From: Rhodocyclales bacterium
GTDB taxonomy: Bacteria > Pseudomonadota > Gammaproteobacteria > Burkholderiales > Rhodocyclaceae
DNA length: 64,000 nucleotides
Assembly: GCA_016215645.1 (NCBI GenBank)
Contig: JACRIX010000021.1
Span: 1 to 64,000, forward strand
Direction of reading: 5' to 3'
Made by a program: the position numbers and the translations under genes. Below are positions 1-64,000 of the stretch, one piece after another. Every line of letters begins with the position of its first letter. The first letter of the stretch is position 1. The notes beneath the pieces are model-generated. The model was given only the letters and a program-made list of their open reading frames with translations. It searched no databases and was not told where the DNA came from.

Positions 1-7294: not shown

Positions 7295-8743
7295 ATGAAT
7301 GTCCTTGCGAAACGGATTTCGCTACGTTGGCGTCGTACCAAGATCGTGGCGACCCTGGGACCCGCCAGTTCGGACGCGAAAATGATCACCGAGCTGCTGC
7401 GGGCAGGTGTCGATGTTGTTCGGCTCAATATGTCCCACGGTACGCACGAGGCGCATCGCGAGGTCTACGACCGCGTGCGGACTGCCGCGCGCAAGCTCAA
7501 CCGCCACGTGGCGATCTTTGCTGACCTCTGCGGTCCCAAGATCCGCTGCGGCACGTTTCCCGACGGCCCGCTGAAGTTGCTTCCCGGCGAGGAAGTCATC
7601 ATCGATCCGCGCATCGACAAGGGCGGCCCGGGACTGATCGCCTCGCAGTACCGGGCAATTGCGCGCGATGTGCAGCCGGGACATCGCATCCTGCTCGACG
7701 ACGGCAACCTCGAGCTGAAAGCCCTGGAAATCCAGGGTGACCGGATTCGCTGCCAGGTGGTTTTTGGTGGCCTGCTCAAGGATCACAAGGGCATCAACCT
7801 GCCGGATTCGAAAGTCTCCGCGTCGTCGTTGCCGCCCAAGGACATCGCCGACGCGCGCTTCGCGATCGAACTCGGCGTCGATTACCTGGCGCTGTCCTTC
7901 GTGCGCACGGCGAAGGACGTTGCCGGCCTGCGACGCCTGATCGCGCGCTCGGGCGCCAGTACCCCGATCATCGCCAAGATCGAAACGCCGGAAGCCATGG
8001 ACAACATCGAGGCCATCGTCGAGGCCTCGGATGCGATCATGGTGGCGCGCGGCGACCTCGGCATCGAAATGCCCGCCGAGCAGGTACCGCTGATCCAGCG
8101 CGAGCTGATCAGCCTGGCGCGACGCCGCAACCGCGCGGTGATCGTGGCGACGCAGATGCTGGAATCCATGATCGACCACTCGCGGCCGACCCGCGCCGAA
8201 GTCGGTGACGTCGCCAACGCCGCACTGAGCAGTGCGGATGCGGTAATGCTCTCCGCCGAAACCGCAAGCGGCAAGTATCCGATGCGCGCCGTTGAAATCA
8301 TGGACAAGGTGCTGCGCGAAGCCGAGGGCTATCGTTGGCGACAGGGAAGCTTCATTCCGGCCTCCGAGACGAACCATGCCGACATGAACCTGCGCGACGG
8401 TGTTGCCAATGCCGCCGCGACCCTGGCCCACGACCTCAAGTTGCAGGGCATCATCATCCCGACGCTGAGCGGCACCACGGCGCGGGTGATCTCGTCCTAT
8501 CGGCCGACGGCGCCGTTGGTGGCGGTATCGACCGACCCATCGGTGTGCCGGCGCCTGTCGCTCAACTGGGGCATCGTGCCGATGACGGCGACGGCCTCGG
8601 AGTATGGCAATTGGCCGGCGCTGTGCGGGCGCATCGCACGTAGCTGCGAGCTGACCCGGACCGGGCACAACGTGCTGCTGGTCGCCGGCTTCAGCGACGA
8701 CACGAAACAGAACTCACCGCTGTTGCAGGTGCTGCACGTCTGA
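7295..8743 (+). CDS. pyk: Pyruvate kinase
   Basis: RRTKIVATLGPASSDAKMITELLRAGVDVVRLNMSHGTHEAH...IIAKIETPEAMDNIEAIVEASDAIMVARGDLGIEMP...DAVMLSAETASGKYP. Confidence 0.97.
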   Translation: MNVLAKRISLRWRRTKIVATLGPASSDAKMITELLRAGVDVVRLNMSHGTHEAHREVYDRVRTAARKLNRHVAIFADLCGPKIRCGTFPDGPLKLLPGEEVIIDPRIDKGGPGLIASQYRAIARDVQPGHRILLDDGNLELKALEIQGDRIRCQVVFGGLLKDHKGINLPDSKVSASSLPPKDIADARFAIELGVDYLALSFVRTAKDVAGLRRLIARSGASTPIIAKIETPEAMDNIEAIVEASDAIMVARGDLGIEMPAEQVPLIQRELISLARRRNRAVIVATQMLESMIDHSRPTRAEVGDVANAALSSADAVMLSAETASGKYPMRAVEIMDKVLREAEGYRWRQGSFIPASETNHADMNLRDGVANAAATLAHDLKLQGIIIPTLSGTTARVISSYRPTAPLVAVSTDPSVCRRLSLNWGIVPMTATASEYGNWPALCGRIARSCELTRTGHNVLLVAGFSDDTKQNSPLLQVLHV

Positions 8744-8763
8744 CGCGGTGCTTTAGATTTCAA

Positions 8764-8819
8764 TTGACAGGATTTAAGTGATACATTACCATTAGTTCAA
8801 ACATATAAAAATGTATCAC
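8764..8819 (+). promoter_or_regulatory. Candidate sigma70 promoter with overlapping perfect 10-bp inverted repeat, upstream of paaA
   Basis: TTGACA (8764-8769), 17-bp spacer, TACCAT (8787-8792); inverted repeat GTGATACATT (8778-8787) / AATGTATCAC (8810-8819). Confidence 0.6.
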
Positions 8820-8880
8820 GTCAGCGGCGCCCGGCGGGGCACGCCGGCGCCCCGCAACAGCAGAGCCGAAGGACGCGACA

Positions 8881-9884
8881 TGTACACCCAAGCCATGGAC
8901 ACCCTGCGCGACGAAGGCGGCGACAAGCCGGCCTTGCGCACGGCCGAGGAAGCGCAGCTGCAGCAGCGCTTCGACAACCGCATCGATGCCGGCGACTTCA
9001 TCGAAGCCAAGGACTGGATGCCGGAGAATTACCGCAAGACCCTGCTGCGCCAGATCAGCCAGCACGCGCATTCCGAGATCGTCGGCATGCTGCCCGAAGG
9101 CAACTGGATCACCCGCGCGCCGACGCTGAAGCGAAAGAGCATCCTGCTGGCCAAGGTGCAGGACGAGGGCGGCCACGGCCTCTACCTCTACGCTGCGGCC
9201 GAGACCCTGGGCACCAGCCGCGACCAGATGCTCGATGCGCTGCATACGGGCAAGGCCAAGTACAGCTCGATCTTCAACTACCCGACCCTGACCTGGGCCG
9301 ACGTCGGCGCCATCGGCTGGCTGGTCGACGGCGCGGCGATCATGAACCAGGTGCCGATCTGCCGCTGTTCGTTTGCGCCCTATGCCCGCGCCATGGTGCG
9401 CATCTGCCGCGAGGAAAGCTTTCACCAGCGCCAGGGCTTCGACAGCCTGCTGGTGATGGTGAAGCAGGGCACCGACGCGCAGCGCGCCATGGTGCAGGAA
9501 GCGGTGAATCGCTGGTGGTGGCCCTGCCTGATGATGTTCGGCCCGCCCGACGACCAGAGTCCGAATTCGGCGCAGGGCATGCGCTGGGGCATCAAGCGCG
9601 TCAGCAACGACACGTTGCGGCAGAAGTTCGTCGACGCCGCCGTGCAGCAGGCCGAGGTGCTCGGTGTCACATTCCCCGACCCGGACTTGCGCTGGAACGA
9701 GGAAAGTCAGCACTGGGACTACGGCGCCATCGACTGGTCCGAATTCTGGCGCGTGGTTGGCGGCGACGGCCCCTGCAACCGCGAACGCCTGGCGGCGCGG
9801 GTCAAGGCCTGGGAAGACGGCGAATGGGTGCGCGAGGCCGCGCTGGCCCACGCCAGGAAATCCGATCTGAAGGAGGCAGCATGA
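8881..9884 (+). CDS. paaA: 1,2-phenylacetyl-CoA epoxidase subunit A
   Basis: MYTQAMDTL...[81 protein letters not shown]. Confidence 0.96.
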
Positions 9885-10171
9885 CTACCAATACTGAGTG
9901 GCCCTTGTGGGAAGTCTTCGTCCGCACCAAGGCCGGCCTCGACCACAAGCATTGCGGCAGCCTGCACGCCGCCGATCCGAAAATGGCGGTGCAGATGGCG
10001 CGCGACGTGTACACCCGGCGCCAGGAAGGCAGCAGCGTCTGGGTGGTGCGCTCCGACCAGATCGTCGCCAGCGACCCGTCTGACAAGGACATGTATTTCG
10101 ATCCCGCCGAGGACAAGGTGTACCGCCATCCGACCTTCTACAAGCTGCCGGGTTCGGTTGACCACATGTGA
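9881..10171 (+). CDS. paaB: 1,2-phenylacetyl-CoA epoxidase subunit B
   Basis: [61 protein letters not shown]; overlaps paaA stop. Confidence 0.96.
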
Positions 10172-10181
10172 GGTGCCGCAG

Positions 10182-10955
10182 ATGAGTTCGTCTATCAAGA
10201 TTCCCGCCACCCCCGAGCTGCACTACCTGCTGCGCCTCTCCGATACCTGCCTGATCCTCGGTCAGCGCCTGGGCGAGTGGTGCGGCCACGCGCCGATACT
10301 CGAAGAGGACATCGCGCTGTCCAACATGGCGCTCGACCTGATCGGACAGTCGCGTGCCTTGCTGACCCTGGCCGGACAACGCAGCGGCGAGGGCTACGAC
10401 GAAGACCAGCTGGCCTTCCTGCGCGACGAGATCGACTACCGCAATCCGACGCTGGCCGAACTGCCGCGCGGCGATTTCGCCTTTACCGTGCTGCGCAACG
10501 TGATTCTTTCGACGTGGCTCAAGCTGATGTGGGAGCGCCTGCACGATTCGAGCGACGCCGAACTTGCCGCGATCGCCGGCAAGGCGCTCAAGGAAGCGCG
10601 TTACCACCAGCAGCATGCCGCCGACTGGGCGGTGCGCCTGGGTGACGGCACGGACGAATCGCGCCGCCGCTGCGAAGCCGCGCTCGCGACCTTGTGGCTG
10701 TATACCCCGGAACTATTCGAAGACGATGCGGTGGATGCCGCTGCCACCGCTGCCGGCCTCGGCCCGGCCTGGTCGCAACTGCGCGAGCCCTGGCTGGCCG
10801 AGATCAGCGAAATCCTCGGCGAGGCGACGCTGGCCATACCCGGCGAGGCGGCCTTCCGCAGCAGCGGCAAGCGCGGCCTGCACAGCGAGCACATGGGTTA
10901 CCTGCTGGTGGAGATGCAGTACCTGCAGCGCAGTTATCCCGGTGGCGCGTGGTGA
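10182..10955 (+). CDS. paaC: 1,2-phenylacetyl-CoA epoxidase subunit C
   Basis: YLLRLSDTCLILGQRLGEWCGHAPILEEDIALSNMALDLIGQSRALL; position in the paa operon. Confidence 0.95.
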   Translation: MSSSIKIPATPELHYLLRLSDTCLILGQRLGEWCGHAPILEEDIALSNMALDLIGQSRALLTLAGQRSGEGYDEDQLAFLRDEIDYRNPTLAELPRGDFAFTVLRNVILSTWLKLMWERLHDSSDAELAAIAGKALKEARYHQQHAADWAVRLGDGTDESRRRCEAALATLWLYTPELFEDDAVDAAATAAGLGPAWSQLREPWLAEISEILGEATLAIPGEAAFRSSGKRGLHSEHMGYLLVEMQYLQRSYPGGAW

Positions 10956-11464
10956 CAGTCGCCGCCGCTGCGCGCACGGAAAGCGCCTGGGCCGCACTCA
11001 AGGAGGTGCTGGATCCCGAGGTGCCGGCGCTCTCGGTAGTCGACCTGGGCCTGGTGCGCGAGGTGATCGAACATGACGACGGTCTGGAGATCGTGTTGAC
11101 CCCGACCTACAGCGGCTGTCCGGCCACCGAAGTCATAACCCGCAGCGTGCTCGATGCCATCGATGCCGCCGGCCTTGGTCCGGCGCGCGTGACCATGCGC
11201 CGCGCGCCGGCCTGGAGCAGCGACTGGATCAGCGCCGAGGGCGGGCGCAAGCTGCTCGAATACGGCATTGCGCCGCCCGGGCCGGTGCTGGTCGACGGCG
11301 CCGTGCCGATTCGCATCGTCGGCCGCCGCCAGGCTGCCGTGCCCTGTCCGCGCTGCGGCAGCGCACGCACCGAACGCCTGTCCGCCTTCGGTTCCACCGC
11401 CTGCAAGTCGCTGCACCGCTGCCTCGACTGCCGCGAACCCTTCGAACACTTCAAACCGATATGA
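10952..11464 (+). CDS. paaD: Phenylacetate-CoA oxygenase subunit PaaD (MIP18/DUF59 family)
   Basis: GTG start overlapping paaC; LDPEVPALSVVDLGLVREV...TPTYSGCPATEVI...CPRCGSARTERLSAFGSTACKSLHRCLDCREPFEHFK. Confidence 0.93.
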   Translation: MTVAAAARTESAWAALKEVLDPEVPALSVVDLGLVREVIEHDDGLEIVLTPTYSGCPATEVITRSVLDAIDAAGLGPARVTMRRAPAWSSDWISAEGGRKLLEYGIAPPGPVLVDGAVPIRIVGRRQAAVPCPRCGSARTERLSAFGSTACKSLHRCLDCREPFEHFKPI

Positions 11465-12546
11465 GCACTCTCTTCCATGACCTGCGCGTGCGCAGCATCG
11501 AGCCCGACACTGCCGAGGCCTCCATCGTCAGCTTCGAGGTGCCGCCCGAACTGCGCTCGGTGTTCGGCTTCACCCAGGGCCAGTACCTGACCCTGCGCGC
11601 CAATATCGACGGGCAGGACTTGCGCCGTTCCTATTCGATCTGCGCCGGCGTCGATGACGGCGAATTGCGCGTCGGCGTGCGCCGCGTCAAGGGCGGCGCC
11701 TTCTCCAACTGGATCAACGAACATCTGCGCCCCGGTGACACGATCAGTGCCATGGCGCCGCAGGGCCGCTTCTTCGTTCCCATCGAGCCGGCGGCGAAGC
11801 GTCACCACGTCGGCATCGCCGGCGGCAGCGGCATTACGCCGATTCTTTCGATCATGAAAACCGTGCTGGCGCGCGAGCCGCTTTCCCGCTTCACGCTGAT
11901 CTACGGCAACCGCATGCTGCGCTCGACCATGTTCAAGGAGGAACTGGAAGACCTGAAGAACCGCTACATGACGCGGTTGTCCCTGCAGCACGTGTTTTCC
12001 GACGAGCCCACCGATTCGCCGCTCAACATGGGCGTCATGAACCGCGACAAGATCGGCGAGTTTTTGTCCACCGTGGTGCCGGCGCTGACTATCGACCACG
12101 TCTACGTTTGCGGCCCGTTCCAGATGAACGACGAGGCCGAGGCCGCGCTGCTGGCCGCCGGCGTGCCCGAGTCCGCGATCCACATTGAACGCTTCGGCGT
12201 GGCACTTCCCGCCGGCGCGCCGGTCGGCGCGGTGGTGCATGAGGCGCAGCCGGGCGATGCCGAGCAGGCCAAGGTGGTCATCATCCGCGATGGCATGCGG
12301 CGCGAAATCGACTTTCGCAAGGACCAGCCCAGCATCCTCGACGCCGCCTCCGCCGCCGGGCTGGAAGTGCCGTTTTCCTGCACGTCGGGCGTCTGCGGCA
12401 CCTGCCGTTGCAAGGTGATGGAAGGCGAAGTGCGCATGGAACGCAATTTCGCGCTGGATACATCGGAGGTCGCCAATGGCTTCGTGCTGGCCTGCCAAGC
12501 GCACCCGCTGACCGAGCGTGTGGTGCTGTCCTTCGACGAACGCTGA
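11461..12546 (+). CDS. paaE: 1,2-phenylacetyl-CoA epoxidase reductase subunit E
   Basis: FNR-like reductase (RRSYSICAG...GIAGGSGITPILSIMKTVL) with C-terminal 2Fe-2S ferredoxin (CTSGVCGTCRCKVMEGEV). Confidence 0.95.
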   Translation: MSTLFHDLRVRSIEPDTAEASIVSFEVPPELRSVFGFTQGQYLTLRANIDGQDLRRSYSICAGVDDGELRVGVRRVKGGAFSNWINEHLRPGDTISAMAPQGRFFVPIEPAAKRHHVGIAGGSGITPILSIMKTVLAREPLSRFTLIYGNRMLRSTMFKEELEDLKNRYMTRLSLQHVFSDEPTDSPLNMGVMNRDKIGEFLSTVVPALTIDHVYVCGPFQMNDEAEAALLAAGVPESAIHIERFGVALPAGAPVGAVVHEAQPGDAEQAKVVIIRDGMRREIDFRKDQPSILDAASAAGLEVPFSCTSGVCGTCRCKVMEGEVRMERNFALDTSEVANGFVLACQAHPLTERVVLSFDER

Positions 12547-12601
12547 CGCTGTTCGCGGCAGGCTTCGGCCTGCCTGTCCGGGTGGTCGCTTACAATTGCG
12601 C

Positions 12602-14026
12602 ATGAATCCCACCCCCGCAGTTTCCGCCGGCAGCGCCGACCTGTCCTTCGCCTCCCTGCCGCTGGCGCCCGCCACGCTCATCAACCTCGAACAGCTCGGC
12701 TATCGGCAGATGACGCCGATCCAGGCCGCCAGCCTGCCGCCGGCGCTGGCCGGCAAGGATCTGATCGCGCAGGCCAAGACCGGCAGTGGCAAGACGGCCG
12801 CCTTTGCGTTGAGCCTGCTGACCAAACTCAATCCGCGCCGCTTCGCGGTGCAGGCGCTGGTGCTGTGTCCGACGCGCGAACTGGCCGACCAGGTCAGCCA
12901 GGAAATCCGCCGCCTGGCGCGTGGCGCCGACAACATCAAGGTGCTGACGCTGTGCGGCGGCAGCACCCTGCGGCCGCAGATCTCCAGCCTGGAACACGGC
13001 GCCCATGTCGTGGTCGGCACGCCGGGACGCATCATGGACCACCTTCAGCGCGCAAGCCTCGACCTCTCGGCGCTCGCTACCCTGGTGCTGGACGAGGCCG
13101 ATCGCATGCTGGACATGGGCTTTTACGACGACATCGCCTTTGTCGCCAAGGCCTGTCCGAAGGAGCGCCAGACCCTGCTGTTTTCCGCCACCTATCCCGA
13201 AGGCATCGCCAGCCTGAGCCGCGCTTTCCTGCGTGATCCGCAGCAGATCACGCTGACCGAACAGCACGAAGTCGGCAAGATCCGCCAGCGCTTCTACGAG
13301 GTTGAGCCTGAGCAGCGGCTGGCGGCGGTCGGCATGCTGCTGCGGCACTATCGGCCGGTCAGCGCCCTGGCCTTCTGCAATACCCGCCAGCAATGTAGAG
13401 ACCTTTTGCAGGTCCTGCGCGCCGAAGGTTTCGTGGCGCTGGCGCTGCATGGCGAGATGGAGCAGCGCGAGCGCGACCAGGTGCTGATCCAGTTCGCCAA
13501 TCGCAGTTGCTCGGTGCTGGTGGCGACCGACGTCGCGGCGCGCGGCCTGGACATCGACCAGCTCGAAGCGGTGATCAACGTCGATGTCACGCCCGACAGC
13601 GAAGTGCATGTGCATCGCATCGGCCGCACCGGGCGCGTGGACCAGGAAGGCTGGGCCTTCAGCCTGGTCAGCGCCAAGCAGATGGCGCGCGTCAGGAACA
13701 TCGTGACGACGCTGGGGCAGGAGGTCGAGTGGCATGCCCTGGGCGAATTGCAGGAGTCGTCGACCGCGCTCCTGCTGCCGCCGATGGTGACCCTGCTGAT
13801 CCTCGGCGGGCGCAAGGAAAAGATCCGTCCCGGCGACGTGCTGGGCGCACTGACCGGCGAGGCCGGCTTCAGCAAGGAGCAGATCGGCAAGATCAAGGTC
13901 ACCGAGTCGGCCACCTATGTCGCGGTGGCGCGCAACATCGGGCAGGACGCCCTGCGCAAGCTCTCGGCCGGCACGGTCAAGGGCAAGAAGGTGAAAGTGC
14001 ATCTGCTGTCGGATCGGGGCGGCTGA
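12602..14026 (+). CDS. dbpA: ATP-dependent RNA helicase DbpA
   Basis: DEAD motifs AQAKTGSGKT, LDEADRML, FSATYP, HRIGRTGR; DbpA-type C-terminal domain. Confidence 0.92.
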   Translation: MNPTPAVSAGSADLSFASLPLAPATLINLEQLGYRQMTPIQAASLPPALAGKDLIAQAKTGSGKTAAFALSLLTKLNPRRFAVQALVLCPTRELADQVSQEIRRLARGADNIKVLTLCGGSTLRPQISSLEHGAHVVVGTPGRIMDHLQRASLDLSALATLVLDEADRMLDMGFYDDIAFVAKACPKERQTLLFSATYPEGIASLSRAFLRDPQQITLTEQHEVGKIRQRFYEVEPEQRLAAVGMLLRHYRPVSALAFCNTRQQCRDLLQVLRAEGFVALALHGEMEQRERDQVLIQFANRSCSVLVATDVAARGLDIDQLEAVINVDVTPDSEVHVHRIGRTGRVDQEGWAFSLVSAKQMARVRNIVTTLGQEVEWHALGELQESSTALLLPPMVTLLILGGRKEKIRPGDVLGALTGEAGFSKEQIGKIKVTESATYVAVARNIGQDALRKLSAGTVKGKKVKVHLLSDRGG

Positions 14027-14067
14027 GCGCCGCTGCGCCAGCGCCGACTCTTGTGGATGCGACTCGC

Positions 14068-14643
14068 ATGACACCCGTAGCAAGTACCAGCGACGCCGAA
14101 ATCATCGCCGCGACGCGCACGTGGCTGGAGCGGGCGGTGATCGGCCTCAATCTTTGTCCCTTTGCCAAGAGCGTGCATGTGAAGGAACTGGTGCGCTACG
14201 TGGTCAGCCCGGCGCAAACCATCGACGCACTGCTCGACGTCCTGGAAAGCGAACTGAAGTTCCTGGTCGACGTGGCGCCCGAGGAGGTCGACATGACGCT
14301 GATCATGACGCCGGCGGCACTCACCGATTTCGCTGACTTCATCGATTTCCTCGACCTGGTCGACGTCGTGCTGCGCAGCCACGGCCTGGTCGGCATCCTG
14401 CAGGTGGCGAGTTTCCATCCGGATTACGTGTTCGCCGATGCGAAAGCGGACGACATCGCCAACCACACCAACCGCGCGCCCTATCCGACCTTGCACCTGA
14501 TCCGGGAGGCCAGCCTGGCCCGCGCCACGGCGGCGTTTCCCGACGCCTCCGAAATCTACCTGCGCAACATCGAAACCCTGCGCGCGCTGGGTCTGGAGGG
14601 CTGGCAGGCGCTGGATGTCGGTGCCGCCAAGCCGAAGGCCTGA
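14068..14643 (+). CDS. DUF1415 domain-containing protein
   Basis: TRTWLERAVIGLNLCPFAKSVHVKELVRYVVS...SFHPDYVFADAKADDIANHTNRAPYPTLHLIREAS. Confidence 0.85.
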   Translation: MTPVASTSDAEIIAATRTWLERAVIGLNLCPFAKSVHVKELVRYVVSPAQTIDALLDVLESELKFLVDVAPEEVDMTLIMTPAALTDFADFIDFLDLVDVVLRSHGLVGILQVASFHPDYVFADAKADDIANHTNRAPYPTLHLIREASLARATAAFPDASEIYLRNIETLRALGLEGWQALDVGAAKPKA

Positions 14644-14651
14644 ATTGCAAA

Positions 14652-15068
14652 ATGGCCGGCGCCAAAGCCGATTCCCAGCTGCGCGAGGACGAGGTCGAGA
14701 TCACCGCGATCCGCGCCCAGGGTGCCGGCGGGCAGAACGTCAACAAGGTCTCGAATGCGGTGCACCTGCGCTTCGACATTCGCGCCTCGTCGCTGCCCGA
14801 CGACCTCAAGGCGCGCCTGCTGACGTTCCGCGACCAGCGCATCAGCGCCGAGGGCATCGTGGTGATCAAGGCGCAGCAGTTCCGCAGCCTGGAGCGCAAC
14901 AGCTTCGCCGCCATGGAGCGGCTGCGCGAATTGATCGCCGATGCCGCCTTCATTCCGCTCGCGCGCCGGGCCACGAAGCCGACGCGCAATTCGCAGAAGC
15001 GGCGGGTCGACGCCAAGACACTTCGCGGCAAGCTCAAGGCCCTTCGCGGTCGGGTTGGCGATACCTGA
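14652..15068 (+). CDS. arfB: Alternative ribosome-rescue peptidyl-tRNA hydrolase ArfB/YaeJ
   Basis: AQGAGGQNVNKVSNAVHLRFDIRASSLP (GGQ motif) with a basic C-terminal tail. Confidence 0.92.
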   Translation: MAGAKADSQLREDEVEITAIRAQGAGGQNVNKVSNAVHLRFDIRASSLPDDLKARLLTFRDQRISAEGIVVIKAQQFRSLERNSFAAMERLRELIADAAFIPLARRATKPTRNSQKRRVDAKTLRGKLKALRGRVGDT

Positions 15069-15147
15069 TACGGCCGCTGGCATAGCCTGCGGGTATACTG
15101 AGCGTGGGCCGGTTCCTGCCGGCCCGCAACCCCAACAGGAGTTTTTG

Positions 15148-15516
15148 ATGAGGATTTTTTCCGTCGTGGTCGCTGCCTGTATCGGCAGCCTGGGTCTGGC
15201 GTCCTTCAATGCTGTCGCCGAGACCGTCGCCGCGCTCAACCAGAACAAGGCGGGCCTGGCCGGCAAGACTGTCAGTGCCCAAGGCAAGGTGGTCAAGGTC
15301 AACAACGGCATCATGGGCCGCAATTTCGTGCACGTGCAGGATGGCTCGGGAGATGCGGCCAAGGGCACCAACAACCTGATCGTCACCAGCAAGCAGACCG
15401 CCAATGTCGGTGATCAGGTCACGGTCTCCGGTGTCGTCGTGGTGAATCGTGATTTCGGCGCCGGGTACTCCTATCCGCTGCTGATCGAAGAAGCCAGCAT
15501 CACGCCGAAGAAGTAA
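15148..15516 (+). CDS. Secreted OB-fold protein
   Basis: Signal peptide then GKTVSAQGKVVKVNNGIMGRNFVHVQDGSGDAAKGTNNLIVTSKQTANVGDQVTVSGVV. Confidence 0.7.
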   Translation: MRIFSVVVAACIGSLGLASFNAVAETVAALNQNKAGLAGKTVSAQGKVVKVNNGIMGRNFVHVQDGSGDAAKGTNNLIVTSKQTANVGDQVTVSGVVVVNRDFGAGYSYPLLIEEASITPKK

Positions 15517-15537
15517 GGCGGGGCGCCCGGGCGGCGC

Positions 15538-16407
15538 TCAGTTTTCCTGCGCGAGTTCGCCCAACTCGCGGATCAAATCGTCAAACTTGAGACGGGCATG
15601 ATCCCGCTGCGCTTTCGTTGTCAGGGCGTGCATCGCGACCGCGAGTTCGGCCGATGCACGACGCAGCGAGATCGCCTGAGCGCGCCGCGTCGATTCCACC
15701 GGGATGTCGAAACGCTCAGCGTAGTCTCGCAGCATCCCGACCACGGCATCGCGCGCGGGGCGTTCGCGCTGGACCTTGCGTACGATCTCCAGCCACTCGC
15801 GCTGTCGTCGCACGCGTTCGTCGAACCAGAACTGGCTGCCTGTCGGCTGAGCATCGATCAGGCGGCGGATTTCAGCTTCCTGTTCGCTGTTGAAATCGCC
15901 GAACCAGTACTCCGCGCGTTCCAGCAGGCGTTTCATGCGGGCCTTGCGCTGGGCGGGTTCGCCGTCGGCAAGCCGGGCCTCCTTGGCGTAATCGGCATTT
16001 TTTTCGGCAAGGCGCACCGCCATGCGGTCGATTTGCGCCGGTGTCAGCGTTGGCAGCAGGTCGGCCACGTCCGGCATCGCCTTGTCGGCCAGGGTTCGCA
16101 CGCGGCGGATGATGCTTTCACTCAGTTCCAGCGAATTCGCTGCGGTGGGCTTGCCGTCGACCAGACCGCGGGCCTCGCGCAGCAAAATGACGTAGTCCGT
16201 GAGTTGGCTATGGCGATGCCACGCGTGCAGGCGGCTCAGACGTTCGCGTACCAGGGCATCCTGCTCCGGCGTGAAATCCAGATACTGATCCATCCACCAG
16301 CGTGCCAGGCTGTCGGCATTGCCGTAGCCCAGGCGAATCGCGCTGCAGCCATTCAGGAGCATGGTCGCGGCAAGGAGGAGAAGCAGGCGGCTGAGAAGCG
16401 AGCGCAT
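15538..16407 (-). CDS. Putative lipoprotein (DUF6279-like)
   Basis: MRSLLSRLLLLLAATMLLNGCSAIRLGYGNADSLARWWMDQYLDFTPEQDALVRERL; lipobox LNGC. Confidence 0.75.
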   Translation of the reverse strand: MRSLLSRLLLLLAATMLLNGCSAIRLGYGNADSLARWWMDQYLDFTPEQDALVRERLSRLHAWHRHSQLTDYVILLREARGLVDGKPTAANSLELSESIIRRVRTLADKAMPDVADLLPTLTPAQIDRMAVRLAEKNADYAKEARLADGEPAQRKARMKRLLERAEYWFGDFNSEQEAEIRRLIDAQPTGSQFWFDERVRRQREWLEIVRKVQRERPARDAVVGMLRDYAERFDIPVESTRRAQAISLRRASAELAVAMHALTTKAQRDHARLKFDDLIRELGELAQEN

Positions 16408-16544
16408 CGAACTTACCGGAGATCGGTGGGGTCCGGCGAGTATCACCGGGTACGCGGACCGGCGTCAATGGTGCTCCAGTCGAGAGTCGGCGCTGGCGAT
16501 ACGGCGCTACACTTCAGTTCTGTTGAGCAAGGGAGGTATCTGCA

Positions 16545-17195
16545 ATGATCCTGCGTCCCGTAGTCGCCATACTTTGCTGCCTGCCGTGGTTGGGTGCGGT
16601 GTGGGCTGATCAACCGGTGGGGATTACCGCTGCCCTTCCCGCCGTGGATGTGATGCATGACGGTCGACCGGTGCGTATCCAGCGCGACCCGGACAACCTG
16701 AATCAGATCGATCCCGATTTCGCCCTGACCTCCCGGCCGTGCCCGCCGTATTGCGTGCAACCCATGCAGTTGGCGCCCGGCGTCGAGACCCTCGGCGAGC
16801 TTGAAGTCATCGACTATCTGCGGCGGACGACGCTACGCGATGATGCCGTCCTGGTCATCGACTCGCGGGATGCCGACTGGCTGGCCCGCTCGGGCATCAT
16901 TCCCGGCGCCATCCATATTCCCTGGACGCGCCTGCATCCGTCACAGGCCGAGCCGGAGGCGATTGCGGAAATTCTCACCCTGCATTTCGGCGCAAGCCGC
17001 ACCGGCTTGCTCTGGAACTTCGAAAACGCCAGAACTCTTGTCTTCTATTGCAACGGCCCGTGGTGCGGCCAGTCCCCGACGAATATCAAGCAACTGCTGG
17101 CGCTGGGCTATCCGGCGCACAAACTGAAGTGGTATCGGGGCGGCATGCAGGACTGGAAAAGCCTGGGCCTGACGACGGTGCCGATCAGGCGCTGA
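16545..17195 (+). CDS. Exported rhodanese-domain protein
   Basis: Signal peptide; VLVIDSRDADWLARSGIIPGAIHIPW...LVFYCNGPWCGQSPTNIKQLLALGYPAHKLKWYRGGMQDWKSLGL. Confidence 0.88.
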   Translation: MILRPVVAILCCLPWLGAVWADQPVGITAALPAVDVMHDGRPVRIQRDPDNLNQIDPDFALTSRPCPPYCVQPMQLAPGVETLGELEVIDYLRRTTLRDDAVLVIDSRDADWLARSGIIPGAIHIPWTRLHPSQAEPEAIAEILTLHFGASRTGLLWNFENARTLVFYCNGPWCGQSPTNIKQLLALGYPAHKLKWYRGGMQDWKSLGLTTVPIRR

Positions 17196-17399
17196 TCACC
17201 TGCCCGGACGCGGCGGCGCGGCGGCTCCCTCCGGCACACGATAGAAATCGGTCGCGGCGAAGGCCCTCTGCAACGGACAGCCGGCATCCTGTCCGCATTG
17301 CTGGCGGCGGGCACATTCATACTGTGCCTGGACGAGTATGACGTAGTCGCCACACACCGGGCAACGCTCCATCGGCGGTTCGAACATGGTTCCTCCCAT
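17196..17399 (-). CDS. Small zinc-ribbon-like protein
   Basis: MERCPVCGDYVILVQAQYECARRQQCGQDAGCPLQRAF; paired Cys. Confidence 0.5.
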   Translation of the reverse strand: MGGTMFEPPMERCPVCGDYVILVQAQYECARRQQCGQDAGCPLQRAFAATDFYRVPEGAAAPPRPGR

Positions 17400-17569
17400 C
17401 CGGTGCTTGTGCGGTCCTCTTCCTTCCGGACTCCTGACACCGTGGTCTCAGTGTCGCCCCGGATTATGTCCTTGGCAATCCGTAGTTTCCGCAGCGACTG
17501 GCATACCGTGCCAGTCGGTTACACTCAAAAGCGATCCGGATTTTCCACCTTAACCCACGAGGACCCCCC

Positions 17570-17731
17570 AGGCTGCCCTGCAATGCCGTGGTGCGTGAAA
17601 CGGCAGCGGGAAAGGTCTCGCTTGAGTTTGCCGCCCCCTCGGGGATGATGCGCATTCTCGGCGACCAGCAACTCACCGAACTGGCCAAGGACGCGGACAC
17701 CCGCATCGAGCGCGCCCTGACCAAAGCATGA
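17570..17731 (+). pseudogene. 5'-truncated DUF302-like remnant
   Basis: RLPCNAVVRETAAGKVSLEFAAPSGMMRILGDQQLTELAKDADTRIERALTKA* resembles a DUF302 C-terminus; no matching N-terminal part upstream in frame. Confidence 0.45.
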
Positions 17732-17767
17732 GCATTGCGGGCAACGTGGGGGTGCCCGTCCGCATTC

Positions 17768-18067
17768 CTATTTTGGCCAGCGATTGTGGCCGAGGAATTC
17801 CTCCCAACTGAGGACGCCGTCCTTGTTGCTGTCGAGCTTGTCGAAATTGCTGGCGAGGTAATCGGACTTTCCCGTCACTTCGTCTCGCGACAGTTTGCCG
17901 TCCTTGCTGCCATCCATGGCATCGAAGCGTACTTCCGCCTTCTTCTTTTCGGCGCGTGCCATTTCGCCGCGCGTGCCGGGGGCATCAAGATCGGGGATGA
18001 GGGACTGGGAATGGGTCGCTGTCGACGTGGCGAGCAGCGCAAGTAGCGCGAGCGATGATTTACGCAT
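17768..18067 (-). CDS. Exported EF-hand protein
   Basis: Signal peptide; DAMDGSKDGKLSRDE and DKLDSNKDGVLSWEEF EF-hand loops. Confidence 0.8.
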   Translation of the reverse strand: MRKSSLALLALLATSTATHSQSLIPDLDAPGTRGEMARAEKKKAEVRFDAMDGSKDGKLSRDEVTGKSDYLASNFDKLDSNKDGVLSWEEFLGHNRWPK

Positions 18068-18193
18068 GATACGGGCATCTGTAGGTAGGCCGTCGGAGCC
18101 GGTTCCCTCCGCTCCGATGCCGACACGATGCCCGTCTTCGGGAAAAAAATGAATACAGCGAAAGTAATAATTTGGCAGGAATCTGGGGCTTGT

Positions 18194-18207
18194 TTGATCT
18201 CGATCAA
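18194..18207. promoter_or_regulatory. Perfect FNR/Anr-type site
   Basis: TTGATCTCGATCAA, exact match to TTGATNNNNATCAA, upstream of the - strand EF-hand gene. Confidence 0.55.
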
Positions 18208-19001
18208 CCCTGCCAGCCCAGCGCACGCGAAATCCGCTTCGCCGCATCGGAAACGGCGCGCGGTATGGTGCCATTCCAGTTTGACGGGAACAATCCGGCG
18301 GGCCCAAGGCCGGTAATGGCCAGCACCATCTTTCCCTCGTGATCGAAGACCGGCGCGCAAAAGGCATTGACGCCGGGAAGCACAGATCCGACGGCGCGGC
18401 TCATGCCGTGTTGGCGTGCTTCCGCTACCAGGGCATCGAGTTCGCCGCGACTGGCGGGACGGCGGGGTTCGGCGGCCTGGGCATTGATTGCGAGTTCGTC
18501 ATTGACCCGGCCACGCAGCAAAGCGGAGTCGAAGAAGGCAACGAAACAGAGCCCGATGGCCGAGTTCAGCAGCGGCATGACCGAGCCGGTGCGCAGATTG
18601 ACGTTGATCGGGCGACGCGACTCGACCCAGCGTACGATGGTCGGCCCCATGTTGCCCCAGACCGCCAGGGCCACGGTTTCGCCGATTTCCTCGGCCAGGG
18701 CATCGAGCGAGGCTGCGGCGACCCTGACCGCATCGATGCGTGCGAGGCTGGCAAGACCGAGTTCCAGTGCGAAGGGGCCCAGGTCGTAGCGGCCGGATAC
18801 GGCATCCTGGGCAACGAGTCCGGTGCGCGCCAGGCTGACCAGGTAACGGTGCGCCTTTGCGGCCGGCATCCCGGCCACACGGGCGAGATCGCGCAGCATC
18901 ATCGGTGCGCCATGGTTCGCCAGCACGCGCAGGAGCGGTACGCCGACTTCGATCGACTGGATGCCCTGACGCTCGTCCGTGTCTTTTTCTTCTCCTGACA
19001 T
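18204..19001 (-). CDS. IclR-family transcriptional regulator
   Basis: GIQSIEVGVPLLRVLANHGAPMMLRDLARVAGMPAAKAHRYLVSLARTGLVAQD; IclR effector domain. Confidence 0.92.
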   Translation of the reverse strand: MSGEEKDTDERQGIQSIEVGVPLLRVLANHGAPMMLRDLARVAGMPAAKAHRYLVSLARTGLVAQDAVSGRYDLGPFALELGLASLARIDAVRVAAASLDALAEEIGETVALAVWGNMGPTIVRWVESRRPINVNLRTGSVMPLLNSAIGLCFVAFFDSALLRGRVNDELAINAQAAEPRRPASRGELDALVAEARQHGMSRAVGSVLPGVNAFCAPVFDHEGKMVLAITGLGPAGLFPSNWNGTIPRAVSDAAKRISRALGWQG

Positions 19002-19058
19002 GGGCACGATTATAGAATCGCCGTTCACCCTTCGCAGAATCCGGCATTTCGGACCGCC

Positions 19059-19853
19059 ATGACTCCGGTACTCGTCTTCGACATCGAAAGCATTCCCGAC
19101 ATCGCCGGCCTGCGCGTCTTGCATGAATTGCCCGCGACCTTGGGTGATGGCGAGGTTGCGGAATTTGCTTTTCAGCGCCAGCGGGCGAAGAACGGCAGTG
19201 ACTTCCTGCCCCTGCATCTGCAGCGGATCGTGGTGATTTCCTGTGCGCTGCGCAGCGACGAGGGTTTCCGTGTCTGGTCGCTGGCCGAGCCGAAGTCCGC
19301 TGAAGGCGAGATCATCCAGCGCTTCTTCGACGGCGTGGAGAAGTTCACGCCACAACTGGTCTCCTGGAACGGTGGTGGCTTTGACCTGCCCGTGCTGCAC
19401 TATCGCGGCCTGATCCATGGCGTCAGCGCGCCACGCTATTGGGACATGGGCGAGGGCGATTACCGCGATTCGCGCGATTTCAAGTGGAACAACTACATCA
19501 GCCGCTATCACATGCGGCACACCGACCTGATGGATTTGCTGGCCATGTACCAGCCGCGCGGCAGCGCGCCGCTTGATCAGTTGGCCCGGCTGATGGGCCT
19601 CCCAGGCAAACTGGGCATGGATGGATCCGCAGTCTGGGGCGCCTGGCTGGAGGGGCGCATCGACGAGATTCGGGACTATTGCGAAACGGATGTGGTCAAT
19701 ACTTTCCTGGTATTCCAGCGCTTTCAGATGATGCGCGGCCTGCTCAGCAAGGCGGAGCACGAGGCCGAAATGGCGCAGGTCAAATCATCGCTGGCCGCGA
19801 CGGGGCTGCCCCATTGGAAAGAGTTCCTTGCCGCCTGGGAGGCCTCATGTTGA
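19059..19853 (+). CDS. PolB-type 3'-5' exonuclease-like protein
   Basis: VLVFDIESIPD...SWNGGGFDLPVLHYR...RHTDLMDLL...YCETDVVNTFLVF exonuclease motifs. Confidence 0.85.
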   Translation: MTPVLVFDIESIPDIAGLRVLHELPATLGDGEVAEFAFQRQRAKNGSDFLPLHLQRIVVISCALRSDEGFRVWSLAEPKSAEGEIIQRFFDGVEKFTPQLVSWNGGGFDLPVLHYRGLIHGVSAPRYWDMGEGDYRDSRDFKWNNYISRYHMRHTDLMDLLAMYQPRGSAPLDQLARLMGLPGKLGMDGSAVWGAWLEGRIDEIRDYCETDVVNTFLVFQRFQMMRGLLSKAEHEAEMAQVKSSLAATGLPHWKEFLAAWEASC

Positions 19854-20389
19854 TCGACGCGAAACAATCCGCCCTGCTGGTGGTGGACGTCCAGGGCCGT
19901 TTGGTGCCGGCGATTTCCGGCTGGCAAACCTTGATCGATCAAGTGATCTGGCTGATCCGCGTGGCGCGCCGCATGGAGATTCCGGTACTAGCCTGCGAAC
20001 AGTATCCGCAGGGCCTGGGTCCGACCCATCCCATGGTCGCGGCCGAACTTCCGCACGCTTGCATCGCCGGCAAGCTGCATTTTTCGGCGGTCGCGGGCGG
20101 CTGTCATGGCTTTGACGCCGCCGGCACCTTCCTCCAACTCGTGGTCTGCGGCATGGAGTCTCATGTCTGCGTTCTGCAAACCGTCATGGAACTGCTGGCG
20201 AGCGGACGCCAGGTCTTTGTCGTGGAAGAAGGCGTCGGTTCGCGCCGCGAATCCGACAAGGCCCTTGCGCTGGCACGCATGCGTCAGGCCGGCGCGGTGA
20301 TCGTCAGCCGCGAGATGGTCGCCTTCGAATGGCTGCGCAAGGCGGACTCCGAGCTGTTCCGCGAGATCAGCCGCACCTTTCTGCGCTGA
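19847..20389 (+). CDS. Isochorismatase-family hydrolase
   Basis: MLIDAKQSALLVVDVQGRLVPAI...VVCGMESHVCVLQTVMELL. Confidence 0.9.
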   Translation: MLIDAKQSALLVVDVQGRLVPAISGWQTLIDQVIWLIRVARRMEIPVLACEQYPQGLGPTHPMVAAELPHACIAGKLHFSAVAGGCHGFDAAGTFLQLVVCGMESHVCVLQTVMELLASGRQVFVVEEGVGSRRESDKALALARMRQAGAVIVSREMVAFEWLRKADSELFREISRTFLR

Positions 20390-20451
20390 ATTTAGAGCGG
20401 GGCGACTACACCCGGCAGGCAAACTGCGCTATTCTTAAAACGTTTGTTTGA

Positions 20452-20461
20452 AACGGCCGTT
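20452..20461. promoter_or_regulatory. Candidate operator palindrome upstream of acyl-CoA dehydrogenase-fadBA
   Basis: AACGGCCGTT, within AAACGTTTGTTTGAAACGGCCGTTCG. Confidence 0.3.
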
Positions 20462-20507
20462 CGCAACAGGGCGGCCGTGGGTAGCCAATAAGACTAAGGA
20501 GGACCCC

Positions 20508-22298
20508 ATGGGTCAATACAATGCGCCCTTGCGCGACATGCACTTCGTTCTGCACGAACTGCTCGATGTCTCCAGCGAACTCAAAGCCCTTCCAGCGCAC
20601 GCCGAGGTCGATACGGACACGATCAACCAGATTCTGGAAGAGGGCGGCAAGTTCACCTCCGAGGTGTTGTTCCCGCTCAACCATGTTGGCGACCGCGAGG
20701 GTTGTCGGCTCGACCCCGCCACGCACGAAGTCACCACGCCGACGGGCTTCAAGGAGGCCTATCGCCAGTTCGTCGATGGCGGCTGGCCGTCGCTGACCTG
20801 CGACCCCGAGTATGGCGGCCAGGGCCTGCCGATCGTGGTCTACAACTCGCTGTCGGAGATGCTGAACTCGGCTAACCAGGCCTGGTACATGTATCCGGGC
20901 CTCTCGCACGGCGCCTACGAATGCCTGCACGAACACGGCACGCCGGAGCTGAAGGCGCTCTACCTGCCGAAGCTGGTCTCCGGCCAATGGACCGGCACCA
21001 TGTGCCTGACCGAGCCGCATTGCGGTACCGACCTCGGCCTCCTGCGTTCGAAGGCAGTGCCCCAGGTCGATGGCAGCTACAAGATCACCGGCGGCAAGAT
21101 CTTCATCTCGGCCGGCGAGCACGACATGGCGGAGAACATCGTGCATCTGGTCCTGGCACGCCTGCCCGATGCACCGGCCGGCACCAAGGGCATTTCGCTG
21201 TTCGTGGTGCCGAAGTTCATCCCCAATGCCGACGGCAGCCTCGGCGCACGCAATGCCATTGCCTGCGGCGCACTCGAAGAGAAAATGGGCATCCACGGCA
21301 ATGCCACCTGCCAGATGAACCTCGACGACGCCACCGCCTGGCTGATCGGCCAGCCGAACAAGGGCCTCAATGCCATGTTCGTGATGATGAACGCGGCTCG
21401 TCTCGGCGTCGGCATGCAGTCGCTGGGGCTGACCGAGGTGGCTTTCCAGAACGCGCTGGCCTACGCCAAGGAACGCTTGCAGATGCGCAGCCTTTCTGGC
21501 CCCAAGGCGCCGGACAAGCCGGCCGATCCGATCATCGTGCATCCGGACGTGCGGCGCATGCTGCTGACCGCCAAGGCCTATGCCGAAGGCGGTCGCGCCT
21601 TTTCATCCTTCATCGCACTGCAGATCGATCGCGAGCTGAATCACCCCGATGAGGAAGTACGCAAGGACGCCGCCGATCTGGTGACGCTGCTGACGCCGAT
21701 CGTCAAGGCCTTCATGACCGACAACGGATGGATCGCAACCTCGGAGGCGATGCAGGTGCATGGTGGCATGGGTTTTATCCGCCAGACCGGGATGGAGCAG
21801 TACGTGCGCGACGCCCGCATCAACATGATCTACGAAGGCACCAACACCATCCAGTCGCTCGACCTGCTGGGGCGCAAGATCCTGATGGACAACGGCGCCA
21901 GGCTGAAGAAATTCGGCGCGCTGGTGCAGGCCTTCGTCGAGGAAAACGGCACCGGTGAAGCCATGAGCGAATTCGTCACGCCGCTGGCCGACCTCGGCGA
22001 CAAGGTGACCAAGCTGACCATGGAAATCGGCATGAAGGCCTTCCAGAACCAGGACGAGGTCGGGGCCGCCGCCGTGCCTTACCTGCGGGTGGTCGGTCAC
22101 CTGGTCTACAGCTACTTCTTCGCTCGCATGGCGAAGATCGCCCTGGCCAAACAGGATTCCGGCGACGATTTCTACAAGGCCAAGCTCGCCACCGCACGTT
22201 TCTACTTTGCCCGCCTGCTGCCGGAAACCGCCATGCTGATACGGCAGGCACGCTCCGGCGCCAAGTCTCTCCTGGAACTCGAAGCAGAACTATTTTAA
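20508..22298 (+). CDS. Acyl-CoA dehydrogenase (~600 aa, DmdC-like/FadE group)
   Basis: MGQYNAPLRDMHFVLHELLDVSSELKALP...GTMCLTEPHCGTDLG...MQVHGGMGFIRQTGMEQYVRDARINMIYEGTNTIQSLDLLGRK. Confidence 0.93.
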   Translation: MGQYNAPLRDMHFVLHELLDVSSELKALPAHAEVDTDTINQILEEGGKFTSEVLFPLNHVGDREGCRLDPATHEVTTPTGFKEAYRQFVDGGWPSLTCDPEYGGQGLPIVVYNSLSEMLNSANQAWYMYPGLSHGAYECLHEHGTPELKALYLPKLVSGQWTGTMCLTEPHCGTDLGLLRSKAVPQVDGSYKITGGKIFISAGEHDMAENIVHLVLARLPDAPAGTKGISLFVVPKFIPNADGSLGARNAIACGALEEKMGIHGNATCQMNLDDATAWLIGQPNKGLNAMFVMMNAARLGVGMQSLGLTEVAFQNALAYAKERLQMRSLSGPKAPDKPADPIIVHPDVRRMLLTAKAYAEGGRAFSSFIALQIDRELNHPDEEVRKDAADLVTLLTPIVKAFMTDNGWIATSEAMQVHGGMGFIRQTGMEQYVRDARINMIYEGTNTIQSLDLLGRKILMDNGARLKKFGALVQAFVEENGTGEAMSEFVTPLADLGDKVTKLTMEIGMKAFQNQDEVGAAAVPYLRVVGHLVYSYFFARMAKIALAKQDSGDDFYKAKLATARFYFARLLPETAMLIRQARSGAKSLLELEAELF

Positions 22299-22310
22299 GC
22301 GAGGAGCATC

Positions 22311-24698
<2,388 letters not shown>

Positions 24699-24718
24699 GC
24701 GCAATTGAGGAGATCGAA

Positions 24719-25915
24719 ATGAGCAAACAACTGCAAGACGCCTACATCGTCGCCGCCACCCGCACCCCGATCGGCAAGGCGCCGCGCGGCATGTTCCGCA
24801 ATGTGCGCCCCGACGACCTGCTGGTCGCCGCGATCCGCTCCGCCACGAGCCAGGTGCCGGGCCTCGACCCCAAGCTGATCGAGGACGCCATCGTCGGCTG
24901 CTCCTTCCCCGAGGGCGAATCCGGCCTCAACATGGCGAGGAACGCCGTGCTGCTGGCCGGCCTGCCCAACACCGTGGGCGGCGTCACCGTCAATCGCTTC
25001 TGTGCGTCAGGGATAACCGCGATCGCCATGGCCGCCGACCGCATCCGCGTCGGCCAGGCCGATGTCATGATCGCCGGCGGTGCCGAGTCGATGTCCATGG
25101 TGCCGATGGGCGGCTTCCATCCCTCGATCAACATGAATGTGTTCGCCGACGAGAATGTCGGCATGGCCTACGGCATGGGCCTCACCGCCGAGAAGGTCGC
25201 CAACCAGTGGAAGGTCACGCGCGAGATGCAGGACCAGTTCGCGCTCGAATCGCACCAGCGGGCCATCGCCGGGCAGCAGGCGGGCGAGTTCGACGCCGAG
25301 ACGACCGCGGTCGAGATCGTCGAGCGCGTGCCGAATCTGTCCACGGGCGAAATCGAACTGAAGAAGCGCAGCGTCAATCGCGACGAAGGCGCTCGCGCCG
25401 AATCGACACTGGGCGCGCTGGCCAAGCTGAAACCGGTGTTCGCCGCTAAAGGCTCGGTGACGGCCGGCAACAGTTCGCAGACCTCCGACGGCGCCGGCGC
25501 GCTGATCCTCGTCAGCGAGAAGATACTCAAACAGTTCAACCTGACGCCGCTGGCGCGCTTCGTGTCTTTCGCCGTGCGCGGCGTGCCGCCCGAGATCATG
25601 GGCATCGGCCCCAAGGAAGCGATCCCGGTGGCCTGCAAGCTGGCCGGCATCACCCAGGACCAGCTCGACTGGATCGAACTCAACGAGGCCTTTGCCGCGC
25701 AGTCACTGGCGGTGATCAAGGACCTCGGGCTCGACCCGGCCAAGGTCAATCCGATCGGCGGCGCCATCGCCCTTGGCCACCCGCTCGGCGCTACCGGCGC
25801 GATCCGCTCCGCCACGGTAATTCACGCCCTGCGCCGGCGCAACCTGAAGTACGGCATGGTGACCATGTGCGTCGGCACCGGCATGGGTGCGGCAGGGATT
25901 TTCGAGCGGATGTAA
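24719..25915 (+). CDS. fadA: Acetyl-CoA C-acyltransferase (thiolase)
   Basis: DAYIVAATRTPIGKAPRG...VNRFCASGITAIAMAADRI...GGAIALGHPLGATGAI...MCVGTGMGAAGIFE. Confidence 0.95.
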   Translation: MSKQLQDAYIVAATRTPIGKAPRGMFRNVRPDDLLVAAIRSATSQVPGLDPKLIEDAIVGCSFPEGESGLNMARNAVLLAGLPNTVGGVTVNRFCASGITAIAMAADRIRVGQADVMIAGGAESMSMVPMGGFHPSINMNVFADENVGMAYGMGLTAEKVANQWKVTREMQDQFALESHQRAIAGQQAGEFDAETTAVEIVERVPNLSTGEIELKKRSVNRDEGARAESTLGALAKLKPVFAAKGSVTAGNSSQTSDGAGALILVSEKILKQFNLTPLARFVSFAVRGVPPEIMGIGPKEAIPVACKLAGITQDQLDWIELNEAFAAQSLAVIKDLGLDPAKVNPIGGAIALGHPLGATGAIRSATVIHALRRRNLKYGMVTMCVGTGMGAAGIFERM

Positions 25916-25948
25916 TCCGCTGCGCAGTGCCGGAAGGAGGCGGGCGGC

Positions 25949-27208
25949 TCAGCCCGCCTCTGTGCCCAGTTGCTGAACCCAGTGAATGGCCTCGGCAAGC
26001 ATGATACCCATGATGGCCACGGGAGCTTTGTCGCCAAACGGGGCCAGTCGCTCCTGAACGGCGCCCACATCATTGCGGTCATAGCACTCCAGGATATCCA
26101 GCAGATTTCCCAGTACCCCCTGGCGGTGGGACAAGGCCAGGCGGACTTCCTGGTCGAGGGCGATGTTGGCCAGCACGTCAGTCATGGACATGTGCAGGGC
26201 GGTGGGCACGACTGACATCAAACCGGTCAGAAAGGCCGGTTCGCGCAGGCGTTTGAGTTCAGGATGCAGCCGCTCGGCGAGAGACTCCATGTACCGCCCT
26301 CGCAGTGCCGCCAACTGCAGCAGCGGGTTTCGGGCAACGTCGAGATTGCCACCCTGGGCGAAGATGAGCAGGTGTAGCCAGCGCTGCAACTGCTTGGTGC
26401 CCACGGCGGTGATGGCGTTGCGGATCGAGGTGACCCGGGTGCGCATGCCGCTGCCCACGGAATTGGCGATGCGCAGGAGATTGATCACCAGCGCGGGTTC
26501 GGTGCGGAACGCAGCATCGAGGCTCACCAGGTCGGCCTCTTCGGCAAGCAGTCGCGAAATCCGCAGCAGGCCCTGAATCGAGGCATCGAGCTTGCGGCCT
26601 TCGATCACCGCCGGTTCGGCGAACGCATAGCCTTGGAGTAGTTCGAAGCCAAGCATGCGGCAGACTTCCTGCTGCGCCTGGGTATCCACCCCGGCTGCAA
26701 TCAGCTTCCGTCGCGCCGTGGCCAATGTCCGCGTCACGGTCTGTAGGTTTGAGGGCGGCACTGTTGCCAAATCGACCTTGATCCATTCGGCGAGTTCGAC
26801 CGTCGGCCAGACGCCCTCGGCAATTTCCGTCGTCCCGGTGAGGCAGAAACGGTAGCCGCGTTCCTTCAACAGGCGACAGCGGTGAAGGGTTCCCTCTTGG
26901 TGAAAGTCGGCCAGGCTGACCTCAAGCACCACGGTTTCCGGCGGAAGCAATTCGATAAAGTCCGCGGCAAGAAACTCTGCGTTGACGCGTATGAAGGTCA
27001 ATGCATGTCCGAAGGCATCCGCCAGACCCAGTTCGGAGAAGGCCTTGCACACCATGTTGGCCGTTGCGATCGCGAGGCTGCCCTGCGCTGATCCTCGTGT
27101 GTCGTTGAACTGGAGTTCATAGCCGATCACGGCCTGATGGCGATCGAGAATGGGTTGGCGGCCGACGAAGACTTCTCGCAGCTGATCCTGGTCTGTGTCG
27201 GGCTTCAT
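25949..27208 (-). CDS. EAL plus HDOD domain signalling protein (degenerate EAL)
   Basis: FVGRQPILDRHQAVIGYELQFND and C-terminal HDOD domain (SIRNAITAVGTKQLQRWLHLLIFA). Confidence 0.88.
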   Translation of the reverse strand: MKPDTDQDQLREVFVGRQPILDRHQAVIGYELQFNDTRGSAQGSLAIATANMVCKAFSELGLADAFGHALTFIRVNAEFLAADFIELLPPETVVLEVSLADFHQEGTLHRCRLLKERGYRFCLTGTTEIAEGVWPTVELAEWIKVDLATVPPSNLQTVTRTLATARRKLIAAGVDTQAQQEVCRMLGFELLQGYAFAEPAVIEGRKLDASIQGLLRISRLLAEEADLVSLDAAFRTEPALVINLLRIANSVGSGMRTRVTSIRNAITAVGTKQLQRWLHLLIFAQGGNLDVARNPLLQLAALRGRYMESLAERLHPELKRLREPAFLTGLMSVVPTALHMSMTDVLANIALDQEVRLALSHRQGVLGNLLDILECYDRNDVGAVQERLAPFGDKAPVAIMGIMLAEAIHWVQQLGTEAG

Positions 27209-27274
27209 GATTTCGCCAACGAAATAGGGATGAGGGAATGCGCAAGCTTACCGGATGTGTCTCGTCTGGCGGGT

Positions 27275-27850
27275 TCAGCGCGCGATATGTCCGGCGATCC
27301 AGCTTCTTAGCGACGCAAGGTCGCCGGCAAAGCTGCCCGGACGCATCAAGCTGACGCCAAAGACATAGGCGTAGAGCAGCAGGCTGCGCGCCTGGGCCTC
27401 GTGTTCGTCGAGCTTGCAGGCGCGGAACAGGCGGCAGGCGCAGGCCAGGCGTTCCGCGTCGACTTCCTCGACCATGGCCACGGCTTGCGCATCGCGCCGC
27501 GCCCAGTCGCGCACCGCCGCCTCGATGGCAATGCCCTTGCGGTTGCGCGCCGAGGAATAGACCTCGATGGTGTGCAGCAGCGCCGCGGCTTCGCCGCCGG
27601 GCTCGGCCTGGGTTTGCTTGCGAATATCGTGGATGCGGCCGTCCTTCCAGAACTGAAGTACCGCATCCTGCAGATCACGACGGTCCTTGAAGTGCCAGTA
27701 GAAGCTGCCCTTGGTGACACCCAGGCGTTTGGCCAGCACTTCCACGCGCAGGCGTTCGGCCCCGTGCTCGGCAAGGATCGCGATCGCGCCCTTGATCCAG
27801 GTGTCTCGGTCCAGGGCGACGCGGGGTGATTTGTCAGTTTTTGTTTCCAT
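27275..27850 (-). CDS. TetR/AcrR-family regulator
   Basis: TWIKGAIAILAEHGAERLRVEVLAKRLGVTKGSFYWHFKDRRDLQDAVLQFW. Confidence 0.93.
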   Translation of the reverse strand: METKTDKSPRVALDRDTWIKGAIAILAEHGAERLRVEVLAKRLGVTKGSFYWHFKDRRDLQDAVLQFWKDGRIHDIRKQTQAEPGGEAAALLHTIEVYSSARNRKGIAIEAAVRDWARRDAQAVAMVEEVDAERLACACRLFRACKLDEHEAQARSLLLYAYVFGVSLMRPGSFAGDLASLRSWIAGHIAR

Positions 27851-27864
27851 ACGGTAGGGTATTG
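27847..27864. promoter_or_regulatory. TetR operator candidate 1 (overlaps tetR start codon)
   Basis: CCATAC-GGTAGG-GTATTG, 6-6-6 inverted repeat with one mismatch. Confidence 0.55.
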
Positions 27865-27898
27865 AGTTTTGCGTGCGGCTGCGGTAGTATCCCACATT

Positions 27899-27916
27899 CC
27901 ATACCGTAGCGTATGG
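27899..27916. promoter_or_regulatory. TetR operator candidate 2
   Basis: CCATAC-CGTAGC-GTATGG, perfect 6-6-6 inverted repeat. Confidence 0.6.
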
Positions 27917-27979
27917 AAAGACGTCCCTGGAATAGTCGCTACAATGTATTTTTCGAGATAACAAGATAAGGAGAGCCGC

Positions 27980-28732
27980 TTGAAAATCCTCGTTCCCGTC
28001 AAGCGCGTGATTGACTACAACGTCAAGGTCCGCGTCAAGGCAGACGGCACTGGTGTCGATCTGGCGAACGTGAAAATGTCGATGAATCCCTTCGACGAAA
28101 TCGCGGTTGAAGAAGCCATGCGACTCAAGGAAGCCGGCAAGGCGACCGAAGTGGTCGCCATCTCCTGTGGCGTCACGGCCTGCCAGGAAACACTGCGCAC
28201 CGCGATGGCGATCGGCGCCGACCGCTCGGTACTCGTCGAGACTGACGTCGAACTGCAGCCGCTGGCCGTGGCCAAACTGCTGGCCGCCGTGGCGAAGAAA
28301 GAGGCACCGCAACTGATCATCCTCGGCAAGCAGGCCATCGACGACGATGCCAACCAGACCGGGCAGATGCTGGCTGCGCTGCTCGGCTGGTCGCAGGCGA
28401 CGTTCGCCTCGAAGGTCGTGATCGGCGACGGCAAGGCGAGCGTGACACGTGAAGTCGATGGCGGTCTCGAAACCATCGAGATCACACTGCCGGCCATCGT
28501 CACCACCGACTTGCGCCTCAACGAACCGCGCTACGCGACGCTGCCCAACATCATGAAGGCGAAGAAGAAGCCGCTGGAGGTCGTCAAGCCGGCGGATCTT
28601 GGTGTTGATGTCGCCCCGCGCCTGGCTACGGTCAGCGTTGCCGAACCGCCCAAGCGCAGCGCCGGTATCAAGGTGGCCGATGTCGCCGCCCTCGTCGACA
28701 AACTCAAGAATGAAGCCAAGGTGATCGCATGA
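27980..28732 (+). CDS. etfB: Electron transfer flavoprotein subunit beta (TTG start)
   Basis: [53 protein letters not shown]. Confidence 0.96.
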
Positions 28733-29661
28733 GCCTCCTCGTCATCGCAGAACACGACAACGCCAGCCTCAAGACGGCGACCCTCAATGCCATCACTGCG
28801 GCTGTCAAGATCGGCGGCGAGATTCATGTCCTCGTTGCCGGGTCCGGCTGTGGTGCGGTCGCGGAGCAGGCGGCGAAAGTCGCTGGGGTCGCCAAGGTCC
28901 GCGTCGCCGATGCCGCCCACTTTGGTGATCAGACGGCAGAGAATCTCGCCGCCCTGATCGTTGCCAATGCCGCTGGCTACAGCCACATCCTGGCGCCCGC
29001 CACCAGCAATGGCAAGAATACCCTGCCGCGGGTCGCCGCCCTGCTGGACGTGGCGCAGATTTCCGAGATCAGCGCCGTGGTCGATGCCGACACCTTCGTG
29101 CGGCCGATCTATGCGGGCAATGCCATGGCTACGGTCAAGTCGGCAGATGCCACCAAGGTCATCACCGTTCGTACCACCGGCTTCGATGCCGCCGCCGCTA
29201 CCGGCGGCAGTGCCGTCGTGGAAGCATTGGCCGCTGGCGCCGATCTGGGCCTGTCCAGACTCATCGGCCGCGAACTGACCAAGTCGGCGCGTCCCGAACT
29301 GGGTGCCGCCAAGATCATCGTTTCCGGGGGGCGTGGCATGGGCAGCGGCGAGAACTATCACAAGGTGCTGGAACCGCTGGCCGACAAGCTGGGCGCCGCC
29401 ATGGGTGCCTCCCGTGCGGCAGTCGATGCGGGCTTTGTGCCCAATGACTATCAAGTGGGCCAGACCGGCAAGATCGTTGCGCCGCAGCTTTACATTGCGA
29501 TCGGCATTTCGGGTGCCATCCAGCATCTTGCCGGCATGAAGGACTCCAAGGTGATCGTGGCAATCAACAAGGACGCGGATGCGCCGATCTTCCAGGTGGC
29601 GGATTACGGTCTTGTCGCCGACCTGTTCACTGCCGTCCCGGAACTTGTCGCAGCGCTCTGA
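28729..29661 (+). CDS. etfA: Electron transfer flavoprotein subunit alpha
   Basis: [24 protein letters not shown]...[13 protein letters not shown]...[45 protein letters not shown]. Confidence 0.96.
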
Positions 29662-29673
29662 GGCGCAAAACAA

Positions 29674-30351
29674 ATGAATTTCCCCGACGCCCTGTTCCCT
29701 CAGGTTTGGGCGTTGGGGGCTTTCGTTCCTCTGGCGTTGGTTTACCTGTGGTGCCTGCGCACCGCGCCCTGGCGCCGCCTTGCAGATGCCGGACAGTTGA
29801 ACGTCTGGCTGGGCACAGTCGTATTGCTGATGCTGGTCTGGAGCATGAAGGCGGGCGTCAAGCCGGGCCTCAATATGCACCTGCTCGGCGCGACGATGTT
29901 TACGCTGATGTTTGGTCGAGAACTCGCGATCGTCGGTTTGTCCCTGGTACTGGCGGGGGTCACGCTCAACAGCGAATTGTTGGGTCGCGCCGGTTGGGAG
30001 GCCTTTGCCTTGAATGCCATGGTGCTGGCGGTGCTTCCATCGCTCATGGCCGATGCGATCCGGCGGACTGTCGAGCGCTGGTTGCCGGTCAATTTTTTCG
30101 TCTATGTGTTCGTTTCCGCATTTTTTGGTGCCGGCGTGACCGTGATGCTTACCGGCTTGATGGCCTGCGGCCTGTTGTGGGGGGCGGGTGTCTATCCGGC
30201 GACGATGCTGGGTGAGGACTATCTTCCCTACTATTTCCTGCTTGGTTTTGCCGAAGCTTGGCTGAACGGTGCGTTGATCACGCTGATGGTGGTCTACGCC
30301 CCGCACTGGGTCGGCAGCTTTGATGACCGGCGCTATCTGTTGCACAAGTAA
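29674..30351 (+). CDS. Energy-coupling-factor (CbiM-like) permease-type membrane protein
   Basis: Multi-TM protein with KPGLNMHLLGATMFTLMFGRELAIVGLSLVL; no ATPase partner adjacent. Confidence 0.65.
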   Translation: MNFPDALFPQVWALGAFVPLALVYLWCLRTAPWRRLADAGQLNVWLGTVVLLMLVWSMKAGVKPGLNMHLLGATMFTLMFGRELAIVGLSLVLAGVTLNSELLGRAGWEAFALNAMVLAVLPSLMADAIRRTVERWLPVNFFVYVFVSAFFGAGVTVMLTGLMACGLLWGAGVYPATMLGEDYLPYYFLLGFAEAWLNGALITLMVVYAPHWVGSFDDRRYLLHK

Positions 30352-30366
30352 ATCTGGAGTGATCCC

Positions 30367-32157
30367 ATGAGTTCCTATGTTGCCCCGCTGAAGGACATGA
30401 TGTTCGTATTGACGGAACTGGCCGGCCTGGACAAGGTTGCCGCGTTGCCCGGTTACGAAGAAGCGACGACCGATGTGGTTGAGGCCATACTCGATGAATC
30501 CGCCAAGTTTACGGGGGGCGTGCTGGCGCCGCTGAACTGGAGCGGTGACCAGGAGGGGGTGACCTGGACGGATAAGTCCGTGACCATGCCCAAGGGCTTC
30601 AAGGAGGCCTATGCGCAGTTCGTCGACAACGGCTGGAACGCGCTTTCCGGCAATCCGGATCATGGTGGACAGGGGTTGCCCAAGGTGGTTTCCGCGGCCG
30701 TCCAGGAAATGTGGAAATCGGCCAACATGTCGTTTTCGCTGTGCCCGCTGCTGACCCTGGGCGCGATCGAGGCGCTCGAATTGGCGGGCACGGACGAACA
30801 AAAGGCGATGTACCTGCCCAATATGGTGTCCGGTAAATGGACCGGCACCATGAACATCACCGAGCCGCAAGCCGGTTCTGACCTTGCCGCGATCCGCTCG
30901 CGTGCCGTGCCGCAGGGCGATGGCACCTACCGCATCTTCGGGCAGAAGATCTTCATCACCTACGGCGACCACGACATGGCGGAGAACACGGTCCATCTGG
31001 TGCTTGCCCGCACGCCCGATGCGCCGGAAGGCGTCAAGGGTATTTCGCTGTTCGTGGTACCGAAATTCCTGGTCAATGCCGACGGCACGCTCGGCGCGCG
31101 CAATGATGTCCATTGCGTATCCACCGAACACAAGCTGGGTATCCATGCCAGTCCGACCTGCGTCATGGCGCATGGCGATAACGGCGGCTCCGTCGGTACG
31201 CTCGTCGGCAAGGAGAACGAAGGCCTCAAGTACATGTTCGTCATGATGAATGCGGCACGTTTCGCGGTTGGTCTGGAGGGCCTCGCGATCACCGAGCGCG
31301 CCTATCAGCATGCCGTAAGTTATGCACGCGATCGTGTTCAGGGTCGCGCCATCGAGGGGTCGCCGGCCCCGGTAGAGATCATTCGCCATCCGGACATTCG
31401 TCGCATGTTGATGCTGATGCGATCCCACGCCGAGGCCATGCGTGCGTTGGCGTATTCGGTCGCCGCCGCCCATGATGCCGCCGCCTGCCACCCCGATGCC
31501 GCAGAACGGGCACAGAACCAGGCCTTCGTGGATCTGATGATTCCGGTGGTCAAGGGCTGGAGCACCGAGACCGGTAACGCCATGAGTTATCTTGGCGTGC
31601 AGGTTCATGGAGGAATGGGCTTCATCGAGGAAACCGGAGCCGCACAGTTCATGCGCGATGCCCGCATCACCACGATTTACGAGGGCACCACCGGCATCCA
31701 GGCCAATGACCTGATGGGGCGCAAGATCGCTCGTGAGGGCGGTGCCACGATCAAGGTGGTGGTCGAGGCGATGCGTCAGACGCAGAAGGAAGTCGCGGCC
31801 CAGGCGGGTCCGGCATTCGCCGCGCTGGCTTCGGCACTGGGGCGAGGTATTGATGCGGTTACTCAGGCCGCCGAATACATTGTCGCCAATTACGGCAAGA
31901 ATGTGCGTACGGTCGCTGCCGGTGCCGTACCTTTCCTGCACCTCATGGGGATCGTCTCGGGCGGCTGGATGATGGCGCGCGCCGCGTTGATCGCCCAGGG
32001 CAAACTCTCCGGAGGCGATACCGATCCGTTCTATCCGGCGAAGATTGCGACCGCGCGGTTTTACGCCGATCACGTCATGACCGCGGCACCAGGCCTGGCG
32101 CTGGAAGTGGTGCAGGGTGGAGCGAGCGCGCTGGAGCTTGACGAAACGATGTTTTGA
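30367..32157 (+). CDS. Acyl-CoA dehydrogenase (~600 aa), paralogue of 20508..22298
   Basis: MSSYVAPLKDMMFVLTELAGLDKVAALPGYEEA...MNITEPQAGSDLAAIRSRAVPQGDG...MGFIEETGAAQFMRDARITTIYEGTTGIQANDLMGRK. Confidence 0.94.
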   Translation: MSSYVAPLKDMMFVLTELAGLDKVAALPGYEEATTDVVEAILDESAKFTGGVLAPLNWSGDQEGVTWTDKSVTMPKGFKEAYAQFVDNGWNALSGNPDHGGQGLPKVVSAAVQEMWKSANMSFSLCPLLTLGAIEALELAGTDEQKAMYLPNMVSGKWTGTMNITEPQAGSDLAAIRSRAVPQGDGTYRIFGQKIFITYGDHDMAENTVHLVLARTPDAPEGVKGISLFVVPKFLVNADGTLGARNDVHCVSTEHKLGIHASPTCVMAHGDNGGSVGTLVGKENEGLKYMFVMMNAARFAVGLEGLAITERAYQHAVSYARDRVQGRAIEGSPAPVEIIRHPDIRRMLMLMRSHAEAMRALAYSVAAAHDAAACHPDAAERAQNQAFVDLMIPVVKGWSTETGNAMSYLGVQVHGGMGFIEETGAAQFMRDARITTIYEGTTGIQANDLMGRKIAREGGATIKVVVEAMRQTQKEVAAQAGPAFAALASALGRGIDAVTQAAEYIVANYGKNVRTVAAGAVPFLHLMGIVSGGWMMARAALIAQGKLSGGDTDPFYPAKIATARFYADHVMTAAPGLALEVVQGGASALELDETMF

Positions 32158-32193
32158 TTGCTGGCAGGGGGCGGGCCCGGTTGGCATTAATGC

Positions 32194-32556
32194 CTACGCG
32201 GAACTTTGCGCCACGTGATTCCGCAAAGTCACGCAAAGTGCCTGCAACTCGCACTCGGTAGCGGCGAACGCGCCTGCGGTCGGTTCGCCGCGGCGACAGG
32301 CGTCATGCAATCTGGCCGCCGCCTCCTGCAGCGGACCAGCACAGAAATTGGCGGCCAAACCCTTGTAGGTATGTGCCATGCGTCCAAGAACCTCAAGATC
32401 GCCCGCAGCGGCAGCGGCGCGCATCCGGGCCAGATCGGCGGGCGCAAGGTCGAGAAACTCCTGGGCGATGATGGATACGATCTCGGCATCGGCGCGGGTT
32501 AGCGCCTTGGCATAGTCGAAGGCGGGAGATGTTGTCACGGCCGGGCCTGTGGCCAA
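32194..32556 (-). CDS. Hpt-domain protein
   Basis: LARMRAAAAAGDLEVLGRMAHTYKGLAANFCAGPLQEAAARLHDACRRGE; HxxKG-type Hpt motif. Confidence 0.75.
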   Translation of the reverse strand: MATGPAVTTSPAFDYAKALTRADAEIVSIIAQEFLDLAPADLARMRAAAAAGDLEVLGRMAHTYKGLAANFCAGPLQEAAARLHDACRRGEPTAGAFAATECELQALCVTLRNHVAQSSA

Positions 32557-34188
32557 TTACATCTGGGCGTAGATCGGGCCTTCGCCGCCTTGCGGTACGA
32601 CCCAGGTGATGTTCTGGGTCGGATCCTTGATATCGCAGGTCTTGCAATGCACGCAGTTCTGGGCATTGATTTGCAGGCGCGGATTGTTGCCGTCCTCGCC
32701 CCGCACGATCTCATACACGCCGGCCGGGCAATAGCGCTGTTCGGGCGCATCGTAGAGTGCGAGATTGGTGGCGATCGGCACCTGATCATCCTTGAGCCTG
32801 AGGTGGCAGGGTTGATCTTCCTCGTGATTGGTATTGGACAGGAATACCGAGGACAGGCGGTCAAAGGTCAGCACGCCATCCGGCTTTTCATACTGGATAG
32901 GAGTGCATTCGGCGGCGGGTTTGAGTTTCAGGTGATCGGCCGTATTGTTCATGGTCCAGGGGGCCTTGCCGCGCAGGAGCACCTGATCGATGCCGAAACC
33001 GATCGAGCCGGTCCATAGTCCTTTTGCCATCCATGGCTTGAAGTTGCGCGCGGCGTGCAGTTCCTCATGCAGCCACGAGGCACGGAAGGACTCGGGGTAC
33101 TCGGTCAGGGTGTCATGGGCACGTCCCGCCGCAAGTGCCGTAGCGGTGGCTTCGGCGGCCAGCATGCCGCTCTTGATGGCGGCGTGGCTGCCCTTGATGC
33201 GAGAGGCGACCAGCATGCCGGCATCATCGCCCACAAGGACGCCGCCTGGGAAATCCAGTCTGGGCAGCGATTGCAGGCCACCGGCGGCCAGTGCGCGGGC
33301 ACCGTAGGCGAGGCGCTTGCCGCCCTTGAACAAGGGGGCGATCTGCGGGTGTGTCTTCAGCCGCTGCATTTCCTCAAAGGGCGAAAGGAAGGGGTTCTTG
33401 TAACCCAGGCCAACGACCTGACCGATCGAAACCAGGTTGGCACCGAAATGGTAGATGAAGCCGCCGCCGTAGGTATCGGACGCCATCGGCCAGCCGAAGG
33501 TGTGCATGACCAGGCCCTTCTCATGCTGCTCGGGGTCGATCTCCCACAGCTCCTTGATCCCTATAGCATAAGTCTGCGGGTCGGAGTTTTCCCGCAGCGT
33601 GAATTTTTCCTCAACCTGCTTGCCCAGATGTCCACGGCAGCCTTCAGCGAACAGCGTGTACTTGGCGAGCAGTTCCATGCCCGGCTGGTGATTCGGCCCC
33701 GGTTGACCGTCGCGACCGATGCCCATATCGCCGGTGGCTACGCCACGCACGGCGCCCGCATCGTCATACAACACCTCGGCGCCGGCAAAGCCCGGATAGA
33801 CCTCGACGCCGAGTGCCTCAGCCTGGGTACCCATCCAACGGCAGAGCTGCCCCAGACTGATGACGTAGTTGCCGTGGTTCTTGAAGCAGCCGGGCAACGC
33901 GAAAACCGGCAGATCGACAAAGCCGTATTGGGTGAGGAAGGTAAAGCGGTCGCGGGTCACGGCGGTTTCCAGCGGTGCCCCCAGCGCTCGCCAATCCGGG
34001 TAAAGCTCCGTTATGGCGCGCGGATCCATGACTGCGCCCGAGAGAATATGGGCGCCGATCTCGGACCCTTTCTCGATCAGGCAGACATTGATCTCGGCAT
34101 TGATCTGCTTGAGGCGGATTGCCGCGGAAAGGCCGGCAGGACCGCCGCCAACGATGACGACATCGAACTCCATGGACTCGCGCTGCAT
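32557..34188 (-). CDS. Electron transfer flavoprotein-ubiquinone oxidoreductase
   Basis: FDVVIVGGGPAGLSAAIRLKQ...LIEKGSEIGAHILSGAVMDPRAI...C-terminal 4Fe-4S CPAGVYEI...NCVHCKTCDIKDPTQNITWVVPQGGEGP. Confidence 0.96.
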   Translation of the reverse strand: MQRESMEFDVVIVGGGPAGLSAAIRLKQINAEINVCLIEKGSEIGAHILSGAVMDPRAITELYPDWRALGAPLETAVTRDRFTFLTQYGFVDLPVFALPGCFKNHGNYVISLGQLCRWMGTQAEALGVEVYPGFAGAEVLYDDAGAVRGVATGDMGIGRDGQPGPNHQPGMELLAKYTLFAEGCRGHLGKQVEEKFTLRENSDPQTYAIGIKELWEIDPEQHEKGLVMHTFGWPMASDTYGGGFIYHFGANLVSIGQVVGLGYKNPFLSPFEEMQRLKTHPQIAPLFKGGKRLAYGARALAAGGLQSLPRLDFPGGVLVGDDAGMLVASRIKGSHAAIKSGMLAAEATATALAAGRAHDTLTEYPESFRASWLHEELHAARNFKPWMAKGLWTGSIGFGIDQVLLRGKAPWTMNNTADHLKLKPAAECTPIQYEKPDGVLTFDRLSSVFLSNTNHEEDQPCHLRLKDDQVPIATNLALYDAPEQRYCPAGVYEIVRGEDGNNPRLQINAQNCVHCKTCDIKDPTQNITWVVPQGGEGPIYAQM

Positions 34189-34262
34189 GCTGACCTCGAT
34201 CGATAGGATTGATCGCCCGATTATAATCTTGAACCGTCCTTCAACCTGCCGAGAACCGCCTG

Positions 34263-34670
34263 ATGGAACACCACCGAAAGCTCGTCTACCGTAATCAGAT
34301 GCCCATCCGCTGGGGCGACCAGGATGCCATGGGCCACGTGAATAACACGGTCTATTTCCGCTACATGGAACAGACGCGCATTGAGTGGCTTGAGAGCTTT
34401 GGATTCGGGACGTCGGTGACGATGGCCGAGGGCCCGGTCATCGTCAATGCGAGTTGTACCTTTCTTGTTCCCGTGACCTATCCGGGCACGATTGAATGCC
34501 GCATGTTCTGCGGGCATCCGGGGCGCAGCAGTATCCCGACCTATTATGAAATGCGTGTGCTTGGTGCAGATCGAGTGTACGCCGAGGGTGCCGCCAAACT
34601 GGTGTGGATCAATCCCGGCACCGGCAAGTCCATTCCTTTGCCTGACGCCATGCGCGCCAGTTGCCTGTAA
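34263..34670 (+). CDS. Acyl-CoA thioesterase (hotdog fold)
   Basis: [36 protein letters not shown]. Confidence 0.92.
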
Positions 34671-34689
34671 TCGTTTCGGAACCCACGCC

Positions 34690-36666
<1,977 letters not shown>

Positions 36667-36710
36667 AAGGCCCCCCGGTCTTCGCGGCGAATCCTGCTGC
36701 CAATGGACGC

Positions 36711-37568
36711 TTAGCCTGTCGATGGCGTTGCGCTTGACATCTCAATGGACCATCCTGATTTTTCGTCCAATGCGAGCACGGTTGCCAGCCATGGCAGGCA
36801 CTCCTCAAGTGCCGCTGCCAAGGTCCAGGGGGGATTGATGACGTACATCGCACTTCCACTCATGCCGTGCCCTTTGGTGGCCGGGCCGCGCACGTTGAGG
36901 CTGGCATAGAGCCATTCGGCGGGCAGCTTCTTGAGTTTTTCGGGAAGGCTGCGGGCTTCGATGCTGGGCAGGAACGGCAACCAGACAACGTAGGTTCCGG
37001 TGGCAAAGCGCTTCAGCCCGTCCTTGAGCGCGGACACCACCTTTGGGTAGTCACTCTTGATTTCGTAAGAGGGATCAATCAACACGATGCCGCGTCGCGA
37101 AGGTGGCGGCAGCGCTGCCTTCATGGCTTCGAAGCCGTCCGTTTGTTCGACTTTAACCCGGCGGCCACCCTCTTTGAACTCGCGGCGCAAAAGCGCGAAG
37201 TCAGTGGAATGCAGTTCACAGAATCGTAGACCATCGATGCCACGCGCAAGGTGAGCGGCGAGCCAGGGCGAGCCGGGGTAGTAGCGCAGTTTGCTGCCAC
37301 CGTTGCAGGCTTGCAGGGCCGCCATGTAGGCGGCCAATGGTGCAGGGTAGTCGCTGCGATTCCATAACCGTGCGATGCCATCGATGTATTCCCCGGTTTT
37401 CTTCGCCTGCTCCGATTCGATCGCGTACAAACCGGCGCCGGCATGGGTGTCCAGCAGCAGCCAGGGCTTGTCCTTGCTGTTCATGTGCTGCAGGCAAAGT
37501 GTCAGCACCAGATGCTTGAGGATGTCGGCGTGGTTTCCGGCGTGGAAGGCGTGGCGATAGCTGAGCAT
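36711..37568 (-). CDS. rlmJ: 23S rRNA (adenine(2030)-N(6))-methyltransferase
   Basis: [29 protein letters not shown]...[15 protein letters not shown]...[13 protein letters not shown]. Confidence 0.93.
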
Positions 37569-37592
37569 GGTCGGAGGATAGAATCTGCGTCC

Positions 37593-38327
37593 ATGGATGA
37601 TACGCAGGGTATCCGGGTTTCCAAACTGCTGGCCGAGCGCGGCTTGTGCTCGCGGCGCGAAGCGGACGTTTACATTGAACGCGGGCTGGTCTTCGTAGAT
37701 GGGCAGCGGGTGACCCAGTTGGGTACTCGGGCCGCCACCGATGCGGTGATTACCCTTGCGCCGGAGGCACGGGCGACCCAGGCGCGACAGGCGACGATAT
37801 TGCTGCACAAGCCGATGGGTTATGTTTCCGGCCAGGCCGAGGATGGACATCAGCCTGCCGTATCCTTGATATCCTCCAAGACACAGATAACGTCGGACCG
37901 CCAGCGTTTCCAGCCTGGCCACCTCAAGGGTCTTGCGCCGGCCGGGCGTCTGGACATCGACTCCACGGGACTTCTGGTTCTGACCCAGGATGGTCGCGTG
38001 GCACGCCAGTTGATCGGCGACGATTCTCAAGTGGAAAAGGAATATCTGGTGCGCGTGGAAGGCGCCCTGGATGCGCGCGGACTGGCGCTGCTCAATCACG
38101 GGCTTGAGCTCGACGGCAAGACATTGCGGCCGGCCAATGTGGCCTGGGCCAATCCCGAACAATTGCGCTTTGTGCTCAAGGAAGGCCGCAAGCGGCAGAT
38201 CCGTCGCATGTGCGAGCAAGTTGGGTTGCGTGTCACCGGACTGAAGCGGGTGCGTATCGGAAACGTACGCCTGGGCGACCTGCCTCCGGGTCGGTGGCGG
38301 TTCCTGCGCGAGGGCGAGCGTTTTTAA
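37593..38327 (+). CDS. RluF/RsuA-type pseudouridine synthase
   Basis: S4 domain [62 protein letters not shown]. Confidence 0.92.
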
Positions 38328-38365
38328 GCCTTGACTCGCCGGGCAGGCTTGCGGAACATGGTGAC

Positions 38366-38542
38366 ATGGATTCTCCGCAATCGGCTGCTCCATTGGCCGT
38401 TCCCCCATCGTCGTTGACTTCCCTGCGAGTCTGGCGGGCACTTGCTCTTGCGCTGGGGGCACTGCTTGCGGCACTGGCGTTCGCAGCCTATACGCAGCCG
38501 GAACTGCTGCTGAACTATTCCGGCTTGCGCTACTGCGGGTAG
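38366..38542 (+). CDS. Small single-TM protein
   Basis: 58-aa ORF: MDSPQSAAPLAVPPSSLTSLRVWRALALALGALLAALAFAAYTQPELLLNYSGLRYCG. Confidence 0.4.
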   Translation: MDSPQSAAPLAVPPSSLTSLRVWRALALALGALLAALAFAAYTQPELLLNYSGLRYCG

Positions 38543-38557
38543 GTCCTTGCTTTTGGC

Positions 38558-38586
38558 TTGCTTTGGTCTGGCCACCAGGCTATAAT
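38558..38586 (+). promoter_or_regulatory. Promoter of the rpsF operon
   Basis: TTGCTT -17 bp- TATAAT (38581-38586). Confidence 0.55.
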
Positions 38587-38654
38587 CACAGGCTTCCCCT
38601 TGCTCCACCCGTCACGCATGCGGGGGGGCTGAAACTCAACCACAAGGAGATTGC

Positions 38655-39029
38655 ATGCGCCATTACGAAATTGTTTTCATCGTCCATCCGGACCAGTCGG
38701 AGCAGGTTCCGGCGATGATCGAGCGTTACAAGACGCTGGTCACCGCGCGCACCGGCGCCATCCATCGCCTCGAGGACTGGGGTCGTCGCCAGATGGCCTA
38801 CCCGATCCAGAAGGTGCACAAGGCTCACTACGTGCTCATGAACATCGAGTGCGATGGCGAGACCCTGGGCGAACTCGAACATGCCTTCAAGTTCAACGAT
38901 GCTGTCCTGCGCCACCTCACGGTGAAGATGCGCAAGGCGGTGGCGACGCCTTCCCCGATGATGAAGGAAGAGAAGTCGCGCTCGCTGACGCAAGCTGAAG
39001 TCAAGGCGGAGGCACCTGCGGCTGCCTGA
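38655..39029 (+). CDS. rpsF: 30S ribosomal protein S6
   Basis: [65 protein letters not shown]. Confidence 0.98.
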
Positions 39030-39379
39030 TGGCATCCGGGGACAGCAACCTGACGCAGTTGTCGGGTCGGCTGCTTGAGCGTGGGGCTCTGCGCCACACC
39101 CCTGCCGGATTCCCGGTCGTCGAATTCCTCCTCGCGCATGTGTCGACCCAGGTCGAGGCCGACGTTGAGCGAAAGGTGGAATGCGAAATGACCTGTGTGG
39201 CGGTGGGTCGTCCAGCCCAGGTGCTGACGGCGGCCAAAACGGGGGACGAAATCAGGGTGAGCGGATTTCTCGCCGCCCGGAGCCTCAAGCGACGCAGCCC
39301 GATACTGCATGTGAATACAGTCGAATTCGTTGAAGGAACTGAAAATGGCATTCAAACCGAAAAGCAAGACCGGCGTTAA
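39029..39379 (+). CDS. priB: Primosomal replication protein N
   Basis: [33 protein letters not shown]...; located between rpsF and rpsR. Confidence 0.93.
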
Positions 39380-39623
39380 GCGCAAGGACGACAAGGGCCG
39401 CAGCATGTTCAAGCGGCGCAAGTTCTGCCGCTTCACGGCCGAGAAGATTGAAGAAATTGACTACAAGGACGTCGAGATCCTCAAGGACTTCGTCGCCGAA
39501 AACGCCAAGATCATGCCGGCGCGCATCACCGGCACCAAGACGGGCTACCAGCGCCAGTTGTCGACGGCCATCAAGCGCGCGCGCTTTCTCGCCCTGCTGC
39601 CCTACACCGATCTGCACCAGTAA
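39345..39623 (+). CDS. rpsR: 30S ribosomal protein S18
   Basis: [68 protein letters not shown]. Confidence 0.98.
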
Positions 39624-39637
39624 GCGAGGACGAGACC

Positions 39638-40087
39638 ATGCAAATCATTCTGATGGAAAAAGTGGTGAATCTCGGTGGCCTCGGCGACGTGGTCAAGGTC
39701 AAAGATGGCTATGCCCGCAATTTCCTGATCCCGCAAGGCAAGGCCAAGCGTGCGACGGAAGCCAACCGCAAGATCTTCGAAGAGAAGCGCGCAGAACTTG
39801 AGCGCGTCCAGGCTGAAGCCGTGGCTGCCGCCCAGGCCCATGCCGAGAAGCTGGAAGGCCTGATGGTCCAGATCACGCGCAAGACGGGCGTCGATGGCCG
39901 CCTGTTCGGTTCCGTGTCAGCCCACGACATCATCGAGGCGCTGGAAGCCCAGGGGTTCAAGGTCGACAAGGGGGCCGTGCGCCTGCCGGACGGCCCGCTC
40001 AAGACCATTGGCGATACCCACGTGCAGATTGCGTTGCACAGTGACGTCGTGGCCAACGTTACGGTTTCGGTGCTCGGCGAACAGTAA
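39638..40087 (+). CDS. rplI: 50S ribosomal protein L9
   Basis: [40 protein letters not shown]. Confidence 0.98.
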
Positions 40088-40102
40088 AGAGACGAAACCG
40101 AG

Positions 40103-40135
40103 AAAGGCCGCCGGTGAAAGCTGGCGGCCTTTTTC
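40103..40135 (+). terminator. Rho-independent terminator after rplI
   Basis: AAAGGCCGCC...GGCGGCCTTT followed by a T-run. Confidence 0.85.
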
Positions 40136-40288
40136 TTGATCGAAGGTCGACGTTCTGCGATCGTTGGCGCGGGCGCGTCGAATGGCATGCTGGACGGATC
40201 GCCGCAAGGCAGGTGGCGCTTTGCTACTGTATGATCAGCATAATTTCGTCGCGCGACGGCTGGAGCGGATCGCCCTAGCGGTGCGGCT

Positions 40289-41266
40289 ATGTCGCTTTCT
40301 GTGAATCCGACCTTTCAGAATACGATTTCCCTGCTGATTGCCGCGCTGGCAACGTCGTTGTTTCTTGATCTGCTGTTGCGGCGTTCGCACGCCTTGCCTG
40401 TTGATCGGCCGAACCAGCGTTCCTTGCATCAGCAACCGATGCCTCGCATCGGAGGCTTGGCCCTGTTTCCCGGAATCGTGCTGGCTGTCTTGATTTCCGG
40501 TGTCTGGGAGCCATTGGTCCTGGCGCCATTGGCTCTGGCGGGCCTTCTGTTCTTTCTCTCGATCGTCGATGACTGGCGCGGCCTGTCCGCAAGCCTGCGA
40601 TTCGGTACCCATTTCGCGGCTGCCCTGGGATTCGCTGTGTGGCTCGCTGGAGTAACACCATTGGCGTTGGCCGGTGCTTTCGCAATGACCTGGATGACCA
40701 ATCTCTATAACTTCATGGATGGCGCCAATGGGCTTGCGGGAGGTATGACCGCAATAGGTTTTGGAGTTCTCGGGCTTGCATCCGGAGAGGCTGTGCTGGT
40801 CTATGCAACGATGGGTGCCGCGCTGGGTTTCCTGCGCTACAACTTCGACCCGGCCCGCGTTTTTCTGGGTGACGCCGGCTCGATTCCTCTCGGGTTCCTT
40901 GCCGGTGCGCTCTCATTCGCCGGCGTGGCGCATGGACAATGGCCATTGTGGTTTCCATTGTTGGTCTTTGCTCCCTTTGTACTGGATGCCACGGTGACAC
41001 TCTTGAAACGCATGGTCCGGCAAGAGAAGGTATGGGCGGCACATCGTCAGCATTACTACCAACGCCTGGTGCGGATGGGTTGGTCGCACCGCCGCTTGGC
41101 GTTGGCTGAATACAGCTTGATGTGTGCCAGCGGCGGATTGGGTTTGTTGCTTCTCAACGCGTCTGCCGTTGGGCAGACGGTCGGCGTACTGGTCTGTATT
41201 GGCGTCCATGTGACGCTGATGGCGTGGATCGATCGACGCTGGACTGCCTCCGGGATGTCCGCATGA
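40289..41266 (+). CDS. WecA/GT4-family undecaprenyl-phosphate sugar-phosphate transferase
   Basis: FLSIVDDWRGLS...WMTNLYNFMDGANGLAGGMT...ARVFLGDAGSIPLGFLAG. Confidence 0.9.
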   Translation: MSLSVNPTFQNTISLLIAALATSLFLDLLLRRSHALPVDRPNQRSLHQQPMPRIGGLALFPGIVLAVLISGVWEPLVLAPLALAGLLFFLSIVDDWRGLSASLRFGTHFAAALGFAVWLAGVTPLALAGAFAMTWMTNLYNFMDGANGLAGGMTAIGFGVLGLASGEAVLVYATMGAALGFLRYNFDPARVFLGDAGSIPLGFLAGALSFAGVAHGQWPLWFPLLVFAPFVLDATVTLLKRMVRQEKVWAAHRQHYYQRLVRMGWSHRRLALAEYSLMCASGGLGLLLLNASAVGQTVGVLVCIGVHVTLMAWIDRRWTASGMSA

Positions 41267-43080
41267 ATCGCAGTGTTCTGATATTCCTCAATGACCTGGC
41301 TATGGTCGTGCTCGCCTGGCTAGGTGCGTACTGGCTTCGCTTTAACCTCGACATACCTGCCGAGTTCCGCCTGTCGATGTGGACGTCGCTTTGGATCGTT
41401 GCGCCGGTGCAGGGCGTCGTGTTCTATGCCTTCGGTCTGTATCGCGGGATATGGCGCTTCGCCAGTGTTCCCGACCTCAAGCGTATCTTGTTGGCCAGCG
41501 GCGTCGCCGGGTTGGCAACACCTGCCGCACTGGTAATGACCCAGCATTCGCTGGTACCGCGTTCGGTATTCATTCTCAGCCCGCTGCTGCTGGTTCTGCT
41601 GATGGGGGGCGGGCGCTTCACTTACCGCGCCTGGAAAGATGGCCATCTCTTCCTGCGTCGCACCGGTGTAGGCACGCCAGTGCTTATTGTCGGTACAGGC
41701 GAGATGGCGATGCGCCTGATCAAGGAGTTGGAAGCCAGTCAGGTGTGGCGCGTGGTTGGCATCGTCGAGCCTGGATCGGGCCAGGCAGGACGCCAACTGG
41801 GAGGGGTGCCGATTCTAGGCGGACTGGACGACATCCGCGTCTACGCAGAACGATCCGAGGCACAGTCGGCGATCGTTGCGATGCCAACAGCGGCGGTCGC
41901 GGAGCGGCGCCGGGTTGCGGAAGCGATCGCCTACGCCGGGCTTTCAGCGTTGACCGTTCCTACGCTCGATGATCTGCTTGCCGGACGCGTCGCCATTTCC
42001 GCCATTCGCAAGGTCGAACTGGAGGATTTGCTCGGCCGTGATCGTGTGGCGCTTGACGAAGCCGGATTGTCGGAGTTGCTGCAAGGCAAAACCGTCTTGG
42101 TAACCGGCGCCGGGGGCTCCATTGGCGCAGAGCTATGCCGCCAGATCGCGCGCTTCCATCCAGGCAAGATGATTTTCATCGAGCAGTCTGAATATGCCCT
42201 CTACAGCATCGGGCAGGAGTTTGCTGATCGTTCGGTGACTTGCCTGATCGCGGACGTCAAGGATGCCAGTCGCATGCAGGTGATTTTTTCCGCGTATCAA
42301 CCCCACGTGGTCTTTCATGCAGCGGCCTACAAACATGTACCGCTGATGGAGTCCGCCAATGCGTGGGAGGCGGTGAGAAACAATGTCTTGGGCACCTTGA
42401 CCGTCGCACGTGCCGCCATGGCGGCGGGAGTGGGTGAGTTCGTGCTCATCTCGACCGACAAGGCCGTCAATCCGACCAATGTCATGGGAGCCAGCAAGCG
42501 CCTGGCCGAGATAGTTTGCCAGGCAGTGCAGAGTCAAACTCAGTCCACGCGCTTCGTGATGGTCCGTTTCGGCAATGTACTTGGGTCATCGGGTAGCGTG
42601 ATTCCACTTTTTCGAGAACAGATTGCGCGCGGAGGACCGGTCACCGTAACCCATCCCGAGATCATTCGCTATTTCATGCTGATTCCAGAAGCCGCACAGC
42701 TGGTTCTTCAGGCAGGCCTGATGGCGATGCGCGATGCCGAGGCGGGCCGGGTCTTTGTGCTCGATATGGGGGAACCGGTTCGAATCATCGACCTCGCTCG
42801 CGACATGATTCGCCTTTCGGGTTTCAGCGAAGAGGATATACGGATCGAGTTCACCGGGCTTCGTCCCGGTGAAAAGCTTTATGAAGAATTGCTGGCGGAT
42901 GGTGAGGCGACCTTGCCGACACCGCATCCCAAGCTTCGCATCGCGAAACCCTCGGCTATACCGGACGCTGCCTGGCTCAACGAACTGGAAGCCTGGTTGG
43001 CGCAGCCTTGTCGCGTCGAGGTGGATGTAAAGGATGGCCTCAAGCACCGAATTCCAGAATACTGTCCTGCCGTGAACTGA
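41263..43080 (+). CDS. Membrane nucleoside-diphosphate-sugar epimerase/dehydratase (CapD/PglF-like)
   Basis: TM N-terminus; VLVTGAGGSIGAELCRQIARF...HAAAYKHVPLMES...ISTDKAVNPTNVMGASKRLAE. Confidence 0.92.
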   Translation: MNRSVLIFLNDLAMVVLAWLGAYWLRFNLDIPAEFRLSMWTSLWIVAPVQGVVFYAFGLYRGIWRFASVPDLKRILLASGVAGLATPAALVMTQHSLVPRSVFILSPLLLVLLMGGGRFTYRAWKDGHLFLRRTGVGTPVLIVGTGEMAMRLIKELEASQVWRVVGIVEPGSGQAGRQLGGVPILGGLDDIRVYAERSEAQSAIVAMPTAAVAERRRVAEAIAYAGLSALTVPTLDDLLAGRVAISAIRKVELEDLLGRDRVALDEAGLSELLQGKTVLVTGAGGSIGAELCRQIARFHPGKMIFIEQSEYALYSIGQEFADRSVTCLIADVKDASRMQVIFSAYQPHVVFHAAAYKHVPLMESANAWEAVRNNVLGTLTVARAAMAAGVGEFVLISTDKAVNPTNVMGASKRLAEIVCQAVQSQTQSTRFVMVRFGNVLGSSGSVIPLFREQIARGGPVTVTHPEIIRYFMLIPEAAQLVLQAGLMAMRDAEAGRVFVLDMGEPVRIIDLARDMIRLSGFSEEDIRIEFTGLRPGEKLYEELLADGEATLPTPHPKLRIAKPSAIPDAAWLNELEAWLAQPCRVEVDVKDGLKHRIPEYCPAVN

Positions 43081-43083
43081 AGG

Positions 43084-43138
43084 TTTTCCACCACTTCTGC
43101 ACACCTTACCCACAGCATTTCCACACCTTGTCCACTTA
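43084..43138 (+). promoter_or_regulatory. Array of five 11-bp DnaA-box-like direct repeats upstream of dnaB
   Basis: TTTTCCACCAC/TTCTGCACACC/TTACCCACAGC/ATTTCCACACC/TTGTCCACTTA at 43084, 43095, 43106, 43117, 43128. Confidence 0.75.
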
Positions 43139-43188
43139 ACACTGCGCTGTCCAGAGGCTAGACTCCCGGCTTCACTTCGGAGACATCG

Positions 43189-44583
43189 ATGGCACAGGTC
43201 CGCGCCTTCACCCCCCCGCAACCGCTGGATTCGCAGGTTGCCGCGCTTAAACTTCCCCCGCATTCCATCGAGGCCGAACAATCGCTGATCGGTGGTCTGC
43301 TGATTGACAATGCGGCGTGGGACCGCATCGGCGATGTGGTGCGCGAGACGGATTTTTATCGCGATGATCATCGTCGCATCTTCCGCCACATCGGCAAACT
43401 GATTCAACACGGTCGGCCCGCTGACGTCGTCACGGTCTACGAATCGATTGAGGCATCGAACGAAGTCGATCAGACCGGTGGCCTGGCCTATCTCGGCGAG
43501 ATCGCCAATTCGACGCCCTCGGCGGCGAACATTCGACGCTACGCGGAGATCGTGCGCGAGCGCGCCATCCTGCGCCAACTCGTCACCGTGGGGGACGAGA
43601 TTGCGGGAAACGCGCTGAATCCCGCCGGCCGCGAGGTGAAGACCCTGCTCGACGAGGCCGAGCAGAAGATCTTCCAGATTGCCGAAGCCGGCAACCGCAA
43701 CAATGCCGGATTCGTCGCCATCCAGCCGTTGCTCGGCGAAGTCGTTGAGCGCATGGAATCGCTGTTGGCGCGCGATAGCCAGTCGGACATTACCGGCGTT
43801 GCCACCGGCTTTGTCGATCTGGACAGGATGACCTCCGGCCTGCAACCCGGTGACATGATTGTGGTTGCGGGCAGGCCTGCGATGGGCAAGACGGCATTTG
43901 CATTGAATATTGCGGAGTATGTCGGCGTCGAGCAGCGTTTGCCGGTGGCCATCTTCAGCCTGGAAATGTCGGGTCCGCAGCTGGCGACGCGTTTCCTGTC
44001 CTCCGTCGGGCGCATTGACCAGTCGAAATTGCGCACGGGGCGGCTCACCGATGACGAATGGGACCGCATGACGGTGGCGCTGGGCAAACTGCACGAAGCG
44101 CCGATCCATATCGATGAAACCGGCGCGATCAATTCCACCGACCTGCGCGCGCGCGCGCGTCGCCTGCATCGGCAATTCGGCAAGCTGGGGCTGATCGTCA
44201 TCGACTACCTGCAACTGATGAGTTCCAATCGCGACGGCGAGAATCGCGCCACCGAGATTTCCGAGATTTCTCGCTCGATCAAGGCGCTGGCCAAGGAATT
44301 GCAGGTGCCGATCATTGCCCTGTCGCAGCTATCGCGAAAGGTCGAAGAGCGCAACGACAAGCGGCCCTTGATGAGCGACTTGCGTGAATCCGGCGCCATC
44401 GAGCAGGATGCCGACATCATCCTGATGATGTACCGCGAGGAATATTACAAGCCGGACACGCAGGACAAGGGTACCGCCGAAGCCATTATCGGCAAGCACC
44501 GCAACGGCCCCGTGGGTACCGTTCGACTTACCTTCATCGGCGAATACACGCGGTTCGAAAACCACGCATCCGGCTCATATTGA
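43189..44583 (+). CDS. dnaB: Replicative DNA helicase
   Basis: PPHSIEAEQSLIGGLLIDNAAWDRIGDVV...VVAGRPAMGKTAFALNIAEY...DYLQLMSS. Confidence 0.98.
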   Translation: MAQVRAFTPPQPLDSQVAALKLPPHSIEAEQSLIGGLLIDNAAWDRIGDVVRETDFYRDDHRRIFRHIGKLIQHGRPADVVTVYESIEASNEVDQTGGLAYLGEIANSTPSAANIRRYAEIVRERAILRQLVTVGDEIAGNALNPAGREVKTLLDEAEQKIFQIAEAGNRNNAGFVAIQPLLGEVVERMESLLARDSQSDITGVATGFVDLDRMTSGLQPGDMIVVAGRPAMGKTAFALNIAEYVGVEQRLPVAIFSLEMSGPQLATRFLSSVGRIDQSKLRTGRLTDDEWDRMTVALGKLHEAPIHIDETGAINSTDLRARARRLHRQFGKLGLIVIDYLQLMSSNRDGENRATEISEISRSIKALAKELQVPIIALSQLSRKVEERNDKRPLMSDLRESGAIEQDADIILMMYREEYYKPDTQDKGTAEAIIGKHRNGPVGTVRLTFIGEYTRFENHASGSY

Positions 44584-44604
44584 GCCGGATGCGTGGTTTT
44601 GCCT
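44558..44604. terminator. Bidirectional terminator between convergent dnaB and phoH
   Basis: AAAACCACGCATCCGGCTCA-tat-TGAGCCGGATGCGTGGTTTT, perfect 20-bp stem with A/T tails on both sides. Confidence 0.9.
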
Positions 44605-44608
44605 TTGC

Positions 44609-46054
44609 CTACAAGACCTCGCCGGCGTGCTCGGCCAGACGGGAGCGTTCGCCGCGTTGCAGCGTGACATGGCCCGAATGCGGCCAACCCTTGAAACGGT
44701 CCACCACGTACGTCAGGCCTGAACTGCCCTCGGTCAGATAGGGCGTATCGATCTGGGCGATGTTGCCCAGGCAGACCACTTTGGTTCCCGGACCGGCGCG
44801 CGTGATCAGCGTCTTCATCTGCTTGGGTGTCAGGTTCTGTGCCTCGTCGATGATGAGGAACTTGTTCAGGAAGGTGCGGCCACGCATGAAGTTCAGCGAC
44901 TTGACCTTGATTCGGCTGCGGATCAGGTCCATGGTGGCGGCCCGGCCCCAGTCACCGCCGTAGGTGGCGCCGGCGTGCGCACCGGACGGCGTTTCGGCCG
45001 GCTTGTTGAGTACGTCGAGATTGTCTTCCAGCGCGCCCATCCAGGGGGTCATCTTTTCTTCTTCGGTGCCGGGAAGGAAACCGATGTCCTCGCCTACCGG
45101 CACGGTGACCCGGGTAATGATGATTTCGGTGAAGAGTTTGGTCTCCAGGGTCTGGGTCAGGGCCGCCGCCAGAGTTAACAGGGTCTTGCCGGTGCCGGCC
45201 TGGCCGAGCAGGGTGACGAAATCGATGTCCGGGTTCATCAGCAGGTTCAGCGCAAAGTTCTGCTCGCGATTCCGTGCCGTGATGCCCCATACGGCATTCT
45301 TGGCATGGCTGTAGTCGATCAGGGTTTCCAGTTCCGCCGTCTTGCCAGCGCCGACTTTGACCCAGGCCTGCAGCGGTTGCGGACCCTCCTGCCAGACAAA
45401 TTCGTTGATCAGCATTTCCGCACAGAGCGGGCCACGGATCCGGTAATAGGTACGGCTGTCCTTCTTCCAGGACTCCAGTCCCTTGCCGTGGGTGTCCCAG
45501 AAGTCCGGCGGCAATTCGCGCGTACCGGTGTAGAGGAGGTCGGTGTCCTCCAGTACCTTGTCGTTGAAGTAATCCTGCGCCTCCAGGCCGAGCGCGCGGG
45601 CCTTGATGCGCATGTTGATGTCCTTGGACACCAGGATGACCGGACGCTTGGGGAACTTCTGCCCCAGGTGCATGACGACACCGATGATCTGATTGTCGGC
45701 CTTGGCGGTGGGCAGGGAACTGGGCAGGATGCCGTTGATGGCCTCGGTCTGAAAAAAGAGGCGGCCGGTTGCGAGATCGCGGGAGACTTCGGTCAGGTCA
45801 ATGCCATGTGCCATGTCATGCTCGGCACCGGACACGATTTCATCCAGCAAGCGGCTGCTCTGGCGCGCGTTGCGGGCAACCTCTGACATGCCCTTTTTGT
45901 TGGCGTCGAGTTCCTCGAGCGTCATCATGGGTACGTAGATGTCGTGCTCTTCGAAGCGGAAGAGACTCAGCGGATCATGCATCAACACATTGGTGTCAAG
46001 CACGAACAGCTTGGTGAGGGAATTTTTTTGGGCCTTGGCGCGCTTGGCGTTCAT
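44609..46054 (-). CDS. PIN-PhoH family ATPase
   Basis: N-terminal PIN LFVLDTNVLMHDPLSLFRFEEHDIYVPMMTLEELD; C-terminal PhoH LLGQAGTGKTLLTLAAALTQ, FLIIDEAQNLTPKQMKTLITRAGPGTKVVCLGNIAQID. Confidence 0.93.
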   Translation of the reverse strand: MNAKRAKAQKNSLTKLFVLDTNVLMHDPLSLFRFEEHDIYVPMMTLEELDANKKGMSEVARNARQSSRLLDEIVSGAEHDMAHGIDLTEVSRDLATGRLFFQTEAINGILPSSLPTAKADNQIIGVVMHLGQKFPKRPVILVSKDINMRIKARALGLEAQDYFNDKVLEDTDLLYTGTRELPPDFWDTHGKGLESWKKDSRTYYRIRGPLCAEMLINEFVWQEGPQPLQAWVKVGAGKTAELETLIDYSHAKNAVWGITARNREQNFALNLLMNPDIDFVTLLGQAGTGKTLLTLAAALTQTLETKLFTEIIITRVTVPVGEDIGFLPGTEEEKMTPWMGALEDNLDVLNKPAETPSGAHAGATYGGDWGRAATMDLIRSRIKVKSLNFMRGRTFLNKFLIIDEAQNLTPKQMKTLITRAGPGTKVVCLGNIAQIDTPYLTEGSSGLTYVVDRFKGWPHSGHVTLQRGERSRLAEHAGEVL

Positions 46055-46152
46055 TGCGGAACCTCAGGAAGTTCAGTCGGCCGCATCACGATAGCCAGCC
46101 GCGGCATGGGCGAAGACGACGGGCAAGGGCCGAATCCGGCCCTTGTTTCGGA

Positions 46153-46644
46153 TTACAGCTTGCGAACGGCCTCAAGCACCGCGAGGGCATTGCCGTCGGC
46201 CTTGGTGGCCCGCCATTCCTGGTGAAGGAGGCCATGGGCGTCGATCAGGAAGGTGCTGCGCTCGATGCCGAGCACCTTTTTGCCGTAGAGCATCTTGTTC
46301 TTGACTACGTCGAACATGCGGCAGAGTACGCCTTCGATGTCGGAAATCAGTTCGAAGGGCAGGCCGAGCTTGGCCTTGAAGCCTTCGTGCGACTTCAGCG
46401 AGTCGCGCGAGACTCCCAGCACCAGACAGCCGGCCTTGACGAAGTCGGCGTGCAGGTCGCGGAACTGCTGCGCCTGGGTGGTACAGCCGGGAGTGTTGTC
46501 CTTGGGGTAGAAATAAAGCACCACCGGTTTGCCACGATGGGCCGAAAGCGTGAACTCGCCTCCGGTGGCCGGCACGGTGAAATCGGGTACGTGCAGTCCG
46601 ATTGCCGATGGGGTCGATGGAGTGGACTTGAAGGTTTCAATCAT
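46153..46644 (-). CDS. Bcp-type peroxiredoxin
   Basis: PVVLYFYPKDNTPGCTTQAQQFRDLHADFVKAGCLVLGVSRDS. Confidence 0.94.
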   Translation of the reverse strand: MIETFKSTPSTPSAIGLHVPDFTVPATGGEFTLSAHRGKPVVLYFYPKDNTPGCTTQAQQFRDLHADFVKAGCLVLGVSRDSLKSHEGFKAKLGLPFELISDIEGVLCRMFDVVKNKMLYGKKVLGIERSTFLIDAHGLLHQEWRATKADGNALAVLEAVRKL

Positions 46645-47567
46645 GCAGCTTCCTTCCAGGTGGATAGAAATTCCTCGCCTTGGACCATCAGCAGGCCGGA
46701 GCGCCCGGGGATTTCTCCGCGCAGGATTTCATGGCGAGGCAGTGAGGCGGGATCGAGCGTGTCGCGCAAGGTGCCCAGCGCTACCATTTCGTAGCCCTGT
46801 TCGCGCCAGGTGGTGAGCAGGCGCTCCAGGGTGTCGCCGAACTTGAGGCCTTCGAGTTCGGCGTGCAGCGTAAAGACGTGATCCCGCGGTGATTCAGCGG
46901 TGAGCCGTGCCAGATGGAGATGCACGTTCTCAGGCGTCAGTTGGTCGATTCCGATGAGTTCGTCGAGGGTTGGCAGGGTCGTCGGCAGTTGGGGGCAGGT
47001 GACGATTTCTGCGTTCCAGACGGGGATGAATGGGTGAGTGCCTCGGCAATCCGAGGCCCAGCGATAGCCGAGGCGCTGAGTCATCCGCAAGGCGTGGGCA
47101 TTCATCTGCCAGCCGGCAGCGCCATGGCCGGGCGAGTCCTCGCCGAACACCTCGGCGTAACGCAGGTGAGCACGACGCATTTCATGCTCCGTCCAGGCCG
47201 CATCGGCCTGTTCCACGCCATCCTGCCACTTGACGTGGTCCCAGCAATGGATCGCCGTTTCGAATCCGGCGTCGCGGGTGGCGCGCATGATGTCGGCACC
47301 GCGCCGGCCGATGTCGGGGCCCGGCAACAGGGTGCCATACATGAGGGTCTTGAGACCGTAGTGTGAGACCACCGAGGTGCGCTGCACCTTCTGCATGAAC
47401 CCGGGGCGAAACACGCGCCTGATGGCGCGACCGGTGTGGTCCGGGCCCAGCGAAAACAAAAAGCTGGCACCGGCGTGATGGCGGCGCAGGATCTCGACCA
47501 GGCGCGGGACCCCCTGCAGGGTGCCGCGCCAGGTGTCGACGTCGATTTTCAGTGCCAGCTTCGGCAT
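46641..47567 (-). CDS. arnD: ArnD-like polysaccharide deacetylase (formyl-Ara4N-undecaprenol deformylase)
   Basis: MPKLALKIDVDTWRGTLQGVPRLVEILRRHHAGASFLFSLGPDHTGRAIRRVFRPGFM; position in arn operon. Confidence 0.88.
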   Translation of the reverse strand: MPKLALKIDVDTWRGTLQGVPRLVEILRRHHAGASFLFSLGPDHTGRAIRRVFRPGFMQKVQRTSVVSHYGLKTLMYGTLLPGPDIGRRGADIMRATRDAGFETAIHCWDHVKWQDGVEQADAAWTEHEMRRAHLRYAEVFGEDSPGHGAAGWQMNAHALRMTQRLGYRWASDCRGTHPFIPVWNAEIVTCPQLPTTLPTLDELIGIDQLTPENVHLHLARLTAESPRDHVFTLHAELEGLKFGDTLERLLTTWREQGYEMVALGTLRDTLDPASLPRHEILRGEIPGRSGLLMVQGEEFLSTWKEAA

Positions 47568-47572
47568 GAAGC

Positions 47573-48616
47573 TCAATCCATCAACTTGCGGGCTTCGGCC
47601 ACGTCAGTGCGATAGGCTTCGAAGATGCCGCGCAGCGCGTCTTCGAACGTGACTTTCGGTTCCCAGTCGAGGTCGGCCATGGTGTTGGTGATCTTCGGAA
47701 CGCGGTGCTGGGTGTCCTGGTAGCCCTTGCCGTAATACTCCGCGGACGTTGTTTCGAGCACTTTGACCTTGGCGACGCTCTCCGCATATTCCGGGTACTG
47801 TTTGGCCAGGTCGAGCATCAGGGTGGCCAGCTCGCGAATCGAGTAGTTGTTCCTGGGATTGCCGATGTTGTAGATCTTGCCGTTGGCAATGCCGTCCTTG
47901 TTCTCGATGATCTTCATCAGCGCATCGATGCCGTCTGTCACATAAGTAAAGGAACGCTTCTGGGCACCGCCATCGACCAGCTTGATCGGTTCGCTGCGCA
48001 CGATGTGACCGAGGAACTGGGTGATCACGCGCGAGCTGCCCTCCTTTGGCGTGTGAATCGAATCCAGCCCCGGTCCGATCCAGTTGAAGGGGCGGAACAA
48101 TGTGTATTGCAGGCCTTCCTGCTGCCCGTAAGCGTGGATCACGCGATCCATCATCTGCTTGGCGCAGGCGTAGATCCAGCGCGGCTTGTTGATCGGGCCA
48201 TAGATCAGGGGCGAGTTCTCGGGATCAAACTCCGGGTCCTGGCTCATGCCATAGACCTCGGATGTCGACGGGAAAATCACGCGCTTCTTGTACTTGACGG
48301 CCTGGCGGACGATGGGAAGGTTGGCTTCGAAGTCGAGTTCGAAGACGCGCAGGGGTTCCTTGACGTAAGTGGCCGGCGTGGCGATGGCCACCAGCGGGAG
48401 GATCACGTCGCACTTCTTGACGTGGTACTCGATCCACTCCTTGTTGATGGTGATGTCGCCTTCAAAGAAGTGAAAGCGGGGGTTATCCATCAGGTCAGTG
48501 ACACGTTCCGAGTTCATGTCCATGCCATAGACCTCCCAGTCGGTGGTGTTCATGATGCGCTGGGAGAGGTGATGGCCAATGAAACCATTGACGCCAAGGA
48601 TGAGGATTTTTTTCAT
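47573..48616 (-). CDS. UDP-glucuronate decarboxylase/dehydrogenase (ArnA C-terminal domain as a separate protein)
   Basis: MKKILILGVNGFIGHHLSQRI...EVYGMDMNSERV...FPSTSEVYGM...SYTDGIDAL-type SDR. Confidence 0.9.
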   Translation of the reverse strand: MKKILILGVNGFIGHHLSQRIMNTTDWEVYGMDMNSERVTDLMDNPRFHFFEGDITINKEWIEYHVKKCDVILPLVAIATPATYVKEPLRVFELDFEANLPIVRQAVKYKKRVIFPSTSEVYGMSQDPEFDPENSPLIYGPINKPRWIYACAKQMMDRVIHAYGQQEGLQYTLFRPFNWIGPGLDSIHTPKEGSSRVITQFLGHIVRSEPIKLVDGGAQKRSFTYVTDGIDALMKIIENKDGIANGKIYNIGNPRNNYSIRELATLMLDLAKQYPEYAESVAKVKVLETTSAEYYGKGYQDTQHRVPKITNTMADLDWEPKVTFEDALRGIFEAYRTDVAEARKLMD

Positions 48617-49548
48617 GACAGAGGGAGGGGTGAACTCAAAATCGCGTTGGACTGGTCGCCGGCCTCGGCCGGGAGCAGCGGTGAGCCCTGCAATTCTACC
48701 GCGAGCAGGCGCAAAAGCTTGCCGTCACCGCATTCGGCATACAGTCGGCCGTCGCGGGTGAACAGGGTGGGTCGCCCGCCATACGGACCGGTTTCGCCGG
48801 TTGGGTGCAGGGAGCGCAAGACGGTAAGACGACCATTCCGGGTATCGCAGTATGCGCCCGGATAAGGCGGGGCCACGGCGCGAATCAGGTTGTGCACCTC
48901 CTGGGCGCTGCGGCTCCAGTCGATGCGCCCGTCTTCTGCCTTGCGACCGCCGAAATAGCTGCCGGAGGCCAGGTTCTGAGCCTGCCCGCGTGTGGTACCG
49001 GCAAGCATCTCCGGCAGTATGCGGTTGAGCGCAATTTCGGCGGCCAGGGTCACCTTGTTGAAGACCTCGAAGGCCGTGTCGTTGGGCAGGATCGGTACCG
49101 CCTGCTGGGCCAGGATGGCGCCGGCGTCGGGCTTCTCGACCATGCCGTGCAAGGTGGCCCCGGTTTCCCGTTCGCCATGGATGACGGCCCAATTCACCGG
49201 CACCCGCCCGCGGTACTTCGGCAACAGCGATCCGTGCATGTTCCAGGCGCCTTGGGGTGCCAGCGCCAGCAGGGGTGCCTTGAGCATCAGGCGATAATAG
49301 AAGGAAAACAGGTAGTCGGGCTGCAGGGCCGCCAGCATCGCCACGAGGGCGGGATCGTTGGGATCGTCCGGCGTGATCACCGGAATATCGTGTTGTGCCG
49401 CAAGTTCGGCGACGCTGCTGAACCAGATGTTCTCGTTCGGATTGTCGGTGTGGGTGACGACCGTCGCCACGTCGATACCGTGGGCCAGCAGCACCGACAG
49501 GCAGCGCACGCCAACGTTGTGGTAGGCAAAAACGATGGCGCGGCTCAT
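48613..49548 (-). CDS. Formyltransferase (ArnA N-terminal domain as a separate protein)
   Basis: RAIVFAYHNVGVRCLSVLLAHGIDVATVVTHTD...YRMLKAP...WNMHGSLLPKYRGRVPVNWAVIHGERETGATLH. Confidence 0.9.
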   Translation of the reverse strand: MSRAIVFAYHNVGVRCLSVLLAHGIDVATVVTHTDNPNENIWFSSVAELAAQHDIPVITPDDPNDPALVAMLAALQPDYLFSFYYRLMLKAPLLALAPQGAWNMHGSLLPKYRGRVPVNWAVIHGERETGATLHGMVEKPDAGAILAQQAVPILPNDTAFEVFNKVTLAAEIALNRILPEMLAGTTRGQAQNLASGSYFGGRKAEDGRIDWSRSAQEVHNLIRAVAPPYPGAYCDTRNGRLTVLRSLHPTGETGPYGGRPTLFTRDGRLYAECGDGKLLRLLAVELQGSPLLPAEAGDQSNAILSSPLPLS

Positions 49549-50495
49549 TTTTCCGTCGGCGCCTCGCGCTCAAGGATGGCATCCACCAGATAGCGCGGGC
49601 GGTGGCGCACCTGCTGGTATACCCGCCCGACGTACTCGCCGAGCAGGCCGATACCGAACAAGGCCAGCCCGATAAGGAAGAACATCAGCGCGAACAGGGT
49701 AAACAAGCCCTCGGCCTCCGGTCCGATGATCAGTCGCCGGACGATCAGGAGGACGAACAGGGCGGCCGAACCCAGTGAGACCAGGATGCCGAGCATGGAA
49801 AACCACTGCAGTGGCACCAGGGAAAACCCGGTCATCAGGTCGAAGTTGAGACGAATCAGGCTGTAAAGCGAGTATTTCGACTCGCCGGCAGCGCGTTCCT
49901 CGTGCTCGACCACGACTTCGGCCGGATTGCGGGCGAAGGTGTAGGCCAGCGCCGGGATGAAGGTGGCGACTTCTTTGCAACTGTTGATGGCATTGACCAC
50001 GCTGCGCGAGTAGGCGCGCAGCATGTTGCCCTGGTCGGTGATCTTGATGCGCGTGATCTTTTCGCGCAGGCGGTTCATGGCCTTGGACGCCCAGGTGCGA
50101 AACAGGCTGTCCTGGCGCTTGCGGCGGATGCTGCCGACGTAGTCGTGGCCTTCGCGCATCTTGGCGATCAGTTTGTGGATTTCTTCGGGGGGATTCTGCA
50201 GATCGGCGTCGAGCGTGAGGATGATCTCGCCTCGGCAATGCTCGAATCCGGCCATGATCGCCATGTGCTGGCCGGCATTGGCGGCGAACAGAATCACCCG
50301 CGTGACGTCAGGCCGCATTTCAAACTGTTCGCGCAGGATCGCGGCCGAGCGATCACGTGAGCCGTCATTGACGAAGACGACCTCGTAGCGTTCTCCCAGC
50401 GCGTCCAGCGCCGGGTAGAGGCGGGCGAACAAGGTGGCGAGGCCCGATTCCTCGTTGTAGACGGGGATGACGATGGAGAGCGTTGGGGGGGTCAT
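49545..50495 (-). CDS. arnC: ArnC-type undecaprenyl-phosphate glycosyltransferase
   Basis: LSIVIPVYNEESGLATLFARLYPALDALGERYEVVFVNDGSRDRS...LTLDADLQNPPEEI plus two C-terminal TMs. Confidence 0.9.
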   Translation of the reverse strand: MTPPTLSIVIPVYNEESGLATLFARLYPALDALGERYEVVFVNDGSRDRSAAILREQFEMRPDVTRVILFAANAGQHMAIMAGFEHCRGEIILTLDADLQNPPEEIHKLIAKMREGHDYVGSIRRKRQDSLFRTWASKAMNRLREKITRIKITDQGNMLRAYSRSVVNAINSCKEVATFIPALAYTFARNPAEVVVEHEERAAGESKYSLYSLIRLNFDLMTGFSLVPLQWFSMLGILVSLGSAALFVLLIVRRLIIGPEAEGLFTLFALMFFLIGLALFGIGLLGEYVGRVYQQVRHRPRYLVDAILEREAPTEK

Positions 50496-51622
50496 GCAGT
50501 CTCCGAGAGCGAAGCGGCCATGGCGTTGCAGACGCGTACAACGTCGCTGTCGCGCATGTCCGGGAACAGCGGCAAGCTGATGGTACGGCGACCGATATCC
50601 TCGGCCACCGGAAAAGCGCCTTGTCTGAAGCCAAGCGCCTGGTAGAGCGAGAACAGGTGCAGTGCCGGGTAATGCACGCCGACACCGATGCCACGCGCCT
50701 TCATGGCGGCGATGAAGCGACCACGGTCGACACCGGGCGGCAATAGCGGTTGGAACATGTGCCAGTTGCAGTTGGCAAAGTCGGCGGGTGGCAATGGCAG
50801 CCCCAGCGCCGGATCGATCGTCGCGAAATAGGCTCGGGCCAAATCACGGCGGCGCGCAGTGAAGGCGGCGAGATGGGGCAACTGTCCCAGCCCGATGGCG
50901 GCCGCGACGTCGGTCAGGTTGAATTTCCCGCCCAGCACATCCACATCCATGCCGCCGTCGGGAAAGCGCTTCACGCCCTGCAAGCGCAATCGTTCGCACA
51001 GCCCTGCATCGATGTCATCGGGCAAGACCAGCGCACCACCCTCGGTGGTAGTCAGATTCTTGTTGGCATGAAAGCTGAAGGAGACAAAGCCTCGCCCCTG
51101 ACCGAAGGCGCTACCGATCGGCTGGCCGTTCCACGAGGCGCCCAGCGATTGCGCGGCATCCTCGATTACCCGCAGACCTCGGCGGTCAGCCAATGCGTAG
51201 AGTCGGTCGCGATCCACGGGCAGGCCAGCCAGGTCAACCGGAATGATGGCCTTGGTCGTCGGCAACATCGCGGCTTCGATTCGGTCCAGATCGATGTTCC
51301 GGGTCACCGGATCGACATCGACCAGAATCGGCGTTGCGCCGACCTCGAGAATCACGTTCGCGGTTGCGACCCAGGTCAGCGGCGTGGTAATCACCGTGTC
51401 GCCAGCGCCGACTTTCGCCAGGCGCAACGCGACTTCCAATGTGGCGGTGCCGGAGTTGAAGGCACGCACCCTGCGCCCACCGCAGAGTGCCGAGAGCGCC
51501 GCTTCAAAAGCCTGTACTTTGGGTCCGCTGGTGATCCAGCCGGAGCGCAATACGTCGGCCACGGCGGCGATGGTTTCCTCGTCGATCGAGGGGCGGGTAA
51601 AGGGCAGGAAGGCTTCACTCAT
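50492..51622 (-). CDS. arnB: ArnB-type UDP-Ara4O aminotransferase (DegT/DnrJ family)
   Basis: FLPFTRPSIDEETIAAVADVLRSGWITSGPKVQAFE...RVIEDAAQSLGASWNG...FVSFSFHANKNLTTTEGGALVL. Confidence 0.92.
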   Translation of the reverse strand: MSEAFLPFTRPSIDEETIAAVADVLRSGWITSGPKVQAFEAALSALCGGRRVRAFNSGTATLEVALRLAKVGAGDTVITTPLTWVATANVILEVGATPILVDVDPVTRNIDLDRIEAAMLPTTKAIIPVDLAGLPVDRDRLYALADRRGLRVIEDAAQSLGASWNGQPIGSAFGQGRGFVSFSFHANKNLTTTEGGALVLPDDIDAGLCERLRLQGVKRFPDGGMDVDVLGGKFNLTDVAAAIGLGQLPHLAAFTARRRDLARAYFATIDPALGLPLPPADFANCNWHMFQPLLPPGVDRGRFIAAMKARGIGVGVHYPALHLFSLYQALGFRQGAFPVAEDIGRRTISLPLFPDMRDSDVVRVCNAMAASLSETA

Positions 51623-51990
51623 GAGCGAGCCACCAGGAACACGCCAACCACGATGAAGCCGATTCCGAGCAGCTTCTGCGCGGCCAGCGCCTCACCAAAC
51701 CACTGCCAGGCGATGAAAGCGTTGATCACGTAACCGATCGACAGCATCGGATAGGCGATCGAGACCGGAACTCGCGAGAGCGCCATGATCCAGACCACCA
51801 GGCTAACCGCATAACAGGCCATGCCGCCCATGATGAAGGGCTGAAAGGCCAGTTTGAGACCGATCGGAAGAATGTTGTCGGCATGAAACTCGAAGTGGCC
51901 GACGGCATTGGTCCCGGCCTTCAGGAACAACTGCGCGGCGGCATTGAGCAGGACGCCGGCGAGAATCAGCGCAAAGCTCACGCCGCTCAT
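51619..51990 (-). CDS. EamA/SMR-like subunit (ArnE/ArnF-like)
   Basis: Four-TM: MSGVSFALILAGVLLNAAAQLFLKAGTNAVG...VPVSIAYPMLSIGYVINAFIAWQWFGE. Confidence 0.75.
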   Translation of the reverse strand: MSGVSFALILAGVLLNAAAQLFLKAGTNAVGHFEFHADNILPIGLKLAFQPFIMGGMACYAVSLVVWIMALSRVPVSIAYPMLSIGYVINAFIAWQWFGEALAAQKLLGIGFIVVGVFLVARS

Positions 51991-53633
51991 GGTTTGCTCA
52001 CGATCACGCGGCGACTGTCGCGGAACTGTTCGGTCATGGGGAGTCCCTTTTTCTGCATTTCGGTCCAGGTCTGCGGAGACATCAGTGCCCAGGCAGAAGG
52101 TAGTTCGCGCCAGCGGGCCTCGAAGGCATCCATGGTGACGATGAACTTGTGCGGCTCCTGGGCAATGCCGAAGCTCATTTCATCGCGATACGCCACCATG
52201 GTGGTGGTGCGCTTCAAATAAAACTGCAGGCTCTGGTCGTAGGTGTCGGCGGAAAAGAAGGGCACGTCCGGCGGCAGCTTGTCGCGGATGGCGAATGCGG
52301 CATCGTGGGCTGAATTGACCCGGCCGATTTCGTCATGCCCCAGGAGGAAAAACTGGCCAAACAGATGCCCACCGGTGGCAAGGGCCAGGGCAAAGGCAAG
52401 ACTGCGCCCCTTCCGTCCATAGGCGAAGGCGAGAATGCCACCGACCAGGAGCGCGACCGCAGCGCCGTATAGCCAGGGCTGGTAGGCAAGATAGCGGTCG
52501 ACACCGACTTGTGCGGTGGCGAAATCCGCAGCGCGACTGGCGAGGACCAACGCCGCAATGCCGACCAGAATGCTTGGCACGGCCTGCCAGCGCAGTGCCG
52601 GGCTGCCTTCCAGGCGCGCCAGGTACAGGCCGATCAACACCGCAATGGCGGGAAAGATCGGCAGGATGTAGGACGCGAGTTTGGAACTGGAAACGGAAAA
52701 GAAGCCGAAGACCACCACGATCCAGGTGAGCAAGAAACGCGTTGGGGAAAATTCGCGCGAATCACTTCTGGCGAAACCTAGCCAAAGACCCTGTGCCAGG
52801 CTGCCAAGCCAGGGAATCATGCCGATCAGCAGGATGGGAATGAAATACCAGGCGGGCTGGTAGCGGCCATGTGTCTTGGTCAGGAAGCGTTCGAAGTGCT
52901 CGTGAATGAAGAAGTAGTGAGGAAACTCCGGATTGGCAATCGACACCGCAATGAACCACGGCGCGGTGATGGCCAGCAGGATGGCGATGCCGCGAACCGG
53001 ACGAAGACGCATCAAAAAGCCCCAGTCTCGTTGCCAGAGCATGTAGGCCACCACGGTCGCGGCGGGAAGAACCAGCCCGATCAGGCCCTTGGAGAGCGTG
53101 GCCAGCGCCAGCAGCGCCCAGGCGCCGTCGCCCCAGCGCCGACTTCCGGCCGAGTCGTCACGCTGCGCCAGACACAGGGCCAGGACGGCGGCGGCAAGCA
53201 GGGCGCTCACCCCCATGTCGAGCGTATTGGCGTGGCCGATCACGTTCCACAGTACGCTGCTGCCGAGCACGGCTCCGCCAATGAGGCCAGCAAGCGGCGT
53301 AAACAGGCGGGCGGTGGCAAAGGCAGTCAGCAGGATGCCGAGGAAGCCGGTCAGCGCCGGCCACAGGCGCGCCGTCCAGTGGTGCTCGCCAAAAACAGTG
53401 AACGCGGCGGCGGTAGCCCAGTACTGGAGCGGTGGCTTGTAGAAATATTTGATGTCGTTCAGGCGCGGCGTGGTCCAGTCGCCGGTGGCCACCATCTCCC
53501 GTGGGATCTCGGCATAGCGCCCTTCGTCAGGATTGATCAGGCGCCGGTGCTCCAGCGTGCCGAACCAGACAAGTGCAAAGACCGCGACCAGCAGCAACAG
53601 GACATTGCGCGGAAGCCCGCCGCCAGCGCTCAT
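51987..53633 (-). CDS. ArnT-like GT39 glycosyltransferase
   Basis: WFGTLEHRRLINPDEGRYAEIPREMVATGDWTTPRLNDIKYFYKPPLQYWATAAAF; multi-TM. Confidence 0.9.
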   Translation of the reverse strand: MSAGGGLPRNVLLLLVAVFALVWFGTLEHRRLINPDEGRYAEIPREMVATGDWTTPRLNDIKYFYKPPLQYWATAAAFTVFGEHHWTARLWPALTGFLGILLTAFATARLFTPLAGLIGGAVLGSSVLWNVIGHANTLDMGVSALLAAAVLALCLAQRDDSAGSRRWGDGAWALLALATLSKGLIGLVLPAATVVAYMLWQRDWGFLMRLRPVRGIAILLAITAPWFIAVSIANPEFPHYFFIHEHFERFLTKTHGRYQPAWYFIPILLIGMIPWLGSLAQGLWLGFARSDSREFSPTRFLLTWIVVVFGFFSVSSSKLASYILPIFPAIAVLIGLYLARLEGSPALRWQAVPSILVGIAALVLASRAADFATAQVGVDRYLAYQPWLYGAAVALLVGGILAFAYGRKGRSLAFALALATGGHLFGQFFLLGHDEIGRVNSAHDAAFAIRDKLPPDVPFFSADTYDQSLQFYLKRTTTMVAYRDEMSFGIAQEPHKFIVTMDAFEARWRELPSAWALMSPQTWTEMQKKGLPMTEQFRDSRRVIVSKP

Positions 53634-54001
53634 TCGATGATCAAGGCGGCAGCCACGTCGCGCCCTTCCGCCATCAGGATGTTGTAGGTGCGACAGGCGG
53701 CATGGGTGTCCATGACCTCAACCCCGACTCGCCGTTCAATCAGGGCGCGAAGTAGCTTTGGCGCCGGGAAACGCTGGCGGGACCCGGTGCCCAGCAGCAC
53801 AATCGGGATCCCGATTTCCGCGATCGCGGCGAAATCCGCTTCGGCAAGCGCCTCGAAACTCGCCGGGGACCAGTCTTCGATCAGCCGCTTCGGGGTCAGC
53901 AGGAAGCTTTTCGTCAGTGGGCGACCATTGACCGCGATGAATCCGGAATCGTAGGCGGTGATCGTCATCAGGCCGGTGGTGACGGAGGCGTGCAGCTTCA
54001 T
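53630..54001 (-). CDS. Mth938-like (DUF498) domain protein
   Basis: TAYDSGFIAVNGRPLTKSFLLTPKRLIEDW...IGIPIVLLGTGSRQRFPAPKLLRALIERRVGVEVMDTHAACRTYNILMAEGR. Confidence 0.85.
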   Translation of the reverse strand: MKLHASVTTGLMTITAYDSGFIAVNGRPLTKSFLLTPKRLIEDWSPASFEALAEADFAAIAEIGIPIVLLGTGSRQRFPAPKLLRALIERRVGVEVMDTHAACRTYNILMAEGRDVAAALIIE

Positions 54002-54207
54002 TCGGGCGACGGGAGCGGAATTTGTCGGACGGGGGCAGGATGGCGGAAAGCCGCGTCAAGTCTGGATTTGCGGTGCAGCATCGGCTTCGGTAACATTATA
54101 CCTTTTCGCTTCGGCATAAGGCCTGCGCATGCATCCGTGCGGTTGCCGAACGCCTGTTTTTCCTGTCGCGGGAAATCCGTGACGTGATTCCGAAAGGACG
54201 GTTGCCC

Positions 54208-55434
54208 ATGCAGCCCGTAAGCAAATCCGCCAAACTTGCCAACGTCTGTTACGACATCCGTGGTCCGGTGCTTGCTCGCGCCCGCCAGATGGAGGAAGAG
54301 GGGCACAAGATCATCAAGCTGAATATCGGCAACCTGGCTGCCTTCGGCTTCGATTCGCCCGAGGAAATCCAGCAGGACATGATCCGTAACCTGCCCATGG
54401 CGGCTGGTTACGTTGACTCCAAGGGAATTTTCTCGGCGCGCAAGGCAGTGATGCACTACACCCAGCAGAAGCATATCAAGGGCGTGGGCATCGAGGATAT
54501 CTACATCGGCAACGGTGTCTCCGAGCTGATCGTGATGGCCATGAACGCCTTGCTCGATACCGGCGATGAAGTGCTGGTGCCGGCCCCCGACTATCCGCTG
54601 TGGACCGCCGCTGTCAGCCTGTCCGGCGGCACGCCCCGGCACTACCTGTGCGACGAGGGCGCCGGATGGATGCCCGATCTTGCCGACATTCGCGCGAAGA
54701 TCACGCCGCAGACCCGCGCCATCGTCATCATCAACCCGAACAATCCGACCGGTGCCGTGTATCCGGACGGGGTGCTGAAGGAAATTATCGAGATTGCGCG
54801 GGCCAACGACCTGATCATCTACGCCGACGAGGTCTATGACAAGGTACTCTACGACGGCGTAACCCACACCTCGGTTGCCGCGTTGTCTGAGGACGTGCTG
54901 ACCATCACCTTCAACGGCTTGTCGAAAAACTACCGCTCTTGCGGGTATCGCTCGGGGTGGATGATTGTTTCCGGCGAGAAGAAGCATGCGCGCGACTATA
55001 TCGATGGTCTCGACATGCTGGCCTCAATGCGCCTGTGTGCCAATGTGCCGGGTCAATGGGGCATCCAGACTGCCCTGGGTGGTTACCAGAGCATTGACGA
55101 TCTGGTGGCGCCGGGCGGGCGCATGTGCCGCCAGCGTGATGTCGCCCATGAATTGATCACCTCGATTCCGGGTGTTACATGCGTCAAGCCCAAGGCAACC
55201 TTGTACATGTTTCCGCGCCTCGACCCGAAGATGTATCCGATCAGCGACGACCAGGAATTCATCGGCGAGTTGCTGACCGCAGAAAAGGTGCTGCTGGTGC
55301 AGGGCACGGGATTCAACTGGCCGCATCCCGATCATTTTCGCCTGGTATTCCTGCCGCACGAGGACGATCTGCGCGAGGCTATCGGCCGCATCGCGCGTTT
55401 CCTTGAAAGCTATCGCAAACGTTATGGCGGTTGA
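54208..55434 (+). CDS. PLP-dependent aminotransferase (AlaA/AlaC-type)
   Basis: VCYDIRGPVLARARQMEEEGHKIIKLNIGNLAAFGF...VIINPNNPTGAVYP...NGLSKNYRSCGYRSGWM. Confidence 0.93.
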   Translation: MQPVSKSAKLANVCYDIRGPVLARARQMEEEGHKIIKLNIGNLAAFGFDSPEEIQQDMIRNLPMAAGYVDSKGIFSARKAVMHYTQQKHIKGVGIEDIYIGNGVSELIVMAMNALLDTGDEVLVPAPDYPLWTAAVSLSGGTPRHYLCDEGAGWMPDLADIRAKITPQTRAIVIINPNNPTGAVYPDGVLKEIIEIARANDLIIYADEVYDKVLYDGVTHTSVAALSEDVLTITFNGLSKNYRSCGYRSGWMIVSGEKKHARDYIDGLDMLASMRLCANVPGQWGIQTALGGYQSIDDLVAPGGRMCRQRDVAHELITSIPGVTCVKPKATLYMFPRLDPKMYPISDDQEFIGELLTAEKVLLVQGTGFNWPHPDHFRLVFLPHEDDLREAIGRIARFLESYRKRYGG

Positions 55435-55876
55435 TCTGGCCCTGGTGGATGTCACCGACGCCAGCGGCAACATTGCGGCCCCCGAGTGGCTGGCGCGGGC
55501 CGAGGCGGTGCATCGCCAGTTGCGCGACCGGTTGCCGGATGACTATGTGCATCGCCTTGCCGAGGTGTTCGCGGGTGGGGCCCATATGATGCTCGCCGTC
55601 GAAGGTGATGAGGTGCGCGGCGTTGCCGTGTGGCGGGTGATACAGAATACCTACGAAGGTTGCCGGCTCTATGTCGATGACCTGGTGACTGACGCGGCGC
55701 ATCGTTCCCGCGGTGTCGGCCGCTTTTTGCTGGCCGGGCTTGAGGCGAAGGCTCGCTCACTGGGCTGCAATGTCATCGCCCTTGATTCCGGAACCCAGCG
55801 TACCTCTGCCCATCGCTTCTATTTTCGCGAAGGCTTGGTCATTCCCAGTTTTTGCTTCAGGAAATCCATCCCATGA
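55424..55876 (+). CDS. GNAT-family N-acetyltransferase
   Basis: LYVDDLVTDAAHRSRGVGRFLLAGLEAKARSLGCNVIALDSGTQRTSAHRFYFREGL. Confidence 0.88.
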   Translation: MAVDLALVDVTDASGNIAAPEWLARAEAVHRQLRDRLPDDYVHRLAEVFAGGAHMMLAVEGDEVRGVAVWRVIQNTYEGCRLYVDDLVTDAAHRSRGVGRFLLAGLEAKARSLGCNVIALDSGTQRTSAHRFYFREGLVIPSFCFRKSIP

Positions 55877-57183
55877 AACCCATCAATGTAGGTCTGCTCG
55901 GCATAGGCACTGTCGGTGGCGGCACGTTCAACGTACTCTCACGCAATGAGGCCGAGATCACCCGGCGCGCCGGGCGCCCGATCCGTATCACCAAGGTGGC
56001 GGACAAGAACCTCGAACTCGCGCGCCAGGTCACCGCCGGGCGAGCCCAGGTCACGGATGACGCGTTCGCCGTGGTGACCGATCCGGACATCGATATTGTT
56101 GTCGAATTGATCGGCGGTTACGGTATTGCCAAGGAACTGGTGTTGAAGGCCATTGCCAACGGCAAGCATGTGGTGACGGCCAACAAGGCGCTGCTCGCGG
56201 TGCATGGCAATGAAATCTTTGCCGCGGCCCATGAAAAGGGTGTCATGGTGGCCTTCGAGGCGGCAGTGGCGGGTGGCATCCCCATCATCAAGGCGCTGCG
56301 CGAAGGCCTGACGGCCAATCGCATCCAGTGGATTGCCGGCATCATCAACGGCACCACCAACTTCATCCTCTCCGAGATGCGCGACAAGGGCCTGCCCTTC
56401 GACGTCGTGCTGAAGGAGGCGCAACGCCTGGGTTATGCCGAGGCCGACCCGACCTTCGATATCGAGGGAGTCGATGCGGGGCACAAGATCACGATCTTGT
56501 CGGCGCTGGCCTTTGGCATACCGATGCAGTTTGACAAGGCACATATTGAAGGCATCAGCAAACTAGATGCGGATGACATCAAGTACGCCGAGCAGTTGGG
56601 CTATCGCATCAAGCTGCTGGGCATTACGCGCCGACGCGTGGATGGTGTCGAATTGCGCGTCCATCCGACGCTGATTCCGACCAAGCGACTGATCGCCAAC
56701 GTCGAGGGCGCAATGAACGCGGTATTGGTGCAAGGCGATGCGGTGGGCGCCACGCTGTATTACGGCAAGGGTGCCGGCGCCGAGCCGACGGCGTCTGCGG
56801 TGATTGCCGACCTGGTCGACGTCACGCGCATGCACACGGCCGATCCGGAGCACCGCGTGCCGCATCTGGCCTTCCAGCCCGACGCCGTGCAGGACACCCC
56901 GATCCTGCCGCTGTCAGAAATCGAGACCGGCTACTACCTGCGCCTGCGCGTCGAGGACAAGCCGGGCGTGCTGGCCGACGTGACGCGCATCCTTGCCGAC
57001 CAGCAGATCTCCATCGACGCCATGATCCAGCGCGAACCGGGTGAGGGCGAGTCGCAGACCGACATCATCATGCTGACCCACATCACGCGCGAAAAGAACG
57101 TCGATGCGGCGATTGCGAAGATTGAAGCACTGCCCGTGGTCAGGAAGCAGGTGATCCGGCTGCGCATGGAAGAGTTGGGCTAG
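55873..57183 (+). CDS. hom: Homoserine dehydrogenase
   Basis: MKPINVGLLGIGTVGGGTFNVL...VVTANKALLAVHG...AAVAGGIPIIKALREGLTANRIQWIAGIINGTTNFIL; C-terminal ACT. Confidence 0.96.
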   Translation: MKPINVGLLGIGTVGGGTFNVLSRNEAEITRRAGRPIRITKVADKNLELARQVTAGRAQVTDDAFAVVTDPDIDIVVELIGGYGIAKELVLKAIANGKHVVTANKALLAVHGNEIFAAAHEKGVMVAFEAAVAGGIPIIKALREGLTANRIQWIAGIINGTTNFILSEMRDKGLPFDVVLKEAQRLGYAEADPTFDIEGVDAGHKITILSALAFGIPMQFDKAHIEGISKLDADDIKYAEQLGYRIKLLGITRRRVDGVELRVHPTLIPTKRLIANVEGAMNAVLVQGDAVGATLYYGKGAGAEPTASAVIADLVDVTRMHTADPEHRVPHLAFQPDAVQDTPILPLSEIETGYYLRLRVEDKPGVLADVTRILADQQISIDAMIQREPGEGESQTDIIMLTHITREKNVDAAIAKIEALPVVRKQVIRLRMEELG

Positions 57184-57194
57184 ACAAGCGGACC

Positions 57195-57220
57195 TTGATT
57201 GGCTAAGCTTGGCCAATCAA
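57195..57220. promoter_or_regulatory. Inverted repeat upstream of the antitoxin (candidate operator)
   Basis: TTGATTGGC-taagcttg-GCCAATCAA, perfect 9-bp arms. Confidence 0.5.
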
Positions 57221-57241
57221 AAGTCGATTTCGGAGCCGGTC

Positions 57242-57490
57242 ATGCAAGTCAACATGCTGGAAGCCAAGAATGCCCTGTCGCGCCTGGTTGCGGCGGCTGA
57301 GCGCGGCGAGGACGTGATCCTCGCGCGCGACGGCAAGCCAGTGGCGAAAATCGTACGCTACCAGGCGCCGAAGGTGAAGCCGCCAGGTTCGATGCGCGGT
57401 CGCATCAAGGCTTCGCCGGACTGGGATAGTCCCGAAACCAACGCTGAAATTGCCGCCTTGTTCGAGGAATCCGCCATGCGGGGTTTGTAG
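57242..57490 (+). CDS. Phd/YefM-type antitoxin
   Basis: MQVNMLEAKNALSRLVAAAERGEDVILARDGKPVAKIVRY. Confidence 0.88.
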   Translation: MQVNMLEAKNALSRLVAAAERGEDVILARDGKPVAKIVRYQAPKVKPPGSMRGRIKASPDWDSPETNAEIAALFEESAMRGL

Positions 57491-57502
57491 TTTGGTAGCG
57501 CG

Positions 57503-57871
57503 ATGCTTCTTTTCGATACCAATATCCTGATTCCCTGGCTTGCGGGAGCCTCATTGCCGGACGCCTTGGTCAAGCGGGTGCGTAATGAAGGTGCTTACGT
57601 CAGTCCGATCTCGATTTGGGAAATCTGGATCAAGGTACGCATCGGCAAGCTGGAAATGCAAACCGACAGTTTGGTGCGCGAAGTCGAGATTGCACAGTTG
57701 AGCTGGTTGCCGGTGCTTCCCGATCATGCCGAGGCGGTGCGTGACCTGCCCCTCCTGCATCGTGATCCATTCGACCGCCTGCTTCTGGCGCAGGCCAAGG
57801 CCGAAGGTTTGACGGTAGTGACCACGGATCGAATTTTCGGCGAGTACCTGCCAAATGCATTGGTGGTGTAA
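57503..57871 (+). CDS. PIN-domain toxin (VapC-like)
   Basis: MLLFDTNILIPWLAGASLPDAL...SPISIWEIWIKVRIGKL...DPFDRLLLAQAKAEGLTVVTTDRIFGEY. Confidence 0.9.
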   Translation: MLLFDTNILIPWLAGASLPDALVKRVRNEGAYVSPISIWEIWIKVRIGKLEMQTDSLVREVEIAQLSWLPVLPDHAEAVRDLPLLHRDPFDRLLLAQAKAEGLTVVTTDRIFGEYLPNALVV

Positions 57872-57899
57872 ATAATCCGAGCCAGGCCCCTTTTACCGG

Positions 57900-58238
57900 C
57901 GCTTTTACCTTTCTTTCTCGTACTTATGTAGACAAACGACAATGACATCAATGTTGCCGACCAATAGCAAGAGCGTCGAAACGTCACAGGTCACAAGTAC
58001 TATGTCATCTAGGGGAGTTCGACGGATGCTCGGCCTTAACTTGCACACTTGGGAAGCACTCACAATCAAAGGGGTCAGGCTCGAATTGAATTCGCGCATT
58101 CGTAACAGCAAGCAGTGCGTGGCGGGCCTGGATTGATACACGAACTGCATCGCCGTCCCGTCAGCGCCGACTTTCATCCGCCCCCGATACCCATTGGCAT
58201 GCAAGCTCTTCAACACTTTCCCATTTTCCCGACCTGAC
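57900..58238. mobile_element. Probable decayed mobile-element or inserted remnant
   Basis: No good CDS; contains AAAGGGGTCAGGCTCGAATTGAATTC, which resembles sequence seen flanking REP-associated (RAYT) transposases (from memory). Confidence 0.3.
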
Positions 58239-59663
58239 ATGAAATACATCTCTACCCGCGGCGGCGCAGAGCCGCAGGAATTCTGCGACATCCTGCTCGG
58301 CGGCCTGGCGCCTGACGGCGGGCTCTACCTGCCGGAGAGCTATCCTCAGGTCGCGGACAAGCTCGAAAAATGGCGCGGGCTGTCCTACGCGGAGCTGGCT
58401 TTCGAGATTCTTTCGCTCTACATCACCGACATCCCGCCGGCCGACCTCAAGGCGATCTGCGACAAGACCTATACGGCGCAGACCTATCGCTGGTGCCGGC
58501 CCGGCTGCGACGCGGCCGCCATCGTGCCACTGACCACGCTGGAACCCGGCTTCCACCTGCTGGAACTGTCCAATGGTCCGACGCTAGCCTTCAAGGACAT
58601 GGCCATGCAGTTGCTTGGCCATCTTTTCGAGTACGTCCTGGAGAAGCGCGGCGAAAGCATCAACATTCTGGGTGCGACCTCGGGCGACACAGGTTCTGCC
58701 GCGGAGTACGCGATGCGCGGCAAGCACAGGGTCAAGGTCTTCATGCTGTCGCCGGAAGGCAAGATGAGTGCCTTTCAGCGCGCGCAGATGTATTCGCTGC
58801 AAGACCCGAACATCTTCAATATCGCCGTGCGCGGGATGTTCGACGATGCTCAGGATATCGTCAAGGCGGTGTCCAACGACGCCGAATTCAAGGCGAAATA
58901 CCGCATCGGCGCGGTGAATTCGATCAACTGGGCGCGGGTCATGGCCCAGGTGGTCTATTACTTCAAGGGGTATTTCGCGGCGACCACCTCGAACGACCAG
59001 CAGGTGGCCTTCTGCGTACCATCAGGTAACTTTGGCAATATCTGCGCCGGGCACATCGCTCGCGTGATGGGCTTGCCGATCGCACGTCTGGTACTGGCGA
59101 CCAACGAGAACGACGTTCTCGACGAGTTCTTCCGCAGCGGCGTCTATCGGCCGCGGGCAACGGCCGAGACGCACGTCACCTCGAGTCCGTCGATGGACAT
59201 CTCCAAGGCGTCCAATTTCGAGCGTTTCATCTTCGACCTGGTCGGCCGAGATGCGTCGATAGTTCGTGAACTCTGGCAGCAGGTGGATGCCGGCGGTGCC
59301 TTCGATCTTCGGGGCACCCGCTATTTTGCGGACCTTCCGGGCTATGGCTTCGTTTCAGGGAGCAGTTCGCATGCCGACCGCCTGGCGACCATTCGCGATG
59401 TGTGGAGTCGTCATCAGCTCATGATCGACACCCATACGGCGGATGGCGTCAAGGTGGCGCGGGAGCACCGCGAAGCTGGCGTACCGATGATCGTGCTGGA
59501 AACAGCGCGGGCGGTGAAGTTCTCGGAAACCATCCAGGAGGCCCTGGGCCGCGATCCGGCGCGGCCGAAGGAATTGGAGGGGATCGAGAGACTCGCGCAA
59601 CGGGTGGAAGTGGTCGACGCCTCGGTCGACCAGGTGAAAGCCATCATCACCCGCAACTGCTGA
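58239..59663 (+). CDS. thrC: Threonine synthase
   Basis: MKYISTRGGAEPQEFCDILLGGLAPDGGLYLPESYP...GPTLAFKDMAMQLLG...LGATSGDTGSAAEYAM. Confidence 0.97.
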   Translation: MKYISTRGGAEPQEFCDILLGGLAPDGGLYLPESYPQVADKLEKWRGLSYAELAFEILSLYITDIPPADLKAICDKTYTAQTYRWCRPGCDAAAIVPLTTLEPGFHLLELSNGPTLAFKDMAMQLLGHLFEYVLEKRGESINILGATSGDTGSAAEYAMRGKHRVKVFMLSPEGKMSAFQRAQMYSLQDPNIFNIAVRGMFDDAQDIVKAVSNDAEFKAKYRIGAVNSINWARVMAQVVYYFKGYFAATTSNDQQVAFCVPSGNFGNICAGHIARVMGLPIARLVLATNENDVLDEFFRSGVYRPRATAETHVTSSPSMDISKASNFERFIFDLVGRDASIVRELWQQVDAGGAFDLRGTRYFADLPGYGFVSGSSSHADRLATIRDVWSRHQLMIDTHTADGVKVAREHREAGVPMIVLETARAVKFSETIQEALGRDPARPKELEGIERLAQRVEVVDASVDQVKAIITRNC

Positions 59664-59713
59664 GGAAACGTGGCGCCGTGAAAGTTGGCGCCGGTCCTGC
59701 GGCGACTCCGGTG

Positions 59714-59851
59714 CTAGAGGTAAATCACCGCCGGGAACACCGTCACGGCCAGAACCAGGATCAGCCATTCCATGTTGTAGCGGGCCAGCATTCCAGTGAA
59801 ATGGAGCACCAGCACGACGATGGCAACGATGTAATAAAGAATGAAGAGCAT
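59714..59851 (-). CDS. Small 45-aa membrane protein
   Basis: MLFILYYIVAIVVLVLHFTGMLARYNMEWLILVLAVTVFPAVIYL; below the ORF-track length cutoff. Confidence 0.4.
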   Translation of the reverse strand: MLFILYYIVAIVVLVLHFTGMLARYNMEWLILVLAVTVFPAVIYL

Positions 59852-59917
59852 TTTTTTCTCCGTAGGCGGTACTCGCGTATCGAGTGCCGGCGGGCCAGGT
59901 TCTTGAAGATTCTAGCA

Positions 59918-64000: not shown

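Follow-up and report, generated by a model that had tools for sequence, protein, structure and literature searches.

Why should five DnaA-box-like sequences stand in a row immediately in front of the gene for the replicative helicase? In the window (the whole 64-kb stretch of DNA analysed here), five 9-mers resembling the DnaA box occupy positions 43084–43136 of the + strand, all in the same orientation and with a period of exactly 11 bp, leaving 2-bp gaps between boxes. An initial annotation had described them as five head-to-tail 11-bp repeats directly upstream of dnaB, and its coordinates, strand and spacing hold, as do its mismatch counts against TTWTNCACA when taken again from the sequence (1, 1, 1, 1 and 2, the fifth box being TTGTCCACT); all five boxes are imperfect. 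The gene downstream, which begins 52 bp past the end of box 5, is confirmed as dnaB by its Pfam DnaB N and C domains (E 2e-35 and 1e-110).

Table 1. Features of the dnaB promoter region in the window, and the second double box found in the genus
Feature	Position	Strand	Remarks
DnaA box 1 (predicted), TTTTCCACC	43084..43092	+	8.7 bits; loosest of the five, variable in relatives
DnaA box 2 (predicted), TTCTGCACA	43095..43103	+	10.9 bits; register conserved
DnaA box 3 (predicted), TTACCCACA	43106..43114	+	12.7 bits; register conserved
DnaA box 4 (predicted), ATTTCCACA	43117..43125	+	7.7 bits; the genus's most conserved box
DnaA box 5 (predicted), TTGTCCACT	43128..43136	+	7.4 bits; 31 bp from the -10 in 31/31
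-35 element, TTAACA	43136..43141	+	promoter match; TTATCA/TTACCA in most relatives
-10 element, TAGACT	43159..43164	+	TAGACT or TAAACT, same place, in 31/31 sequences
dnaB, replicative DNA helicase, 464 aa	43189..44583	+	ORF; Pfam PF00772 and PF03796
CapD/WbpM-like polysaccharide biosynthesis gene	41122..43080	+	ORF; PF02719; upstream of the array
hemE-priA double box, TTACCCACA-aag-TTATCCACA	L155 1340–1375; own genome G000:C17, about 52839–52875		also L156, L157, L158

We scored the array with a weight matrix built solely from the 26 DnaA boxes in the E. coli ChIP-seq table of PMC11317965, in which a perfect box reaches 15.8 bits. At a period of 11, the phased score was 32.3, 40.0 and 47.5 bits for three, four and five boxes, respectively, while five-box scores were negative at periods of 9, 10 and 12–15. 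The matrix and shuffle test proposed in the initial annotation came out in its favour: across 200 dinucleotide-preserving shuffles of the 64-kb window, both strands included, the best five-box sum was 8.0 bits, against the 47.5 observed. The matrix scan showed no sixth in-register box on either side of the array. A chance or low-complexity repeat might be suspected, as each box is weak by itself and the window contains many boxes with one mismatch, but the shuffle tests, together with the uniqueness of the array across the genus and its conservation (see below), have already refuted this reading, to which we attach practically no weight. Taken singly, boxes with one mismatch show no enrichment (23 in the window against an expected 35.7), so the signal lies in the phasing only, and this phasing is far beyond chance.

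Conservation was assessed first within the genus; close relatives in a collection of named genomes go under Sulfuritalea sp. and Rhodocyclaceae bacterium. A genome pattern search for three boxes at an 11-bp period, tolerating at most two mismatches, found the pattern in 28 of 31 genus genomes, every match immediately upstream of dnaB; the other three genomes had no dnaB match or a dnaB cut before its start. The reversed control pattern gave zero matches across the same 31 genomes. Two-box searches, run in six genus genomes, returned dnaB, a few scattered single matches and one other conserved place, between hemE and priA. By these searches, on which uniqueness was judged, the dnaB array is the most regular and densest DnaA-box array found in the genus genomes. 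The initial annotation had made its case depend on conservation of the 11-bp period in sister species, and the period is indeed kept: in 31 aligned relatives the register is unbroken, with boxes 2–5 in nearly all and box 1 the most variable, and in every sequence 31 bp separate the start of box 5 from the -10 element. Mean column information is 1.56 bits in the boxes, against 0.57 in the upstream flank and 0.61 in the promoter spacer. Column conservation tracks the E. coli DnaA matrix (Spearman 0.52, 45 columns, p 2e-4), a value that is indicative only, the sequences being related. Just one of the 155 boxes in the aligned arrays is a perfect TTATCCACA, so the boxes have been kept weak. The genus consensus of boxes 2–5 alternates (ATTTNCACA, TTNTCCACA, ATTTCCACA, TTGTNCACT) with a faint 22-bp super-period, from which the window (43095–43136) deviates at box 2.

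The array abuts a sigma70-type promoter that matches 9 of 12 bases with a 17-bp spacer, the sole match in 42900–43400, where 0.1 would be expected. Its hexamers are imperfect and an extended -10 is absent. Box 5 ends on the base with which the -35 element begins, so relative to a dnaB transcription start that we infer near 43171, the array spans about -87 to -35. Upstream, the gene order runs rpsF, a priB-like gene, rpsR, rplI, a glycosyl-transferase-4 family gene and the CapD/WbpM-like gene, followed by the array. The stretch 40289–43080 of the window thus holds WecA-like and CapD/WbpM-like genes that separate rplI from the dnaB promoter; in many congeners rplI adjoins the array, and in the relative L031 the end of rplI stands just before it. 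Because rplI takes its place in many relatives, the CapD/WbpM-like gene falls outside the regulatory unit; the array stayed with dnaB although the upstream gene changed.

The dnaA gene is absent from the window's own assembly, which is 79.6% complete, but is present in relatives. In the complete genome of one of these, G002, the DnaA protein matches solved DnaA structures over its full length, including the DNA-binding-domain structure 1j1v (E 7e-31), and its recognition region carries GGRDHTTVMHA. In vivo, E. coli DnaA requires pairs of boxes 2 or 3 bp apart, and binding falls sharply when either box is mutated or the gap is widened (PMC11317965); at oriC, ATP-DnaA loads cooperatively onto weak same-direction boxes by head-to-tail contacts (PMC5742627). 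In sequence, the window array has what both the E. coli box pairs and the oriC low-affinity boxes require. DnaA-regulated promoters are expected to have at least two same-direction boxes with 2- or 3-bp gaps, located at the promoter and conserved with it; here there are five, with 2-bp gaps, and they are conserved together with the dnaB promoter. DnaA is therefore the probable binder, as judged from sequence. The sites could instead belong to another regulator with a DnaA-like recognition sequence, given that the identity of the binder is deduced from sequence, but this is unlikely: the E. coli DnaA matrix both detects the array and predicts its conserved columns, the oriC of the genus shares the same box core, and the gap lengths match the preference of DnaA.

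What might DnaA do at this site? The initial annotation had mentioned an accessory replication site outside oriC, and an ordered DnaA array is indeed what one finds at oriC. An origin here is nevertheless very improbable. The array has no AT-rich stretch, the highest AT content in 40 bp being 0.55 against 0.82 at a relative's oriC, and no DnaA-trio run was found at it. Mapping by the position of dnaA and dnaN, as had been suggested, placed the oriC boxes of the genus between these two genes and away from dnaB, which in G002 lies about 1.5 Mb from dnaA. The layout there is different: the G002 origin has perfect TTATCCACA boxes, and boxes 35–47 bp apart in both orientations, with no 11-bp array between dnaA and dnaN. 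The locus thus lacks both marks of an oriC-like origin, namely an AT-rich unwinding element or DnaA-trios and a location at dnaA-dnaN. A plasmid iteron array was also considered and rejected, as the neighbourhood is chromosomal, with ribosomal-protein genes and dnaB, and the array is conserved with dnaB over the clade; the iteron parallel drawn earlier is an analogy only.

Alternatively, the array could be a DnaA sink, acting by titration or datA-like inactivation on free or ATP-bound DnaA and on replication timing, and lying before dnaB by happenstance. No denser DnaA array was found in the genus, and datA likewise has same-direction boxes (PMC5742627), but five weak boxes would make a poor sink. 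Nor would a sink account for the fixed 31 bp to the -10 element or for the unvarying association with dnaB where the genes upstream differ, and the dnaB-dnaA distance varies from about half to a whole replichore among complete genomes with arrays. We consider this role improbable; the titration suggested in the initial annotation leaves the fixed promoter distance unexplained and survives as a possible side effect.

We favour, at a probability of roughly 0.77, a reading in which DnaA oligomerises on the array as a cis-regulatory element of the dnaB promoter and so sets dnaB transcription. In this proposal, DnaA protomers would occupy the five weak, same-facing boxes head to tail, approximately one per helical turn across the 2-bp gaps, forming a complex that terminates against the -35 element. 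The oligomer would set dnaB transcription, and the supply of helicase would thereby be coupled to active, probably ATP-bound, DnaA. The DnaA control of dnaB suggested in the initial annotation is well supported by the fixed distance to the -10 element, the dnaB-only linkage in the genus and the retention of the array despite the change of upstream gene. Its sensitivity to ATP-DnaA can reasonably be inferred because the boxes are weak and their gaps are 2 bp; binding would be cooperative and favoured by ATP, and would alter dnaB transcription. The regularity and conservation of the array suggest that helicase supply in these cells is linked to how active the initiator is.

As to the sign of this control, activation is slightly favoured over repression, because the promoter has imperfect hexamers and no extended -10, because the boxes sit upstream of the -35 element and because, in M. 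tuberculosis, a drop in DnaA binding at dnaB is accompanied by reduced dnaB expression. Under repression, the same complex would reach the -35 element and block RNA polymerase at high ATP-DnaA, and dnaB would be made mostly after DnaA inactivation. This variant of the preferred reading is a tentative one. E. coli ATP-DnaA represses transcription of dnaA (PMC5835720), and box 5 shares a base with the -35 element, an overlap that fits activation equally. Against it, four of the five boxes lie upstream of the -35 element, in a fixed register for which a plain repressor would have no use there, and the M. tuberculosis data (PMC7738170) favour activation.

The other conserved place, between hemE and priA, carries a double box TTACYCACA-aag-TTATCCACA common to the genus genomes searched and to G034, in which the first box reads TTTCCCACA; in the genus, an inverted TTGTGGGTAA follows. 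Its assignment as an nrdA marker was wrong, given this location. The two tandem boxes with an inverted box recall the head-to-head layout of E. coli DARS cores (PMC5742627), and by this analogy the site may be DARS-like, or else a priA promoter under DnaA control. If DnaA binds both sites, its regulon in these bacteria includes two replication helicase genes, dnaB and priA.

To follow the array beyond the genus, we surveyed chains of boxes at 11–12 bp upstream of dnaB, with presence set at p ≤ 0.01 against shuffles, an arbitrary threshold. A 4-bit box threshold missed arrays of weak boxes (L163, L181), and a lower threshold with controls was adopted; at control periods, 20 bits was reached in 3 of 420 tests. 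Significant chains preceded dnaB in all 32 sequences with a DnaB at least about 90% identical and in 32 of 39 further family members at roughly 71–84% identity. They were seen in 1 of 46 family members at about 72% identity or below, and in 2 of 23 sequences from other families of the same order. Three family members (L177, L181 and L186) have apparently longer phased runs before dnaB, with at least six box-like units. A related array or box pair stands ahead of dnaB across much of the Sulfuritalea/Sterolibacteriaceae clade and also in Comamonadaceae, to which most of the named cases outside the clade belong (Acidovorax, Caenimonas, Ramlibacter, Limnohabitans, Simplicispira). The typical comamonad form is TTATCCACA, 3 bp and TTNTCC, directly before the promoter. 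No array was found upstream of dnaB in the sampled Ralstonia, Chromobacteriaceae, Methylophilaceae, Alcaligenaceae or gammaproteobacteria. The array is missing from many betaproteobacteria, much of the same family among them, so it is not a general requirement. On a DnaB tree (FastTree, 117 rows) the trait is strongly clustered, with 15 changes against 39 when labels are shuffled; it may be ancestral with losses, or may have been gained repeatedly.

A more specific version of our proposal is that an oriC-like, head-to-tail assembly of ATP-DnaA on five weak boxes senses the nucleotide state of the initiator at the dnaB promoter, such that a betaproteobacterial clade, and Comamonadaceae with the shorter form, would dose helicase by the same switch that fires oriC. 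To this version we give slightly less than even odds. A DciA-family helicase partner is encoded in the window's own genome and in the relatives tested, and control of this kind would therefore operate in a helicase-loading system other than E. coli DnaC. In five genomes, DnaB matches are split near residue 235 within open frames of 824–844 aa (G019:C43, G057:C1, G074:C7, G119:C7 and G134:C1), the pattern that an intein in the DnaB ATPase domain would produce. Whether bacteria adjust helicase supply to initiator activity has been little studied, and the conserved promoter architecture makes coupling between helicase and initiator directly testable. As a linear series of DnaA sites that occurs naturally outside oriC, the array would also be useful for defining the box number, spacing and nucleotide state that DnaA assembly needs.

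Several known systems resemble parts of this arrangement. E. coli double boxes (nrdA, polA, purH, mioC; PMC11317965) likewise place same-direction boxes 2 or 3 bp apart at replication-related promoters, but they consist of two boxes, usually one of them perfect, whereas the window has five in a row, all imperfect, and its target, dnaB, is not among the listed E. coli ChIP targets. The low-affinity arrays of E. coli oriC, in the left and right DnaA-oligomerisation regions (PMC5742627), share clustered weak same-direction boxes suited to head-to-tail ATP-DnaA assembly; unlike them, the window array has no unwinding element and no strong anchor box, and is located in a promoter. E. coli datA, too, has same-direction DnaA boxes outside oriC, but it depends on two strong boxes together with an IHF site and is located away from promoters, whereas no box of the window array is perfect and the array adjoins a promoter. 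In a literature search that covered mainly openly accessible papers, neither a phased five-box array at dnaB nor DnaA control of this gene in betaproteobacteria turned up. The closest functional precedent is M. tuberculosis, where DnaA binds upstream of dnaB and a DnaA mutant that binds less there under-expresses dnaB; that paper states agreement with Caulobacter, citing Hottes 2005 (PMC7738170). There, as predicted for the window, DnaA acts at the replicative helicase gene, but the phylum is distant and the accessible text describes no phased five-box array. DnaA binding upstream of dnaB is thus already known from M. tuberculosis, and it is the phased, oriC-like form of five predicted boxes that appears to be new.
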